Positions 1-61,234 of a stretch of 61,234 bases of DNA are shown one piece after another. The notes beneath the pieces were generated by a model that saw only the letters and a program-made list of their open reading frames with translations, was not told where the DNA came from and made no database searches. This DNA is from Pelagibacteraceae bacterium AG-447-E22 (GTDB lineage: Bacteria; Pseudomonadota; Alphaproteobacteria; Pelagibacterales; Pelagibacteraceae), in NCBI GenBank assembly GCA_003212295.1, contig QCQC01000004.1:1-61234 (forward strand). Reading direction: 5' to 3'. The position numbers and the translations under genes are program-made. Position 1 is the stretch's first letter. Each line of letters begins with the position of its first letter.

Positions 1-297
1 ATGGATTTTTATCAAAAAAATCCATCCGCACTTTCAAGCTTAAGAGGAACTGTATATGAAGAAAAAATTATTAAGCTGATCAAAGAAAAAGCAAAAGTTA
101 ATAAAAAAGAAATTTCAAAAGATGAGGCAGAAAGAATTTTAAAACAGTCGCAAAATCAACAAAATGATAATAATGAGCGCTCAGATGATAAAAAATTAAT
201 AAAGAAAAAGGCTTTAGAAAAAAAAACAATTACTAAAAAAACTAAGCCAAAATCAACAAAAGCCAAATCTTCCTCAAAAAAAGTTAGCAAAAAGTAA
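1..297 (+). CDS. tig: Trigger factor, C-terminal fragment (cut by window edge)
   Basis: This is the last 98 codons of trigger factor, the ribosome-bound chaperone that meets nascent chains at the exit tunnel; the gene continues upstream of base 1, so the first ATG here is internal. The segment FYQKNPSALSSLRG followed by YEEKIIKLI matches the end of the helical C-terminal chaperone domain. It is followed by a tail of about 50 residues very rich in Lys, Ser and Thr that is probably disordered. The position directly before clpP-clpX-lon is the classical tig-clp-lon order and supports the call. The ribosome-binding and PPIase domains lie outside the window and cannot be checked. Confidence 0.9.
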   Translation: MDFYQKNPSALSSLRGTVYEEKIIKLIKEKAKVNKKEISKDEAERILKQSQNQQNDNNERSDDKKLIKKKALEKKTITKKTKPKSTKAKSSSKKVSKK

Positions 298-330
298 TCT
301 CAAGTTGTATAAGTAAAACGAATCAACTTT

Positions 331-941
331 ATGACTAATAAAATAGCAGAACATATGAGCAGTTTAATACCAATGGTTGTTGAGCAGTCAAGCAAAGGTG
401 AAAGAGCTTATGATATTTATTCAAGATTATTAAAAGAGAGAATTATTTTTTTAACAGGTCAAATAAATGATAACGTAGCATCTTTAGTAACTGCACAACT
501 TTTGTTTTAGAAGCAGAGGATCCAAAAAAAGAAATTTATTTATATATTAACAGTCCAGGTGGATTAGTAACTGCTGGTCTTGGTATTTATGATACAATGC
601 AATATGTTAAACCAAAAATTTCTACATTATGTATTGGTCAAGCAGCATCAATGGGATCTTTTTTATTGTCAGCAGGAAGCAAAGGAAAAAGGTTTTCATT
701 ACCAAATTCTAGGATTATGGTTCACCAACCTTCTGCCGGCTTTCAGGGTCAAGCAACAGATATCGAAATTCACGCTAATGAAGTTTTATCATTAAAGAAA
801 AGATTAAACGAAATCTATTCAAAACACACTGGTAAATCAGTTGATGAAATTAAATCTGCTCTTGAAAGGGATAACTTTATGACAGCAGACTCAGCTAAAT
901 CTTTTGGTTTGATAGACGAAGTTGTAGAAAAAAGATCTTAA
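331..941 (+). pseudogene. clpP: ATP-dependent Clp protease proteolytic subunit ClpP, interrupted by a single-base frameshift
   Basis: ClpP is the tetradecameric serine peptidase that degrades substrates unfolded by ClpX. The frame from ATG 331 reads [20 protein letters not shown] and runs through SLVTAQLLF, then hits TAG at 508-510. The rest of ClpP continues at once in the next frame ([19 protein letters not shown] onward) to TAA at 939-941. One extra T in the T4 run just before the TAG would give one continuous protein of about 203 residues, the normal length. The catalytic Ser (GQAASMGSF), His ([11 protein letters not shown]) and Asp ([14 protein letters not shown]) all lie after the break. 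The gene is either genuinely broken or, more likely, carries a sequencing or assembly error, because ClpX next door is intact. An internal ATG at 597 could start only a fragment lacking the N-terminal region. Confidence 0.9.
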
Positions 942-950
942 AACACAATA

Positions 951-1000
951 TATTGAGTCTTACTCAATAGAAACTTGATAAGTACGAGTCACTTATAATA
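951..1000 (+). promoter_or_regulatory. Hairpin and candidate -10 box in the clpP-clpX gap
   Basis: The 90-base gap between clpP and clpX holds a perfect 8-bp inverted repeat (951-958 with 962-969, 3-base loop). It is not followed by a T-run, so it is not a canonical terminator. Downstream, TATAAT at 994-999 is a good -10 match; the nearest -35-like element, TTGATA at 975-980, is only 13 bases away, which is short. Together these suggest separate transcription of clpX, perhaps after RNA processing, but this is inference from short motifs in very AT-rich DNA. Confidence 0.35.
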
Positions 1001-1031
1001 AAGTAAGTTTATTGATTCGTTATAAAATTTT

Positions 1032-2300
1032 ATGAGTACAAATAATAAAAACATTCTTTATTGTTCTTTCTGTGGAAAGAGTCAACACGAAGTAAGAAAA
1101 CTTATAGCTGGACCAACTGTATTTATTTGTGATGAGTGTGTTGAACTTTGTATGGATATTATAAAAGAGGAAAGCAAAGACACATTTGTTAAACATCAAG
1201 ATGGTTTACCTTCTCCAAAAGAAATTTGCTCAGTATTAGATGATTATGTAATTGGTCAAACGCACGCTAAAAAGGTTTTATCAGTTGCTGTACATAATCA
1301 TTATAAAAGATTAAATTATGAAAATAAAACTAGTAAAAATGTTGAGTTAGCAAAATCGAATATTCTTTTAGTTGGACCAACAGGTTGTGGAAAAACTTTA
1401 TTAGCACAAACACTCGCGAGGATTTTAGATGTTCCATTTACAATGGCTGATGCTACTACTTTAACAGAAGCTGGATATGTTGGTGAAGATGTTGAAAATA
1501 TTATTTTAAAGTTGTTACAAGCAGCCGATTACAATGTTGAGAAGGCTCAAAGAGGAATTGTTTACATTGATGAAGTAGATAAAATTAGTAGAAAGTCAGA
1601 AAACCCATCTATTACTAGAGACGTTTCTGGTGAAGGAGTACAGCAAGCTTTGTTAAAAATAATGGAAGGAACTATTGCGAGTGTTCCTCCTCAAGGGGGT
1701 AGAAAACATCCACAACAAGAATTTTTACAAGTTGATACAACAAATATTTTATTCATTTGTGGTGGAGCTTTTGCTGGTCTTGATAAAATAATTTCACAAA
1801 GAGACAAAGGCACTTCGATTGGCTTCGGAGCTGATGTTAAGAATACACAGGATAAAAAAACAGGCGAATGGATGAAAGGTCTAGAGCCTGAGGATTTATT
1901 AAAATATGGTTTAATCCCAGAATTTATTGGAAGGCTGCCAATGATTGCTACATTAGAAGATTTAGATGAAAAGTCTTTAATAAAAATACTTTTAGAACCA
2001 AAAAATTCTTTAACCAAACAGTATCAAGAGCTATTTAAACTTGATGGAGCAAAATTAACATTTAAAGATAATGCAATTAAAGAGATAGCCCTTAAAGCAA
2101 TACAAAAAAAAACTGGGGCAAGAGGTTTGAGATCAATATTAGAAAATATTCTTTTAAAAACTATGTATGAATTGCCAAGTCAAGAAAATATTCAAGAGGT
2201 AATAATTGACGCTTCTGCAGCAAAAGGTCAAACCCAACCGATCATTGTTCACTCAAAAACTGAGAACAAATCCAAAACAGATAAAACATCAGCGGCTTAA
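1032..2300 (+). CDS. clpX: ATP-dependent Clp protease ATP-binding subunit ClpX
   Basis: ClpX is the hexameric AAA+ unfoldase that feeds substrates into ClpP in the cytoplasm. The 422-residue length is normal. The N-terminal zinc-binding domain has Cys11, Cys14, Cys33 and Cys36. Walker A GPTGCGKT is at 115-122, the pore loop GYVG at 148-151 and Walker B IVYIDE at 176-181. An IGFGADV segment matches the IGF loop that docks on ClpP, so a working ClpP partner is expected despite the frameshift upstream. It is followed by lon after 60 bases. All key residues are present and nothing about the gene is unusual. Confidence 0.97.
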
Positions 2301-2360
2301 TATCCTTAATAAGTAAGAAAAAGGTATTGCAATATAAGTTATAATATCCATATTTATGGT

Positions 2361-4739
2361 ATGGACGTTAAAATTTCATTACCTTTATTACCGCTAAGAG
2401 ATATTGTGGTTTTTCCAAGTATGGTAATCCCATTGTTTGTTGGAAGAGATAAATCTATTTCAGCTTTAAATGAAGTGATGAAAAAAGATAAAAAAATAAT
2501 TTTAGTAACTCAAAAAAATTCAGAAATTGATGATCCTAAAAAGACAGATATTTTTATGTATGGATGTGAAGGAAGCATCCTTCAACTTTTAAAACTACCC
2601 GATGGAACTGTCAAAGTTTTAGTTGAGGGATTAAAAAGAGTTAAAATATTAGATTTTAAAGATAATGATAAATTTATTACATGTGATTATACACCCTATA
2701 ATGATATTCATGTTGAGGGTGAGGATTTGTATCCTTTGGCTGTTACAGCAGTAAGAAGATTAGAAAAATTAACTACAATAAATAAAAAAATATCTAGTGA
2801 AACAATCAGTAGTATTAAACAATTAAAAGATCCTTCACAAATAGGTGACAATATAGCCTCTCATATAACAGCTACAATTTCTGAGAAGCAACAAATATTT
2901 GAAACTGCTGATGTAAAGAAAAGATTAAACGCCATAATTAAGATTATGGAAAATGAAACTAGTATTATTGGTGTTGAAAAAAGAATTAGAGGAAGAGTTA
3001 AAACACAAATGGAAAAAACTCAAAGAGAATATTATTTAAATGAACAGTTGAAAGCCATTCAGAAAGAATTAGGAGAAATTGAAGATGGCAAAGATGAAAG
3101 TACAAGCTTAAATAAAGCAATTCTTAAAGCTAAAATGCCTAAAGAGGTTGAAAAAAAATGTTTACAAGAACTTAAAAAATTAAAAAACATGAGTCCGATG
3201 TCAGCGGAGGCAACAGTTGTAAGAAATTATTTGGATTGGATGACTGAACTTCCTTGGTATAAAAAAAGTGCAGTTGATATAGATTTAAAAAAAGCATTAG
3301 AAATCTTAGATAAAGATCATTTTGGATTAGAAAAAGTCAAAGAGAGAATAATCGAATTTTTAGCAGTCCAAAAAAGAATGGAAAAGATTAAGGGACCCAT
3401 CTTATGTTTAGTTGGACCTCCCGGAGTTGGTAAAACTTCTTTAGGAAAATCAATTGCAAAAGCTACAAATAGGGAATTTGTAAGAATGTCAGTTGGTGGA
3501 ATGAGAGATGAAGCAGAGATAAGAGGACATAGAAGAACCTACATAGGATCTTTACCAGGAAAAATAATTCAAATGATGAAAAAAGCTGGGACTAAAAATC
3601 CATTAATTTTATTAGATGAGATTGACAAGATTGGCAATGACTATAGAGGAGATCCGTCATCTGCTTTATTAGAGGCTTTGGATCCCGAACAAAATACAAC
3701 ATTTAACGATCATTATCTTGAGGTTGATTATGATTTATCGGATGTAATGTTTGTAACAACTGCCAACACTCTAAATATTCTTCCCCCATTATTAGATAGA
3801 ATGGAAGTTATAAGACTTGCTGGCTATACTGAAGATGAAAAAATAAATATTGCGAATAAATATTTGTTACCTAAACAAATAAAAGACAACGGTGTTAAAG
3901 AGAAAGAGATGAATTTAGCCAACGATATAATTAAAGAAATTATTCGTAGTTATACGAAAGAATCAGGTGTTAGGAATTTAGAGAGAGAAATTTCAAAAGT
4001 AGCTCGAAAAGTTGTTAAAAAAGTTGTTTCTGGAGAAGAAAAAGAAGTTAAGGTTAGTAAAGAAAACTTATCTGATTTTTTAGGTGTTCCAAAATTTAAA
4101 TCTGGTGAACTTGAAACAGAAGATAGAGTAGGAATAGTTACCGGTTTGGCTTGGACAGAATATGGTGGTGAAATTTTAAAAATAGAAACAGCAACAATGC
4201 CAGGGAAGGGCAGAATGCAAATTACAGGCAAACTTGGTGATGTGATGCAAGAGTCAGTTAAAGCAGCTAAATCATTTGTAAGATCAAAATGTCTAGAATA
4301 TGGTATTATACCTCCATTATTTGAAAAAAAAGATTTTCATATTCACGTACCAGAAGGAGCTACGCCTAAAGATGGCCCTTCTGCTGGAATAGGAATGGTA
4401 ACCTCAATAGTTTCTTCAATTACAAATATTCCTGTAAAAAGAGATGTTGCTATGACAGGTGAAGTTACACTAACTGGACAAGTATTACCAATTGGTGGAT
4501 TAAAAGAAAAATTAATTGCCGCTCATAGAGCAGGAATAAAAGAGGTTTTGATACCAAAAGAAAATGAAAAAGATTTGGTTGATATGCCAAAAAAAATAAT
4601 TGATGAAATCAAAATTACACCAGTTGAATATGCTGATGAAGTTTTAAAGATTGCTTTAACTAAACAACTTAAGAAAACTGAATGGGTTGAAGTTGATATG
4701 ACTAAAAAAGACGATAAATCTCAAGCTAGTATTCAATAA
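2361..4739 (+). CDS. lon: ATP-dependent protease La (Lon)
   Basis: Lon is a self-contained AAA+ serine protease that removes misfolded and regulatory proteins. The 792-residue sequence has the N-terminal substrate domain (about 1-200), a long coiled linker, Walker A GPPGVGKT at 352-359, Walker B LILLDE at 415-420 and the C-terminal protease domain. The Ser-Lys dyad is Ser674 in DGPSAG and Lys717 in the GGLKEK motif. The ATG lies 60 bases after clpX, and the order clpP-clpX-lon is standard. TATAAT at 2340-2345 could be a -10 box with a very short leader, but I see no -35 at proper spacing. The protein looks complete. Confidence 0.97.
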   Translation: MDVKISLPLLPLRDIVVFPSMVIPLFVGRDKSISALNEVMKKDKKIILVTQKNSEIDDPKKTDIFMYGCEGSILQLLKLPDGTVKVLVEGLKRVKILDFKDNDKFITCDYTPYNDIHVEGEDLYPLAVTAVRRLEKLTTINKKISSETISSIKQLKDPSQIGDNIASHITATISEKQQIFETADVKKRLNAIIKIMENETSIIGVEKRIRGRVKTQMEKTQREYYLNEQLKAIQKELGEIEDGKDESTSLNKAILKAKMPKEVEKKCLQELKKLKNMSPMSAEATVVRNYLDWMTELPWYKKSAVDIDLKKALEILDKDHFGLEKVKERIIEFLAVQKRMEKIKGPILCLVGPPGVGKTSLGKSIAKATNREFVRMSVGGMRDEAEIRGHRRTYIGSLPGKIIQMMKKAGTKNPLILLDEIDKIGNDYRGDPSSALLEALDPEQNTTFNDHYLEVDYDLSDVMFVTTANTLNILPPLLDRMEVIRLAGYTEDEKINIANKYLLPKQIKDNGVKEKEMNLANDIIKEIIRSYTKESGVRNLEREISKVARKVVKKVVSGEEKEVKVSKENLSDFLGVPKFKSGELETEDRVGIVTGLAWTEYGGEILKIETATMPGKGRMQITGKLGDVMQESVKAAKSFVRSKCLEYGIIPPLFEKKDFHIHVPEGATPKDGPSAGIGMVTSIVSSITNIPVKRDVAMTGEVTLTGQVLPIGGLKEKLIAAHRAGIKEVLIPKENEKDLVDMPKKIIDEIKITPVEYADEVLKIALTKQLKKTEWVEVDMTKKDDKSQASIQ

Positions 4740-4754
4740 ATTATTTTTAAAAAA

Positions 4755-4874
4755 ATGGAATTTTTTTTATTCATATTAATTTCTCTTTTTGTTATTTATT
4801 ATCTATTCAGACCTACATCAAAAGAGGAAAAAGATAATTTTAACTCCAAAAATAATTGGAGAGGTGGTTTTTAA
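4755..4874 (+). CDS. Small putative single-span membrane protein (39 aa)
   Basis: I do not recognise a family. An ATG 15 bases after the lon stop opens 39 codons: a hydrophobic N-terminal helix (MEFFLFILISLFVIYYLF, about residues 2-18), then a short polar tail with Lys, Asp and Asn ending NNWRGGF. The pattern of one transmembrane helix and a charged tail is that of many bacterial micro-proteins. Its position just behind lon suggests co-transcription. SAR11 genomes have little spare DNA, which makes a purposeless intact ORF here less likely, but AT-rich DNA also yields hydrophobic ORFs by chance. No function is proposed. Confidence 0.5.
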   Translation: MEFFLFILISLFVIYYLFRPTSKEEKDNFNSKNNWRGGF

Positions 4875-4907
4875 ATATTAACTGCATTTTATAACAACTA
4901 TTAAATC

Positions 4908-4935
4908 TTGACCTTAATAGCTTAAAAGATATAAC
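4908..4935 (+). promoter_or_regulatory. Candidate sigma70-type promoter for the tRNA pair
   Basis: TTGACC (4908-4913) and TATAAC (4930-4935) are separated by 16 bases and match the -35 and -10 consensus at 5 of 6 positions each. Transcription would begin near 4942, about 10 bases before the mature tRNA-Val. The -35 overlaps a 7-bp inverted repeat (4898-4904 with 4914-4920). This is the best-formed promoter in the window. Confidence 0.55.
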
Positions 4936-4951
4936 TCACTATTTTGGTTAT

Positions 4952-5027
4952 GGGCGGTTAGCTCAGTTGGTAGAGCATCTCGTTTACACCGAGGGGGTCA
5001 AAGGTTCGAGTCCTTTACTGCCCACCA
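4952..5027 (+). tRNA. tRNA-Val (anticodon TAC)
   Basis: A full cloverleaf of 76 bases can be drawn. The acceptor stem GGGCGGT pairs with ACTGCCC with one G-U pair, the D stem is GCTC/GAGC, and the anticodon stem TCTCG/CGAGG encloses loop TTTACAC with anticodon TAC. The T arm contains GGTTCGAGTCC, and the terminal CCA (5025-5027) is genomically encoded. It is followed 16 bases later by tRNA-Asp in the same orientation, so both are probably cut from one precursor. Confidence 0.95.
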
Positions 5028-5043
5028 AAAATGAATCATAAGT

Positions 5044-5120
5044 GGGGGTGTAGCTCAGTTGGTTAGAGCGATCGCCTGTCACGCGATAGGTCGAGGGTTC
5101 GAGTCCCTTCACTCCCGCCA
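5044..5120 (+). tRNA. tRNA-Asp (anticodon GTC)
   Basis: A 77-base cloverleaf: acceptor stem GGGGGTG pairs with CACTCCC, the D stem is GCTC/GAGC, and the anticodon stem ATCGC/GCGAT encloses loop CTGTCAC with anticodon GTC. The T loop contains GTTCGAGTCC, the discriminator base is G as usual for tRNA-Asp, and CCA (5118-5120) is encoded. It probably shares a transcript with tRNA-Val upstream. Confidence 0.95.
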
Positions 5121-5134
5121 CTTATCTTAATAAA

Positions 5135-5166
5135 TGTCAAAAAAAGCGATTTTTATTTTGTATAAT
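5135..5166 (+). promoter_or_regulatory. Candidate promoter for the nuo operon
   Basis: A perfect TATAAT at 5161-5166 sits 50 bases before the nuoA start codon. The only -35-like element is TGTCAA at 5135-5140, 20 bases upstream, so the -35 match is weak. It lies in the sole sizeable gap (95 bases) before a 23.7-kb run of same-strand genes, which makes a promoter here very likely even though the exact boxes are uncertain. Confidence 0.45.
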
Positions 5167-5215
5167 GTGACCTATCACCACTTCATCTAACTATAAAAAA
5201 TGATATATATTCTGC

Positions 5216-5584
5216 ATGACTGCGGAATTTTTAAAAGACTATTTACCTATAATAATTTTCCTATTTGTTGCTTTAGGTTTAAGTGCAGCATTTATAGTAA
5301 TTAATTTTATTTTATCACCAAAAAACCCTGATCCCGAAAAGCTATCTGCTTACGAATGTGGATTCGAACCCTTTCAAGATTCGAGGATGGAATTTGATGT
5401 CAGATTTTATTTGGTAGCTATTTTATTTATTATATTTGATCTTGAAATAGCATTTCTTTTTCCATGGGCTATCTCACTTGGAACTATTGGTTTTTTAGGT
5501 TTTATCTCAATGATGATTTTTTTATTTATACTCACTATAGGATTTATATATGAGTGGAAAAAAGGTGCATTAGATTGGGAATAA
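5216..5584 (+). CDS. nuoA: NADH-quinone oxidoreductase subunit A
   Basis: NuoA is a small membrane subunit of respiratory complex I (NDH-1), at the joint between the membrane arm and the quinone-binding peripheral arm. The 122 residues form three predicted transmembrane helices (about 11-31, 65-85 and 93-113). The conserved loop [10 protein letters not shown] between helices 1 and 2 and the acidic segment [11 protein letters not shown] in helix 2 are clear family marks. It opens a complete nuoA-N operon; nuoB follows after 12 bases. There is no obvious Shine-Dalgarno sequence before the ATG. Confidence 0.97.
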
Positions 5585-5596
5585 TTAATTTTTTAA

Positions 5597-6112
5597 ATGA
5601 ATAATAAATTAAATCAAGTACCAGAAGAATTTAAACAATTAGCTAAAGATTTTAGTGAAAAAGGTTTTATCACTACTTCAATGGATAATTTAATTAATTG
5701 GTCTAGATCTGGTTCCTTACACTGGATGACATTTGGTTTGGCATGTTGTGCTGTTGAAATGATGCAAACTGCTATGCCAAGATATGATTTAGAAAGATTT
5801 GGTGCTGCACCTAGGGGTTCACCAAGACAATCTGACGTTATGATTGTGGCTGGAACATTGACAAATAAAATGGCTCCAGCTCTCAGAAAAGTTTATGATC
5901 AAATGCCAGAGCCAAGATATGTGATATCTATGGGTAGCTGTGCAAATGGTGGTGGTTATTATCATTATTCTTATTCAGTAGTTAGAGGATGTGATCGAAT
6001 AGTTCCTGTTGACGTATATGTTCCTGGATGTCCACCATCTGCAGAAGCATTACTTTATGGAATAATGCAACTACAAAAGAAAATTAGAAATAAAGGATCT
6101 TTACAAAGATAA
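5597..6112 (+). CDS. nuoB: NADH-quinone oxidoreductase subunit B
   Basis: NuoB carries iron-sulfur cluster N2, which hands electrons to quinone in complex I. The 171 residues contain the N2 ligands: adjacent Cys50-Cys51 in [10 protein letters not shown], Cys115 in SMGSCANGG and Cys145 in VPGCPP. The short N-terminus before the Fe-S core is typical of alphaproteobacteria. It sits between nuoA and nuoC in the canonical order with gaps of 12 bases and 1 base, implying translation from one message. Nothing is missing. Confidence 0.97.
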
Positions 6113-6113
6113 A

Positions 6114-6719
6114 ATGAAAAACTTACTTGATTTAGAAAAAAAGATTAATTCTGAGTTAGCAACTAAAATTAAGAAAACTGAGATTAAGCACAATCAAATT
6201 TACATTGAAATTAACAAAAAAGATTTGATAGAAGTTTTGTTGTTTGTGAAAACAGATAAAGATACTAAATTTAGACAATTAATAGATGTTACAGCGGTAG
6301 ATTATCCTGAGGAAAAAGAAAGATTTAAAATTGTATATATGCTCTTAAGCCATGAGTTTAATCAGAGAATTATTATTAGTTATTATATTAGTGAAAATGA
6401 GGTCATACCTTCATTAACTTCAATTTTCCCATCTGCAAATTGGATGGAACGAGAAGTTTTTGATATGTATGGTATTAATTTTAAAGACCATCCTGATCTT
6501 AGAAGAATTCTTACTGATTATGGTTTTGAAGGTCATCCACTAAGAAAAGATTTTCCTTTAACAGGTCATACTGAAGTTAGATATAGCGAAGATAAAAAAA
6601 AGGTTGTCAGTGAACCTGTGAAATTAGAACAAAATTATAGGAATTTTGATTATGAGAGTCCTTGGGAAGGAACAAAATATATTAAAGATCAAACAGATAA
6701 CAATGACAAAAAAAATTAA
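6114..6719 (+). CDS. nuoC: NADH-quinone oxidoreductase subunit C
   Basis: NuoC is a peripheral-arm subunit of complex I that packs against NuoD near the quinone site (the 30-kDa subunit family). The 201-residue protein shows the family signature in its second half: [14 protein letters not shown], then HPDLRRIL and [10 protein letters not shown]. It is a separate gene here, not fused to nuoD as in E. coli, which fits alphaproteobacteria. The last codons overlap the nuoD start region (nuoD ATG at 6703), so translation of the two is probably coupled. Confidence 0.97.
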
Positions 6720-7878
6720 AAATTTAAATTTAAACTTTGGGCCACAACATCCTGCTGCTCATGGAGTATTAAGACTTATTCTTGAACTAGATGGTGAAGT
6801 TGTTGAGAAAGCAGATCCTCATATTGGTTTATTACACAGAGGGACGGAAAAGTTAATTGAGAATAAAACATATATGCAAGCAGTACCATATTTTGATCGT
6901 TTAGATTATGTAGCACCAATGAATCAAGAACATGCATTTGCCTTAGCAATTGAAAAAATTCTTAATATTGAAGTTCCTATTAGAGCTCAATTAATTAGAG
7001 TAATGTTCTGTGAGATTGGAAGAATATTAAGTCATATTTTAAATGTCACCACACAAGCTTTAGATGTTGGTGCTTTAACGCCTTCTTTATGGGGTTTTGA
7101 GGAAAGAGAGACTTTAATGACATTTTATGAGCGCGCTTCAGGTTCAAGATTACATGCTAATTATTTTAGAGCAGGCGGAGTACATCAAGACCTACCAGCA
7201 GGATTAGAGGATGATATTGCAAAATTTTGTAAAACCTTCCCAAAAGTTATTGATGATTTAGAAAATTTATTAACTGATAATAGAATTTTTAAACAAAGAA
7301 ATGTTGATATAGGGATAGTTACAAAAGAAGATGCTATTGACTATTCATTTAGTGGTGTAATGATAAGAGGCTCAGGTATTCCTTGGGATCTTAGAAAATC
7401 TCAGCCGTATGATTGTTATGAACAATTAGATTTCAAAATTCCTGTAGGAAAAAATGGTGATTGTTATGATCGATATTTATGTAGAATTGAGGAAATGAAA
7501 GAAAGTGTTTCTTTAATTAAACAGTGTCTCTCAAAAATGGAAAAAGGTTCAATTAAAAGTTTGGATGGTAAAATAAATCCACCACCTAAAAAAGAATTAA
7601 AACAATCTATGGAAGCATTGATTCATCATTTTAAATTATTCACCGAAGGGTATCGTGTCCCGAAAGATGAAATATATACTGCTGTTGAAGCGCCAAAAGG
7701 TGAATTTGGTGTTTATTTAATTTCAGATGGTTCAAGTAAACCTTATAAATGCAAAATTAGAGCTCCTGGTTTTTCTCACTTACAGTCGATGGATTATTTA
7801 ATAAAAGGTCATATGCTTGCTGATGTTCCAGCAGTTCTTGGATCTTTAGATATAGTTTTTGGAGAGGTTGATAGATGA
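6703..7878 (+). CDS. nuoD: NADH-quinone oxidoreductase subunit D
   Basis: NuoD (49-kDa family) forms the quinone-reduction chamber of complex I together with NuoB. The protein starting at ATG 6703 has 391 residues and begins [20 protein letters not shown]. The frame is open further upstream to ATG 6646, but those 19 codons lie inside nuoC and are not family-like, so 6703 is preferred. Conserved features are [14 protein letters not shown] near the N-terminus, [12 protein letters not shown] shortly after, and the C-terminal end at DIVFGEVDR. It overlaps nuoC by 17 bases and nuoE by 4. Confidence 0.96.
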
Positions 7879-8483
7879 GTTTAAAAAGACCAGCCAAAAA
7901 TCAACCAGAAAATTTTAAATTTAATTCATCATCATTAGAGGAAGCAAATAATGTTATTTCTAAATACCCTAAGGGTAAACAACAAAGTGCAGTAATGGCA
8001 TTACTTTATATTGCACAAAGACAAAATGATAATTGGATACCTTTAGCTGCAATGAAATATATCGCAAAATTTTTAAATATGCCTTACATAAAAGTTTACG
8101 AAGTTGCCACATTTTACTCAATGTATAATTTATCTCCTGTAGGAAAATATTTTATTCAAGTTTGTACAACAACACCATGCATGATTAGAGGTGCAAATAA
8201 ATTAGTTGAGGCTTGTAAAGAAAAGATTTCACCAAACGAGTCTGAGCTATCAAGTGATAAAAGTTGTTCATGGATGGAAGTTGAGTGCTTAGGCGCATGT
8301 GTTAACGCACCTATGATGCAAATTAATGATCATTATTATGAAGACTTAGATAAAGAAAAAACTTTAGAAATTTTAGATAAAATTTTAAATGGTGAGACAC
8401 CTAGACCAGGTTCTTATAGAGGAAGAGTAAACAATGAACCTGAAAATAATAGAAAAACACTATTGGATGTAAAAAATGCTTAA
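7875..8483 (+). CDS. nuoE: NADH-quinone oxidoreductase subunit E
   Basis: NuoE (24-kDa family) is a thioredoxin-like subunit that carries a [2Fe-2S] cluster next to the NADH site. In this 202-residue protein the four ligands are Cys97 and Cys102 (VCTTTPC) and Cys138 and Cys142 (ECLGAC). The helical N-terminal domain includes [13 protein letters not shown], typical of the family. The ATG overlaps the nuoD stop by 4 bases and the 3' end overlaps nuoF by 8 bases, so tight translational coupling is likely. Confidence 0.97.
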
Positions 8484-9804
8484 AGATCAAGATAGAATAT
8501 TCAAAAATTTATACAATGATCTGGGTTCAGATGTAACTTCTTCTCAAAAAAGAGGTGATTGGGTAAATACAAAAGAACTTACCGATAAAGGAAGAGATTG
8601 GATTATTAACGAAATTAAAGATTCCCAACTTAGAGGAAGAGGTGGTGCTGGTTTTCCAACAGGTTTGAAATGGTCTTTTGCACCTAAAGAAATAGGATCT
8701 AGACCTCATTATTTAGTTATAAATGGAGATGAGTCAGAACCTGGCACTTGTAAAGACAGAGATATTTTAAGATTTGAACCACATAAATTAATTGAAGGTT
8801 GTTTAATAGCTTCATATGCAATTCAAGCTCATGTTTGTTACATTTATATTAGAGGTGAGTATTTTTTAGACGGACAAAAACTTCAAGCCGCAATCGATGA
8901 AGCTTATGAAAAAAAATTAATTGGCAAAAATGCAGCTGGAACTGGCTGGGATTTAGATATTTATATCCACTATGGTGCAGGAGCATATATTTGTGGAGAA
9001 GAAACAGCTTTACTTGAAAGTTTAGAGGGTAAAAAGGGTCAACCAAGATTAAAACCACCTTTTCCAGCATTAATAGGACTTTATGGATGTCCTACAATAA
9101 TTAATAACGTTGAGACTATTGCTGTAGTTCCAACAATTCTTAGAAGAGGTGGAAAATGGTTTGCTTCTTTGGGTAGAGAAAAGAATACTGGTACGAAAAT
9201 TTTTTGTATCTCTGGAAATGTAAATAATCCATGTAACGTTGAGGAAGAAATGAATATACCTTTGAAAGAATTGATAGAAGTTCATGCAGGAGGTGTCATT
9301 GGTGGCTGGGATAATCTGCAAGCAGTTATTCCTGGTGGATCATCGATGCCACTCATACCAAAAGAAAAGTGTGAAACTTTAACGATGGATTTTGACTCAT
9401 TAGTAGCTGAAAAAAGTGGACTTGGAACTGCTGGAGTGGTCGTCATTAACAAAGATCAAGATATTATTAAATGTATGGCTAGAATAGCAAGATTTTATAA
9501 ACATGAAAGTTGTGGACAGTGTACTCCTTGTAGAGAAGGCTCTGGATGGATGTGGAGAATGCTTGAAAGAATGGCAAGAGGTGAAGCATCAAGAGATGAA
9601 GTTGAGATGTTGGGAGATGTAACAAAACAAATAGAAGGTCATACTATTTGTGCTTTTGGAGAAGGATCTTCTTGGCCAGTTCAAGGTTTGTTAAGACATT
9701 TTAAAGATGAAATAAAAAAAAGAAATAAATTTGATCCAATTGTAAAAGAGAATAAAAATATTCCTTATCTTGTGGATCAACACCTAATGGATAAAAATGC
9801 TTAA
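8476..9804 (+). CDS. nuoF: NADH-quinone oxidoreductase subunit F (NADH/FMN-binding)
   Basis: NuoF (51-kDa family) binds NADH and FMN and is the electron entry point of complex I. In the 442-residue protein the FMN/NADH glycine loop [10 protein letters not shown] begins at residue 54, and [20 protein letters not shown] is the second nucleotide-binding motif. The [4Fe-4S] N3 ligands are Cys346, Cys349 and Cys352 (CGQCTPC) with Cys392 (TICAFG). It overlaps nuoE and nuoG by 8 bases each. Length and motifs are normal. Confidence 0.97.
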
Positions 9805-11830
9805 ATTAAAGGTAAATGATATAGAGGTTGAAGTTGAAGAAGGATTGACAGTTCTTCAAGCTTGTGAAAAAGCTGGGGCTGAAATACCTAGATTTTGTTA
9901 TCACGAAAAATTATCTATAGCAGGTAATTGCAGAATGTGTTTAGTAGAAATGGAAAAATCTCCTAAACCGATTGCTTCTTGTGCAATGCCTGCTGCCGAT
10001 GGAATGGTTATAAAAACTAATACTGCAAAAATAGAAAAATCTAGAAAAGGCGTAATGGAGTTTTTATTAGCAAACCATCCTTTGGATTGTCCTGTTTGTG
10101 ATCAAGGTGGTGAGTGTGACCTTCAAGATCAATCTATGTTTTATGGAATTGATAAATCCAGATTTAAAGAAAATAAAAGAGCAGTGCCTGATAAGAATAT
10201 GGGTCCTATAATTAAAACTCAAATGACTAGATGCATTCATTGCACTCGTTGTGTGAGATTTGCAACAGAAGTAGCTGGAGTTCCAGAATTAGGAGCGGTT
10301 GGAAGAGGTGAGGATATGCAAATAACAACTTATCTTGAACAATCAGTACAGTCAGAGCTATCTGGAAATGTTATTGATCTTTGTCCAGTAGGAGCACTTA
10401 CCTCAAAACCTTACGTTTTTGAAGCTAGGCCATGGGAGTTAAAAAAAACAGAAACAATAGATGTGATGGATGCTGTTGGCTCTAATATTAGAGTTGATAC
10501 ATATGATTGGGAGGTAAAAAGGATTTTACCAATTATAAATGAAGATATTAATGAAGAATGGATTTCAGACAAAACAAGATATGCATGTGATGGATTATTG
10601 CATCAAAGGTTAGATACACCTTATATAAAGTATAATAATAAATTTGAAAAGGCCTCTTGGGACGAAGTCTATAAAATTATTAAATCTAAAATAAAAAATA
10701 CTAATAAAGAAAAGATATGCGGATTGGTAGGTGATCTTGTAAATATGGAAGCAAGTTTTATTTTTAAAGAATTTTTAGAGAGAACGATTGATACAAAAAA
10801 TTACGAGTCTAGAATAATAAATAACTTTATCAGTACAAAAGTAAGAGAAAATTACATGTTTAATTCAACAATTAATGGAATTGAAGAATCTGATTTAATT
10901 TTACTAATTGGAGCAAATCCAAGATACGAAGCAACGATGATCAACGCAAGAATTAGAAAAGCTTATGTAAATAATAATACAAAAATTATCTCATTAAATA
11001 ATGTTGGAGATCTAACATATGATTATCTAAGTTTAGATGGAAAAACACAAACTATTAAGAATATAATTGAAGATAAAAATGATACTTCCAAATTGATTAT
11101 CGACTCAAAAAAACCAATGATTATATTTGGTGAATCTTTTCTAAATCTAAAATCTGGGAAATATTTATTTAATTGTTTTAAAGAATTTTTATTAAAAAAT
11201 AATAAATTAACAGAAGAGTGGAACCCGATAAATATATTATCTGTAGATGCAGCATCTGTTGGTTGTTTTGATTTAGATATAATTGATGAAAGCAACAAGT
11301 TGCTAGAAGATTTAATCGAAAACAAATTTGAAATTGTCTATTTACTTGGACGGGATAATTTTAATTTTAAAAAGAAAAATGAATTTATAATTTATCAGGG
11401 AAGTCATGGAGATAAGGGAGCAGAAATTGCTGATATTATTCTTCCAGGAGCAGCATATACTGAACAATCAGGTCATTATACAAACTTAGAGGGAAAAATT
11501 CAAAAAGCCTACAAAGCATCATACCCTCCAGGAGATGCAAAAGAAGATTGGCAAATAATCAACGATCTTGCTGAAGTAATGAATAATAGAAAAATTTTTA
11601 ATGATAAAGAAGAGCTTGAAAGTAGTATGTTTAATTATTTAAAATTAAAAAAAGAACAAAAAAAATTAAATTTAAAAAATGAAATAAATCATAATGATTT
11701 TGTGAATGAAAATTTAATGGTAAAATTTAAAGATTATTACTTTTCTAATGTTATTGCCCGTTCATCAAAAACAATGGTTGAATGCAACAACTCAAAAATA
11801 GATTTAAAAAAAACGGGGACAGAAGGTTAA
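9797..11830 (+). CDS. nuoG: NADH-quinone oxidoreductase subunit G
   Basis: NuoG (75-kDa family) carries several Fe-S clusters that wire electrons from FMN towards NuoB. The N-terminal 2Fe-2S ferredoxin domain has [17 protein letters not shown] and SCAMPA. The His/Cys N5 motif is [18 protein letters not shown], and the N4 ligands are CIHCTRC with DLCPVGAL. The rest of the 677 residues is the molybdopterin-oxidoreductase-like fold, which in complex I is structural. The C-terminal half is more divergent and Lys/Asn-rich, as expected for this genome. It is followed by nuoH after 3 bases. Confidence 0.96.
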
Positions 11831-11833
11831 TAA

Positions 11834-12832
11834 ATGGAATATGTAAATATTATTTTTCAAGAAGTATATAAGATTTTATTTCTACTTGTTCCTGTTTTAG
11901 TTTCTGTTGCGATGATTGTTTGGTTGGATCGCAGAGTTTGGGCATTTGTTCAAAAAAGACAAGGTCCAAATGTTGTTGGTCCTTTTGGATTATTACAATC
12001 GCTTGCTGATGCTCTTAAGTATATTTTCAAAGAAATAATTATTCCTGCTAGTTCAAATAAAATAATTTTTATTATCGCACCAATCATTACTATGACATTA
12101 GCGTTAATTGCTTGGGCTGTAATTCCTTTTGGTGTTAATCAAGTACTCGCTGATATTAATGTTGGAATATTATATATTTTTGCTGTTTCATCTTTAGGTG
12201 TTTATGGAATAATCATGGGTGGATGGGCATCAAATTCAAAATATCCATTTCTAGGTGCAATTAGATCAGCTGCACAAATGGTATCTTATGAAGTTTCAAT
12301 TGGGATTATAATTATTAATGTATTGTTGTGTGTTGGATCATTAAATTTAAATGATATCGTAATTGCTCAAAAAGATATGTGGTTTGTCATCCCATTGTTT
12401 CCAATGTTTATAATTTTTTTTATATCTGCATTGGCAGAGACTAATAGACCACCTTTTGATTTGCCTGAGGCAGAAGCTGAATTGGTGGCAGGGTATCAAA
12501 CAGAATATTCAGGAATGATGTACGCAATGTTTTGGCTGGGAGAATATGCAAATATTTTGTTAATGTGTGCCCTAGGCTCAATACTTTTTTTAGGTGGATG
12601 GTTATCACCAATTGATCTTTATCCTTTTGATTTAATACCAGGTGCTATTTGGTTAATTTTTAAAATTTTATTATTGTTTATTCTTTTTGCATTAGTTAAG
12701 GCGATTGTTCCAAGGTATAGATATGATCAATTGATGAGATTAGGTTGGAAAATATTCTTACCATTGTCTTTAACTTATGTTGTTTTAACAGCAAGTTATC
12801 TTTTTTATTTTAACCTTTTACCAACAATTTAG
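11834..12832 (+). CDS. nuoH: NADH-quinone oxidoreductase subunit H
   Basis: NuoH (ND1 family) is the membrane subunit that forms the entrance of the quinone channel and couples quinone chemistry to proton pumping. The 332 residues form about eight transmembrane helices. The conserved segment [20 protein letters not shown] is near residue 37, and the cytoplasmic loop [20 protein letters not shown] is at about 202-221. It lies between nuoG and nuoI with gaps of 3 and 0 bases. Nothing is anomalous. Confidence 0.97.
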
Positions 12833-13318
12833 ATGAAAATTACAAGATTATTTAAAACTATATTAATGATTGATTTTATTAGTGGTCTTTTGATTGCAAT
12901 AAAAGAGTTGTTTAAATCAAAAAAAACAATCAATTACCCGTTTGAAAAAGGAAAAATTAGTCCAAGATTTAGAGGAGAACATGCACTAAGAAGATATCCT
13001 AATGGTGAGGAAAGATGTATTGCTTGTAAATTATGTGAAGCAGTTTGTCCTGCACAAGCAATTACAATTGAGTCATCAGAGAGATCTGATGGAAGTCGAA
13101 AAACTACACGTTACGATATAGATATGATGAAATGTATTTATTGTGGGTTATGTGAAGAGTCTTGTCCAGTTGATGCAATTGTACAAGGACCTAACTTTGA
13201 ATTTTCTACGGAGACACGTGAAGAACTTTATTATACCAAAGAAAAACTTCTTGATAATGGAGATAGATGGGAAAATATTTTAGCCGCAAATATTAAAGCA
13301 GATAATCCATATAGATAA
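12833..13318 (+). CDS. nuoI: NADH-quinone oxidoreductase subunit I
   Basis: NuoI (TYKY family) carries two [4Fe-4S] clusters, N6a and N6b, that relay electrons to cluster N2. The 161-residue protein has two ferredoxin motifs: Cys62, Cys65, Cys68 and Cys72 ([12 protein letters not shown]), and Cys101, Cys104, Cys107 and Cys111 ([12 protein letters not shown]). An amphipathic N-terminal helix precedes them, and [11 protein letters not shown] is the usual lead-in. It begins immediately after the nuoH stop. Size and motifs are normal for alphaproteobacteria. Confidence 0.97.
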
Positions 13319-13321
13319 TTT

Positions 13322-13951
13322 ATGATTGCACACGCAATATTTTTTTATGTATTTTCAATAATTGCTGTCATCTCTGCAATTATGGTTACAGTTTCTAAAA
13401 ATACGGTTCATTCTGTCTTTTTTTTAATTCTTGATTTTATAAGTATCTCCTGTCTTTTCATCATGATTGGTGCAGAATTTTTAGGTATGATAATGTTAAT
13501 TGTTTATGTTGGTGCAGTAGCCGTATTATTTTTATTTGTAGTAATGATGTTGAATGTTGCTCAGCAAAAAAATCAATGGTTTGTTTCGGAGGCAAATTCA
13601 GGACATATCCCTGTGGGATTATTAATTAGTGCAATTATTTTTTGTGAATTAATAATTGTTATTGGAGGCTGGAAATATAAACCCGATTTATTTGAAACTG
13701 GTAATTTAATAACAAATGAAATTAGCAATACTCATTCTCTAGGACAGGTTTTGTATACTGATTATATTCATATATTTCAAATTAGTGGGATGATTCTGCT
13801 AATAGCAATGATAGGAGCAATTGTACTTACGTTTAGAAAAAGAGAGGGAGTTAAAACACAAAGTTATTTAAAACAAATTTCAAGAGAAAGATCTGAAGGA
13901 GTAGAGGTGTTAGAGGTTGCTTCTAACAAAGGAGTTAAGATAGATGACTGA
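13322..13951 (+). CDS. nuoJ: NADH-quinone oxidoreductase subunit J
   Basis: NuoJ (ND6 family) is a membrane subunit of complex I; its third helix takes part in the conformational coupling to proton pumping. The 209-residue protein has five predicted transmembrane helices within the first 170 residues. The conserved [20 protein letters not shown] lies at about 50-70. The C-terminal tail is soluble and charged. The 3' end contains a hairpin (13909-13927) and a strong ribosome-binding site for nuoK, with which it overlaps by 8 bases. Confidence 0.96.
13909..13934 (+). promoter_or_regulatory. Hairpin followed by Shine-Dalgarno for nuoK inside the nuoJ 3' end
   Basis: GTTAGAGG (13909-13916) pairs with CTTCTAAC (13920-13927) across a 3-base loop, giving an 8-bp stem with one G-U pair. 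It is directly followed by AAAGGAG (13928-13934), a good Shine-Dalgarno sequence 9 bases before the nuoK ATG. Most genes in the window lack such a clear ribosome-binding site. The hairpin could tune nuoK translation or protect an mRNA end, but it also lies in coding sequence and may be incidental. Confidence 0.4.
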
Positions 13952-14255
13952 GATAGGTTTAGGACATTATTTAACTCTAGGTGCTGTTATTTTCAGTATT
14001 GGAATAATAGGAATTTTTTTAAATCGAAAAAATATTATTGTGATTTTAATGAGTATAGAACTAATATTATTAGCAGTTAATATTAATTTGGTATCTTTTT
14101 CTATCTATTTATCTGATTTATCTGGTCAAGTATTTACACTATTTATTCTAACAGTTGCTGCCGCTGAAGCTGCAATAGGATTAGCAATCATTGTAGTTTA
14201 CTACAGAAACTCTGGAACAATACGTGTTGAAGAAATAGATAAGCTGAAAGGATAA
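13944..14255 (+). CDS. nuoK: NADH-quinone oxidoreductase subunit K
   Basis: NuoK (ND4L family) is the smallest proton-path subunit of the complex I membrane arm. The 103 residues give three transmembrane helices. Conserved glutamates in helices 2 and 3 are present in [17 protein letters not shown] and [13 protein letters not shown]. The start overlaps nuoJ by 8 bases and is preceded by AAAGGAG, one of the few clear Shine-Dalgarno sequences here. nuoL follows after one base. Confidence 0.97.
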
Positions 14256-14256
14256 A

Positions 14257-16170
14257 ATGGAAATTTCAATTATTGCATTACCTTTGGTAGCTTCAATTAT
14301 CTCTGGTTTTTTTGGAAAAATTATTGGAGATAGAAATTCTGAAATTGTTACAAGTTTGATGGTTACAATATCAGCAATATTTTCTGTATTAGTGTTATAC
14401 GAGGTAATAGTAAACCAATATCAAAATAATATAATTATTGCCACCTGGATAAATTCTGGATCTTTAGATGTAAATTGGTCCATGAAAATTGATGCCTTAT
14501 CAGCAGTGATGCTAGTTGTTGTTACATCAGTTTCTGCTTTAGTTCATATCTATTCAATTGGATATATGTCTCATGATCCCCATAAACCTAGATTTATGGC
14601 TTATTTATCATTGTTTACTTTTGCAATGCTAATGTTGGTAACTTCTGATAACTTTATGCAATTGTTCTTTGGTTGGGAGGGAGTTGGTCTTTGTTCTTAT
14701 TTTTTAATTGGTTTTTGGTTTAAAAGAGAAACAGCGAATGCAGCTGCAATAAAAGCATTTGTAGTAAATAGAGTTGGTGATTTTGGTTTTGCTTTAGGGA
14801 TATTTTTAATTTTTTATTTATTCGGAACAGTAAATTATTCTGAAGTTTTTGAGCAAATTCCTTTAATTACAGATAAAGAATTGGTTTTTTTAGGTATAGA
14901 GGTAAATGCAATAAATTTGATTTGTATACTTTTATTTATCGGAGCAATGGGAAAATCTGCACAAATTTTATTACATACTTGGTTGCCAGATGCAATGGAA
15001 GGGCCAACACCAGTTTCAGCCTTGATTCATGCTGCAACCATGGTAACTGCAGGTGTTTTTTTAGTTGTTAGATGTTCACCAATTTATGAGTATTCAGAAT
15101 TAGCATTAAACATCATAACTATTGTAGGAATGAGTACAGCTTTTTTTGCTGCCTCTGTAGCTTTAGTACAAAATGATATAAAGAAAATAATTGCCTATTC
15201 AACTTGTAGTCAATTAGGTTACATGTTTTTTGCAGCTGGAGTAGGTGCTTATAATGTTGCAATGTTTCATTTATTTACTCATGCCTTTTTTAAAGCCCTA
15301 TTATTTTTAGGATCTGGATCAGTTATTCATGCATTTAAAGATGAACAAAATATAAATAATATGGGCGGTGTATGGAAAAAACTTCCATATACCTATGCAT
15401 TAATGATTGTAGGAACCTTAGCTTTAACTGGATTTCCTTTATTGTCGGGTTTTTATTCTAAAGATGCAATCATTGAGTTTGCTTATTTAAGAGGAAACAT
15501 AACAGGCTTTTATGCTGCTGGCATAGGTATTTTTACAGCTTTTCTTACTTCAATATATTCATGGAGGTTAATTTTTAAAACTTTTCATGGTGAATATAAT
15601 AACAAAAATATCAAAATAGAAGAAACGCATGAATCTCCACTTGTGATGTTAGTGCCATTAATTTTCCTTTCAATTGGAGCAGTATTTGCTGGTTTTGTTT
15701 TTAAAGAATTATTTATTGGCGCTGAGTCAGCAAATAATTTTTGGACAGACTCAATTTTCTTTTTGGAACCTCTTAGTAACAAACATCCACCATTTTGGTT
15801 TTTAATTTTAACACCAACTTTAGTGATTTTATCAATTCCTATTGCTTACTATTTCTTTATAAAGAATAAAAAATTACCCGAACAAATAGCGACTATTAAT
15901 AAACCTTTGCATAATTTTTTATTAAACAAATGGTATTTTGATGAACTTTATGATTTTTTGTTTGTCAGATCATCAAAAAAAATAGGATTATTTTTGTGGA
16001 AGTTTTTTGATTTGAAAATAATTGATGGATTTGGACCTGATGGCATCTCAGCAATGATTAAAAAATTTTCTATTAAAGCCAATAAATTTCAGAGTGGGTT
16101 TATTTATCAATATGCATTTGTAATGCTTCTTGGATTTTCTGCTTTATTAACCTTTTTAATTATAAGATAA
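14257..16170 (+). CDS. nuoL: NADH-quinone oxidoreductase subunit L
   Basis: NuoL (ND5 family) is the distal antiporter-like proton pump of complex I and carries the long lateral helix along the membrane arm. The 637-residue length is normal. Conserved features include the FFGWEGVGLCSYFLIGFW helix (with the key Glu), AKSAQILLHTWLPDAMEGPT-like helix 7-8 sequence, ALIHAATMV, and the Lys-containing helix in HAFFKALLFLGSGSVIH. The C-terminal helix after about residue 500 gives the lateral and anchoring segments. Its last base overlaps the nuoM start codon. Confidence 0.97.
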   Translation: MEISIIALPLVASIISGFFGKIIGDRNSEIVTSLMVTISAIFSVLVLYEVIVNQYQNNIIIATWINSGSLDVNWSMKIDALSAVMLVVVTSVSALVHIYSIGYMSHDPHKPRFMAYLSLFTFAMLMLVTSDNFMQLFFGWEGVGLCSYFLIGFWFKRETANAAAIKAFVVNRVGDFGFALGIFLIFYLFGTVNYSEVFEQIPLITDKELVFLGIEVNAINLICILLFIGAMGKSAQILLHTWLPDAMEGPTPVSALIHAATMVTAGVFLVVRCSPIYEYSELALNIITIVGMSTAFFAASVALVQNDIKKIIAYSTCSQLGYMFFAAGVGAYNVAMFHLFTHAFFKALLFLGSGSVIHAFKDEQNINNMGGVWKKLPYTYALMIVGTLALTGFPLLSGFYSKDAIIEFAYLRGNITGFYAAGIGIFTAFLTSIYSWRLIFKTFHGEYNNKNIKIEETHESPLVMLVPLIFLSIGAVFAGFVFKELFIGAESANNFWTDSIFFLEPLSNKHPPFWFLILTPTLVILSIPIAYYFFIKNKKLPEQIATINKPLHNFLLNKWYFDELYDFLFVRSSKKIGLFLWKFFDLKIIDGFGPDGISAMIKKFSIKANKFQSGFIYQYAFVMLLGFSALLTFLIIR

Positions 16171-17654
16171 TGAATTTTCCTATTCTCTCATCTTTAATTT
16201 TACTTCCAACTATTGGCGCTTTATTTATATTTTTTACTAGAAGTAGTGAAAAAAATAATAACACTGTAAAATACGTTGCATTATTTACTTCCTTCGTAAA
16301 TTTCTTTTTATCTATATATTTATGGACCTTATTTGATCAAACAACTTCTGAATTTCAGTTTGTAGAGGATAGAGTCTGGATTGAAAATTTTATTAATTAT
16401 AAAATAGGTGTTGATGGAATTTCAATTCTATTTATTTTATTAACAACATTTATTACACCGCTCTGCATTTTATCAATTAATAATTCCATCAAGAATAGAT
16501 TAAGTGAATTTCTTATAGCTGTGCTAATCATGGAATCTTTTATGATTGGTGTTTTTTGTTCCTTGGATCTTGTTGTATTTTATTTATTCTTTGAAGCTGG
16601 TTTAATACCAATGTTTTTAATTATAGGGATCTGGGGTGGAGCAAAAAGGGTTTACTCCGCATTTAAATTCTTTTTATATACCTTATTAGGATCTGTGTTG
16701 ATGTTAGTAGCAATAATTTCTATATACTGGATAACAGGAACAACAGATGTAGTTGAACTTTATAAAATTGGGATAGATGTTAAATATCAAAATCTTTTAT
16801 GGCTAGCTTTTTTCAGCTCATTTGCAGTAAAGACACCGATGTGGCCAGTTCATACATGGTTACCCGATGCTCATGTTGAAGCACCAACAGCTGGATCTGT
16901 TTTATTAGCAGCAATTTTATTAAAAATGGCAGGCTACGGGTTTATAAGATTTTCTTTAGGATTATTTCCTGATGCTTCAGAAGTTTTTACACCTTTAATT
17001 TATGCGTTAAGTGTTATCGCAATAATTTTTACTTCTTTCATAGCTTTAATGCAGGAAGATATGAAAAAATTAATTGCTTATTCATCTGTGGCACATATGG
17101 GATTTGTTACCTTAGGAATTTTTACACTTCAACAACAAGGTATTGAAGGAAGTATTATTCAAATGATTAGTCATGGACTTGTTTCAGCAGCACTTTTCTT
17201 ATGTGTTGGTGTCGTCTATGATAGGATGCATTCTAGATTAATTGATACTTATGGCGGAATTGTAAGCATAATTCCTAAATACTCTATATTATTTATGTTA
17301 TTTACTTTAGCAGCCCTAGGCTTACCAGGGACAAGTGGTTTTGTAGGTGAATTTTTAATTTTAATGGCAGCTTTTAAAGATAATTTTTTAGTAGCTATAA
17401 TTGCAAGCTTTGGCGTAATTATAGGTGCTGCATACATGTTATGGTTATATAAAAGAGTAGTCTTTGGAAAACTAATAAATACTGATTTAAAAAAAATGAT
17501 TGATCTAAATAAATCAGAATTATTTATTTTGTCTTGTTTAGCTATTCCAACATTGTTTTTTGGATTTTATCCAGAACCTCTAATAAATACGATTGAAGTA
17601 TCAATTTCAGATTTAATTGAAATGTATAATTATAAACTTGTGAGTAAAATTTAA
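16170..17654 (+). CDS. nuoM: NADH-quinone oxidoreductase subunit M
   Basis: NuoM (ND4 family) is the middle antiporter-like proton pump of complex I. The 494-residue protein has about 14 transmembrane helices, with the conserved YLFFEAGLIPMFLIIGIWGG (helix 5 Glu), MWPVHTWLPDAHVEAPTAGS and LIAYSSVAHMGFV segments. It shares one base with nuoL (TAATG) and one base with nuoN, so it is almost certainly translated from the same message. The length is normal and no break is visible. Confidence 0.97.
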   Translation: MNFPILSSLILLPTIGALFIFFTRSSEKNNNTVKYVALFTSFVNFFLSIYLWTLFDQTTSEFQFVEDRVWIENFINYKIGVDGISILFILLTTFITPLCILSINNSIKNRLSEFLIAVLIMESFMIGVFCSLDLVVFYLFFEAGLIPMFLIIGIWGGAKRVYSAFKFFLYTLLGSVLMLVAIISIYWITGTTDVVELYKIGIDVKYQNLLWLAFFSSFAVKTPMWPVHTWLPDAHVEAPTAGSVLLAAILLKMAGYGFIRFSLGLFPDASEVFTPLIYALSVIAIIFTSFIALMQEDMKKLIAYSSVAHMGFVTLGIFTLQQQGIEGSIIQMISHGLVSAALFLCVGVVYDRMHSRLIDTYGGIVSIIPKYSILFMLFTLAALGLPGTSGFVGEFLILMAAFKDNFLVAIIASFGVIIGAAYMLWLYKRVVFGKLINTDLKKMIDLNKSELFILSCLAIPTLFFGFYPEPLINTIEVSISDLIEMYNYKLVSKI

Positions 17655-19072
17655 TGGAAAATTTGCAATTAGTATTCCCTGAAATTTTTTTGTCATTATC
17701 TATAATGTTTTTATTGATATTGGGGGTATTTAAAAAGAATAGTTCAAAACTTATTCAAAATATTTCTTTAATTATTTTATTAATAACAGCTGTAATTACT
17801 TTTAACGAAACTATTAATGTTGGTGAGATAAAATTATTCAATAGTAGTGTGATAGTTGATTATCTATCATCATTTATGAAAATAATAATGTTAATAGCTG
17901 CTTTTTTAGCTTTAACTATATCTTCAAATTATCTTAAGACATTTAAAATTTTTAAAATTGAGTATCCTATTTTAATTTTAAGTTCAGTCTTGGGTATGAT
18001 GGTGATGATAAGTTCTAATGACCTAATTGTTTTTTATATGGGGCTTGAGTTACAGTCACTAGCCTTGTATGTTTTAGCTACATTTAATAGGGACAATATT
18101 AAATCTTCTGAAGCAGGATTAAAATATTTTGTATTAAGTGCATTATCATCAGGTTTATTGTTATATGGATGCTCGTTAATATATGGTTTTACTGGATCAA
18201 CTAATTTTGATCTAATTGCCTCTGAGTTAAATTCAAATGAGTATGCTTTAACATTTGGTATTGTTTTTATTTTAGTTGGTTTAGCATTTAAAATTTCCGC
18301 AGTTCCTTTTCATATGTGGGCACCAGATGTATACGAAGGTTCGCCTACTTCAGTAACATTATTTTTTACCATAGTTCCTAAAATAGCTGCTTTATCCGTT
18401 TTTATAAGATTTTTATACGTACCTTTTTTAAATTTAATTGAACAATGGCAAATGATTTTGGTTTTTTTATCAATCGCTTCAATGCTTTTTGGAGCTGTTG
18501 CTGCTATAGGACAAACTAATTTAAAAAGGTTAGTGGCTTACAGTTCAATTAGCCATGTCGGTTATGCTTTAGCTGGCTTAACAACAGGAACTAATGATGG
18601 AATACAAAGCTCAGTAATTTATATAACTATTTATGTATTAATGAATCTAGGACTTTTTTCATGTTTATTAATGATGAAAAGAAACAATGAATACTATGAA
18701 AATATAGAAGATTTGTCTGGATTATCAAAAAATCATCCAATGTTATCTTTGTCATTATTGATTATTTTATTTTCTTTGGCTGGAATTCCTCCTCTTGCTG
18801 GCTTTTTTGCAAAATTTTATATTTTTAAATCAGTCTTAGAGCAGTCAATGTATTTTTTAGCTATTGTTGGATTATTATCAACAGTCGTTGCGGCTTTTTA
18901 TTACTTAAGATTAATAAAAATAATTTATTTTGATAAAGAAAAAGAAAAATATGACACAGATCATAGTCTGTGGTTAAAATTTTCTCTTACTGCTTCTACT
19001 CTGTTAATTTTGATATACTTTATATTTCCCAGTCAGCTAATTGAAGTAGTTTCAAGAATTAATATAATTTAA
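17654..19072 (+). CDS. nuoN: NADH-quinone oxidoreductase subunit N
   Basis: NuoN (ND2 family) is the proximal antiporter-like pump of complex I and ends the 13-gene nuo set. The 472 residues form about 14 helices. Marks include FYMGLELQSLALYVLA (helix 5 Glu), AVPFHMWAPDVYEGSPT and LVAYSSISHVGYALAG. Its stop overlaps the birA start by one base, so the housekeeping genes that follow are probably on the same transcript as complex I. Confidence 0.97.
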   Translation: MENLQLVFPEIFLSLSIMFLLILGVFKKNSSKLIQNISLIILLITAVITFNETINVGEIKLFNSSVIVDYLSSFMKIIMLIAAFLALTISSNYLKTFKIFKIEYPILILSSVLGMMVMISSNDLIVFYMGLELQSLALYVLATFNRDNIKSSEAGLKYFVLSALSSGLLLYGCSLIYGFTGSTNFDLIASELNSNEYALTFGIVFILVGLAFKISAVPFHMWAPDVYEGSPTSVTLFFTIVPKIAALSVFIRFLYVPFLNLIEQWQMILVFLSIASMLFGAVAAIGQTNLKRLVAYSSISHVGYALAGLTTGTNDGIQSSVIYITIYVLMNLGLFSCLLMMKRNNEYYENIEDLSGLSKNHPMLSLSLLIILFSLAGIPPLAGFFAKFYIFKSVLEQSMYFLAIVGLLSTVVAAFYYLRLIKIIYFDKEKEKYDTDHSLWLKFSLTASTLLILIYFIFPSQLIEVVSRINII

Positions 19073-19608
19073 TGAAATTTAAAAAATTTTATTTTAAAAA
19101 AGTAAAAAGTACTAATCAAACCTCAATAAGACTAATAAAAAATACAAAAAATGAATTTGGCCTGGTTGTTTCAGAGCTCCAATCAAAAGGAAAGGGTCAA
19201 TATGGAAGAAAATGGATTTCTTATAAAGGGAACGTATTTTTATCTTTTTTTTATAAGTTGGAGAATATTAATTTATCTTTAAATTCATTGACTAAAAAAA
19301 ACTGTTTTTTAGTAAGAGATGTTATTTCTAAATATTATAAAAAAAAGATTACTTTTAAGCCACCTAACGATTTACTAATAAACAAAAAAAAAATTTGTGG
19401 AATTTTACAGGAAAAAATTGAAAAATCTAAAGTGAAATATTTCATTGTCGGAATTGGATTTAATTTGATCAAAAACCCTTATATATTAAATTATCCTACT
19501 ACTAATTTATTTGAAATTACCAATAAAAAGATAAATAAAAAAAAATTTGAAAAAGAATTAAAAATAACTTTTGAGAAATTTTTATCAAAGTATTATAAAG
19601 CCAGCTAA
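19072..19608 (+). CDS. birA: Biotin--[acetyl-CoA-carboxylase] ligase, minimal form
   Basis: The enzyme activates biotin to biotinyl-AMP and attaches it to the carrier lysine of biotin-dependent carboxylases. Only the catalytic domain is present: STNQ at 13-16, the biotinyl-AMP loop GKGQYGRKW at 40-48, KPPNDLLINKKKICGIL at about 96-112, and GIGFN later. At 178 residues it lacks both the N-terminal DNA-binding domain of E. coli BirA and apparently most of the C-terminal SH3-like domain, so it cannot be a biotin-operon repressor of that kind. It overlaps nuoN by one base and is followed directly by coaX, the common alphaproteobacterial order. Confidence 0.9.
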   Translation: MKFKKFYFKKVKSTNQTSIRLIKNTKNEFGLVVSELQSKGKGQYGRKWISYKGNVFLSFFYKLENINLSLNSLTKKNCFLVRDVISKYYKKKITFKPPNDLLINKKKICGILQEKIEKSKVKYFIVGIGFNLIKNPYILNYPTTNLFEITNKKINKKKFEKELKITFEKFLSKYYKAS

Positions 19609-20346
19609 ATGATTATATTGGGTGATATTGGAAATACTGAAACTAAAATTTGTTTAGTAAATAATAAGAGGATTATTAAAAAGATTATAATTCCTTCTAA
19701 AGGAAAAAATATACATATTTTAAATAAATATTTTAAAAAATTTGATTTTACTAAATTAAAGAAAATATTATTTTGCAGTGTTGTCCCGTCCACATTTAGA
19801 AAATTAAAAATTTATTTCAGAAAAAAAACACAAATAAGATGTTTTGAATTGAAAGAACTGAATTTAAGATCTATTTTAAAAATAGATGCCAACTATAATC
19901 AAGTAGGCTCTGATAGATTAGCAAACGCAATTAGTGTTTTCAAAAAAAATAAAAACTTTATTATCTTGGATTTTGGAACAGCTACTACTTTTGACGTTTT
20001 AGTGGGAAATAAGTATAAAGGTGGAATTATTTCACCAGGCATTAAGCTTTCACTTAACACACTTTCTGATAAGGCATCTTTGATACCAAAAATAGAACTT
20101 AAAAAGATGTCTAAAGTTATAGGAAAAGACACAAAGTCAGCTGTTAGATCTGGTTTTTTTTGGGGCTACACTGCTTTAATTGACAATATTATAAATTTAA
20201 TTAAGAAAGAGATAAGAAAACCATTTAGAGTATTTATAACTGGTGGTTTTTCAAAATTATTTAAAAACTCAATTAAAACAAAAACAAAGCAGGATTTTGA
20301 TATTACTATTAATGGTCTCATTAAGGCTTCAAAACTTATAAAATAA
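19609..20346 (+). CDS. coaX: Type III pantothenate kinase
   Basis: CoaX phosphorylates pantothenate, the first step from vitamin B5 to coenzyme A; the type III enzyme is an ASKHA-fold kinase unrelated to E. coli CoaA. The 245-residue protein has the phosphate loop GDIGNTETK at 5-13, GSDR at 100-103 and the catalytic region DFGTATTFDV with Asp121, followed by GGIISPG. The family more often has GADR where this one has GSDR, a mild change. It abuts birA with no gap and precedes rnj by one base. Confidence 0.92.
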   Translation: MIILGDIGNTETKICLVNNKRIIKKIIIPSKGKNIHILNKYFKKFDFTKLKKILFCSVVPSTFRKLKIYFRKKTQIRCFELKELNLRSILKIDANYNQVGSDRLANAISVFKKNKNFIILDFGTATTFDVLVGNKYKGGIISPGIKLSLNTLSDKASLIPKIELKKMSKVIGKDTKSAVRSGFFWGYTALIDNIINLIKKEIRKPFRVFITGGFSKLFKNSIKTKTKQDFDITINGLIKASKLIK

Positions 20347-20347
20347 T

Positions 20348-22006
20348 ATGAAAGATGAATTTTTATTTTGTCCACTAGGTGGTTCCGGTGAAATTGGGAT
20401 GAATATGAATTTGTTTGGTTATGGACAACCAGGTGATCATAAATGGATTATGGTTGATATAGGTGTAACTTTTGCTGATGATACTATTCCAGGCATTGAT
20501 TTGATTTATCCAGATCCAGGATTCATTCAAGAAAGAAAAGAAAACTTACTTGGTATAATTTTAACCCATGCACATGAAGATCACATAGGTGCAGTAGCTC
20601 ATCTTTGGCCAAAATTAGGTTGTAAAATTTTTGCAACACCTTTCACTGCGGTGCTTATAAAAGAAAAATTCAGAGAAAAACATATCGATATTACCAAAGA
20701 TTTACAAATAGTTGAGCTGAATGGAAAAATTAAATTAGATCCCTTTGACGTAGAATACATAACATTGACACACTCTATATTAGAGCCTAATGGTCTTAAA
20801 ATTCAAACACCAGCTGGAGTTGTTTTACATACAGGTGATTGGAAAGTAGATCCTAATCCATTAATTGGTGATCAAATTAATTCAAAAAGATTAAAAGAAA
20901 TTGGTGATGACGGAGTCTTAGCAATGATTTGTGACTCTACCAATGTTTTTAGTGCTGGTAGATCAGGATCTGAATTAGATGTGAGAAAAAATATGCTAAA
21001 TATTATGAATAGATTAAAAAAAAGAATAGTTATCACATCATTTGCATCAAATGTAGCTAGAATGGAGTCAGCTTTTTATTGTGCTGAAAAAACTGGAAGA
21101 CAAATATCTTTGGTTGGTAGATCTATGCACAGAATATATAAAGCAGCAAGACAATGTGGATATTTGAAAAACACAATTGATCCTATAGATCCAAGAGAGG
21201 CAAAAAATATATCTAGAGAAAAAATAGTATACCTTTGTACTGGAAGCCAAGGAGAACCAATGGGTGCTATGATGAGAATTTCTAACTATACTCATCCCGA
21301 TGTTTTTATTGAAAAAGATGACGCTGTTATATTTTCATCAAAAATTATACCTGGAAATGAAAAGAAGCTTTACAAACTTCATAATCAATTAGTAAAAGAT
21401 GGAATAGAGGTCATTTCAGAAGAAAGTGAATTTATTCATGTTTCCGGTCATCCAAATAGAGAAGACCTTAAAGATATGTATAATTGGGTCAAACCAAAAT
21501 GTGTTATCCCAGTTCATGGTGAGCACAGACATATGATAGAGCATATAAATTTTGCAAAAGAAATGCAGGTACCTTATCCAGTACAAGTAGAAAATGGTGA
21601 TATTGTAAAATTATCACCAGGTGATCATCCTATAGTTTATGACAAAGCTCCAAGTGGAAAATTGTACTTAGACGGTAATATAAGTGTTGAAGAAAATTCA
21701 CAATCTATAAAAGATAGAAGAAATTTAAGCTCTAATGGTTATTTAGAAATTACAATTTTAATTACTCCAAAGGGCAATATTCATAATAGCCCGATAATTA
21801 CTTTTAGAGGATTACCGGTCCGTGAAACTGATGAATTTATTTTTGGTTTAGAAGAAGAAATAGAAAAAACATCAAAAACATTTAAACTCGGTAACAAAAG
21901 CCAACAAAATAATTTAATAGATGCTTTAAAAATCTCATCGAGAAAATTTACTAAAGAAAAAACTGGTAAAAAACCATTTACAAATATTAATTTAGTAAAA
22001 ATTTGA
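20348..22006 (+). CDS. rnj: Ribonuclease J
   Basis: RNase J is a metallo-beta-lactamase/beta-CASP nuclease with endonuclease and 5'-3' exonuclease activity, used by alphaproteobacteria in mRNA decay and rRNA maturation. The 552 residues contain the metal site THAHEDH (His74, His76, Asp78, His79), a further HTGDWKVD motif and the beta-CASP signature ending VIPVHGEHRHM. The C-terminal domain of about 100 residues is present. It has the standard place between coaX and proS. The TGA overlaps the ATG of the next gene by one base. Confidence 0.94.
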   Translation: MKDEFLFCPLGGSGEIGMNMNLFGYGQPGDHKWIMVDIGVTFADDTIPGIDLIYPDPGFIQERKENLLGIILTHAHEDHIGAVAHLWPKLGCKIFATPFTAVLIKEKFREKHIDITKDLQIVELNGKIKLDPFDVEYITLTHSILEPNGLKIQTPAGVVLHTGDWKVDPNPLIGDQINSKRLKEIGDDGVLAMICDSTNVFSAGRSGSELDVRKNMLNIMNRLKKRIVITSFASNVARMESAFYCAEKTGRQISLVGRSMHRIYKAARQCGYLKNTIDPIDPREAKNISREKIVYLCTGSQGEPMGAMMRISNYTHPDVFIEKDDAVIFSSKIIPGNEKKLYKLHNQLVKDGIEVISEESEFIHVSGHPNREDLKDMYNWVKPKCVIPVHGEHRHMIEHINFAKEMQVPYPVQVENGDIVKLSPGDHPIVYDKAPSGKLYLDGNISVEENSQSIKDRRNLSSNGYLEITILITPKGNIHNSPIITFRGLPVRETDEFIFGLEEEIEKTSKTFKLGNKSQQNNLIDALKISSRKFTKEKTGKKPFTNINLVKI

Positions 22007-22251
22007 TGAGTATTACAGGTCTAGCTATAATCTATATTATAATTTGGTGGATTATTTTTTTTGCAATACTACCCATAGATGTAGATAGAAATAAAGCTGT
22101 AAAAGTTGAAGGTGAGGATCCAGGATCACCAGAAAATCCAAAAATGCTGAAAAAATTCATTTATTGCACTGGAATAACAACTATCATTTTCATTGTAATT
22201 TATTTATTAATGAAATTTGAATATTTAAATTTAAGAAATATAATTGAATAA
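22006..22251 (+). CDS. DUF1467 family membrane protein
   Basis: This is a small inner-membrane protein of unknown function, 81 residues from ATG 22006 (a TTG one codon upstream is a less likely start). There are two transmembrane helices, about 4-22 and 48-67. The loop between them holds the acidic, Pro-rich segment GEDPGSPENPKML, which is what I recognise as the DUF1467 pattern common in alphaproteobacteria. It sits between rnj and proS, where DUF1467 genes usually occur. It overlaps the rnj stop by one base and is followed by proS after one base. Confidence 0.8.
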   Translation: MSITGLAIIYIIIWWIIFFAILPIDVDRNKAVKVEGEDPGSPENPKMLKKFIYCTGITTIIFIVIYLLMKFEYLNLRNIIE

Positions 22252-22252
22252 G

Positions 22253-23587
22253 ATGTACATTTCAAAATCCTTTATTCCAATTTTAAAAAATAATCCTTCT
22301 GAGGCTAAAATAAAATCTCATCAATTAATGCTTAGAGTTGGAATGATAAAACAATCTTCTGCAGGTATATATTCATGGCTACCTCTTGGTTTTAAAGTAA
22401 TGAAAAAAATAGAAAAAATAGTAAGAGAAGAGCAAAACAGGATTGGAGTTCAAGAAATATTGATGCCAACAATTCAATCAAGTGATATTTGGAAAGAAAG
22501 TGGAAGATATGAAGATTATGGGGAAGAAATGCTTAGGATAAAAGATCGTCAAGACAGAGAGATGCTTTATGGACCAACTAATGAAGAACTGGTAACTGAT
22601 ATTTTTAGATCATCGATTAAATCGTACAAATCTTTGCCGCAGCTTTTATATCACATACAATGGAAATTTCGAGATGAGATAAGACCTAGATTTGGAATTA
22701 TGCGATGTAGAGAATTTTATATGAAAGATGCTTATTCATTTGATATCTCTGATGAGGAAGCCTTATTTTCTTATAATAAATTTTTTTTATCTTATTTAAA
22801 AACTTTCAAACGACTAGATCTTACAGCCATACCTATGGCTGCTGATACGGGTCCAATAGGAGGGAATCTTTCACATGAATTTATAATTTTAGCTGAAACA
22901 GGTGAGAGTAAAATTTTTACTGATAAAAGAGTTTTTGATCTTAATTCTGATGATGCAGAAATAGAAAAAAGATCCTTAAATGATATGAGAAAAAAGTATG
23001 AAAAATTTTATTCAGTCACTGATGAAAAATTCAATAAAAAAGAATTTGAAAAAAAAGTTTTAGAGGAAAATAGATTAATCACCAAAGGCATTGAGGTTGG
23101 ACATATTTTTTATTTTGGTGATAAATATTCAAAACCTATGGGAGCATCGGTAGATTTGCCTGGAGGAAAAAAGGATTTTGTTAAAATGGGCTCATATGGA
23201 ATTGGTGTTTCAAGATTAGTTGGCGCTATAATTGAGGCAAAATATGACGAAAAAAACGAAGTCATGAAATGGCCAATTTCTGTTGCACCATATGATTTAT
23301 CAATAATTCCTATGATAAATAAAAATGATAATTCAGCTTTAGATAAAGCAAATAATATTTTCTTTGAATTAGAAAAAAACAAAATTGATGCAATCATAGA
23401 TGATACGGAAGAGAATTTTTCCTCTAAGATAAAAAAAATGAATTTGATTGGCGCCCCTTACCAGATAATTATTGGTAATAAATCTGATGGTGATTTATTG
23501 GAATTTAAAGAAGTTGGTAACGAGTCTAAAAAACTTAAATTAAAAGATATCATCAAATATATAACCGAAAAAAAAGAAAAAAATTGA
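22253..23587 (+). CDS. proS: Prolyl-tRNA synthetase (short alphaproteobacterial type)
   Basis: The enzyme charges tRNA-Pro. From ATG 22253 it has 444 residues; the frame is also open to a TTG at 22244, but that start overlaps the previous gene and adds only three residues. Class II motifs are visible: GIYSWLPLGFKV, the motif 2 region WKFRDEIRPRFG with MKDAYSFD, and motif 3 GSYGIGVSRLVGA. It lacks the approximately 180-residue editing insertion found in the E. coli enzyme, as is known for alphaproteobacterial ProRS, so editing of Ala-tRNA-Pro would need a separate protein. Its end overlaps the lolC start by 4 bases. Confidence 0.95.
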   Translation: MYISKSFIPILKNNPSEAKIKSHQLMLRVGMIKQSSAGIYSWLPLGFKVMKKIEKIVREEQNRIGVQEILMPTIQSSDIWKESGRYEDYGEEMLRIKDRQDREMLYGPTNEELVTDIFRSSIKSYKSLPQLLYHIQWKFRDEIRPRFGIMRCREFYMKDAYSFDISDEEALFSYNKFFLSYLKTFKRLDLTAIPMAADTGPIGGNLSHEFIILAETGESKIFTDKRVFDLNSDDAEIEKRSLNDMRKKYEKFYSVTDEKFNKKEFEKKVLEENRLITKGIEVGHIFYFGDKYSKPMGASVDLPGGKKDFVKMGSYGIGVSRLVGAIIEAKYDEKNEVMKWPISVAPYDLSIIPMINKNDNSALDKANNIFFELEKNKIDAIIDDTEENFSSKIKKMNLIGAPYQIIIGNKSDGDLLEFKEVGNESKKLKLKDIIKYITEKKEKN

Positions 23588-24813
23588 TTTCTCAATTAGA
23601 AAAAGAAATTACTTTTAGATTTTTAAAAGCCAGAAAAAATGATGGTTTTTTAAATGTTATTTCAATTTTCTCTTTTATAGGAATTGCCTTAGGTGTTGCA
23701 GTATTAATTATAGTTATGTCTGTAATGAATGGTTTTAGAACTGAATTAATAAATAAAATTGTTGGATTTAATGCTCATATAACAGTCGACCCCTATCAAA
23801 ATAAAATTGAAAAAAAAGATATTAATCAAAATCTAAAAAATATTTCAAAAGATTTAATTTTTAGTAATTCTGGAGAAGCTATTATAATTAAAAATGATAC
23901 TACTAAAGGTATATTATTGAGAGGTTATCTAGGTAAAGATTTTTCAAAATTGCAGATTTTTGATAACAATCTTTTTCTTGGAAATAACAAAATTTTATCA
24001 AACAATCATATATCAATAGGCAAAGAATTAAGTTTTATACATAACGTTGATATTGGAGATAGTATTACTTTAATGTCATCAGCTGGAATGGAAACAATTA
24101 TTGGAAATTTACCTAAACAAAAGACTTTTTTAGTAACATCAATTTTTGAAAGTGGAATGGTAGAATTTGATCATAATATTGCTTTTATAAATTTAGAAAC
24201 TTTAGAAGAATTTTTTAATCTAGATAAAAAGGATCGGAATTTAGAAGTATATTTAAAAAAACCTCAAAAAATTGAGTACCAAAAATCTATTGCTCAAGAG
24301 AATTTTCCAAATGAATTTGTTTATTCATGGTCAGATATGAATAGTTCTTTATTCTCAGCTTTAAAAGTTGAGAGAAATGTAATGTTTATCATTTTGTCTC
24401 TTATAATCATTGTTGCAGCATTTAATATTATTTCTGGATTAACAATATTAGTTAAAAACAAAACACGCGATATCGCCATTCTAAAGTCTATTGGTGTTTT
24501 AAATAAATCTATTGTTAAAATATTTTTTTTAATTGGAGTTATCATAGGAACATCTGCAACTTTTTTTGGTATTATTTTAGGTGTAACCTTTTCATTATAT
24601 GTCGAAAATTTAAGACAATTTTTAAGTACAGTATTTAATATTAGTTTATTTCCAGAGGAAATTTATTTTTTAAGTACAATGCCTTCGGAAATTAACCCAA
24701 CATCTATTTTTATTATTTCTTTTTGCTCAATAATGGTAACAATTTTAGTATCGATATTTCCTGCATTAAAAGCAGCCAAGCTAGATCCAATAAAATCTTT
24801 AAAATATGAATAA
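23584..24813 (+). CDS. lolC: Lipoprotein-releasing ABC transporter permease LolC/LolE
   Basis: This is the membrane subunit of the Lol system, which extracts mature lipoproteins from the inner membrane for transfer to the outer membrane. The 409 residues have a first transmembrane helix at about 25-47, a large periplasmic domain, and three C-terminal helices with the FtsX-like pattern (TRDIAILKSIGVLNKSIVKIF). The start is a TTG at 23584 within TTGA, overlapping the proS stop; the next ATG would remove conserved N-terminal sequence. As in many alphaproteobacteria there is one permease gene rather than separate lolC and lolE, so it would act as a homodimer with LolD. Confidence 0.93.
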   Translation: MISQLEKEITFRFLKARKNDGFLNVISIFSFIGIALGVAVLIIVMSVMNGFRTELINKIVGFNAHITVDPYQNKIEKKDINQNLKNISKDLIFSNSGEAIIIKNDTTKGILLRGYLGKDFSKLQIFDNNLFLGNNKILSNNHISIGKELSFIHNVDIGDSITLMSSAGMETIIGNLPKQKTFLVTSIFESGMVEFDHNIAFINLETLEEFFNLDKKDRNLEVYLKKPQKIEYQKSIAQENFPNEFVYSWSDMNSSLFSALKVERNVMFIILSLIIIVAAFNIISGLTILVKNKTRDIAILKSIGVLNKSIVKIFFLIGVIIGTSATFFGIILGVTFSLYVENLRQFLSTVFNISLFPEEIYFLSTMPSEINPTSIFIISFCSIMVTILVSIFPALKAAKLDPIKSLKYE

Positions 24814-25483
24814 TTTTATTTCAATTAAAAATTTAAGCAAATCATTTGAAGGTCAAAAAAAAATTAAAGTTTTAAAAAATATTTCTTTTAATTTTAAAAA
24901 GGGTAAAATTTACTCATTAATGGGACCATCAGGGTCAGGTAAATCAACATTGTTAAATTTATTATCTTTAATTGACAGACCTAGTTCAGGATCAATTCTT
25001 ATAGAAAATAAAAACATCAATTTTAATAATTCAAAAAAAAATGATGTTTTAAGAGCAAAAAAAATAGGAATTATTTATCAACAAGATAATTTGCTTCCTG
25101 ATTTTACTGCATTTGAAAATATTTACTTAGCAAGCCTAGCAGGAGGAAATAGTAGAGAAAAATCTAGTTTAGAAGCTCAAAAATTATTAAAGAAAGTTGG
25201 ATTAGCTAATAGATTTGACCATTATCCTTCTCAATTGTCTGGAGGTGAAAAACAAAGAATCTCTATTGCTAGAGCTGTTATTAACAATCCTCAAATAATT
25301 TTAGCGGATGAGCCAACTGGCAGTTTAGATTTAAAAACAGCTAAAGAAATTTTTGTACTTTTAAAAAATCAAATAAACTCTAATCGGTTAATTATATTTG
25401 CAACCCATAATAGATTTTTTGCTAATAAGTCTGATTGCTTATTAGAAATGGTTGATGGTAATATAAAAACCATTAATGGCTGA
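24806..25483 (+). CDS. lolD: Lipoprotein-releasing ABC transporter ATP-binding protein LolD
   Basis: LolD powers the extraction of outer-membrane lipoproteins by the LolC-type permease encoded just upstream. The 225-residue ATPase has Walker A GPSGSGKST, Q-loop IYQQDNLLPDF, signature LSGGEKQR, Walker B IILADEPTG and the switch His in FATHN. It overlaps lolC by 8 bases and dnaE by 8 bases. All catalytic motifs are intact. Confidence 0.95.
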   Translation: MNNFISIKNLSKSFEGQKKIKVLKNISFNFKKGKIYSLMGPSGSGKSTLLNLLSLIDRPSSGSILIENKNINFNNSKKNDVLRAKKIGIIYQQDNLLPDFTAFENIYLASLAGGNSREKSSLEAQKLLKKVGLANRFDHYPSQLSGGEKQRISIARAVINNPQIILADEPTGSLDLKTAKEIFVLLKNQINSNRLIIFATHNRFFANKSDCLLEMVDGNIKTING

Positions 25484-28400
25484 GTCTAAAAACTTTAATC
25501 ATCTAAAAATACATTCCCAATATTCAATTTGTGAAGGTGCAATTAAAATAGATGATATAAAAGAAATTTCTAAGAAAAATAAATTAAAATCATTAGCTAT
25601 ATGTGATACTTCAAATTTATGTGGAGCTTTAGAGTTTTCTGAAAAACTTTCAAAAGTTGGAACACAACCCATTATAGGGACTCAAATAAATTTTAAATAT
25701 TTTGATGTAATTGGTTTATTACCCTTATATGCTTTAAATGAAAAAGGTTATAAAAAAATAATTGAATTATCATCACAATCATATCTTAAAAATGATGAAC
25801 TTTCAGACCCACATTTAGAATTTGATGTATTATTAAATGATAACGAGGGCATAGCAATATTTTCTGGAACTATTAATGGTTTTTTTGGTAAATTATTTGA
25901 TAAGGGTAAGTTTTCAGAAATAACAAACTTATTTAATGAATTAAAATCTAATTATAAAAACAGATTTTATATTGAAATTCAAAGACATGGAGATCAAAAT
26001 GAAACTGAGTTTGAAAAATTTAATCTATCAAAATCAGGTGAATTAAAGATTCCATTAATAGCTACAAACGAAGTTTTTTATCTTGATAAAGATATGCATG
26101 AAGCTCATGACGCTTTAATTTGTATAAAAAACAAAACATATATTAATGAAAAAAATAGATTGAAATTTAGCAATCAACATTATTTAAAGAATGATTTAGA
26201 GATGTCGACATTGTTTTCTGATTTACCAGAGGCATTGAACAATAATTATAATTTTCCTTATCGTTGCTCTTTTAGGCCTTTGATTTCAAAACCCATATTA
26301 CCCAACATTAGCTCAGAAAAAGGTGGGAATGCGGATGAAGTTTTAAGAAAAGACTCTTTAGATGGTTTAAATGAAAGATTTTTAAAATATTTTAAAATTA
26401 AAAAAGAAGATTTTTTATCTGACCAAAATTATTTGAAGTATAGAGATAGATTAGATCATGAACTCAACATTATAATTGAAATGAAATATTCGAGTTATTT
26501 TTTGATAGTATCTGATTATATTAAATGGGCAAAAAAAAAAGAAATACCTGTAGGACCTGGAAGAGGATCTGGAGCAGGATCTCTGGTGGCATGGTGTCTC
26601 TCAATTACTGACGTTGACCCTATAAAATTTAATTTGATTTTTGAAAGATTTTTAAACCCAGATCGTATTTCAATGCCTGATTTTGATATTGATTTTTGTG
26701 AAGAAAAAAGAGATTTAGTTTTTAAATATCTTACCGAAAAATATAAAGAAAGTGTTGCTCATATAATTACATTTGGAAAATTAAAAGCAAGAATGGTTAT
26801 TAGAGACGTTGGGCGGGTCTTGGGCTTAGCTTACGGTTTTGTTGATAGTATCTCAAAAATGATTCCTTTTGATCCTTCTAGACCTCAAAGTCTTATGGAG
26901 TGTATAGCCGGTGAGCCTAGATTACAAAAACTTATTAACGAAGATCCAAGGGTAAAAAAATTAACTAATCTCTCTTTAAAATTAGAGGGTTTAAATCGAA
27001 ATGTAGCTACTCATGCTGCCGGAGTTGTTATCGCGGACAAAAAATTAAACAATATTGTCCCATTATATAAAGATCCTTCGTCAAATCTATTATTACCTTC
27101 AACACAATTCGATATGTATTCAGCAGAAAATGCAGGACTTATTAAGTTTGATTTCTTGGGTTTAAAAACATTAACTGTAATAAACAATACTCAAAAATTA
27201 GTTAAGAAAATAAATAACAATTTTAATATCAATAATATAAGTTTTGAAGATAAAAAAGTTTTTGATTTATTGTCATCAGGTAACACAGTGGGTTTATTTC
27301 AAGTTGAAAGTGCTGGAATGAGAGAAGCCTTAATTCAAATGAAACCTAATCATATTGAAGATATAATAGCGTTAGTTGCACTTTATAGACCTGGTCCAAT
27401 GAGCAATATACCAATTTACAATGATTGCAAACATGGAAAACAAAAACCAGATTATTTGCATCCTCTATTAGAAGAAATTCTAAAACCAACTTACGGAGTT
27501 ATAATTTACCAAGAACAAGTAATGCAAATTGCTCAAAAATTATCTGGTTTTACCGCAGGGCAGGCAGATATTTTAAGAAGAGCCATGGGCAAGAAGAAAA
27601 GGGCTGAACTTGAGAAACAAAAAGAAAACTTTATATCTGGCGCTGTTAAAAATGGAATAAGTAAAGATGTTGCTGCAGGAATTTTTTTAAAAATAGAACC
27701 GTTTGCTGAATATGGCTTTAATAAAAGTCATGCTGCAGCTTATGCCATTATTTCATATCAAACTGCATTTTTAAAAACATATTACCCTAAAGAATTTTTA
27801 GCTGCCTCAATGACTATGGATATTTCAAATCAAAATAAATTAAGTGAATTTTATGAAGAATTAAAAAGATTAAATATTGAGATAATAAGACCAGATATAA
27901 ATGAATGTTTTGCAGATTTTAGAAATGATGAAAAAAAATTTTATTATGCACTAGGTGGCATTAAGGCTGTAGGCTATGAAGCTATATCAAATATAGTGAA
28001 TGAAAGAATTAAAAATGGAAAATTTAAATCCATAAACGATTTTTTAAATAGAATAAATCCAAAAGATATCAACAAACTTCAATTAGAAGGTCTAGTTAAG
28101 GCTGGCGCATTTGATAATTTAAATGTTAATCGACAATCATTGTTTAATTCAATTCCAAACTTTATTACCAAATCTAAGAATATTTTTGAAAATAAATCTG
28201 TGAATCAAATTGAATTATTTGACGATTCCTCTGATCAAGAAGAAAATCTTATCACTTCAGTAGAAGATTGGAATTTTGAAGAAAGGTTGTCAAAAGAATT
28301 TGAGTCTGTTGGTTTTTTTATTTCTAATCATCCTTTAAATCAGTTTAAAGAGATTTTTGATGATTATAAGATTATAAATTTTCAATCATTTAATAATATA

Positions 28401-28886
28401 AATCAAAACAAAGAGTCTAATATTGCTGCTACTTTATTAAAAATTCAAGAGAGAAAAACTTCCAAAGGAAATTCCTATGCTGTTTTAAAATTAACTGATT
28501 TATCAAGTGTTTTCGAGCTTTTTATTTTTTCAGATATTTTAGAATTAAATCGTAACATTTTAAAAGAAGGCAATTCATTAATACTGACGATCTCAAAATC
28601 CTTGTTAAATGAGGATAATAGATTCAGAAGAATTAATGTTCAAAAAATTGGATCTTTAAAAGATCTATTTAATAATCCTATAAATGAGGTTACTTTTAAT
28701 TTAAAATCATTGAATGAGTTAGACGAAGTTTCAAAAGTTATAATTAAACCTGGTAGCACATTAGTAAATATAAAAATTGAAGATAAAGATGTTGGTTTAA
28801 ATTTTAAATTGGAAAATAAGAGAAATTTAGATAGAAAAACATTGAATTTACTCAGAAACAAAGAGATTTCAGCAATAATTAAGTAA
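25476..28886 (+). CDS. dnaE: DNA polymerase III subunit alpha
   Basis: DnaE is the catalytic subunit of the replicative DNA polymerase. The 1136 residues comprise an N-terminal PHP domain (begins HLKIHSQYSICEG), the C-family polymerase core with GPGRGSGAGSLVAWCL and catalytic Asp402/Asp404 in PDFDIDF, the fingers with YQEQVM and SGFTAGQAD, a helix-hairpin-helix region and a C-terminal OB domain (TLLKIQERKTSKGNSYAVLK). The length is close to E. coli DnaE. It overlaps lolD by 8 bases and ends the 23.7-kb plus-strand run that begins at nuoA. An A10 tract at 26531-26540 inside the gene keeps frame. Confidence 0.97.
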   Translation: MAESKNFNHLKIHSQYSICEGAIKIDDIKEISKKNKLKSLAICDTSNLCGALEFSEKLSKVGTQPIIGTQINFKYFDVIGLLPLYALNEKGYKKIIELSSQSYLKNDELSDPHLEFDVLLNDNEGIAIFSGTINGFFGKLFDKGKFSEITNLFNELKSNYKNRFYIEIQRHGDQNETEFEKFNLSKSGELKIPLIATNEVFYLDKDMHEAHDALICIKNKTYINEKNRLKFSNQHYLKNDLEMSTLFSDLPEALNNNYNFPYRCSFRPLISKPILPNISSEKGGNADEVLRKDSLDGLNERFLKYFKIKKEDFLSDQNYLKYRDRLDHELNIIIEMKYSSYFLIVSDYIKWAKKKEIPVGPGRGSGAGSLVAWCLSITDVDPIKFNLIFERFLNPDRISMPDFDIDFCEEKRDLVFKYLTEKYKESVAHIITFGKLKARMVIRDVGRVLGLAYGFVDSISKMIPFDPSRPQSLMECIAGEPRLQKLINEDPRVKKLTNLSLKLEGLNRNVATHAAGVVIADKKLNNIVPLYKDPSSNLLLPSTQFDMYSAENAGLIKFDFLGLKTLTVINNTQKLVKKINNNFNINNISFEDKKVFDLLSSGNTVGLFQVESAGMREALIQMKPNHIEDIIALVALYRPGPMSNIPIYNDCKHGKQKPDYLHPLLEEILKPTYGVIIYQEQVMQIAQKLSGFTAGQADILRRAMGKKKRAELEKQKENFISGAVKNGISKDVAAGIFLKIEPFAEYGFNKSHAAAYAIISYQTAFLKTYYPKEFLAASMTMDISNQNKLSEFYEELKRLNIEIIRPDINECFADFRNDEKKFYYALGGIKAVGYEAISNIVNERIKNGKFKSINDFLNRINPKDINKLQLEGLVKAGAFDNLNVNRQSLFNSIPNFITKSKNIFENKSVNQIELFDDSSDQEENLITSVEDWNFEERLSKEFESVGFFISNHPLNQFKEIFDDYKIINFQSFNNINQNKESNIAATLLKIQERKTSKGNSYAVLKLTDLSSVFELFIFSDILELNRNILKEGNSLILTISKSLLNEDNRFRRINVQKIGSLKDLFNNPINEVTFNLKSLNELDEVSKVIIKPGSTLVNIKIEDKDVGLNFKLENKRNLDRKTLNLLRNKEISAIIK

Positions 28887-28894
28887 TTTAGGCT

Positions 28895-28923
28895 TGTTAA
28901 ATACCCGAAATATTTGTAAATAT
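28895..28923 (+). promoter_or_regulatory. Candidate promoter for rpsB
   Basis: TTGTTA (28895-28900) and TAATAT (28918-28923) are 17 bases apart, the ideal spacing, with 4 of 6 matches at the -10. Transcription starting near 28930 would leave a leader of about 85 bases, long for this genome, before the rpsB ATG. The position in the only gap between dnaE and rpsB makes a promoter likely; the exact boxes are tentative. Confidence 0.45.
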
Positions 28924-28929
28924 TCTGGA

Positions 28930-29012
28930 AAATTAACAAATACACACACAGTAATTGGTTTTATACCTCCGGTCCTTAATTGGAAATCACTGTGGTGGCT
29001 TAACCGGGAAAA
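28930..29012 (+). promoter_or_regulatory. rpsB: Possible structured 5' leader of rpsB (S2 autoregulatory type)
   Basis: The 3' part of the leader is unusually GC-rich for this window. TCCGGT (28968-28973) can pair with ACCGGG (29003-29008), five Watson-Crick pairs plus one G-U, closing a domain that ends about 8 bases before the ATG. Inside it, TCC/GGA (28973-28975 with 28982-28984) and CAC/GTG (28988-28990 with 28995-28997) could form small hairpins. In E. coli, ribosomal protein S2 represses rpsB-tsf through a leader element; a comparable role here is inference. I cannot test covariation. Confidence 0.5.
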
Positions 29013-29015
29013 AAT

Positions 29016-29831
29016 ATGAAGATACCTAACGTTACAATTCAACAATTATTAGAAGCTGGAGTTCATCTTGGTCATAAAACATTAAGATGGAATCCAAAAA
29101 TGAAAAAATATATTTTTGGTAAAAGAGACTCTATTCATATAATAGATTTAACACAAACTCTAGAATTAACTAAAATAGCATTAGAAAAAGTTTATGAAAC
29201 TATTTCAAATAATGGAAAAATTTTGTTTGTTTCAACAAAAAAACAAGCATCCGAAGCTATTGCTGAAGTTGCAAAAGAAACTGATCAGTATTTTGTAAAT
29301 TATAGATGGCTAGGAGGTATGTTGACCAATTGGGGAACTATATCAAACTCTATAAAGAAATTGAAAAGACTTGAAATTGATCTTTCTTCTGAAAATAGAG
29401 GTTTTACAAAAAAAGAACTTTTAAAGATGAGCGTAAAAAAAGATAAACTTCAGAGATCTCTTGGGGGAATATCAGAAATGAAAAAAGTACCAGATTTGGT
29501 ATTTATTATCGATACTAACTATGAGTCACTAGCTATTCAAGAGTCCGTTAAATTAGGAATTCCAATTATTGCCATTTTAGACAGTAATTCAAACCCTGAT
29601 GGTATTGATTATCCTATTCCTGGAAATGATGATGCTAGAAGATCTATTGATTTATATTGTAATTTAATAAAAGAAACAATTGCAGCTGCCAAAAAAGATG
29701 CTCCAGTAACAGATATTAAAAAAAGTACCGAAAAAAAAACATCACCTTTAAAAAAAGAAAAAACGGTACAAGAAATTGATCGTGAAAAATTAGAAAAGAA
29801 ATTTGCTAAAGAAAAAAAAAGTTTAAATTAA
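29016..29831 (+). CDS. rpsB: 30S ribosomal protein S2
   Basis: S2 is an essential small-subunit protein that binds late and is needed for S1 recruitment. The protein has 271 residues. Its family core includes [20 protein letters not shown], the [14 protein letters not shown] segment, [15 protein letters not shown] and [20 protein letters not shown]. After about residue 225 there is a Lys/Thr/Glu-rich tail of the kind often seen in alphaproteobacterial S2. It is followed by tsf after one base, the universal rpsB-tsf pairing, and preceded by a possible regulatory leader. Confidence 0.97.
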
Positions 29832-29832
29832 T

Positions 29833-30684
29833 ATGAGTGATATTGAGAAAGTTAAGAAGTTAAGAGAAGCAACAGGTGCGGGGTTTAAAGATTGCAACTT
29901 AGCTATAAAGGAGTCTGGTGGCGATTTAGATAAAGCTGTTGAAATTTTACGAGTGAAAGGTATTTCAAAAGCTTCGAAAAAGATGTCAAGAGATGCCAAA
30001 GAAGGAGTTGTAGCTGTAAGTGGAGATGAAAAAAAAACTTCAATTATTGAAGTTAATTGTGAAACCGATTTTGTTGCAAAAAATGATAATTTCATAAATT
30101 TTGTTAAAGAATTGAGTGAACTCAATAATGAAAAAAATTCAAATATTGAGCAACTAAAAAAAACAAAAATGAAAAATAATATTTCTGTCGAAGACAACTT
30201 AGTTGCTTTGATTGCAAAAATTGGTGAAAAAATTACAATAGGAAAAGCTAAGACTATTTCAAACTCTACTTCTAAAAATTATCAATATCTTCACACTGTT
30301 GTGAAAGATAATTTAGCTAAATTAGCTGTCGTCGTTTCACTTGAATCTAAAGATAACTCAGAAACAATTAAAAATTTTGGAAAGCAACTTTCAATGCATA
30401 TAGCAGCCTCAAACCCATTAGCTTTAGAGTCAAATTTAATTGATAAAAAAATTATTGATAAAGAACAAGAATTAGTTACAGAAGAACTTAAGAATTCAGG
30501 TAAACCAGAAGATATTGCTAAAAAAATTAGTTTAGGTAAAATGAATAAGTTTAAAGAAGAAAATGCTTTATTAACACAAGCTTGGGTTATGGAACCAAAA
30601 AAAAAAGTTCAGGATGTCATTAAAGAATTGGCAATTAATGATTTAAAAATTAAGGAGTTTAGTAGAATAAAGATAGGGGAATAA
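29833..30684 (+). CDS. tsf: Elongation factor Ts
   Basis: EF-Ts is the guanine nucleotide exchange factor that recycles EF-Tu-GDP. The 283 residues start with the UBA-like domain ([20 protein letters not shown]), followed by the exchange motif [13 protein letters not shown]. The core repeats and coiled segment follow, with the C-terminal GMNKF-type region seen as [11 protein letters not shown]. It follows rpsB by one base. The next gene is frr, sharing one base with the tsf stop; the pyrH gene usually found between them is absent. Confidence 0.97.
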
Positions 30685-31235
30685 TGTTTGATGAGAAATC
30701 ACATAGCCTCAGGATGGATAAAGCTATTGAAATATTTTCAAAAGAGCTGACTTCACTAAGAACTGGCAGAGCTAATGCAGCAATGTTAGATCTTATAAAA
30801 GTTGACGTTTATGGTCAGCAAATGCCTATTAATCAAATCGGAAGTATAACAACACCTGAACCTAGAATGATTAATATTCAAGTCTGGGATCAAAATAATG
30901 TAGCTTTAGTGGATGCTGCAATTAAAAAATCAGAACTAGGTTTAAACCCACAAATTGATGGTCAACTATTGAGATTACCAGTTCCAGAATTAAATGAGGA
31001 AAGAAGAACTGAACTTAAGAAATTAATTAAATCTATGGGAGAGAAATGTAAAATTTCCATAAGAAATATCAGAAGGGAAGCCAATGAAGAATTAAAAAAA
31101 CTTTTAAAGTCAAAAGAAATTAGTGAAGATGATGAAAAATCTTTTGAAAAAAATGTTCAAAACATAACAGACAAACATATAAAATTAGTAGAGGAGAAAG
31201 TTGTTTCAAAAGAAAAAGAAATAATGACCATATGA
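30684..31235 (+). CDS. frr: Ribosome recycling factor
   Basis: RRF splits post-termination ribosomes together with EF-G. The 183 residues match the family along the whole length: ELTSLRTGRANAAMLD near the N-terminus, GSITTPEPRMINIQVWD, LGLNPQIDGQLLRLPVPELNEERR split over the domain II hinge, and IRNIRREANEELKKL near the C-terminus. An AGGGGA Shine-Dalgarno-like sequence precedes the ATG. It overlaps tsf by one base and uppS by four. Confidence 0.97.
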   Translation: MFDEKSHSLRMDKAIEIFSKELTSLRTGRANAAMLDLIKVDVYGQQMPINQIGSITTPEPRMINIQVWDQNNVALVDAAIKKSELGLNPQIDGQLLRLPVPELNEERRTELKKLIKSMGEKCKISIRNIRREANEELKKLLKSKEISEDDEKSFEKNVQNITDKHIKLVEEKVVSKEKEIMTI

Positions 31236-31906
31236 ACCCTTTAAAACATGTAGCCATTATCATGGATGGTAATGGAAGATGGGGTAAAAAATATAAAAAT
31301 TCTCGTAATGCAGGGCATAAAGCAGGATTAAATACCGTTGAAAAAATAATAAGAGAGACAATAAAAAATAGAATAAGTTTTTTGACATTATTTGCTTTTT
31401 CTACTGAAAATTGGAAAAGGCCAAAAAAAGAAATCAACTATTTGTTTAATTTACTAGAGAATTTTTTAGTTGATAAAATAGAAGATTTACACAAGCAAAA
31501 CATTAAACTAAAAATTTTAGGATCTAAAAGATTTTCACCAAAATTAAATAATCTCTTAAATAATTCTGAAAAAAAAACATCAAAAAATACAAAGTTACAA
31601 ATCAATCTTGCATTAAATTATGGATCAAAACTTGAATTAATAGAGGCTTTTAAGAAGATGAATCGAAAAAAAACCACTATAAGTGAAAAAAATTTAAGCT
31701 TAAATTTACAAACAAAAAACATACCAGATCCCGATCTATTAATCAGAACTGGTGATACAAAAAGATTGAGTAATTTTTTATTATGGCAGATTGCTTATTC
31801 AGAAATATTTTTTGAAAAAAAGCTATGGCCAGCTTTTAATGAAAAAGATTATAATAGAATTATTAGAGAATACAAAAATATAAAAAGAAATTTTGGTAAA
31901 ATATGA
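31232..31906 (+). CDS. uppS: Isoprenyl transferase (undecaprenyl diphosphate synthase type)
   Basis: This cis-prenyltransferase elongates farnesyl diphosphate to undecaprenyl diphosphate, the lipid carrier for peptidoglycan and O-antigen. In the 224-residue protein, catalytic Asp12 lies in MDGNGRW (11-17), FAFSTENWKRP follows at about 53-63, and DLLIRTGDTKRLSNFLLWQ plus AYSEIFF mark the C-terminal half. It is the first of the lipid and envelope genes in the series and overlaps both frr and cdsA by four bases. Confidence 0.95.
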   Translation: MNPLKHVAIIMDGNGRWGKKYKNSRNAGHKAGLNTVEKIIRETIKNRISFLTLFAFSTENWKRPKKEINYLFNLLENFLVDKIEDLHKQNIKLKILGSKRFSPKLNNLLNNSEKKTSKNTKLQINLALNYGSKLELIEAFKKMNRKKTTISEKNLSLNLQTKNIPDPDLLIRTGDTKRLSNFLLWQIAYSEIFFEKKLWPAFNEKDYNRIIREYKNIKRNFGKI

Positions 31907-32571
31907 TTAATAAAGAATTACAAAAAAGAATTTTAAGTTCAGTTATAATTTTACCACTTTCTTTATTTTTTTTAATTAAGGGCTCAGTTTACTTTATTTT
32001 TTTTCTAAGTATTTTATTCCTTGCTACCTCATATGAATGGATAAACATGTGTAAAAAAAAAATAATTTACAAAGTTTTAGGTATCATTTTTTTAATTTTT
32101 TCCTTTTATGCGGCTTATCAAATAAGAAATATTGGTGGAATAGACTCATTTCTTTTAATAGTTTTAATTTGTATTTTTACAGATATAGGTGGTTATATTT
32201 TTGGTAAATCATTTAAAGGTCCAAAATTAATAAAGATCAGCCCCAATAAAACTTACGCAGGTACATTGGGAGGGTTTCTTTTAGCAGTTGTTGCCAGTTT
32301 AATTTATAGTAATTATATTCATTCAGCACCTTGGCCTCATTCTCATTGGAAATATTTAGAATTTAGTAAGAATTATGAAACAGCGTTTCTTATTTTTATA
32401 TTATTAATTTCATTAATAAGTCAAATAGGAGATTTAATAATTTCCTATTTTAAAAGATTGGCAAAAATTAAAGATACAGGTAAAATTATACCAGGTCATG
32501 GTGGAATATTAGATAGAATTGATGGTTTAATTTTTGCTATTCCAATTTCTTATCTATTTATAATCATATGA
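31903..32571 (+). CDS. cdsA: Phosphatidate cytidylyltransferase
   Basis: CdsA makes CDP-diacylglycerol, the branch point for bacterial phospholipids, in the inner membrane. The 222-residue protein has several transmembrane helices, a conserved DIGGYIFGKSFKG motif in the middle and the family signature YFKRLAKIKDTGKIIPGHGG followed by ILDRIDG near the C-terminus. It is somewhat shorter than E. coli CdsA at its N-terminus. It overlaps uppS and dxr by four bases each. Confidence 0.95.
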   Translation: MINKELQKRILSSVIILPLSLFFLIKGSVYFIFFLSILFLATSYEWINMCKKKIIYKVLGIIFLIFSFYAAYQIRNIGGIDSFLLIVLICIFTDIGGYIFGKSFKGPKLIKISPNKTYAGTLGGFLLAVVASLIYSNYIHSAPWPHSHWKYLEFSKNYETAFLIFILLISLISQIGDLIISYFKRLAKIKDTGKIIPGHGGILDRIDGLIFAIPISYLFIII

Positions 32572-33731
32572 AAAAAAAAATTGCAATTCTTGGTTCTACA
32601 GGCTCAATTGGAAAATCTTTAATTGATATTATTAAAAAAGATAAAAAAAATTTTGATATTGTTCTTTTAACAGCAGAAAAAAATTATTCTGAATTACTTA
32701 AACAAGCTAAATTATTTAAAGTTAAAAATATAATCATTAGTGATAAAAAAAAATATTTAGATTTATTAAAAAAAAAAAGTGCTCAAAATTTAAATATTTA
32801 TAATAATTTTGATAAATTAGGATCAATACTAAAAAAAAAAATAGACTATTCCATGTGTGCAATTTCTGGAATAAATGGACTTGAGCCTTCTTTAAAAATA
32901 ATAAAGTATACAAAAAAAATAGCTTTAGCTAATAAAGAGTCAATTATATGTGGTTGGAACTTAATTCAAAGAGAATTAAAAAAAAATAAAACTCAGTTCT
33001 TACCAGTTGACTCAGAACATTTTTCAATTTGGTCATTAATTGATAAAGAAAGTAAAGAAATTATTGATAAAGTCTTTATAACAGCATCGGGAGGGCCATT
33101 TTTAAAATGGCCTTTGTCTAAAATTAAAAATGCATCTCCAATAAATGCTTTAAATCACCCAAATTGGTCAATGGGAAAAAAAATATCTATCGACTCTGCT
33201 ACCATGATGAATAAAGTTTTTGAAGTCATTGAAACCCAAAAAATTTTTGATTTACCAAAAAAAAAAATTAAAATTCTCATTCACGAAAAGTCATATGTGC
33301 ATGCAATAGTTCAGTTTAAAAATGGGTTAAAAAAAATATTAGTGCACGATACTAATATGAGAATTCCAATATTCAATACCTTATATCACAATAGTAGAAA
33401 AACAATTAAAAGTGAAAATTTAGATATCAAAAAAATTAATAATTTAAATTTAAAATCAATAGATAAAAAAAAATTTCCATCCATTAATGTTTTAAAAAAA
33501 ATATCTAATAAAAACTCTATGTATGAAACTGTTTTAGTTAGTGCTAATGATGAATTAGTTAATCTATTTTTACAAAAAAAAATTTCCTTTAACGAAATAA
33601 TAAAAAATCTAATGAAAATTATAAATTTGAAAGAATTTCGTAAATTTAGAAATAAAAAACCTCGAAATATTAGAGAAATATATAATCTTAATAATTCTGT
33701 TAGATTGAAAATCAGAGAGTTATGTATATAA
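32568..33731 (+). CDS. dxr: 1-deoxy-D-xylulose 5-phosphate reductoisomerase
   Basis: Dxr converts DXP to MEP with NADPH, the committed step of the non-mevalonate isoprenoid pathway; ispDF at 55525-56631 supplies later steps. The 387 residues have the NADPH-binding GSTGSIG (9-15), ALANKES, the metal-site region PVDSEHFSIW and HPNWSMGKKISIDSATMMNK (family motif). An A11 tract at 32768-32778 keeps frame. It overlaps bamA by about 10 bases; the rseP gene common between dxr and bamA is not here. Confidence 0.96.
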   Translation: MKKKIAILGSTGSIGKSLIDIIKKDKKNFDIVLLTAEKNYSELLKQAKLFKVKNIIISDKKKYLDLLKKKSAQNLNIYNNFDKLGSILKKKIDYSMCAISGINGLEPSLKIIKYTKKIALANKESIICGWNLIQRELKKNKTQFLPVDSEHFSIWSLIDKESKEIIDKVFITASGGPFLKWPLSKIKNASPINALNHPNWSMGKKISIDSATMMNKVFEVIETQKIFDLPKKKIKILIHEKSYVHAIVQFKNGLKKILVHDTNMRIPIFNTLYHNSRKTIKSENLDIKKINNLNLKSIDKKKFPSINVLKKISNKNSMYETVLVSANDELVNLFLQKKISFNEIIKNLMKIINLKEFRKFRNKKPRNIREIYNLNNSVRLKIRELCI

Positions 33732-35977
33732 GTTCATTGATGTTCAAAATACTCGCATATTCATTATTGATGATATTAAAGACCACATTCTTATACTCTG
33801 AGGTTGTAAATGATATCCAGGTAAGCGGAAATGATAGAGTTTCAAAAGAAACAGTAATTTTATTCAGTGAAATTAAAAAAGGTGATGACATTGGAAGTTC
33901 TGAATTAAATCAGTCTTTAAAAAAACTTTATGAAACAAATTTTTTTGAGGATGTAAAAATCTCAATAGACAATAAAGTTGTATTAATATCTGTTAAAGAG
34001 CTTCCTGTAATTCAATTAATTAAAATCAATGGTATAAAAAGAAAAGCAACAGTTGCTGAAATTAAAGAACTTATAAGTTTAAAGGAAAAAAATCCTTTTA
34101 ATGAGTCCTCAATAAAAAGTGATCTTAATTTAATTCTCAATCTTTTTAAACAATCAGGTTATTATCTTGTTGATGCAAAAGTTAAGATTGAGAATAATAA
34201 TGATGGTACGATAAATATTATTTATGACATTGATAGGGGTGAAAAAGCAACTATATCTAAAATTGAATTTATCGGTGACAAGAAATTTAAAGATAGAAAA
34301 TTACATAGCATAATTACTTCTGAAGAAAGTAAATTTTGGAAATTTATCTCTAATAAAAAATATATAAATATTGAGCAAATAAATTTAGATAAAAGATTGT
34401 TAAAAAACTTTTATCTTAATAAAGGATATTATAATGTTGTAATAAATGATGCCTATTCTTCAATTATTAATGACCAAGAATTTATTTTGACTTTTAATAT
34501 AGATGCAGGAAAAAAGTTTTTCTTTGGTGATTTATCTCTGATTTTGCCTGATGATTTTGATCCAAATAAGTTTAAAGATTTGAATAAAACACTTTTAAAA
34601 CTAAAAGGAAAAAAATTCACACAAAATAATATAGAATCAATTTTAGATGAAATAGATAAAATAGCTTTATTAGAAAATTATGAATTTATAGATGCAAATG
34701 TTACAGAAACAGTCGATGATGATAAAATTAATTTTGAATTTGATATAATAGAAACCGAAAAAGTTTATGTTAAGAAAATTAATATTCTAGGGAACAATAT
34801 CACCTCTGAAGAATTTATTAGAAATCAATTAATTGTTGATGAAGGTGATCCTTTTAACAAAATATTGCACAATAAATCAATTAATGAGTTAAAATCTAAA
34901 GGAATATTTGGATCAGTTACTTCTAGAATTATAGATACAGATGAAAATGACCAAAAAAACATTGATTTAATTATAGAGGAAAAAGCTACAGGTGAAATTT
35001 CAGCAGCAGCTGGTTTTGGAACTGATGGCACAAGTATATCACTTGGAATAGCTGAAAACAATTTTAATGGCAAAGGAATAAAACTAGTAGGTGATATCGC
35101 CCTAGGCCAAGATTCAATAAAAGGATCAATTGATTATGTTCATCCAAATTTTGCATATTCAGATAGAGCCCTAATAACTTCTTTAGAAAGCACTTCAAAA
35201 GATAAGTTGAAGGATTTTGGTTATAAGAGTTCTTTAAACAGAGTTTCTTTAGGAACAAGCTATCAACAATATGAAGATCTATACTTTTCCCCTTCTTTAT
35301 CTATTTCGTCAGAATCTATTGAGACTACTAGTAGCGCGTCAACTGCATATAAAAAACAAGAAGGATCTTATTTCGATACACTTTTCAATTACAGATTATC
35401 ATATGATAAAACAAATTCTCCATTTCAACCAACAGAAGGTTTCTATAGTTCTTTTTTTCAAGAATTACCTATCGCATCAGATCAACTGACAATTGTAAAT
35501 GGATATCAAATTACTTTTTATAATGAATTAGCAGATGACTTAATAATTTCATCGGGCATATATGCACAAGCAGTTAATTCGCTGGAGAATGATAAAGATG
35601 TGAGGGTTTCAAAAAGATTATATGCTCCCCAAAGAAGGTTAAGAGGTTTTGAAACTGGTAAAGTTGGTCCTAAAGATGGTGATGATTTTGTAGGAGGAAA
35701 TTATGTAGCAACAGCAAATATTTCTTCAACTATTCCATTTGTTCTTCAAACACTTGAAAATGCCGATCTTAAAGTATTTTTTGATATGGGTAATGTTTGG
35801 GGTGTAGATTATTCTAATTCAATAGACGAAAGTAATAAATTGAGAAGCTCAACGGGAGTAGCTTTAGAGATTTTATCACCTTTAGGTCCTTTATCATTTA
35901 GTATTGCAGAAACTATTACTAAAGCTTCAACTGATGTAACAGAGTCGTTTAGATTTCAACTTGGTACAACATTTTAA
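33722..35977 (+). CDS. bamA: Outer membrane protein assembly factor BamA
   Basis: BamA is the Omp85 core that inserts beta-barrel proteins into the outer membrane. The 751 residues comprise a signal peptide (hydrophobic stretch about 7-24, cleavage near LYSEV), five POTRA repeats to about residue 415, and a C-terminal 16-strand barrel ending in Phe. The conserved lid-loop motif appears as RRLRGFETGKVGP. A second in-frame ATG at 33740 would give a signal peptide starting MFKILAYSL and is an equally good start. skp follows with one shared base. Confidence 0.94.
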   Translation: MYISSLMFKILAYSLLMILKTTFLYSEVVNDIQVSGNDRVSKETVILFSEIKKGDDIGSSELNQSLKKLYETNFFEDVKISIDNKVVLISVKELPVIQLIKINGIKRKATVAEIKELISLKEKNPFNESSIKSDLNLILNLFKQSGYYLVDAKVKIENNNDGTINIIYDIDRGEKATISKIEFIGDKKFKDRKLHSIITSEESKFWKFISNKKYINIEQINLDKRLLKNFYLNKGYYNVVINDAYSSIINDQEFILTFNIDAGKKFFFGDLSLILPDDFDPNKFKDLNKTLLKLKGKKFTQNNIESILDEIDKIALLENYEFIDANVTETVDDDKINFEFDIIETEKVYVKKINILGNNITSEEFIRNQLIVDEGDPFNKILHNKSINELKSKGIFGSVTSRIIDTDENDQKNIDLIIEEKATGEISAAAGFGTDGTSISLGIAENNFNGKGIKLVGDIALGQDSIKGSIDYVHPNFAYSDRALITSLESTSKDKLKDFGYKSSLNRVSLGTSYQQYEDLYFSPSLSISSESIETTSSASTAYKKQEGSYFDTLFNYRLSYDKTNSPFQPTEGFYSSFFQELPIASDQLTIVNGYQITFYNELADDLIISSGIYAQAVNSLENDKDVRVSKRLYAPQRRLRGFETGKVGPKDGDDFVGGNYVATANISSTIPFVLQTLENADLKVFFDMGNVWGVDYSNSIDESNKLRSSTGVALEILSPLGPLSFSIAETITKASTDVTESFRFQLGTTF

Positions 35978-36495
35978 TGTTTAAAAAATTTTTTTTAATA
36001 ATATTTTTTGTTTTAATTACAATTAATGCATATAGTTTAGAAAAAATTATAATTGTTGATGTTGATTATTTATTAAATAAATCAAAAGCTGGAACTAACA
36101 TTCAAGAACAATTAAAGAAAAAAAATGATAATCGTATTAAAAAATTAAAATCAAAAGATAAAGAATTTAAAGATAAAGAAAGTAAGCTTATTGCTCAAAA
36201 AAATATTTTATCTAAGGAAGATTTTAAAAACAAAGCTGATGCCTTAAAGAAAGAAATAATTAATTTTAATTCTAATAATAAAAAGGAACTTGATTTGACT
36301 CAAAAAAAAAGAAATGAAGCAGTTTCAAAATTACTAGTAGAAATTAATAAATTATTAATTGACTATTCAAAAAAAAATGAAATCTCGATGATACTAGATA
36401 AAAAAAATGTAATAATAAGTAAAAATGAAAACGATATAACCGAAGAAATACTCGGTCTTTTAAATAATAAAGTATCCAAAATTAAAGTAGATTAA
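35977..36495 (+). CDS. skp: OmpH/Skp-family periplasmic chaperone
   Basis: Skp-type proteins hold unfolded outer-membrane proteins in the periplasm on their way to BamA, encoded just upstream. The 172-residue protein begins with a clear signal peptide (MFKKFFLIIFFVLITINAYS), then IIIVDVDYLLNKSKAG, the family's start, followed by a long Lys-rich helical coiled region (about 45-130) and ISMILDKKNVIISKNENDIT at the end. Sequence identity in this family is low, but order, length and architecture agree. It is followed directly by fabZ. Confidence 0.85.
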   Translation: MFKKFFLIIFFVLITINAYSLEKIIIVDVDYLLNKSKAGTNIQEQLKKKNDNRIKKLKSKDKEFKDKESKLIAQKNILSKEDFKNKADALKKEIINFNSNNKKELDLTQKKRNEAVSKLLVEINKLLIDYSKKNEISMILDKKNVIISKNENDITEEILGLLNNKVSKIKVD

Positions 36496-36942
36496 ATGAC
36501 TGTTCTAAGCAAACAAGATATAATCAATTTACTTCCACATAGAGAACCTATGCTTTTAATTGACGAGTTAAGAGATATAAAAAAATTGCATTCTGCTACT
36601 GCAATTATGTATGTTAAAAAAGATGGTTTTTATGTTCAAGGACATTTCCCCGATCAACCTGTCATGCCAGGAGTTTTGATAGTTGAGGCTTTTGGTCAAT
36701 CAGCAGCAGCTTTAACAGCTCATGGAATAGATAAAGAAACGTATGAGAATAAATTAGTTTTTTTAATGAGTGTAGAAAAAGCTAGATTTAGAAACCCAGT
36801 AATTCCAGATTGTAAGTTAGAACTAAAAATTGAGGCAATTCGTTCACATGGCAGGGTTTGGAAATATAAAGGTGAAGCATTTGTTGAAGGAAAAAAAATG
36901 GCAGATGCTCAATGGTCAGCTACAATAGTCGATAGAAAATAA
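36496..36942 (+). CDS. fabZ: 3-hydroxyacyl-[acyl-carrier-protein] dehydratase FabZ
   Basis: FabZ dehydrates 3-hydroxyacyl-ACP in fatty acid synthesis and competes with LpxA for hydroxyacyl-ACP. The 148 residues carry LLPHREPMLLIDE, the catalytic His in GHFPDQPVMPGVL and the Glu in VEAFGQ. It begins right after the skp stop. Its place in the lipid A cluster is standard, and a 54-base gap to lpxD holds a small hairpin. The motifs and length are normal. Confidence 0.97.
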   Translation: MTVLSKQDIINLLPHREPMLLIDELRDIKKLHSATAIMYVKKDGFYVQGHFPDQPVMPGVLIVEAFGQSAAALTAHGIDKETYENKLVFLMSVEKARFRNPVIPDCKLELKIEAIRSHGRVWKYKGEAFVEGKKMADAQWSATIVDRK

Positions 36943-36967
36943 TTAGTAATAATAGTTGATACATAGA

Positions 36968-36986
36968 TTGCCAAATTTTTTGGTAA
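36968..36986 (+). other. Hairpin in the fabZ-lpxD gap
   Basis: Bases 36968-36975 pair with 36979-36986 (8 bp, one G-U, TTT loop) in the largest gap of the lpx cluster. It has no T-run behind it, so I do not call it a terminator; it could mark an mRNA processing point or be incidental. Confidence 0.3.
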
Positions 36987-36996
36987 ATACTTTTAA

Positions 36997-37977
36997 ATGT
37001 TAAATCCTTTTTTTAAAAATATTGGTCCTTTAAATATTGAAAAATTATTGGTTAAGGTTGGTATTGAAAATAAAGAAAAGTTTAGAAAAGATAAAATTTA
37101 CAACGTTTCTGATTTAGCAAGTGCAACAAATAAAGATTTAACTTTTTTTCATTCACAAAACTACTCTGAATTAGCCTCTAAAACCAAAGCCTCGTATTGC
37201 ATAACCTTAGATAGTCTCTCACATTTTTTACCTAAAACCTGTAAAAAAATAATTGTTCAAAATGTTTTATTAACAATGGCAAAAGTTACAAAAGAATTTT
37301 ATCCAAATTCTGTTGTGGATGAATTCGATAGTACTGTAAAAGATATTTCTAAGACCATTTTTAAAAAGAAAGTTAAATATGGTAAAAATGTTCTAATAGG
37401 TAAAAATGTAAAAATAGGAAAAAATTGTTTAATCGGGCATAATTCAATAATTGAAAAAAATGTAATTATCGGCTCTAATTGTTCAATTGGATCTAATGTA
37501 ATTATAAGAAATACAATTATCAAAGATAGTGTAAATATTTTAGATGGTTGTGTAATAGGAAAAAAAGGTTTTGGTTTTTTTCCTAACCAAAAAAAAAATA
37601 TAAGATATCCCCATATTGGAATTGTAGTTATAAATGATAATTGTGAAATTGGGTGTAGTTCAACAATCGATAGAGGCTCATTATCAAATACAATAATTGG
37701 TAAAAATACTTTTCTCGATAATCAAATTCATATTGCTCACAATAATAAGATTGGAGATAATTGTATTATAGCTGGTCAAGTTGGTTTTGCTGGAAGTTCT
37801 ACTTTGGGAAATAATGTAATGATTGGAGGTCAAGCAGGAATTTCCGGTCATCTTAAAATTGGAAATAATGTTCATATAGGTGGTGGTAGTGGAGTAATAA
37901 AAGATATTACAGATAATACAAAAGTAATGGGCTATCCAGCTAAAAATTTAAGAGAATTTATTAAAGATAATAGATGA
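36997..37977 (+). CDS. lpxD: UDP-3-O-(3-hydroxyacyl)glucosamine N-acyltransferase
   Basis: LpxD adds the N-linked hydroxyacyl chain in the third step of lipid A synthesis. The 326 residues have the N-terminal uridine-binding domain (to about 100), then a left-handed beta-helix of hexapeptide repeats such as [14 protein letters not shown]. The catalytic His region is [13 protein letters not shown]. The C-terminal helix after [11 protein letters not shown] is short. It follows fabZ and overlaps lpxA by four bases. The hexapeptide region is Asn/Ile/Gly-rich but clearly regular. Confidence 0.95.
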
Positions 37978-38756
37978 TACACAAAACAGCAATTATAGAT
38001 AAAAAAGCAAAAATTAATTCAAGTGTTGAAATAGGACCATATGTAGTAATAGGGCCCGATGTTGAAGTAGATGAAGGAACAAAAATTCAGTCCCATGTAA
38101 ATATAAGTGGACATACGAAAATTGGAAAAAACAATAAAATTTTTCCATTTGCATCGATAGGTAACGATCCACAAGATTTAAAATATAAAGGAGAGAATAC
38201 TAAACTCGAAATAGGTGATGGAAACACAATAAGAGAATATACAACATTAAACACCGGAACTGTGGGTGGAGGAGGAGTTACGAAAATTGGTAATAATTCC
38301 TTATTAATGATAGGTGTTCATATTGCACACGATTGTATAATAGGTAACAATGTTGTAATTGCCAATAGTGCAGCTATAGCGGGTCATGCTGAAATAGGCG
38401 ACTCAGTTATAATTGGCGGTAATTGTGGTGTTCAACAATTTACAAGAATTGGAAAACTTGCAATGATTGGTGGTATGACAGGTGTATCTAGAGATGTCAT
38501 ACCTTATGGACTTTCTTTAGGAAATCGTAATTATCTTGATGGTATTAACATTATCGGACTTAGAAGAAATAAGATTTCTAATAAAGATATAATTTGTTTA
38601 ACTGATGCTTATAAAGAAATATTTAAAACAGAAAGTTTGAATGAAAACTTATCAAAATTAAATGGAAATTTTAAAGATAATATTTTTGTTCAAGAAATAA
38701 TAAACTTTATAAATAAGGATAAAAAAAGACCAATTTGTACACCTTATTCAAAATAA
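37974..38756 (+). CDS. lpxA: UDP-N-acetylglucosamine O-acyltransferase
   Basis: LpxA transfers a 3-hydroxyacyl chain to UDP-GlcNAc, the first step of lipid A synthesis. The 260-residue protein starts [20 protein letters not shown] and has hexapeptide repeats, [10 protein letters not shown], the catalytic His in [11 protein letters not shown], and the helical C-terminal domain with GLRRNKIS. It overlaps lpxD by four bases and is followed by lpxI after one base. It is full length. Confidence 0.97.
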
Positions 38757-38757
38757 A

Positions 38758-39549
38758 ATGATAGGTCTCTTTCTTGGAAAAACAGATTTTCCCAAAAAAA
38801 TACTTAATAAATTAAAAAAAAAAAAGATAAAATACTTTATTATAGATCTAACAAAAAAGAATATTTTCAAAAAAGACAAAAATTCACATTTAATTAATAT
38901 AGGTAGATTTGGTCAGATACTAAATATGATCAATGAAAAAAAATGTAAAAAAGTCATATTTGCTGGAAAAATTGATAAGCCAAAAATCTCAAAATTAAGA
39001 CTAGATGTTAAGGGTATTTATTATTTACCGAGGATCATAAAAGCAGCAAAACTTGGTGATGCTGCAATTTTGAAAGAATTAATAAAAATTTTAGGTGAAA
39101 ATAAGATTAGAGTAATAAAATCAAATTTTTATAACCCTGAATTAACATTGTCAAAAGGTAATTATACAAAAACAAAACCTTCTAAATTAAGTATCGTAAA
39201 TATTAAAATTGGAATAGATAATTTAAAAAAGATTAATGCTTATAATCATGTACAGGGTTTAATTGTTAGAAATAAAAAGATTATTTCAAGAGAGACTATG
39301 AAGGGTACAAAAAAAATGATTTTATCTATAAAAAAAGATAGAAATAATCCTGGAATATTAATTAAATTTCCTAAAAAAAAACAAGATTTAAGAGCTGATT
39401 TGCCAACTATAGGTCTTGATACTTTAAAAGATTGTAAAAAAGTAGGTATTAATGGAATTGTTTTAAAATCTAAGCAAAATATTTTTTTGGATAAAGAAAA
39501 ATCTATTAAATTCGCAAATAAAAATAAAATTTTTATAAATATAATATGA
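38758..39549 (+). CDS. lpxI: UDP-2,3-diacylglucosamine pyrophosphatase LpxI
   Basis: LpxI hydrolyses UDP-2,3-diacylglucosamine to lipid X, replacing the unrelated LpxH in most alphaproteobacteria. The 263-residue protein begins with GLFLGKTDFPKKIL, has DAAILKELIKILGENKI in the middle, and the C-terminal family signature DLRADLPTIGLDTLK followed by GINGIVLKS. Its place between lpxA and lpxB is characteristic. The sequence is extremely Lys-rich and contains an A12 tract (38814-38825), the longest homopolymer I saw, without loss of frame. Confidence 0.92.
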   Translation: MIGLFLGKTDFPKKILNKLKKKKIKYFIIDLTKKNIFKKDKNSHLINIGRFGQILNMINEKKCKKVIFAGKIDKPKISKLRLDVKGIYYLPRIIKAAKLGDAAILKELIKILGENKIRVIKSNFYNPELTLSKGNYTKTKPSKLSIVNIKIGIDNLKKINAYNHVQGLIVRNKKIISRETMKGTKKMILSIKKDRNNPGILIKFPKKKQDLRADLPTIGLDTLKDCKKVGINGIVLKSKQNIFLDKEKSIKFANKNKIFINII

Positions 39550-40679
39550 AAAAAAAAATATTTATCATAACAGGCGAGGCTTCAGGTGATAAATTAGCAT
39601 CAACTGTAATTTCTAAACTTAAACAATATAATGATAATATTGATTATCTTTCAGTAGGAGGATCAAATCTTTCCAAATTAGGAATAAAATCAATTTTTGA
39701 TTTAAAAGACATAACGTATATTGGTTTTACAAGTGTTATTTTAAATATTTTAAAGATTAAAAAAAAGATTGATTTTACTGTAAATGAAATTCTTAATTTT
39801 GACCCAGATATAATCTTTAGTGTCGATAGTCCTGATTTTACTCTAAGAGTTTCTGAAAAAGTTAAAAAGATAAAATCTAATATTAAAATTATTCATTATG
39901 TAGCTCCTCAAGTTTGGATCTGGAGAGAAAATAGAGTTAAAAAATTCAAGAAATTTGTTGATCATTTCTTATTATTATTTGATTTTGAAAAAAAATTTTT
40001 TGACAAAGAAAATATTAAGAATACTTTTGTAGGTCACCCATTACTAGAAAAAAATAATTCTAAAATTGATATATCAAATATTTCAAAAGGAAAAAAAATT
40101 ATTTCTCTTTTTCCTGGCAGTAGATTATCTGAATTAAAAACACTTTTTCCAATTTTGGTAGATTTTGTTAAATTAATGAATAAAAAATTTAATGAATATA
40201 TTTTCATTTTTCATACAACTGATGAAAATAAAAATTTTATAAATGCTAAGTTAAATAATTTTCATTTAGAAAACGTCGAAGTTATTTCTGATAAAGACAT
40301 TAAATCTGAAATTTTATTAAATTCAATTTTTGCAGTTGCAAAATCTGGCACAGTTTCACTTGAAATTTGTAATGCTAGAGTCCCATCAATTATAATATAT
40401 AAGATTAATTTTATTAATTTCATAATTATGAAATTTTTAGTTAAGGTCAATTTTGCAAATATAATTAATATTATAAATAATAGAGAGATTATTCCTGAAC
40501 TTCTACAAAATGAATGCAATTCAAAAGAAATATTCAAATCCGTCAAATATTTTTTAAAAAATCCAAATTTTGCAAAAAAACAAGTTGAGGATTGTACTCG
40601 AACGCTAGAACAAATTAGATCCAAAACATCATCAAGCGAAGAGGCTGCAAAAATATTAAGTGAATACCTTGTTACTTAA
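39546..40679 (+). CDS. lpxB: Lipid-A-disaccharide synthase
   Basis: LpxB is the GT-B glycosyltransferase that joins lipid X to UDP-2,3-diacylglucosamine, forming the lipid A disaccharide on the membrane surface. The 377 residues begin with TGEASGDKLAS; DSPDFTLRV, HYVAPQVWIWRENRV, LFPGSRLSEL and SGTVSLEIC are further family motifs. It overlaps lpxI by four bases. Its last 24 bases overlap the convergent gltX gene, so there is no room for a conventional terminator between them. Confidence 0.96.
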   Translation: MKKKIFIITGEASGDKLASTVISKLKQYNDNIDYLSVGGSNLSKLGIKSIFDLKDITYIGFTSVILNILKIKKKIDFTVNEILNFDPDIIFSVDSPDFTLRVSEKVKKIKSNIKIIHYVAPQVWIWRENRVKKFKKFVDHFLLLFDFEKKFFDKENIKNTFVGHPLLEKNNSKIDISNISKGKKIISLFPGSRLSELKTLFPILVDFVKLMNKKFNEYIFIFHTTDENKNFINAKLNNFHLENVEVISDKDIKSEILLNSIFAVAKSGTVSLEICNARVPSIIIYKINFINFIIMKFLVKVNFANIINIINNREIIPELLQNECNSKEIFKSVKYFLKNPNFAKKQVEDCTRTLEQIRSKTSSSEEAAKILSEYLVT

Positions 40680-42056
40680 TCTTTTACTTACTTCTTCTTG
40701 ACCAAGAGAAATTATAATATCATAAATACCTGGTCCAAATTTAGATCCAGTTAAGGCAATCCTTAAAGGCTGCCCAACTCCTTTAAAATTCGTATTATGT
40801 GATTTAATAAGTTCATTTATAATTGGTTCTAAATTTTCTCTAGTTATTTGATCTATTTTTGAAAATTGAGCACTGAAATCAGAAATGACTTTTTTAGCAC
40901 TATTATCAATTAATTTAATATCATCTTGATTAAAAATAACCTCATTTACCATTATGTATTGACCATTATTAAATATATCTTCTAGAGTTTTAGCTTTATT
41001 TTTTAAGAAAATTAAAGATTTTTTAATCTTATCTTTTTTATCTGATTTAATTTCAGTTTTATATAATTTTGAGTAAGTGGTTAGTTGATCAAACAAATAA
41101 TTTTCATTCATATTTTTAATATAATGTTCATTCATTGATAAAATTCTGCTCATATCCAGCTTTGATGGAGACTTTCCAATTCCCTCAAGATTAAAAAATT
41201 TAATACTTTCGTCTAAAGTAAATATTTCTTTATCTTTGTAAGACCACCCTAATCTAAGAAGATAATTTCTTAGAGCATCTGGTATAATACCAATTTTTGA
41301 GTAATCATCTAATGTAGAGGCCTTATCTCTTTTTGAAAGTTTTTTTCCTTCAATTGTGTGTATCAAGGGTATGTGAGCGAAAGAGGGCAGCTCCCATTTC
41401 ATTGCTTCATAAATTTGTATTTGTTTGAAAGTGTTGATTTTATGATCATCACCCCTAATAATATGTGTCATATTCATCTGGTGGTCGTCAACAGATGCTG
41501 ATAAATTATAAGTTGGAGTTCCATCATTTCTTAAAATTACAAAGTCCTCAATTGTATTATTATCAATTTCAACATTACCTTGAACTAAATCTTTTAAAAT
41601 AGAAGTTCCTTCTATTTTACTTTTAAATCTTATTACAGGTTTAATATTTTTAGGAGCATCAGACTCTTTTTTATCTCTCCATCTTCTATCATAAATATAA
41701 GGAATTTTTTTTTGTCTTGCTCTTTTTTTTTGTTCTTCTATTTCTTCACCTGAGCAATAACATTTATATGCATGGCCGTTTTTAAGTAATTCATTTGCAA
41801 TCTTTATGTGATCTTTAATTTTTTTTGATTGTATATATTCTTCTCCATCATAGTTAATACCAATCCATTTAAGAGATTTAACAATTTGATCTTTATATTC
41901 GTCTTTTGATCTTTCTTTATCTGTGTCTTCTATTCTTAGATAAAAATCACCTTCTTGGTTTTTAGAATATAACCAATTAAATAATGCTGTTCTCACACCA
42001 CCAATATGTAAAGGTCCAGTAGGAGATGGAGCAAATCTTGTTGCTACTTTTTTCAT
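40656..42056 (-). CDS. gltX: Glutamyl-tRNA synthetase
   Basis: GltX charges tRNA-Glu. The 466-residue class I synthetase has RFAPSPTGPLHIGGVRTALF at the N-terminus with HIGG at about 18-21, and the KMSKS-like motif KLSKRD near residue 240. The C-terminal anticodon-binding domain ends in GSKFGPGIYDIIISLG. It is read in the same direction as lexA, 22 bases downstream of it, and its 3' end overlaps lpxB by 24 bases tail to tail. Whether it also misacylates tRNA-Gln for GatCAB cannot be told from the sequence. Confidence 0.97.
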   Translation of the reverse strand: MKKVATRFAPSPTGPLHIGGVRTALFNWLYSKNQEGDFYLRIEDTDKERSKDEYKDQIVKSLKWIGINYDGEEYIQSKKIKDHIKIANELLKNGHAYKCYCSGEEIEEQKKRARQKKIPYIYDRRWRDKKESDAPKNIKPVIRFKSKIEGTSILKDLVQGNVEIDNNTIEDFVILRNDGTPTYNLSASVDDHQMNMTHIIRGDDHKINTFKQIQIYEAMKWELPSFAHIPLIHTIEGKKLSKRDKASTLDDYSKIGIIPDALRNYLLRLGWSYKDKEIFTLDESIKFFNLEGIGKSPSKLDMSRILSMNEHYIKNMNENYLFDQLTTYSKLYKTEIKSDKKDKIKKSLIFLKNKAKTLEDIFNNGQYIMVNEVIFNQDDIKLIDNSAKKVISDFSAQFSKIDQITRENLEPIINELIKSHNTNFKGVGQPLRIALTGSKFGPGIYDIIISLGQEEVSKRLSNKVFT

Positions 42057-42078
42057 TAAAATTTTTTAGACTATTTTA

Positions 42079-42756
42079 CTAGAAGTTTCTATATAAAGAT
42101 ACTAAAACACCTTGAACTTTTACTCTATCAGGACCAAAAATTTTAGTTTCGTAGTTTTTATTTGCACTTTCAAGTGCCACAACTTTACCCTTTTTTCTAA
42201 TTCTTTTTAGCATAGCTTCATGATCATCAATCAATGCAACAACTATTTTTCCATTATCAGCGTTATCAGTTCGTTTTATAATAACAGTATCACCCTCATT
42301 AATACCCGCTTCAATCATTGAGTCTCCTTGAACTTTAAGACCAAAATAATCACCATTTTTTTCTAAGTTACTAGGCAATGGAATTCTTGAAACCTCATTT
42401 TGAATAGCTTCTACGGGTGTTCCAGCAGCTATTTTTCCTAAAACAGGTACTTCCACATCATCAGACATAGGTTTATCTTCATCTAAGCCTCCCTTAATAA
42501 CGCTTGGTGAAAAACTGTTATAAATATCATTTGCTGAAGCTGTTTCTGGTAATTTAATCACTTCTAAAGCTCTTGCCTTATGAGCAAGTCTTTTAATAAA
42601 TCCTCTTTCCTCCAATGCACTGATTAATCTATGAATTCCTGATTTAGACTTTAAATTTAGTGACTCTTTCATTTCCTCATAGGAAGGTGATACACCAGAG
42701 CTTCTCAACTTCTTGTTGATAAATAAAAGTAGGTTTTTTTGTTTTTTAGTTAGCAT
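42079..42756 (-). CDS. lexA: SOS-response repressor LexA
   Basis: LexA represses DNA-repair genes and is inactivated by RecA-stimulated self-cleavage. The 225-residue protein has the N-terminal winged helix (MLTKKQKNLLLFINKKL onward; SYEEMKESLNLKSKSGIHRL is the recognition region) and a C-terminal S24 peptidase domain. The cleavage site is expected at the AAGTPVEA segment; the Ser nucleophile is in GDSMIEAGI and the Lys in TVIIKRTDNADNGKIVVALI. Two SOS-box-like repeats lie upstream, so autoregulation is likely. It sits between trpC (89 bases) and gltX. Confidence 0.96.
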   Translation of the reverse strand: MLTKKQKNLLLFINKKLRSSGVSPSYEEMKESLNLKSKSGIHRLISALEERGFIKRLAHKARALEVIKLPETASANDIYNSFSPSVIKGGLDEDKPMSDDVEVPVLGKIAAGTPVEAIQNEVSRIPLPSNLEKNGDYFGLKVQGDSMIEAGINEGDTVIIKRTDNADNGKIVVALIDDHEAMLKRIRKKGKVVALESANKNYETKIFGPDRVKVQGVLVSLYRNF

Positions 42757-42758
42757 AA

Positions 42759-42773
42759 GAACAAATATCGTAC
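42759..42773 (-). promoter_or_regulatory. Second, degenerate LexA box at lexA
   Basis: Read on the lexA strand this is GTAC-N7-GTTC, one base away from the alphaproteobacterial LexA site GTTC-N7-GTTC. It ends only three bases before the start codon, so LexA bound here could block a leaderless or short-leader message. The match is weaker than the site at 42781-42795. Confidence 0.45.
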
Positions 42774-42780
42774 AAATTCT

Positions 42781-42795
42781 GTTCTATAAAAGTTC
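42781..42795 (+). promoter_or_regulatory. LexA operator (SOS box, GTTC-N7-GTTC) at lexA
   Basis: The direct repeat GTTC-TATAAAA-GTTC is an exact match to the LexA site known for alphaproteobacteria, as distinct from the CTG-N10-CAG site of E. coli. It lies 24 bases before the lexA start codon and covers the likely -10 box (TATAGA on the minus strand, 42783-42788; -35-like TTGTGA at 42804-42809, spacing 15), the ideal place for autorepression. Confidence 0.75.
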
Positions 42796-42845
42796 TCTAC
42801 AATTCACAATAGTAAAAAAAGCTAATAAAATAGGGGATTATTTGT

Positions 42846-43637
42846 CTAAAGAACAGAAAAAATAGAATTATTTTCTAAATCTTTCAAAAGTGATTCACCA
42901 ATTAAAAAAGTTTTAATTGAGGTCTTCTTAGATAATTCCAGTAACTCATCCTTTGTTTTAATTCCACTTTCAGAAATTAAAGGACCTTGATGATTAACTA
43001 AAACATTATGAATATCAAAAGTTGTATTTATGTCAGTTTTCAAAGTTTTTAAATCTCTATTATTTATCCCTATCAAAGCATTTTTGAATTTAAGAGCTTG
43101 TTTAGCTTCTTCAACAGTGTGCACTTCGACTATAACAGACATATTTAATTTTAATGCCTCTTCATACAAATCATTTGCTAGGCTTTCATTAACACCAGCT
43201 AAGATAATTAATATTGCATCAGCTCCATAACTTTTTGCTAAAGGTATCTGAAATTTATCTACAAAAAAGTCTTTACATAGAATTGGTAAATTAACTTTTT
43301 GTTTAATCTTACTAATATGCATCATATTTCCTAAAAAAAAATCCTCTTCAGTTAATACTGATAAACAAGAAGCTTTATTATCATTATATATATTAGCTAT
43401 TTTAACAGGATCGTAATCTTCAATAATTATACCCGCGGAGGGACTAGCTTTTTTTATCTCCGCAATAATTGAAAATTTATTTTTTTTAATGTTATTTTCA
43501 ATTTTTTCTTTAAAATTAATAAATGTTTTATTTATATTAATTAATTGGTCTAATGAGTCTAGTGGAATAGTTTTTTTTAGGTTTACTATTTTTTCACTTT
43601 TCTTTTTAATTATTTTTTCAAGAATATTTTCAGTCAT
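42846..43637 (-). CDS. trpC: Indole-3-glycerol phosphate synthase
   Basis: TrpC closes the indole ring in tryptophan synthesis. The 263-residue TIM barrel shows IAEIKKASPSAGII (catalytic Glu and Lys), CLSVLTEEDFFLGNM, LPILCKDFF, IGINNRDLKTL and SESGIKTKDEL. It is not fused to TrpF, unlike the E. coli protein. It is the last gene of the minus-strand series ppiD-like-trpE-trpG-trpD-trpC, overlapping trpD by 8 bases. The trpF, trpB and trpA genes are not in the window. Confidence 0.97.
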   Translation of the reverse strand: MTENILEKIIKKKSEKIVNLKKTIPLDSLDQLININKTFINFKEKIENNIKKNKFSIIAEIKKASPSAGIIIEDYDPVKIANIYNDNKASCLSVLTEEDFFLGNMMHISKIKQKVNLPILCKDFFVDKFQIPLAKSYGADAILIILAGVNESLANDLYEEALKLNMSVIVEVHTVEEAKQALKFKNALIGINNRDLKTLKTDINTTFDIHNVLVNHQGPLISESGIKTKDELLELSKKTSIKTFLIGESLLKDLENNSIFSVL

Positions 43638-44622
43638 TTTGAATTTTTTTTAAATGTTTAACAACATTTTTGGACAAAATGTGTTCTCTTGCATTATTAT
43701 ATGCATCATTAAAATTTTGATGAGATTCATTTACTATCAATCCTGCCGCAGCATTTAAGCATACAGCTTTAGAAAAATCATTATCCTCACCTTTAAATAT
43801 GTTAGTCATTTTTTCTGCATTGAATTTTGCATCATCACCAACAAGATTATCAAATTTATCTGCATTGATATTTAACTCTTTAGGATCAATAACAATTTCA
43901 GAAATTTTATTATCTTTTAATTGAATAACATTCGTTTTAGCATAAGGCGAAATTTCATCTAATCCATCTTCACTATTTACAATCCATGCAAATTTAATAT
44001 CTAAATTATTTAAAGCATTTGCAAATATTTTTAAAAGTTTTTTATCAAAAACACCAACTACTTGTTTTTTTACTAAAGCTGGACTGCTTAAAGGTCCTAT
44101 CATATTGAATATAGTTCTTTTACCAATTTTCTTTCTAGTTGGACCAACAAATCTCATCGCACTATGATAATTTGGTGCAAACATAAATCCAAAATTATTT
44201 TTATTTATTTGGGTCTCTATATCATTTGGTTCTAAATTAATTTTAATATTTAATGCTTCTAAAACATCACCTGATCCACACTTAGAAGATACGGCCTTAT
44301 TTCCATGCTTTGCCACCTTAACACCCATACTTGCAAGTAATAATGCAGATGCTGTTGATATGTTAAGTGTATTCATACCATCTCCACCAGTACCACATGT
44401 ATCAACACAATTTTCCACATTTACTCTTTTAGACTTATTTCTAAGCACAAAAACACCACCAGCTATTTCATCTGAAGCCTCACCCTTAGCTGATAAAAGT
44501 GTCAAAAAATCAAATATTTCTTGATCTTCTGCTTTACCCTCCATTAATAATTCAAAAACTGCTTTACTTTCCTCAAAAGATAAATTTTCTTTATTCTTAA
44601 TTTTTTCTATGAATTGTTTCAT
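43630..44622 (-). CDS. trpD: Anthranilate phosphoribosyltransferase
   Basis: TrpD transfers phosphoribose from PRPP to anthranilate. The 330 residues include the PRPP-binding VDTCGTGGDGMNTLNIST, the KHGNKAVSSKCGSGDVLEAL segment and FAPNYHSAMRFVGPTRKKIG, all typical. It is a separate gene, not fused to trpG. It lies 5 bases after trpG and overlaps trpC by 8 bases, in the order E-G-D-C usual in alphaproteobacteria. No break or missing residue is visible. Confidence 0.97.
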   Translation of the reverse strand: MKQFIEKIKNKENLSFEESKAVFELLMEGKAEDQEIFDFLTLLSAKGEASDEIAGGVFVLRNKSKRVNVENCVDTCGTGGDGMNTLNISTASALLLASMGVKVAKHGNKAVSSKCGSGDVLEALNIKINLEPNDIETQINKNNFGFMFAPNYHSAMRFVGPTRKKIGKRTIFNMIGPLSSPALVKKQVVGVFDKKLLKIFANALNNLDIKFAWIVNSEDGLDEISPYAKTNVIQLKDNKISEIVIDPKELNINADKFDNLVGDDAKFNAEKMTNIFKGEDNDFSKAVCLNAAAGLIVNESHQNFNDAYNNAREHILSKNVVKHLKKIQND

Positions 44623-44627
44623 AAATC

Positions 44628-45197
44628 TTAAATTCTAATAAAGTTTTTTAAAATTTTAATACCTATCTTTGTTTTAATACTTTCAGGGTGAAATTGCACT
44701 CCATGAACATGGTATTTTTTATGCCTTACACCCATTATTAAACCATCTTTAGTTTCAGCAGTAATTTCAAGATCCTTGGATAACGATTTTTTATCAATAA
44801 TTAGACTATGATAACGAGTTGCTTCAAAAGTTTCAGGAAGATTTCTCAATAAACCTTTTCTTTTGGATATTATTTTACTTGTTTTTCCATGCATGAGTTT
44901 TTTTGCCTGGATAATTTTAGAGCCAAATACCTGACCTATTATCTGATGTCCCAAGCAAACACCCAATATAGGTATTCTTTTATATAAAGATTTTACAATT
45001 TTAAGACAATTCCCAGATTGATTCGGATTCCCTGGTCCAGGAGAAATTACAATTTTATTATATTTTCTTTTAAAAATTTCATTAGAAGTAATTTGATCAT
45101 TTCTTATCACATCAACATGAACTTTTAACGAAGATAGATAATGATAAAGATTAAAAGTAAAACTATCGTAATTATCAATTAAAATTATTTTTTTCAT
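44628..45197 (-). CDS. trpG: Anthranilate synthase component II (glutamine amidotransferase)
   Basis: TrpG supplies ammonia from glutamine to TrpE for anthranilate formation. The 189-residue class I amidotransferase has IDNYDSFTFNLYHYL at the start, the nucleophile Cys in GVCLGHQ, and the His-Glu pair in VQFHPESIKT. The overlap of four bases with the trpE stop implies coupled translation. This protein might also serve as PabA, because many bacteria have a single amphibolic subunit; that is a possibility, not something the sequence shows. Confidence 0.95.
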   Translation of the reverse strand: MKKIILIDNYDSFTFNLYHYLSSLKVHVDVIRNDQITSNEIFKRKYNKIVISPGPGNPNQSGNCLKIVKSLYKRIPILGVCLGHQIIGQVFGSKIIQAKKLMHGKTSKIISKRKGLLRNLPETFEATRYHSLIIDKKSLSKDLEITAETKDGLIMGVRHKKYHVHGVQFHPESIKTKIGIKILKNFIRI

Positions 45198-46654
45198 CTT
45201 AATGCATTTATTAAAGCTTTTGCTTTGTTCACTGTTTCTTCATATTCTTTCAAAGGTTTACTATCAGCAACAATTCCAGCACCAGCCTGAACATAAAATT
45301 TATTATTTTTAGCAATAGCTGTTCTTAAGGCTATACATGTATCAAATTCCCCATTAGCAGAAAAATATCCTATACCGCCTGCATAAACTTTTCTTTTAGT
45401 TTTTTCTAATTCATCAATTATTTCCATAGCCCTTATTTTAGGTGCTCCAGAAACTGTTCCTGCTGGGAAACCAGCTAAAAGTGTTCTAAGTTTTGAAAAT
45501 TTGTTATTATATTTGCCCACCACATTTGAAACGATATGCATTACATGAGAATATTTTTCAATTATGAAGCTTTCAGTAACTTTAACAGAATTAATTTTTG
45601 AAACTTTTCCTGCATCGTTTCTACCTAAGTCTAAAAGCATTAAATGTTCTGAAAGTTCTTTTTTATCTTTTAATAGATCTCTTTCATAAAAATGATCATC
45701 TTTAGCAGTCTTTCCTCTAGGTCTTGTTCCCGCGATTGGTCTTACTGTAATTTTGTTTTCTCTAAGTCTTACTAATATTTCTGGACTTGCACCAATTATT
45801 TGAAAGTCTTTAAAATTAAAAAAAAACATAAATGGAGAAGGATTTGTTACTCTAAGTTTTTTATATATATCTATAGGTTTTTTGGTCAACTTTGCTTCAA
45901 ATCTCTGGCTTAATACTACCTGAAAAATATCTCCTAATTTAATATATTCTTTTGCTTTTTTAACCATAGATAAAAATTTATTTTTAGATGTATTTGATTT
46001 AATCTTAATATTGTTAGAATTTTGTTTTGTTTTTTTGGTTATATCTTTAATTGAAGATTGAATTAATAACTTAAAAAGATTGGAATTAATTTCCTCATAT
46101 TTTTTTTGATAATTATTTATTTTTTCGTCTTTAAAAATATTACATATATAAAATATTTCTTTTTTAAGATTGTCATGAATTACGAGTGTCCTTGGACGTA
46201 AAAGTCTTACATCTGGTAAATTTAAATCATTGCTACAACTGTTTGGAATTTTTTCTATATATCTAATAGAGTCATATGAAAAATATCCAGATATAAGTGA
46301 ACAAATTTTTGGTAAATTTTTTGGAGTTTCAAATTTGAAATCTTCAATTATTTTTTCAATTAAATGTTCTGGTTTATCGTTTAATTTTATTTTTTTATTT
46401 TCTCTTATTAGATAAGAATTTTTATTGTTAAATTCCCAGATTTTATCAGGGTTTTTTCCAAAAATAGTATATCTACCTCTGATTTTTCCTTTTTCCACTG
46501 ACTCAAATATAAAACTATTTTTTTCATTTAAGAAATTATCAATAAGATTTAAAATTTCTTCATCATCTTTAATTTTTTTAGATGTATATATTATTTGATT
46601 TTTATTGTTTCTATGTCGAAACTTAAATTCTTTGAAGCTTCGATTAATTTTCAT
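45194..46654 (-). CDS. trpE: Anthranilate synthase component I
   Basis: TrpE converts chorismate to anthranilate, the first committed step to tryptophan. The 486 residues have the chorismate-binding core: GDIFQVVLSQRFEA, IIGASPEILVR, VRPIAGTRPRGKTA, EHLMLLDLGRNDAGKV and GTVSGAPKIRAMEIIDE. The N-terminal region is Lys/Asn-rich and more divergent. It is tightly linked to the upstream PpiD-like gene (4-base overlap) and to trpG (4-base overlap). I see no leader peptide or attenuator before it, and there is no room for one. Confidence 0.96.
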   Translation of the reverse strand: MKINRSFKEFKFRHRNNKNQIIYTSKKIKDDEEILNLIDNFLNEKNSFIFESVEKGKIRGRYTIFGKNPDKIWEFNNKNSYLIRENKKIKLNDKPEHLIEKIIEDFKFETPKNLPKICSLISGYFSYDSIRYIEKIPNSCSNDLNLPDVRLLRPRTLVIHDNLKKEIFYICNIFKDEKINNYQKKYEEINSNLFKLLIQSSIKDITKKTKQNSNNIKIKSNTSKNKFLSMVKKAKEYIKLGDIFQVVLSQRFEAKLTKKPIDIYKKLRVTNPSPFMFFFNFKDFQIIGASPEILVRLRENKITVRPIAGTRPRGKTAKDDHFYERDLLKDKKELSEHLMLLDLGRNDAGKVSKINSVKVTESFIIEKYSHVMHIVSNVVGKYNNKFSKLRTLLAGFPAGTVSGAPKIRAMEIIDELEKTKRKVYAGGIGYFSANGEFDTCIALRTAIAKNNKFYVQAGAGIVADSKPLKEYEETVNKAKALINALR

Positions 46655-48069
46655 TTAAAGAAATTTTTTACTCGTTCTATTGTTTTTTGGTTTAATATGA
46701 TATCATATTTATTGCTTAATAATAAATCATAAGATTTCAAAATATTTTGTTTTTCATTTGAATTTTGTTTGTTAAAATAGTCTCTAAAAATTTTATCCTC
46801 TAAATTTATTGTTTGTTTCTCAATATTTTTCACTTTTGCTAGATATATATTATTTTTCTCATCATTAATTAATGTAAAAGAATTTATTGGTAATGAATAC
46901 AATAATTCCACTGCATTAATTTCAAATTTTTTATTATCTTTAATAGAGCTTAATTTTATTGAATTTATATTATTTTTTCCAATTTTAAGAAATTCATTGT
47001 CATCAAATTCTCCATTATTAATTTTTTCTAAAAGTTTATTATTATATTCAAATATATTTTTTTGATATAATAACTGAGTAATTTCATCTTTGGTTTCGTT
47101 GTCATTTAGATCTGGTATTCTTTGTTCTATATTATTAATTTTATAAAGTATAAAATTGTTTTCTAACTCAAATATATCAAATTTATTATTTCTTAATTCA
47201 AAAATTTTTTTTTCAATTTCTTTTTTTTTGTTTGAAAATCTAAAATTTTTTATATTTACAGACTCTATATTCAAATCTGACACAATTTGTCTAAATTCTA
47301 TTTCATTAGAAATATCTATTTCAATTTTGTCAATTTTGTCAAAAAATGCTTGATTAAATTCATCTAAACCAACTAAATTTTTTGGATTAAGAATTGCATA
47401 ATCAAAATCCAAATATTCGATTTTTAATTCTTTTTCATTCTCTTTGATAAAATTATTTAAATCATTATCACTAATATTTTCTTTTTTATTATAAAGACCT
47501 TCTAAGTTTATGTATTCAATTTCAATTTTTTTATTTTCTTCTTCAAATAATTTTTTTATTAAGAATGTTGGTGATTTAGTGCCTGCTCCTATGTACTCAA
47601 ATAAATCTTTTTGTAATTCTCTTTTTTTTAATCTTAATTCAAAACCAGGTGCTGTTTGATTGTTTTCTAAAAGAAATTTTTCATACTTTATTCTTTCAAA
47701 ATTACCATTATCATCCAGAAAATTTTTATTTGATTTAATTTCATTTAATAGAGTGTTTTCCGAAATAATGAAATTTATATCTTTAATTTCTAAATCTAAT
47801 AAAGTTTGTGAAATTAAACCTGATAATAATTCTTGAATTATATTATTTTCTAAATTATCTCTCACATATTGTTGAGGAATTTTTGAACTATTTAAATAAT
47901 CAATAAATTCCTGTGTTGATATATTTGTTTTATTAACTCTAGCTAAATTATTAGTGTTACCACCACTAAACATACTGCCCATACCCCAAAAAACAAAAGG
48001 TATAATCATTATAAAAACTAGTAAGCCAGCAAATTTAGTTTTTGCAAAATTTCTAAAACTACCTATCAT
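46651..48069 (-). CDS. SurA N-terminal/PpiD-like membrane-anchored foldase
   Basis: The 472-residue protein has one N-terminal transmembrane helix (about 12-32, after MIGSFRNFAKTKFAGLL) and a large periplasmic part. Residues about 42-160 (ARVNKTNISTQEFIDYL; ISQTLLDLEIKDINFIISE) match the SurA/PpiD chaperone domain. I do not see a good parvulin PPIase active site, so it may act as a chaperone for exported proteins, as E. coli PpiD is thought to. A PpiD-like gene ahead of trpE and divergent from tpiA is a common alphaproteobacterial arrangement, which supports the call more than sequence similarity does. It overlaps trpE by four bases. Confidence 0.8.
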   Translation of the reverse strand: MIGSFRNFAKTKFAGLLVFIMIIPFVFWGMGSMFSGGNTNNLARVNKTNISTQEFIDYLNSSKIPQQYVRDNLENNIIQELLSGLISQTLLDLEIKDINFIISENTLLNEIKSNKNFLDDNGNFERIKYEKFLLENNQTAPGFELRLKKRELQKDLFEYIGAGTKSPTFLIKKLFEEENKKIEIEYINLEGLYNKKENISDNDLNNFIKENEKELKIEYLDFDYAILNPKNLVGLDEFNQAFFDKIDKIEIDISNEIEFRQIVSDLNIESVNIKNFRFSNKKKEIEKKIFELRNNKFDIFELENNFILYKINNIEQRIPDLNDNETKDEITQLLYQKNIFEYNNKLLEKINNGEFDDNEFLKIGKNNINSIKLSSIKDNKKFEINAVELLYSLPINSFTLINDEKNNIYLAKVKNIEKQTINLEDKIFRDYFNKQNSNEKQNILKSYDLLLSNKYDIILNQKTIERVKNFFK

Positions 48070-48084
48070 TACTCTATAAATTTA

Positions 48085-48113
48085 TTGATCTATAAAAAGC
48101 AAAGCTATAGATT
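48085..48113 (+). promoter_or_regulatory. Candidate promoter for tpiA in the divergent gap
   Basis: The 56-base gap between the PpiD-like gene and tpiA must hold divergent promoters. On the plus strand TTGATC (48085-48090) is followed by TATAGA at 48106-48111 (spacing 15) or TAGATT at 48108-48113 (spacing 17). Transcription would begin about 8 bases before the tpiA ATG, giving an almost leaderless message. Confidence 0.4.
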
Positions 48114-48125
48114 AAAATTTAGCAG

Positions 48126-48866
48126 ATGACAAATAAATATATGTATTTTGTAGCTAATTGGAAAATGTTTGGTAACTTAAAGTCAATAAATACATTAGAT
48201 AAAGTTATCAAATTTTCAAAATCTAAAGAAATTAAGAAAGGTAGATTAATTTACTGCCCTCCAAATACTTTAATTGGATCTTTTTATAAAAAATTTCAAA
48301 ATTGCCTAATAGATATAGGTGCACAAAATTGCCATGAGAGTGATCATTATGGATCTCACACAGGCTTTGTGAATTCAAAAATGTTAAAGAGTGTTGGAGC
48401 AAATTACGTAATATTAGGTCATTCTGAAAATAGGAAAAAAGGTGAAAACGACAAATTAATAAATCTTAAAATTAAAAGTGCAATAAATGCTAAACTGAAA
48501 GTAATTTTTTGCATTGGAGAAACATTATCTGAAAAGAAAAAAAGTAAAACGAAATCAATTTTGTCAAAACAAATTAATGTTGGTTTAAATAAAATAAAAA
48601 AAAAATCTAATATATTTATTGCCTATGAACCAGTCTGGTCGATTGGAACTGGTAAAATTCCAAAAAATAAAGATTTAGAAAAAATTGTACAATTTATCAA
48701 AAGTAAATTTAAAGGAAAATCACCAAAAATTTTATATGGTGGATCAGTTAACCCTCAAAATATAAATGATTTAAAAAAGATAAATAATCTTGACGGTTTT
48801 TTAATAGGTGGAGCTTCTCAAAATGCAAAAAAATTTATTGATATAGTTAAAAAAACATATAGTTAA
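48126..48866 (+). CDS. tpiA: Triosephosphate isomerase
   Basis: TpiA interconverts dihydroxyacetone phosphate and glyceraldehyde 3-phosphate. The 246-residue barrel has substrate residues Asn11 and Lys13 (VANWKM), catalytic His99 and Glu168 (IAYEPVWSIGTGK), and the phosphate loop LYGGSVNPQN. Two motifs deviate from the usual: HSENRK instead of HSERR after the catalytic His, and GSHTGFVN where many enzymes have GAFTGEVS. The catalytic residues themselves are intact. An internal ATG at 48141 is an alternative start. secG follows after 5 bases. Confidence 0.95.
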   Translation: MTNKYMYFVANWKMFGNLKSINTLDKVIKFSKSKEIKKGRLIYCPPNTLIGSFYKKFQNCLIDIGAQNCHESDHYGSHTGFVNSKMLKSVGANYVILGHSENRKKGENDKLINLKIKSAINAKLKVIFCIGETLSEKKKSKTKSILSKQINVGLNKIKKKSNIFIAYEPVWSIGTGKIPKNKDLEKIVQFIKSKFKGKSPKILYGGSVNPQNINDLKKINNLDGFLIGGASQNAKKFIDIVKKTYS

Positions 48867-48871
48867 TCCTC

Positions 48872-49174
48872 ATGGAAAACATTTTATTAATCTTTAACAT
48901 CATATTAGCTATAATCTTAGTTTTGTTAGTTTTAATGCAAAAGTCTGAAGGTGGAGCTTTAGGTATAGGTGTTTCCCAAGAAAGTTTTATGTTTTCAAGG
49001 ACTGCAGGTAACTTTATGACCAAAGCAACTGCTATAGTAGCAACATTGTTTATTATCTGTAGTTTGGCATTAACCATCATTTCTAGAGGAGATTTAACTC
49101 CAACCTCATCAGTTTTGGATACTGTAGAGGAAAAAAATGAGGATATGCCTTCTATTCCAGAAAATAATAATTAA
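48872..49174 (+). CDS. secG: Preprotein translocase subunit SecG
   Basis: SecG is the small accessory subunit of the SecYEG channel. The 100-residue protein has two transmembrane helices (about 2-20 and 52-73). Between them are the conserved segments VLMQKSEGGALGIG and FSRTAGNFMTKAT, followed by an acidic C-terminal tail. The location between tpiA and pyrG is the standard alphaproteobacterial context. No special regulation is visible. Confidence 0.93.
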   Translation: MENILLIFNIILAIILVLLVLMQKSEGGALGIGVSQESFMFSRTAGNFMTKATAIVATLFIICSLALTIISRGDLTPTSSVLDTVEEKNEDMPSIPENNN

Positions 49175-49214
49175 TACTTTTCAATTACTTTTTTATTCGC
49201 TATAAGATAATTCC

Positions 49215-50831
49215 ATGGCGCGATTTATTTTTGTCACGGGCGGCGTGGTTTCATCTTTAGGAAAAGGTCTCTCTTCAGCTTCTTTAGCTTATCTCCTGCA
49301 GTCAAGAGGTTACAAAGTAAGATTAAGAAAACTAGATCCATATTTAAATGTTGACCCAGGAACAATGAGCCCATTCCAACATGGTGAAGTTTTTGTAACA
49401 GATGATGGTGCTGAAACAGATTTAGATTTAGGCCATTACGAAAGATTTTCAGGAGTAACTGCAAAAAAGACCGACAACATTACAACAGGAAAAATTTATA
49501 GTGATGTTCTTAAAAAAGAGAGAAAAGGTGAATATTTAGGTAAAACAGTTCAGGTTATTCCGCATATCACAGATAGAATTAAAGAATTTATTAAGCACGA
49601 CACATCAAAAGAAGATTTTGTTATTTGTGAAATTGGAGGAATTGTAGGCGATATAGAAAGCCTTCCATTTGTTGAAGCTATAAGACAGTTTTCTAATGAT
49701 GTTGGAAAAAAAAATACTTTATTCATCCATCTGACATTAGTTCCCTATTTAAGAGCCTCGGATGAAATTAAAACTAAACCTACACAACACTCTGTAAAGG
49801 AATTAAGAAGTATTGGTGTTCAGCCTGATATTATAATTTGTAGATCAGAAAGACCCATCCCTTTAGAACATAGAAAAAAAATATCTTTATTTTGCAATGT
49901 TGATATTGATAATGTGATCGAAACAGTTGATGTTAAAACTATTTATGAAGCACCGATTAGTTTTGCAAGAGAAAAATTAGACGTTCAGGTTTTAAATTAT
50001 TTTAAACTTAAGTCTAAAAAATCTAATAATTTAACACCGTGGAAAAAAATAACTAAAATTGTACTTGATACAAAGAAACAAGTTAACATTGCAATCATAG
50101 GAAAATATGTTGAATTAAAAGATGCTTATAAATCCTTAGATGAGGCACTTACACATGGAGGAATTGCTAATAATCTTAAGGTAAATTTAGTAAGAATTGA
50201 CTCTGAAAAATTAAAATTTTCAGAAATAAAAAGCAATCTTCAAGATGTTTCAGGAATTTTAATACCAGGTGGATTTGGCAAGAGAGGAACCTCAGGAAAA
50301 ATAGAAGCTATTAAATATGCAAGAGTTAATAAAATTCCATTCCTTGGAATTTGCTATGGTATGCAAATGGCTATTATTGAATTCGCGAAAAATCAGCTTA
50401 AAATTAAAAAAGCAACTTCTTCTGAATTTGATAAAACAGGCGTACATATTATTGGGTTAATGAATGAATGGGAAAAAAGTGGAAGAAAAGTTAAAGGCAC
50501 AGACAAAGATCTTGGTGGAACAATGAGACTTGGTTCTTATGATGCAATCTTAAAAGAAAACACAAAGATTAAAAGTATTTATAAATCTAGATTAATCAAA
50601 GAAAGACATAGACATAGATATGAAGTGGATATTTCATTTAAAGAAAAATTTGAAAATAAAGGATTAATATTTTCTGGTTTATCCCCAGATAATAAGCTTC
50701 CAGAGATAATTGAACTTAAAAATCATCCTTGGTTTATAGGAGTTCAATTTCATCCTGAATTTAAATCTAGACCTTTGTCCCCACATCCATTATTCTCATC
50801 TTTTATCAAAGCAGCAAAAAATCATAAATGA
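49215..50831 (+). CDS. pyrG: CTP synthase
   Basis: PyrG aminates UTP to CTP using glutamine. The 538 residues start with [20 protein letters not shown] (the P-loop region of the synthase domain). The C-terminal class I amidotransferase domain has the nucleophile Cys in GICYGMQMA and the His-Glu pair in [11 protein letters not shown]. It begins 40 bases after secG and overlaps kdsA by four bases. The length is normal and no residues are missing. Confidence 0.97.
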
Positions 50832-51652
50832 GTGCTATTAAAGTAAACTGTCAAAATATAGAAATTTCAAATAACAATAAGATTTGTATTATTGCGGGTC
50901 CTTGCCAGCTTGAAACTGAACAACATGCTATGGATATGGCGGGAAAAATTAAAGAGGTTACTTCAAAATTTGATTTAGGATTTATATACAAAACTTCATT
51001 TGATAAAGCTAACAGAACAAGTTTAAAAGGAAAAAGAGGAGCAGGCTTGGATGCATCTCTACCAGTTTTTGATAAAATTAAAAAAGAATTAGATGTACCA
51101 ATTCTAACTGATGTTCATAATGCTGAACAATGTAAGATTGTTGCAAATCATGTTGATGTTTTGCAGATACCAGCATTTCTTTGCAGACAAACTGATTTAT
51201 TAATTGCTGCAGCTAAAACTAACAAAATTATAAATGTAAAAAAAGGTCAGTTTCTAGCACCATGGGATATGGTTAATGTAACTAAAAAAATTTCAGAGTC
51301 CGGAAATGATAAAATATTAGTGACCGAAAGGGGGGCAAGTTTTGGCTATAACACTTTAGTATCAGACATGAGATCTTTACCCATTATGGCAAAGAATGGT
51401 TATCCAGTAATTTTTGATGCAACTCACTCAGTACAACAACCAGGGGGTCAAGGTGAAAAGAGTGGAGGCCAAAGAGAGTTTGTTGAATATTTATCAAGAG
51501 CTGCAGTTGCAGTTGGAGTTGCAGGGGTTTTTATTGAAACTCATCAAGATCCAGATAATGCTCCTTCTGATGGACCTAACATGGTTCCATTAAATAAATT
51601 AGAAGATCTTTTGAAACAACTAAACGATATTGACAATCTTATTAAAAATTAA
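50828..51652 (+). CDS. kdsA: 2-dehydro-3-deoxyphosphooctonate aldolase (Kdo-8-phosphate synthase)
   Basis: KdsA condenses PEP with arabinose 5-phosphate to make Kdo-8-phosphate, needed for the inner core of lipopolysaccharide; it complements the lpx genes at 36997-40679. The 274 residues carry [53 protein letters not shown] and [11 protein letters not shown]. It overlaps pyrG by four bases and is followed directly by eno; the PEP-using KdsA beside enolase, which makes PEP, may be convenient but is a common arrangement. Confidence 0.96.
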
Positions 51653-52909
51653 GTGAGTAAAATTCTTAAAGTTAAAGCAAGACAAGTTTTTGACAGTAGA
51701 GGAAATCCAACTGTTGAAGCAGAAGTTTATGTTAAAAATCAAAGTGCTAAAGCTATATGTCCATCTGGTGCATCTACAGGGACTCATGAAGCACATGAAA
51801 AAAGAGATATTAAAAATAAAAAGTATTTAGGTAAAAGTGTTTTTTCATCAGTCAATTTAATTAACACCAAAATATCAAAAGCACTTAGAAACAAAAATAT
51901 ACATGATCAAGAAAGAATAGATGCAACACTTATTAATTTAGATGGAACAAGACAAAAAATAAAACTAGGCGCTAATACTATTTTAGCTGTATCCATGGCT
52001 GCTAAAAAATTGTCTGCAAAAATTAAAAAAATGCCTCTTTATAAATCTTTTTTTGTAACAAAAAACTTTCAACTTCCTTTCCCATTAATGAATATTATTA
52101 ACGGTGGAGCTCATGCTAATAACGGTCTTAGAATTCAAGAATTTATGATTAGACCAGATAAGGCTAAATCTTTTTCTGAGGCAATGAGAATTTCTTATTT
52201 AGTTATTAAAAACCTAAATAAGCTGATCAAAGCTAAAGGTTTATCAACATCAGTTGGTGATGAAGGTGGATTTGCTCCAATGATTAATAGCAACAATCAA
52301 GCTTTAGATCTGATTGTTTTAGCAATTAAAAAATCTGGATTTAAAAATGGCAAAGATGTTTCAATTTGTTTGGACGTTGCAGCAAATGAATTATTTAAAA
52401 AGGATAAATATTCTATTCATTCAAAAAAATATATTTCAGTAGAAAAATCCATTACTGAATATAAAAAAATGATAAATAAATATAAAATTAAATCTATTGA
52501 GGATCCATTTGCAGAAAATGATTGGACCTCATGGAATAAGTTAATGAAAGCAACTAATAAAATCCAGATAGTTGGAGACGATCTTTATGTAACAAATTTA
52601 GAAAGATTAAAAAAAGGTTTTCTAAACTTATCTTCCAATTCTATTTTAATTAAATTAAATCAAATTGGAACAGTTACTGAAACTCTTGAAGTTATTAAGT
52701 TTGCACAAAATATTGGATTTAAAACAATCATTTCTCACAGATCAGGAGATAGTGAGGATACATTTATAGCTGATTTAGCAGTTGGAACTAACTCCAACCA
52801 AATAAAAACTGGATCTTTAGCCAGATCAGAGAGAGTAGCCAAATATAATCAATTAATACGTATTGAAGAAAAACTTGGAAAAAGAGCAAGAATGAATAAG
52901 ATTCAATAA
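51653..52909 (+). CDS. eno: Enolase
   Basis: Enolase interconverts 2-phosphoglycerate and PEP and is also a usual part of the RNA degradosome in some bacteria. The 418 residues, starting at a GTG codon, include ARQVFDSRGNPTVEAEV, PSGASTGTHEAHEKRD, VGDEGGFAPM, SIEDPFAENDW, GDDLYVTN and SHRSGDSEDTFIADLAVGT. The GTG start immediately after the kdsA stop is the only one that keeps the conserved N-terminus. ftsB overlaps the end by one base. Confidence 0.96.
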   Translation: MSKILKVKARQVFDSRGNPTVEAEVYVKNQSAKAICPSGASTGTHEAHEKRDIKNKKYLGKSVFSSVNLINTKISKALRNKNIHDQERIDATLINLDGTRQKIKLGANTILAVSMAAKKLSAKIKKMPLYKSFFVTKNFQLPFPLMNIINGGAHANNGLRIQEFMIRPDKAKSFSEAMRISYLVIKNLNKLIKAKGLSTSVGDEGGFAPMINSNNQALDLIVLAIKKSGFKNGKDVSICLDVAANELFKKDKYSIHSKKYISVEKSITEYKKMINKYKIKSIEDPFAENDWTSWNKLMKATNKIQIVGDDLYVTNLERLKKGFLNLSSNSILIKLNQIGTVTETLEVIKFAQNIGFKTIISHRSGDSEDTFIADLAVGTNSNQIKTGSLARSERVAKYNQLIRIEEKLGKRARMNKIQ

Positions 52910-53208
52910 TGCTCAAAAGATTAAAAAAAAACTATTTTTTATTAATTTCAACTTTTTTGATTTTGTATTTCTTTTTTAATCTTTTATCAGGTCAAAGAGG
53001 CCTTATTTCATATTTTGAAAAAAAACAAACTTTAGAAAGTCTCCAAAATGAAGAAATTTTGATAATTAACCAAATAAATGACTTGGATTTTAAAAATTCA
53101 TTATTAAGTGACAATCTAAATCTTGATTATATTGAAACTTTAATTAGAGAAAGATTTTTATTTGGAAAAAAAAGTGAAAAAATTTATATAATTAAAAATA
53201 ATGAGTGA
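52909..53208 (+). CDS. ftsB: Septum formation initiator FtsB/DivIC family protein
   Basis: This is a small bitopic membrane protein of the FtsB/DivIC family, which links divisome proteins FtsL and FtsQ. The 99 residues show a short cytoplasmic N-terminus, one transmembrane helix (about 10-28), a short coiled-coil region (about 33-60) and a C-terminal stretch [20 protein letters not shown] that matches the family ending. Its place directly after eno is typical. Family similarity is low outside these features, so the call leans on architecture and context. Confidence 0.82.
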
Positions 53209-54133
53209 AAAAATTAGACCTAGACATCCTGAAAAAGTAAAGAATCCAATTAGTCCAATAAAAAAAAAACCTGATTGGATTAGATCAAAGTTAAGCAACA
53301 GTAAGGAATTTTTTTTAACAAAAACTATTGTAAATAAAAATAATCTTGTGACAGTTTGTCAGGAGGCTAATTGCCCAAATATAACTGAGTGTTGGAGCAA
53401 AAGACATGCAACATTCATGATAATGGGAGATACATGCACAAGAGCATGTGCTTTTTGTGATGTTAAAACAGGTAAGCCAGGCAAACTAGATGAACTTGAG
53501 CCAATAAAGATTTCTCAAGCCGTTAAAAAATTAGATTTAAAGCATGTTGTAATTACTTCGGTAGATAGAGATGATTTAGATGATGGTGGTTCAAATCATT
53601 TCTATGAAGTAATAAATCAAATTAGAAAAACCAATCCTAAAACAACTATAGAAGTTTTAACACCGGATTTTTTAAGAAAAGGAGATTCTTATAAAAAAGT
53701 ATTAGAGGCTAATCCTGATGTTTTTAATCATAACATTGAGACTGTGCCTAGTCTTTATTTAAAAGTTAGACCTGGTTCAAGATATTTTGCTTCTCTTGAA
53801 CTTTTAAAAAATGCAAAAAAAATTAATAAAAAAGTTTTCACTAAATCAGGAATAATGGTTGGATTAGGTGAAAGCAGAGATGAAATTTTACAAGTAATGG
53901 ATGATTTAAAATCTGCTGATGTGGATTTTTTAACTATTGGACAGTATCTTCAACCATCTGTAAAACATTTTCCTTTAGATAGATATTACACTCCTGAAGA
54001 ATTTGAAGATTTAGGAGATATTGCAAAATCTAAAGGATTTTTATTAGTTTCTTCATCTCCTTTAACAAGATCTTCATATCATGCAGACGAAGATTTTGCT
54101 AAACTCCAACAAAATAGAATAAACCGCCATTAA
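53201..54133 (+). CDS. lipA: Lipoyl synthase
   Basis: LipA inserts two sulfurs into octanoyl groups on lipoyl domains of 2-oxoacid dehydrogenases and the glycine cleavage system. The 310 residues have the auxiliary-cluster Cys motif [12 protein letters not shown], the radical SAM motif [10 protein letters not shown], and the C-terminal Ser region [12 protein letters not shown] that contributes the auxiliary cluster ligand. It overlaps ftsB by 8 bases. In many alphaproteobacteria the pdhABC-lpd genes separate ftsB and lipA; here they are missing from this place. Confidence 0.97.
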
Positions 54134-54591
54134 TGCCAAAAGCATCAGTTAAGCGATTAATTGAATGTAAAAAAAAGGATTTAATCGAATTAGTTTTGGA
54201 TATTGAAAAATATCCAGAATTTGTCCCATTTTGTTTTGATGCAAAAATATACGAAAATAAAAATAAAGGTGATTTAACAAAAATAATAGCAGATTTAACA
54301 ATTGGTAAGGGTCCTTTTAAAGATACTTATAAAAGTGATGTCGTCTTTAATAAAAAGACAGACTCCATATTTGTTAAAAACATAGAAGGACCTTTAAATC
54401 ATCTTTCAAATAATTGGATATTTCTTGATAAAAAAAATGGAATTACAGAAGTTACTTTTGATATTGATTTTGAAATTAAAAATAAATTTTTAAATTCTTT
54501 AATGGTCATTTCTTTTCAATTTGGTTTAGAAAAAATCGCTGATGCTTTTCAGAAAAGGGCTGAAGAGTTATTTGGCAATTCTAAGAATTAA
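54133..54591 (+). CDS. Coq10/RatA-type START-domain protein
   Basis: The 152-residue protein belongs to the polyketide cyclase/START family that includes Coq10, a ubiquinone-binding protein needed for respiration, and E. coli RatA. Marks are LVLDIEKYPEFVPFC, the central beta strands ADLTIGKGPFKDTYKSDV and the C-terminal helix FQKRAEELFG. Its place after lipA and the abundant complex I genes favour a Coq10-like role in quinone handling, but the sequence alone does not decide this. Its last 24 bases overlap the convergent CinA-family gene. Confidence 0.85.
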   Translation: MPKASVKRLIECKKKDLIELVLDIEKYPEFVPFCFDAKIYENKNKGDLTKIIADLTIGKGPFKDTYKSDVVFNKKTDSIFVKNIEGPLNHLSNNWIFLDKKNGITEVTFDIDFEIKNKFLNSLMVISFQFGLEKIADAFQKRAEELFGNSKN

Positions 54592-55029
54592 GTTTAAAGC
54601 CTTTTTAACAGCAGCTTTCTGTATAGATGATCTTTTTTTATCTTTAAATAAGCACTTATTTATATGTATTTTTTTACCTCTTTTAACTCCAATATAAACC
54701 AAACCTATAGGTTTTTGTTTAGTACCACCTTTAGGTCCTGCAATACCAGTTATTGAAACACTGATATTAGCTTTAGATATTTTAGATAAATTTTTAACCA
54801 TTGCATAACAACATTCATGACTTACAGCACCATATTTTGTTATGATATTTTTATTTATTTTTAAAAATTTTATTTTTGCTTGATTTGAATAGGTAATAAG
54901 ACCTAAATTAAATACTTTTGATGCACCACTAATTGAAGTAATAGTGCTAGCTAGCAATCCTCCTGTACATGATTCAGCAAATGAAATTCGAAGTTTTTTT
55001 TTAATTAGTATTCTTATTAAGGATTTCAT
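54568..55029 (-). CDS. CinA-family nicotinamide-nucleotide amidohydrolase (stand-alone C-terminal domain)
   Basis: This corresponds to the C-terminal domain of CinA, known in stand-alone form (PncC) as an NMN deamidase that recycles nicotinamide mononucleotide into NAD synthesis. From ATG at 55029 it has 153 residues with FAESCTGGLLASTITSISGA, SHECCYAMV and SVTGIAGP-like SITGIAGPKGGTKQKPIGLV. The frame is open 22 codons further, but that stretch lies within pgpA and is not family-like. The start overlaps the pgpA stop by one base and the tail overlaps the Coq10-like gene by 24 bases. Confidence 0.9.
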   Translation of the reverse strand: MKSLIRILIKKKLRISFAESCTGGLLASTITSISGASKVFNLGLITYSNQAKIKFLKINKNIITKYGAVSHECCYAMVKNLSKISKANISVSITGIAGPKGGTKQKPIGLVYIGVKRGKKIHINKCLFKDKKRSSIQKAAVKKALNLILRIAK

Positions 55030-55532
55030 TAGATTAAATAACTGCCTAAAACCATAAAACAAATTAAAGATAAAACAACATAAAAACCAGCACAAACATC
55101 ATCCATGATTACCCCAAAACTATTTTTAAAATTTTTATCAAAATAACTTACTGGAAATGGTTTTGCTATATCAAAAAATCTAAATAATATAAAACAAAGA
55201 CCATAAAAAATTATTGCTTCATCAGATGATTTTTCTGTTCCATGTGAAATTTCATAAAGATAAACCGGTATAGATTGACCAATGAATTCATCAATAATTA
55301 CTTCTTTTGGGTCTTTGTTTTCACTATCTTTAATATGATTAGCAACTGCTAAAAAAGAAAAAATAAAAATAATGATTAAAAATATTAATACTGAGTTTGA
55401 AGATAAATTTAATATATGGAAAAAAATATAAAGAATAATTATTGTGGCTAATGATCCGAAAGTTCCAGGTATTTTTGGAATTTTTCCTAAACCAAACATT
55501 GTGACAAATAATGTGTTTAAAGATTTAATCAT
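55029..55532 (-). CDS. pgpA: Phosphatidylglycerophosphatase A
   Basis: PgpA dephosphorylates phosphatidylglycerol phosphate to phosphatidylglycerol in the inner membrane. The 167-residue protein has several transmembrane helices, the N-terminal motif GLGKIPKIPGTFGSLATI, the acidic VIIDEFIGQSIPVYL and the C-terminal FRFFDIAKPFPVSYFDKN with GVIMDDVCAGFY, all typical of the PgpA family. It overlaps ispDF by 8 bases upstream and the CinA-type gene by one base downstream. Confidence 0.94.
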   Translation of the reverse strand: MIKSLNTLFVTMFGLGKIPKIPGTFGSLATIIILYIFFHILNLSSNSVLIFLIIIFIFSFLAVANHIKDSENKDPKEVIIDEFIGQSIPVYLYEISHGTEKSSDEAIIFYGLCFILFRFFDIAKPFPVSYFDKNFKNSFGVIMDDVCAGFYVVLSLICFMVLGSYLI

Positions 55533-56631
55533 ATTTTGTAATTGAAATTATAACTTCACAAGCAATTGCTTTTTCTTTTCCTATTAAACCTAATTTTTCT
55601 ACTGTTTTACCTTTTAAATTAATCATACTTCTATTTAAAGATGTCAGTTTTGATATTGAATTGATAATTTTTTCTCGATATTTTGAAACCTTTGGTTGTT
55701 CACAAATTAAATTTATATCAAGGTTATTTATTAAAAAATTAGACTTATATAGATTGTCCATAATTGGTTTTAACATTATTGGAGATCTTACATTTTTAAA
55801 TTTTTTTGTATTAGGAAAAAAAGTACCAATATCTTTTTTTCTTATAGCACCTAAAATTGCATCAATTATTGCATGCAAAATTACATCACCATCTGAATGT
55901 CCTTTAAGCCCAGAATGAAAAGGAATTTTTACACCACCAAGATAAAGCTTTTTATTTTTAATCAGTCTATGAATATCAAAACCTATACCAAAATAAGTCT
56001 TGGATGTTTCAATATCTTTAAGATATGTAATCTTATTATTTTCATTTTCTCCAGGTATAAATTTAACTTTATAGTTTCTATTTATAAAAAGTGTAGCCTC
56101 ATCACTAATCTTATCTTTTTCATTTATTGCAAGATCGTATAATTCATTAAATCTAAATGCTTGTGGAGTTTGAGTTAATAAAGAATTATCTTTATCAAGA
56201 TTAAATATTTGATCTTTAATTTTATATTTTAATGAGTCTTTTGATGAAATTACTGGTATTACAGCTTTATTTTTTTTTAAATTTTTTGATAAATTTTTAA
56301 GTAATTTTATAGAAAAGTTAGGTCTTGCCGCATCATGAATGAAGACATTCTTTGGTTTATATTTTTTAAGAAATTTTAAACTTTTCAAAGAAGAATCTGA
56401 CCGTTCTTTACCTCCTTTAATTATACTTATTGATTTAGGATATCCTTTTTTTTTTAAATGATTTACATTATTCGTTACTATCAATATTTTTTTGAATAAT
56501 TTAGAATTTAATGATTTTTCTACGGAGTGATCTATAATCTCTTTATTTCTATAATTATAGAATTGTTTAACCAAATTTTTATGAAATCTCTTACTTTTTC
56601 CAGCAGCTAGTATTACAAAATAGTTGTTCAT
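55525..56631 (-). CDS. ispDF: Bifunctional IspD/IspF (MEP cytidylyltransferase / MECDP synthase)
   Basis: The fusion carries two steps of the non-mevalonate isoprenoid pathway downstream of Dxr. Residues about 1-205 are IspD: ILAAGKSKRFHKN nucleotide loop, KGGKERSDSSLKSL, HDAARPN and TQTPQAFRF. Residues about 212-368 are IspF: GIGFDIHRL metal site, GHSDGDVILHAIIDAILGA, DIGTFFP and KGKTVEKLG. IspDF fusions are characteristic of alphaproteobacteria and some epsilon-proteobacteria. The gene is divergent from ntrY with a 26-base gap. Confidence 0.96.
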   Translation of the reverse strand: MNNYFVILAAGKSKRFHKNLVKQFYNYRNKEIIDHSVEKSLNSKLFKKILIVTNNVNHLKKKGYPKSISIIKGGKERSDSSLKSLKFLKKYKPKNVFIHDAARPNFSIKLLKNLSKNLKKNKAVIPVISSKDSLKYKIKDQIFNLDKDNSLLTQTPQAFRFNELYDLAINEKDKISDEATLFINRNYKVKFIPGENENNKITYLKDIETSKTYFGIGFDIHRLIKNKKLYLGGVKIPFHSGLKGHSDGDVILHAIIDAILGAIRKKDIGTFFPNTKKFKNVRSPIMLKPIMDNLYKSNFLINNLDINLICEQPKVSKYREKIINSISKLTSLNRSMINLKGKTVEKLGLIGKEKAIACEVIISITKYD

Positions 56632-56643
56632 TTATTTAAATGT

Positions 56644-56649
56644 TATAAT
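56644..56649 (+). promoter_or_regulatory. Candidate -10 box for ntrY, implying a leaderless message
   Basis: A perfect TATAAT at 56644-56649 lies in the 26-base divergent gap, 8 bases before the ntrY ATG. If used, transcription would start at or within a couple of bases of the start codon. The -35 would fall inside ispDF and none is obvious. Confidence 0.35.
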
Positions 56650-56657
56650 TCTAAATT

Positions 56658-58439
56658 ATGTTAGAATTTTTGAAAAAAAATATATTCATTATCATTCTAT
56701 CTAGTATCACACTATTCATTGGATTTTTAACATTTTTAACATTCATAAACAGAAGTTTTATTGAATTAACCCAAGAAAATTTACAATATTTATTAATTAT
56801 AAATATTCTACTCTTATTTGTATTATTCATTTTTATTTTTTTTGAAATAAAAAAATCAATTAAAAACGATATTGATAAAGATGGTCTAAATTCTAATAAA
56901 AAATATATAACTTACTTTTCATTATTTACATTAATCCCATCTATTTTAATCTCAATATTTTCATTATTTCTATTTTCATTTGCATTAGAAAAATATTTTG
57001 ACAAAAAAGTAACAACAGTTGTAAATAATTCCTATGAACTTGCAAAAAATTATGTTCAGGAAGTTAGAAATAAAGTTGAAGCAGATATTATTTTAATTGC
57101 CTTTGATGCTAATAAAAGTGCAAAATTTTTGAATAACGATCCCATTGAATATAAAAGATTTTTAAGAACCCAAAAATTAATTAGAAGTGTTGATGAAATT
57201 CACATTATTGATGAAAATAAGAATTTAATATTCTCTTCAGAGGAAAGTGAAAAATATAAACCACCTGTTGATAAAGCTTTAAAATTGGTTTTAGAGGATG
57301 ATAGACCATTAAAGATAATCGATGCTCCTAATAATATTTCAGCTGCCATAATTAGACTTCAAGCCTATGATGATAGATTTTTATACGCTGTAAAATTTTT
57401 AGATCAAAATATATCAAATTATCTTACAGAGTCACAAGAGGCGATAAATTTTTATTATACAGTTGAGGAAAGAAGCACAGGTATTAAAGTTTCATTTATA
57501 TTAATTTATATAATTATTGTTTCTTTACTTTTATTTATTTCCATAACAATTGCTATAAGATTTTCATCAAGATTTTTTAGGTCTATAAATAATTTAATAT
57601 TAGCTTCTACAGAAATTGGTCAAGGTAATTTGAATACAAAAGTTCCAGAAATTAAAACAGATAAAGATATGGAAATTCTTAACAAGAATTTTAATTCAAT
57701 GATCAAAAGATTAAAAAGCCAACAAGAGAAATTAATAATTAACGAAAGATATAAAGCCTGGGGTAATTTGTCTAGAAAACTTGCACATGAAATAAAGAAT
57801 CCACTTACCCCAATATTGTTAACTATAGATAGAATAAAAGACAAATACACTTCTAAGATATCTCAGGAAGATCAATCAAATTTTAAGGAAAACTTAAAAA
57901 TTATAGATAACCAAATCAAGCAAATAGAAAATTTAGTTAATGAATTTTCTGATTTTGCAAGAATGCCAAAACCCATTTTAAAACAAAATGATTTAATTAA
58001 AATTCTACAAGAAAATATTAAGTTAATTTCAGAAATAGATAAAACTATTAATATTGAATTAAAAAATAATAAAGATATAATTTTTTTAAATTGTGATAAA
58101 GAACAAATAGCTAGAGTATTTTTTAACCTACTTAAAAATTCTATTGAAAGTATTCAGCAAAAAATTGAAAAAAACCCTAATTTTAATAAAAAAATATTAA
58201 TTGAAATTTTTGATAATAATGACCATATTAAATTTAACTTGATCGATAATGGTGTTGGATTTAATAATTTAAATAACAATATTAGTGAAATTTTGAACCC
58301 TTATTTTACAACAAAAAAGAATGGAACAGGACTGGGATTATCTATAGTTAACAAAATTATTAATGACCACAATGGTGAACTTGAATTCTTTTCGATAGAA
58401 GATGGAGCTAAAATAGAAATTAAATTTAGAAAAATATGA
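56658..58439 (+). CDS. ntrY: Sensor histidine kinase NtrY (short form)
   Basis: NtrY is the membrane sensor of the NtrYX two-component system, linked in alphaproteobacteria to nitrogen and redox control. The 593 residues have three N-terminal transmembrane helices (about 8-30, 42-64, 88-110), a periplasmic sensor region, a fourth helix at about 277-298, a HAMP domain, the phospho-accepting His377 in KLAHEIKNPLTPI, and an ATPase domain with NLLKNSIESI, DNGVGF and GTGLGLSIV. It is shorter than typical NtrY (roughly 750 residues), and I see no PAS domain between HAMP and the His box. It overlaps ntrX by four bases. Confidence 0.92.
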   Translation: MLEFLKKNIFIIILSSITLFIGFLTFLTFINRSFIELTQENLQYLLIINILLLFVLFIFIFFEIKKSIKNDIDKDGLNSNKKYITYFSLFTLIPSILISIFSLFLFSFALEKYFDKKVTTVVNNSYELAKNYVQEVRNKVEADIILIAFDANKSAKFLNNDPIEYKRFLRTQKLIRSVDEIHIIDENKNLIFSSEESEKYKPPVDKALKLVLEDDRPLKIIDAPNNISAAIIRLQAYDDRFLYAVKFLDQNISNYLTESQEAINFYYTVEERSTGIKVSFILIYIIIVSLLLFISITIAIRFSSRFFRSINNLILASTEIGQGNLNTKVPEIKTDKDMEILNKNFNSMIKRLKSQQEKLIINERYKAWGNLSRKLAHEIKNPLTPILLTIDRIKDKYTSKISQEDQSNFKENLKIIDNQIKQIENLVNEFSDFARMPKPILKQNDLIKILQENIKLISEIDKTINIELKNNKDIIFLNCDKEQIARVFFNLLKNSIESIQQKIEKNPNFNKKILIEIFDNNDHIKFNLIDNGVGFNNLNNNISEILNPYFTTKKNGTGLGLSIVNKIINDHNGELEFFSIEDGAKIEIKFRKI

Positions 58440-59698
58440 CAGTAGAAATTTTAATTGTTGATGATAATTCAGATATTAGAAATATTTTGAATGAATTAAT
58501 AATTGACGCTGGTTATAAAACCAGAATAGCAGCAAATTACAATCAGGCGCTTACCGAAATTGATAAAAAAATGCCTGATGTTGCTATTTTAGATGTTAAG
58601 TTGGATAAAGGTGACAACGATGGTATTGAATTATTATCACATATAAAATCAAAAAATAAAGATGTTCCAGTAATTATAATAACAGGTCATGCAAATGTTG
58701 AAATGGCTGTTAGCTCACTTAAACATGGTGCATTTGAATTTATTGAAAAACCATTTGATCAAACAAGATTGTTGAATTTTATTAAAAGGGCTGTTGAAAA
58801 TCTAAATTTAAAATCTCAGAATAAAGAATATGAATCAAAACTATTTTATTCTTATGATTTAATTGGAGATAGTAAAAATATTTTGACAATTAAAGATCAA
58901 ATTGAAAAAATTTCTATTACAGAAAGTCGTATTTTGATCAATGGGCCGTCTGGATCTGGAAAAGAACTTATTGCGCGAAAAATACATAAAAAATCAAAAA
59001 GATTTAATAAACCTTTTGTAATATTGAACGGAGCACTTTTAGATGCTGATAAATATGAATTAGAACTTTTTGGAGAGGAAAAAGAAAATGGATCTATATC
59101 GTATGGAGCTTTAGAAAAAGCTAATGAGGGAACACTTTTAATTGATCAAGTTTCAGAAATACCTTTAGCAATACAATCAAAAATTTTAAGAGTTTTAACT
59201 GACCAAAAATTTAAAAGACTAAATGGCAATAATGATATAAATGTTGATGTTAGATTAATTTGTTCTTCAAGCAAGGAATTAAAAGAAGAGATAAAATTTG
59301 GTAATTTTAGAGAAGATCTATATCACCGTCTTAATGTATTTGAAATTAATATTAAATCTTTAAATGATAGAGTTTCTGACATTCCGTTGTTAATAAAATA
59401 TTTCTCTAAAAAAATTTCTGAAAATTACAATATTAAAAGACTAGATATTGATGATAATGATAGTTACATACTAAATCATAATTGGAAAGGAAATGTGAGA
59501 GAGCTAAGAAATTTAATAGAGAGAATTGCTATACTCCAACCCGAGTCTAAAGAAAAAATATCATACATAGTTAAGGAATCCCTTAAAAGTGATGATTTAA
59601 ATGAAAAGGTTACAGAAAATAGTTTGTCTATTCCATTAAAAGAGGCTAGAGAAAGATTTGAAAAAGAATACTTAACACTTCAATTAAAAAAAATTTAA
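58436..59698 (+). CDS. ntrX: Response regulator NtrX, reading frame ends early by frameshift
   Basis: NtrX is the partner of NtrY. The frame gives 420 residues: a receiver domain (1-120) with phospho-acceptor Asp53, an AAA+ domain with Walker A GPSGSGKE at 170-177, and a linker ending [13 protein letters not shown]. It then stops at TAA 59696-59698 in an A8 run. Skipping one A would continue in the other frame through the Fis-type DNA-binding helix (59694-59792). The AAA+ domain is also degenerate: the segment after ELFG (210-213) reads [13 protein letters not shown] with no GAFTGA loop, and the Walker B Glu is Gln238 (LLIDQVSE). A sigma54-independent role is therefore likely. Confidence 0.9.
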
Positions 59699-59792
59699 TG
59701 GAAATATTTCAAAAACAGCCAATTTTGTTGGAATGGAAAGAAGTGCTCTTCATAGGAAGCTTAAAGGATTAGGAATAAAAGAATTTAATTAA
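59694..59792 (+). pseudogene. ntrX: Out-of-frame C-terminal DNA-binding segment of ntrX
   Basis: In the frame that follows the ntrX stop, codons from 59694 read [20 protein letters not shown] and then [12 protein letters not shown], ending at TAA 59790-59792. This is the Fis-type helix-turn-helix that ends NtrX proteins, and it reconnects perfectly if the A8 tract at 59686-59693 had seven A's. It has no start codon of its own, so it is expressed only if the frameshift is a sequencing error or is bypassed by slippage on the A-run. trkA starts immediately after. Confidence 0.88.
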
Positions 59793-61184
59793 ATGAATAT
59801 AATAATTTGTGGTGCTGGTAGAGTAGGTTTTACTATTGCTAAATTACTTAGTGAACAAGGACATTCAATAACAGTAATTGATCAATCAAGCGAAGATATA
59901 CAAAAAATTAATGATAGTTTGGATGTCAAAGCTATAGTTGGTAAGGCAACATATCCATCAATATTAGAAAAGGCTAATGCTAGTGAAACAGACATGATAA
60001 TTGCGGTTACAAGAAATGATGAAATTAATATGCTTATTTGCCAAATAGCTTTTTCAATATTTAATATCCAAAAGAAAATAGCAAGAATAAGATCTCAAGA
60101 TTATTTAAATCCAAAATTTACAAGAGTATATAATAAAGAAAATCTTCCAATAGATGTAATTATTTCACCTGAAATTGAAATAGCCAAATCAATTCAAAGA
60201 AAATTAGAAGCTCCAGGGGCCTTAGACAGTGTACCTTTTGCGAATAATAAAATTAGATTGTTGGAAATATTAATTAGAGAAAATTGCAAATCTATAAATA
60301 TTAAATTTAATGAATTAACAAAAAAAAATCCTAAACTTGAGGCAAATATTATTGGAATTAACAGGGATGGAAAATTCTTTATTCCCAAAAAAACAGACTC
60401 AGTAAAAAAAGATGATAAAATCTATGTAATTATAAACTCATCTCAAATGTCTGAAACTCTGGAGGCATTTAGTCATAATGAAAAAATTTCCAAAAAAATT
60501 TTAATTATTGGTGGTGGTAATATTGGATTTAATTTAGCAAAAAATATTGAGGAAACTTTAGATACACTTAGAGTTAAAATTGTAGAAAAAAATAAAGAAC
60601 GCGCCGAATTCTTGGCAAGCCAATTAAATGACACAATAATAATAAACGGTGATGGTCTTGATGAGGAAGTATTAACCGAAGCAAATTTAGGTGAAGCTGA
60701 AACAGTGTTAGCGTTAACAAATGATGATGAGGATAATTTAATGGTAAGTGTTTTGGTGGAAAAATTTGCTAAAGACCAAAAAGATATAGATGACAAAAGA
60801 ACAATGGCTTTAACCAATAAACCTAATTATTCACTTCTTCAAAGTTCATTAAAAATAGATGACTTAATAGATCCTAGAATGACTACGGTATCAAGTATTT
60901 TAAAACATATTCACAAAGGTACAATTGAAAATGCATATACAATTTCTAATGGTGAGTATGAAGTAATTGAAGCTGAAATTGTAGAAACCTCAGAATTAAT
61001 AAATAAAGAATTGAAAAATTCTAATTTACCAGAAGAACTTAGAATAGGAGCAATTTTAAGAAATGATAAAGTTATAATACCTAGATCTAATTTTGTTTTT
61101 CAAAAAGATGATAAAGTTGTTTTTATTGTTAAAAAAGATTCAATATCTTTTGTAGAAAATATATTTAGATTAAGTTCAGTTTAA
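59793..61184 (+). CDS. trkA: Trk system potassium uptake protein TrkA
   Basis: TrkA is the cytoplasmic nucleotide-binding regulator that gates TrkH/TrkG potassium channels. The 463 residues form two tandem RCK units: the first Rossmann loop is GAGRVGF at about 6-12 with acidic VIDQSSED after it, and the second is GGGNIGFNLAK near residue 240 with KIVEKNKERAEFLA. Each is followed by a TrkA-C domain. It begins right after the ntrX segment, an ntrYX-trkA order common in alphaproteobacteria, and a probable trkH follows after three bases. Confidence 0.95.
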   Translation: MNIIICGAGRVGFTIAKLLSEQGHSITVIDQSSEDIQKINDSLDVKAIVGKATYPSILEKANASETDMIIAVTRNDEINMLICQIAFSIFNIQKKIARIRSQDYLNPKFTRVYNKENLPIDVIISPEIEIAKSIQRKLEAPGALDSVPFANNKIRLLEILIRENCKSINIKFNELTKKNPKLEANIIGINRDGKFFIPKKTDSVKKDDKIYVIINSSQMSETLEAFSHNEKISKKILIIGGGNIGFNLAKNIEETLDTLRVKIVEKNKERAEFLASQLNDTIIINGDGLDEEVLTEANLGEAETVLALTNDDEDNLMVSVLVEKFAKDQKDIDDKRTMALTNKPNYSLLQSSLKIDDLIDPRMTTVSSILKHIHKGTIENAYTISNGEYEVIEAEIVETSELINKELKNSNLPEELRIGAILRNDKVIIPRSNFVFQKDDKVVFIVKKDSISFVENIFRLSSV

Positions 61185-61187
61185 TTT

Positions 61188-61234
61188 ATGTTTAAATTAC
61201 AATTTAGATATTTAAGTTTTTTTTTTGGTTTAAT
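61188..61234 (+). CDS. Start of a further gene, probably trkH (cut by window edge)
   Basis: An ATG three bases after the trkA stop opens a frame that runs to the end of the window: MFKLQFRYLSFFFGL, 15 codons. It looks like the beginning of a membrane protein, and the position behind trkA suggests the potassium channel subunit TrkH. The T10 tract at 61217-61226 keeps frame. Too little is present to identify the protein from sequence. Confidence 0.45.
   Translation, partial: MFKLQFRYLSFFFGL

What the first reader, a model, noticed from the sequence alone, without database searches (positions are those of the whole stretch)
59680..59792. ntrX loses its DNA-binding helix through an extra A in an A8 tract
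The NtrX frame ends at a TAA directly behind AAAAAAAATTT, and the missing Fis-type helix continues in the next frame. Seven A's would give one intact protein. Options are a sequencing error, a true loss of DNA binding, or transcriptional slippage on the A-run that would make a mixture of long and short NtrX. The last would be an interesting regulatory switch in a genome with very few two-component systems.
Basis: partly seen in the sequence, partly recalled or inferred. Interest (0 to 1): 0.5.

Follow-up and report, generated by a model that had tools for sequence, protein, structure and literature searches.

The report
Probable sequencing error in regulator ntrX
One extra A cuts the DNA-binding end off a regulator gene in this marine SAR11 genome, but nearly all relatives are intact and housekeeping genes show the same kind of break at the same low rate, so it is most likely an assembly error rather than a biological switch.

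Summary
In detail: in this SAR11 contig the ntrX frame (58436-59698) ends at a TAA behind an A8 run (59686-59693), and the rest of the Fis-type helix lies one frame on, to 59792. The switch reading is not supported. Of 133 genus genomes whose ntrX 3' end I read (own included), 131 are intact, with A runs of seven or fewer; the only other broken one is G020, with A10 at the same site. The A8 form was at ntrX in 0 of 398 other genomes. The out-of-frame tail is still fully constrained, so the change is very recent or not real. The same contig has a second one-base frameshift, in clpP; the two lie 508 and 1,541 bases from the contig ends. Housekeeping genes are broken by one-base shifts about as often: pyrG at least 2 of 151, gltX 2 of 143. 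A published single-cell workflow benchmark of 3.0 indels per 100 kb predicts 1.8 for this contig; 2 are seen. Best reading: amplification, sequencing or assembly indel (0.78); a real private loss is second (0.15). Raw reads would decide.

The parts
56658..58439 (+). ntrY, sensor histidine kinase (intact)
   Evidence: Pfam NtrY_N, HAMP, HisKA, HATPase_c
58436..59698 (+). ntrX as assembled: receiver and AAA+ domains, C-terminal helix cut off
   Evidence: ORF; Pfam Response_reg, Sigma54_activat, AAA_lid_14; best solved match 5m7n, E 1.2e-100
59686..59693 (+). A8 run; relatives have A7 or fewer, G020 A10
59694..59792 (+). rest of the Fis-type HTH in the next frame, with its own TAA
   Evidence: Pfam HTH_8 30.4 bits on 59691-59789; 0 amino acid differences from 92 of 211 relatives over 31 codons
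59793..61184 (+). trkA, downstream gene (intact)
   Evidence: Pfam TrkA_N, TrkA_C
331..510 (+). first 59 codons of clpP, ending at TAG after T4 (505-508): a second one-base frameshift on this contig
   Evidence: PF00574 match 394-546
507..941 (+). rest of clpP in another frame
   Evidence: PF00574 match 501-932; ORF end 941

Best explanation
The extra A is a one-base insertion error made during DNA amplification, sequencing or assembly; the sampled cell probably carried an ordinary full-length ntrX. Shown: the frameshift is in the assembly, nearly all relatives lack it, the tail is unspoilt, the same contig has a second one-base frameshift in clpP, and housekeeping genes in the same genus sample show the same frequency of such breaks. 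Inferred: that this assembly comes from an error-prone workflow such as single-cell amplification, and that its reads would show A7.
For: 131 of 133 ntrX tails intact; A8 form at ntrX in 0 of 398 other genomes (the second match, G047, is on C1 while its ntrX is on C6); all 80 loci of the second, overlapping collection intact. Tail of 31 codons: no amino acid difference but 6-15 silent ones against 92 of 211 relatives. Second frameshift in clpP, where 59 of 61 genomes with a match have 205 or more open codons. Controls: pyrG at least 2 of 151 (G180 A8 run, G046 T7 run), gltX 2 of 143 (G195, G046) broken; Fisher ntrX 2/133 against 4/294, p = 1.0. Benchmark quoted as 3.0 indels per 100 kb for one single-cell workflow (PMC8443664, passage) predicts 1.8 here; 2 seen.
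Against: No reads could be seen, and the origin of this assembly is not shown; that it is a single-cell genome is inferred from the plate-style titles of its relatives. In the same benchmark series the low-GC test strain tended to have the fewest indels (PMC5519541, passage). G020 is broken at the same run (A10), a mild hint of a local hot spot. An A run is also where a true mutation is most likely. G012, a one-contig genome, seems to have dxr broken at an A11 run, so real A-run frameshifts in SAR11 are not excluded.
Confidence: 0.78

Rival explanations
1. A real, very recent, private mutation: replication slippage added one A in this cell's lineage and NtrX lost its DNA binding. The protein would keep receiver and AAA+ domains but have no known output.
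For: The A8 run is the longest in the gene, where slippage is most likely; a very recent change explains the unspoilt tail. ntrX is not in every genome: 26 of 29 high-quality ones match. In Caulobacter ntrX could be deleted in minimal medium (PMC5892882, passages), and a natural ntrX pseudogene is known in Ehrlichia (PMC9937504, passages).
Against: Second one-base frameshift in clpP on the same contig, and the same frequency in pyrG and gltX, which a living cell should not lose.
Confidence: 0.15
2. Transcriptional slippage on the A run makes a mixture of short and full-length NtrX.
For: Such rescue is reported in the AT-rich symbionts Buchnera and Blochmannia (PMC3017870, passages). Tail constraint is intact. 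In Buchnera, transcription deletions in runs also rise with run length (PMC5574713, passages).
Against: The run is not conserved; the frame needs loss of one A or gain of two, while single insertions dominate at A/T runs; selection against runs is often seen only from nine bases, and AT-rich genomes without it may suppress slippage (PMC1088944, passages). clpP is broken at a T4 run, which slippage would not rescue.
Confidence: 0.03
3. DNA-level phase variation: cells of the population differ in run length and so switch NtrX DNA binding on and off.
For: C. jejuni flgR, another NtrC-type response regulator, switches by single-base changes in A and T runs (PMC3930126, passages). G020 is broken at the same run.
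Against: Only 2 of 133 genomes are out of frame, equal to the housekeeping background; 65 of 133 have a run of six or fewer, so the site is not kept unstable.
Confidence: 0.03

Closest known systems
One-base indels in single-cell genome assemblies (WGA-X workflow benchmark)
   Same: One-base frameshifts in otherwise intact genes, about as many as the benchmark predicts (PMC8443664, passage)
   Different: Reads and origin of this assembly were not available; the benchmark used other bacteria
NtrX of alphaproteobacteria (PDB 5m7n, full-length match)
   Same: Receiver and AAA+ domains align over 418 residues; HTH present in the relatives and in the next frame here
   Different: HTH out of frame in this assembly; Walker B pair DQ instead of DE
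C. jejuni and H. pylori FlgR
   Same: NtrC-type regulators with frame changes at A/T runs (C. jejuni) or working without a DNA-binding domain (H. pylori) (PMC3930126, passages)
   Different: FlgR acts through sigma-54; no sigma-54 DNA-binding domain was found in this 68%-complete genome, so an HTH-less NtrX has no such route
Slippage-rescued frameshifts of Buchnera and Blochmannia
   Same: AT-rich reduced genome, frameshift in an A run, unspoilt downstream frame (PMC3017870, passages)
   Different: Some of those are conserved between populations or species; this one is private, and the run is short

Membership tests
NtrX response regulator | Receiver with phospho-acceptor aspartate, NtrC-type AAA+ domain | tested here: met
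   Pfam; D53 in 112 of 112 sequences
NtrX response regulator | Adjacent ntrY | tested here: met
   NtrY_N at 56658-58439
NtrX response regulator | C-terminal Fis-type HTH in frame | tested here: not met
   Out of frame in the assembly, encoded in the next frame; in frame in 131 of 133 genomes, the other break being G020
Transcriptional slippage gene | Slippery run conserved among relatives | tested here: not met
   65 of 133 have a run of six or fewer, A8 only in own
Transcriptional slippage gene | Mixed run lengths in RNA, both products made | not testable with these tools
   No transcript or protein data
Phase-variable gene | Out-of-frame alleles more frequent than in housekeeping genes | tested here: not met
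   ntrX 2/133 against pyrG plus gltX 4/294, p = 1.0
Phase-variable gene | Run-length mixture within one population | not testable with these tools
Assembly or amplification indel | Similar indels in housekeeping genes of comparable assemblies and elsewhere on the contig | tested here: met
   pyrG, gltX; clpP on this contig
Assembly or amplification indel | Reads do not support the assembled run length | not testable with these tools
   No reads available

The most novel reading that the evidence does not exclude
The A run at the base of the NtrX HTH is a rarely flipped hot spot in SAR11, hit independently in two distant lineages (own A8, G020 A10). Cells of a population differ in run length, or their RNA does, so that some carry an NtrX that receives the signal but cannot bind DNA: a switch in a group with almost no two-component systems.
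Probability: 0.04. Interest if true: 0.55.

Novelty: not a real feature. Interest (0 to 1): 0.08.

Why it matters
Mainly as a caution. In this genus sample about 1.5% of copies of each gene checked carry a one-base frameshift, housekeeping genes included, so one frameshifted regulator in one such assembly is no evidence of lost function or of a switch. If the switch were real, one of the most abundant bacterial groups would have an unexpected way to vary its regulation.

Tried and rejected
Pattern search with one A too many: it did not match the window itself; discarded and repeated correctly.

Other apparent frame changes in the window: near 5166-5237 the relatives' stop-to-stop frames extend upstream of an ORF (5216-5584) that is intact here, and 4898-5063 lies in what reads as a pair of tRNA genes (judged from the sequence, no tRNA search run); I do not count either as a coding frameshift. 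Own pyrG, gltX and dxr are intact.

Ribosomal rescue: the tail frame needs a +1 shift on AAA AAA ATT; no stop sits in the next codon and the site is not conserved, so I gave it no separate weight (inference). Restart: the ATG overlapping the stop (59697) opens the third frame, not the tail frame (sequence).

Faulty own steps: the run table picked the wrong gene (trkA) in 12 rows; the clean count is. The silent/amino acid comparison used a wrong offset and was replaced. The loop regex matched nothing; replaced by the alignment. G147 is not syntenic with the window (49 hits) and says nothing about the background.

Rows dropped from the 'broken' counts. Cut by a contig end, checked: gltX G123, pyrG G123, G167, G174. 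Judged from coordinates only: pyrG G060, G119, G098, G061; gltX G041, G130. Not listed by the tool, so not seen: the short pyrG matches of G019, G021 and G158; so pyrG is 'at least 2 of 151'. ntrX G080 ends with its contig. clpP G025 is partial and unresolved. dxr: G012 and G093 broken of 107, partial rows such as G060, G021, G045 and G199 unresolved, G093 not looked at in detail. In one search, small flags in G033, G012 and G180 (queries of 93-150 aa or a fragment of a broken gene) were not resolved.

Papers: a search for SAR11 with frameshift and homopolymer and for NtrX with SAR11 or Pelagibacter listed nothing on this site; I read listings only, except the papers cited with passages.

Full report
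What is there. Its close relatives in the named collection are Pelagibacteraceae or Pelagibacterales, that is SAR11; most titles carry plate-style AG-, AH- or SAG-MED names, and at least one, MED-G42, is a plain MAG (80 loci). That AG-/AH- names mean single-cell genomes is recalled; many of these records are nevertheless titled 'MAG'. The gene order is ntrY, ntrX, trkA. The ntrX frame runs 58436-59698 and stops at a TAA behind A8 (59686-59693). The rest of the Fis-type helix lies in the next frame and ends at 59792.

Survey of relatives. In a sample of 201 genus genomes 134 have ntrX, own included. I read the 3' end of 133 of them (30 loci, 100, three); the 134th, G080, runs off its contig. 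131 are intact: 66 with A7 and 65 with a run of six or fewer. Two are broken: own (A8) and G020 (A10). The A8 form as a pattern matched 2 of 399 genomes: own, and G047 on contig C1, whereas its ntrX is on C6. So A8 at ntrX was seen in 0 of 398 others, although not all of these hold the locus.

Constraint on the tail. Over 31 out-of-frame codons the window has no amino acid difference, and 6 to 15 silent ones, against 92 of 211 relatives (both collections, with overlap). Over all 211 the means are 10.4 silent and 2.1 amino acid differences; for the 43 in-frame codons just upstream they are 12.4 and 13.9. The tail is the more constrained part, so the extra base is very young or not real.

A second frameshift on the same contig. 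clpP is split at T4 (505-508): the first 59 codons from 331 end at a TAG and the rest follows in another frame to 941. In this incomplete genome PF00574 finds these two pieces and one weak match elsewhere (23.7 bits). Of 61 genomes with a clpP match (81 searched), own has 155 open codons, G025 a partial 128 that I did not resolve, and the other 59 have 205 or more. The two indels lie 508 and 1,541 bases from the contig ends. I noticed this afterwards, and G195 and G180 have their breaks far from ends, so I give it modest weight.

Background rate. I asked how often housekeeping genes are broken in the same 201-genome sample. pyrG: at least 2 of 151 (G180, A8 run; G046, T7 run). gltX: 2 of 143 (G195, A8 where the frame wants nine by my reading; G046, near a contig start). 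dxr: at least 2 of 107 (G012, G093), several partial rows unresolved. ntrX: 2 of 133. Fisher's test of ntrX against pyrG plus gltX gives p = 1.0. In the matching regions of the relatives, flags one clear coding frameshift each in G195 (40 kb) and G180 (60 kb), none in G036, none that I count as its own in G033, and dxr in G012; some small flags were not resolved. A paper that used the WGA-X single-cell workflow quotes its benchmark as 3.0 indels per 100 kb (PMC8443664, passage), which predicts 1.8 for this contig; 2 are seen. Against this, the low-GC test strain tended to have the fewest indels (PMC5519541, passage), and the origin of this assembly is not shown.

Why not a switch. The run is not kept slippery. 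The window holds 34 A runs of nine or more. Baranov and colleagues find selection from nine bases in many genomes and suggest suppressed slippage in AT-rich genomes without it (PMC1088944, passages). Restoring the frame needs loss of one A or gain of two, while insertions, mostly of one base, dominate at A/T runs in E. coli and Buchnera; in Buchnera deletions in runs do occur and rise with run length (PMC5574713, passages). The known NtrC-type regulator that works without a DNA-binding domain, H. pylori FlgR, acts through sigma-54 (PMC3930126, passages). No sigma-54 DNA-binding domain was found in this genome, and SAR11 is described as having only two sigma factors and four two-component systems (PMC13198564, passage). 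An HTH-less NtrX would have no known output.

What remains open. G020 is broken at the same run; two hits at one site among 133 is a mild hint of a local hot spot, for errors or for true mutation. G012, a one-contig genome, appears to have dxr broken at an A11 run, so real A-run frameshifts in SAR11 are not excluded. The odds are: artefact 0.78, real private mutation 0.15, slippage 0.03, phase variation 0.03.

A side finding. In SAR11 NtrX the Walker B pair is D237-Q238: DQ in 108, DH in 2 and DE in 2 of 112 sequences (close relatives, with some genomes counted in both collections). The solved NtrX 5m7n has DE there, and its loop, like SAR11's GSISYGALE, does not read GAFTGA (alignment; the 12 commonest loop forms, 101 of 112 sequences; the motif and the identification of 5m7n as Brucella NtrX are recalled). 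A glutamate-to-glutamine change at this place is the classic way to stop ATP hydrolysis (recalled). This would fit a regulator that has given up sigma-54 activation and acts by DNA binding alone, which makes the loss of the HTH all the less likely to be tolerated as a switch.

Noticed in passing
window 59144-59149 (NtrX D237-Q238): The Walker B glutamate of SAR11 NtrX is glutamine in 108 of 112 sequences (DH 2, DE 2), with no GAFTGA-like loop and no sigma-54 found in the own genome: probably an ATP-binding but non-hydrolysing regulator.
   Followed up: partly
window 331-941, T4 at 505-508: clpP is split by a one-base frameshift; no other strong clpP match was found in this 68%-complete genome.
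   Followed up: yes
L130 and L199 (G020 C6): G020 ntrX is also out of frame at the same site, with A10; its tail continues in another frame as [32 protein letters not shown].
   Followed up: partly
G012 C1 518636-519791 (stretches L124-L126): dxr of a one-contig genome appears split at an A11 run: error, or a real slippage-rescued frameshift.
   Followed up: partly
L262 (G046 C10): pyrG (T7 run) and gltX (about 250 bases from the contig start) are both broken by frame shifts on one 12.5-kb contig, which suggests poor sequence quality of that assembly.
   Followed up: no
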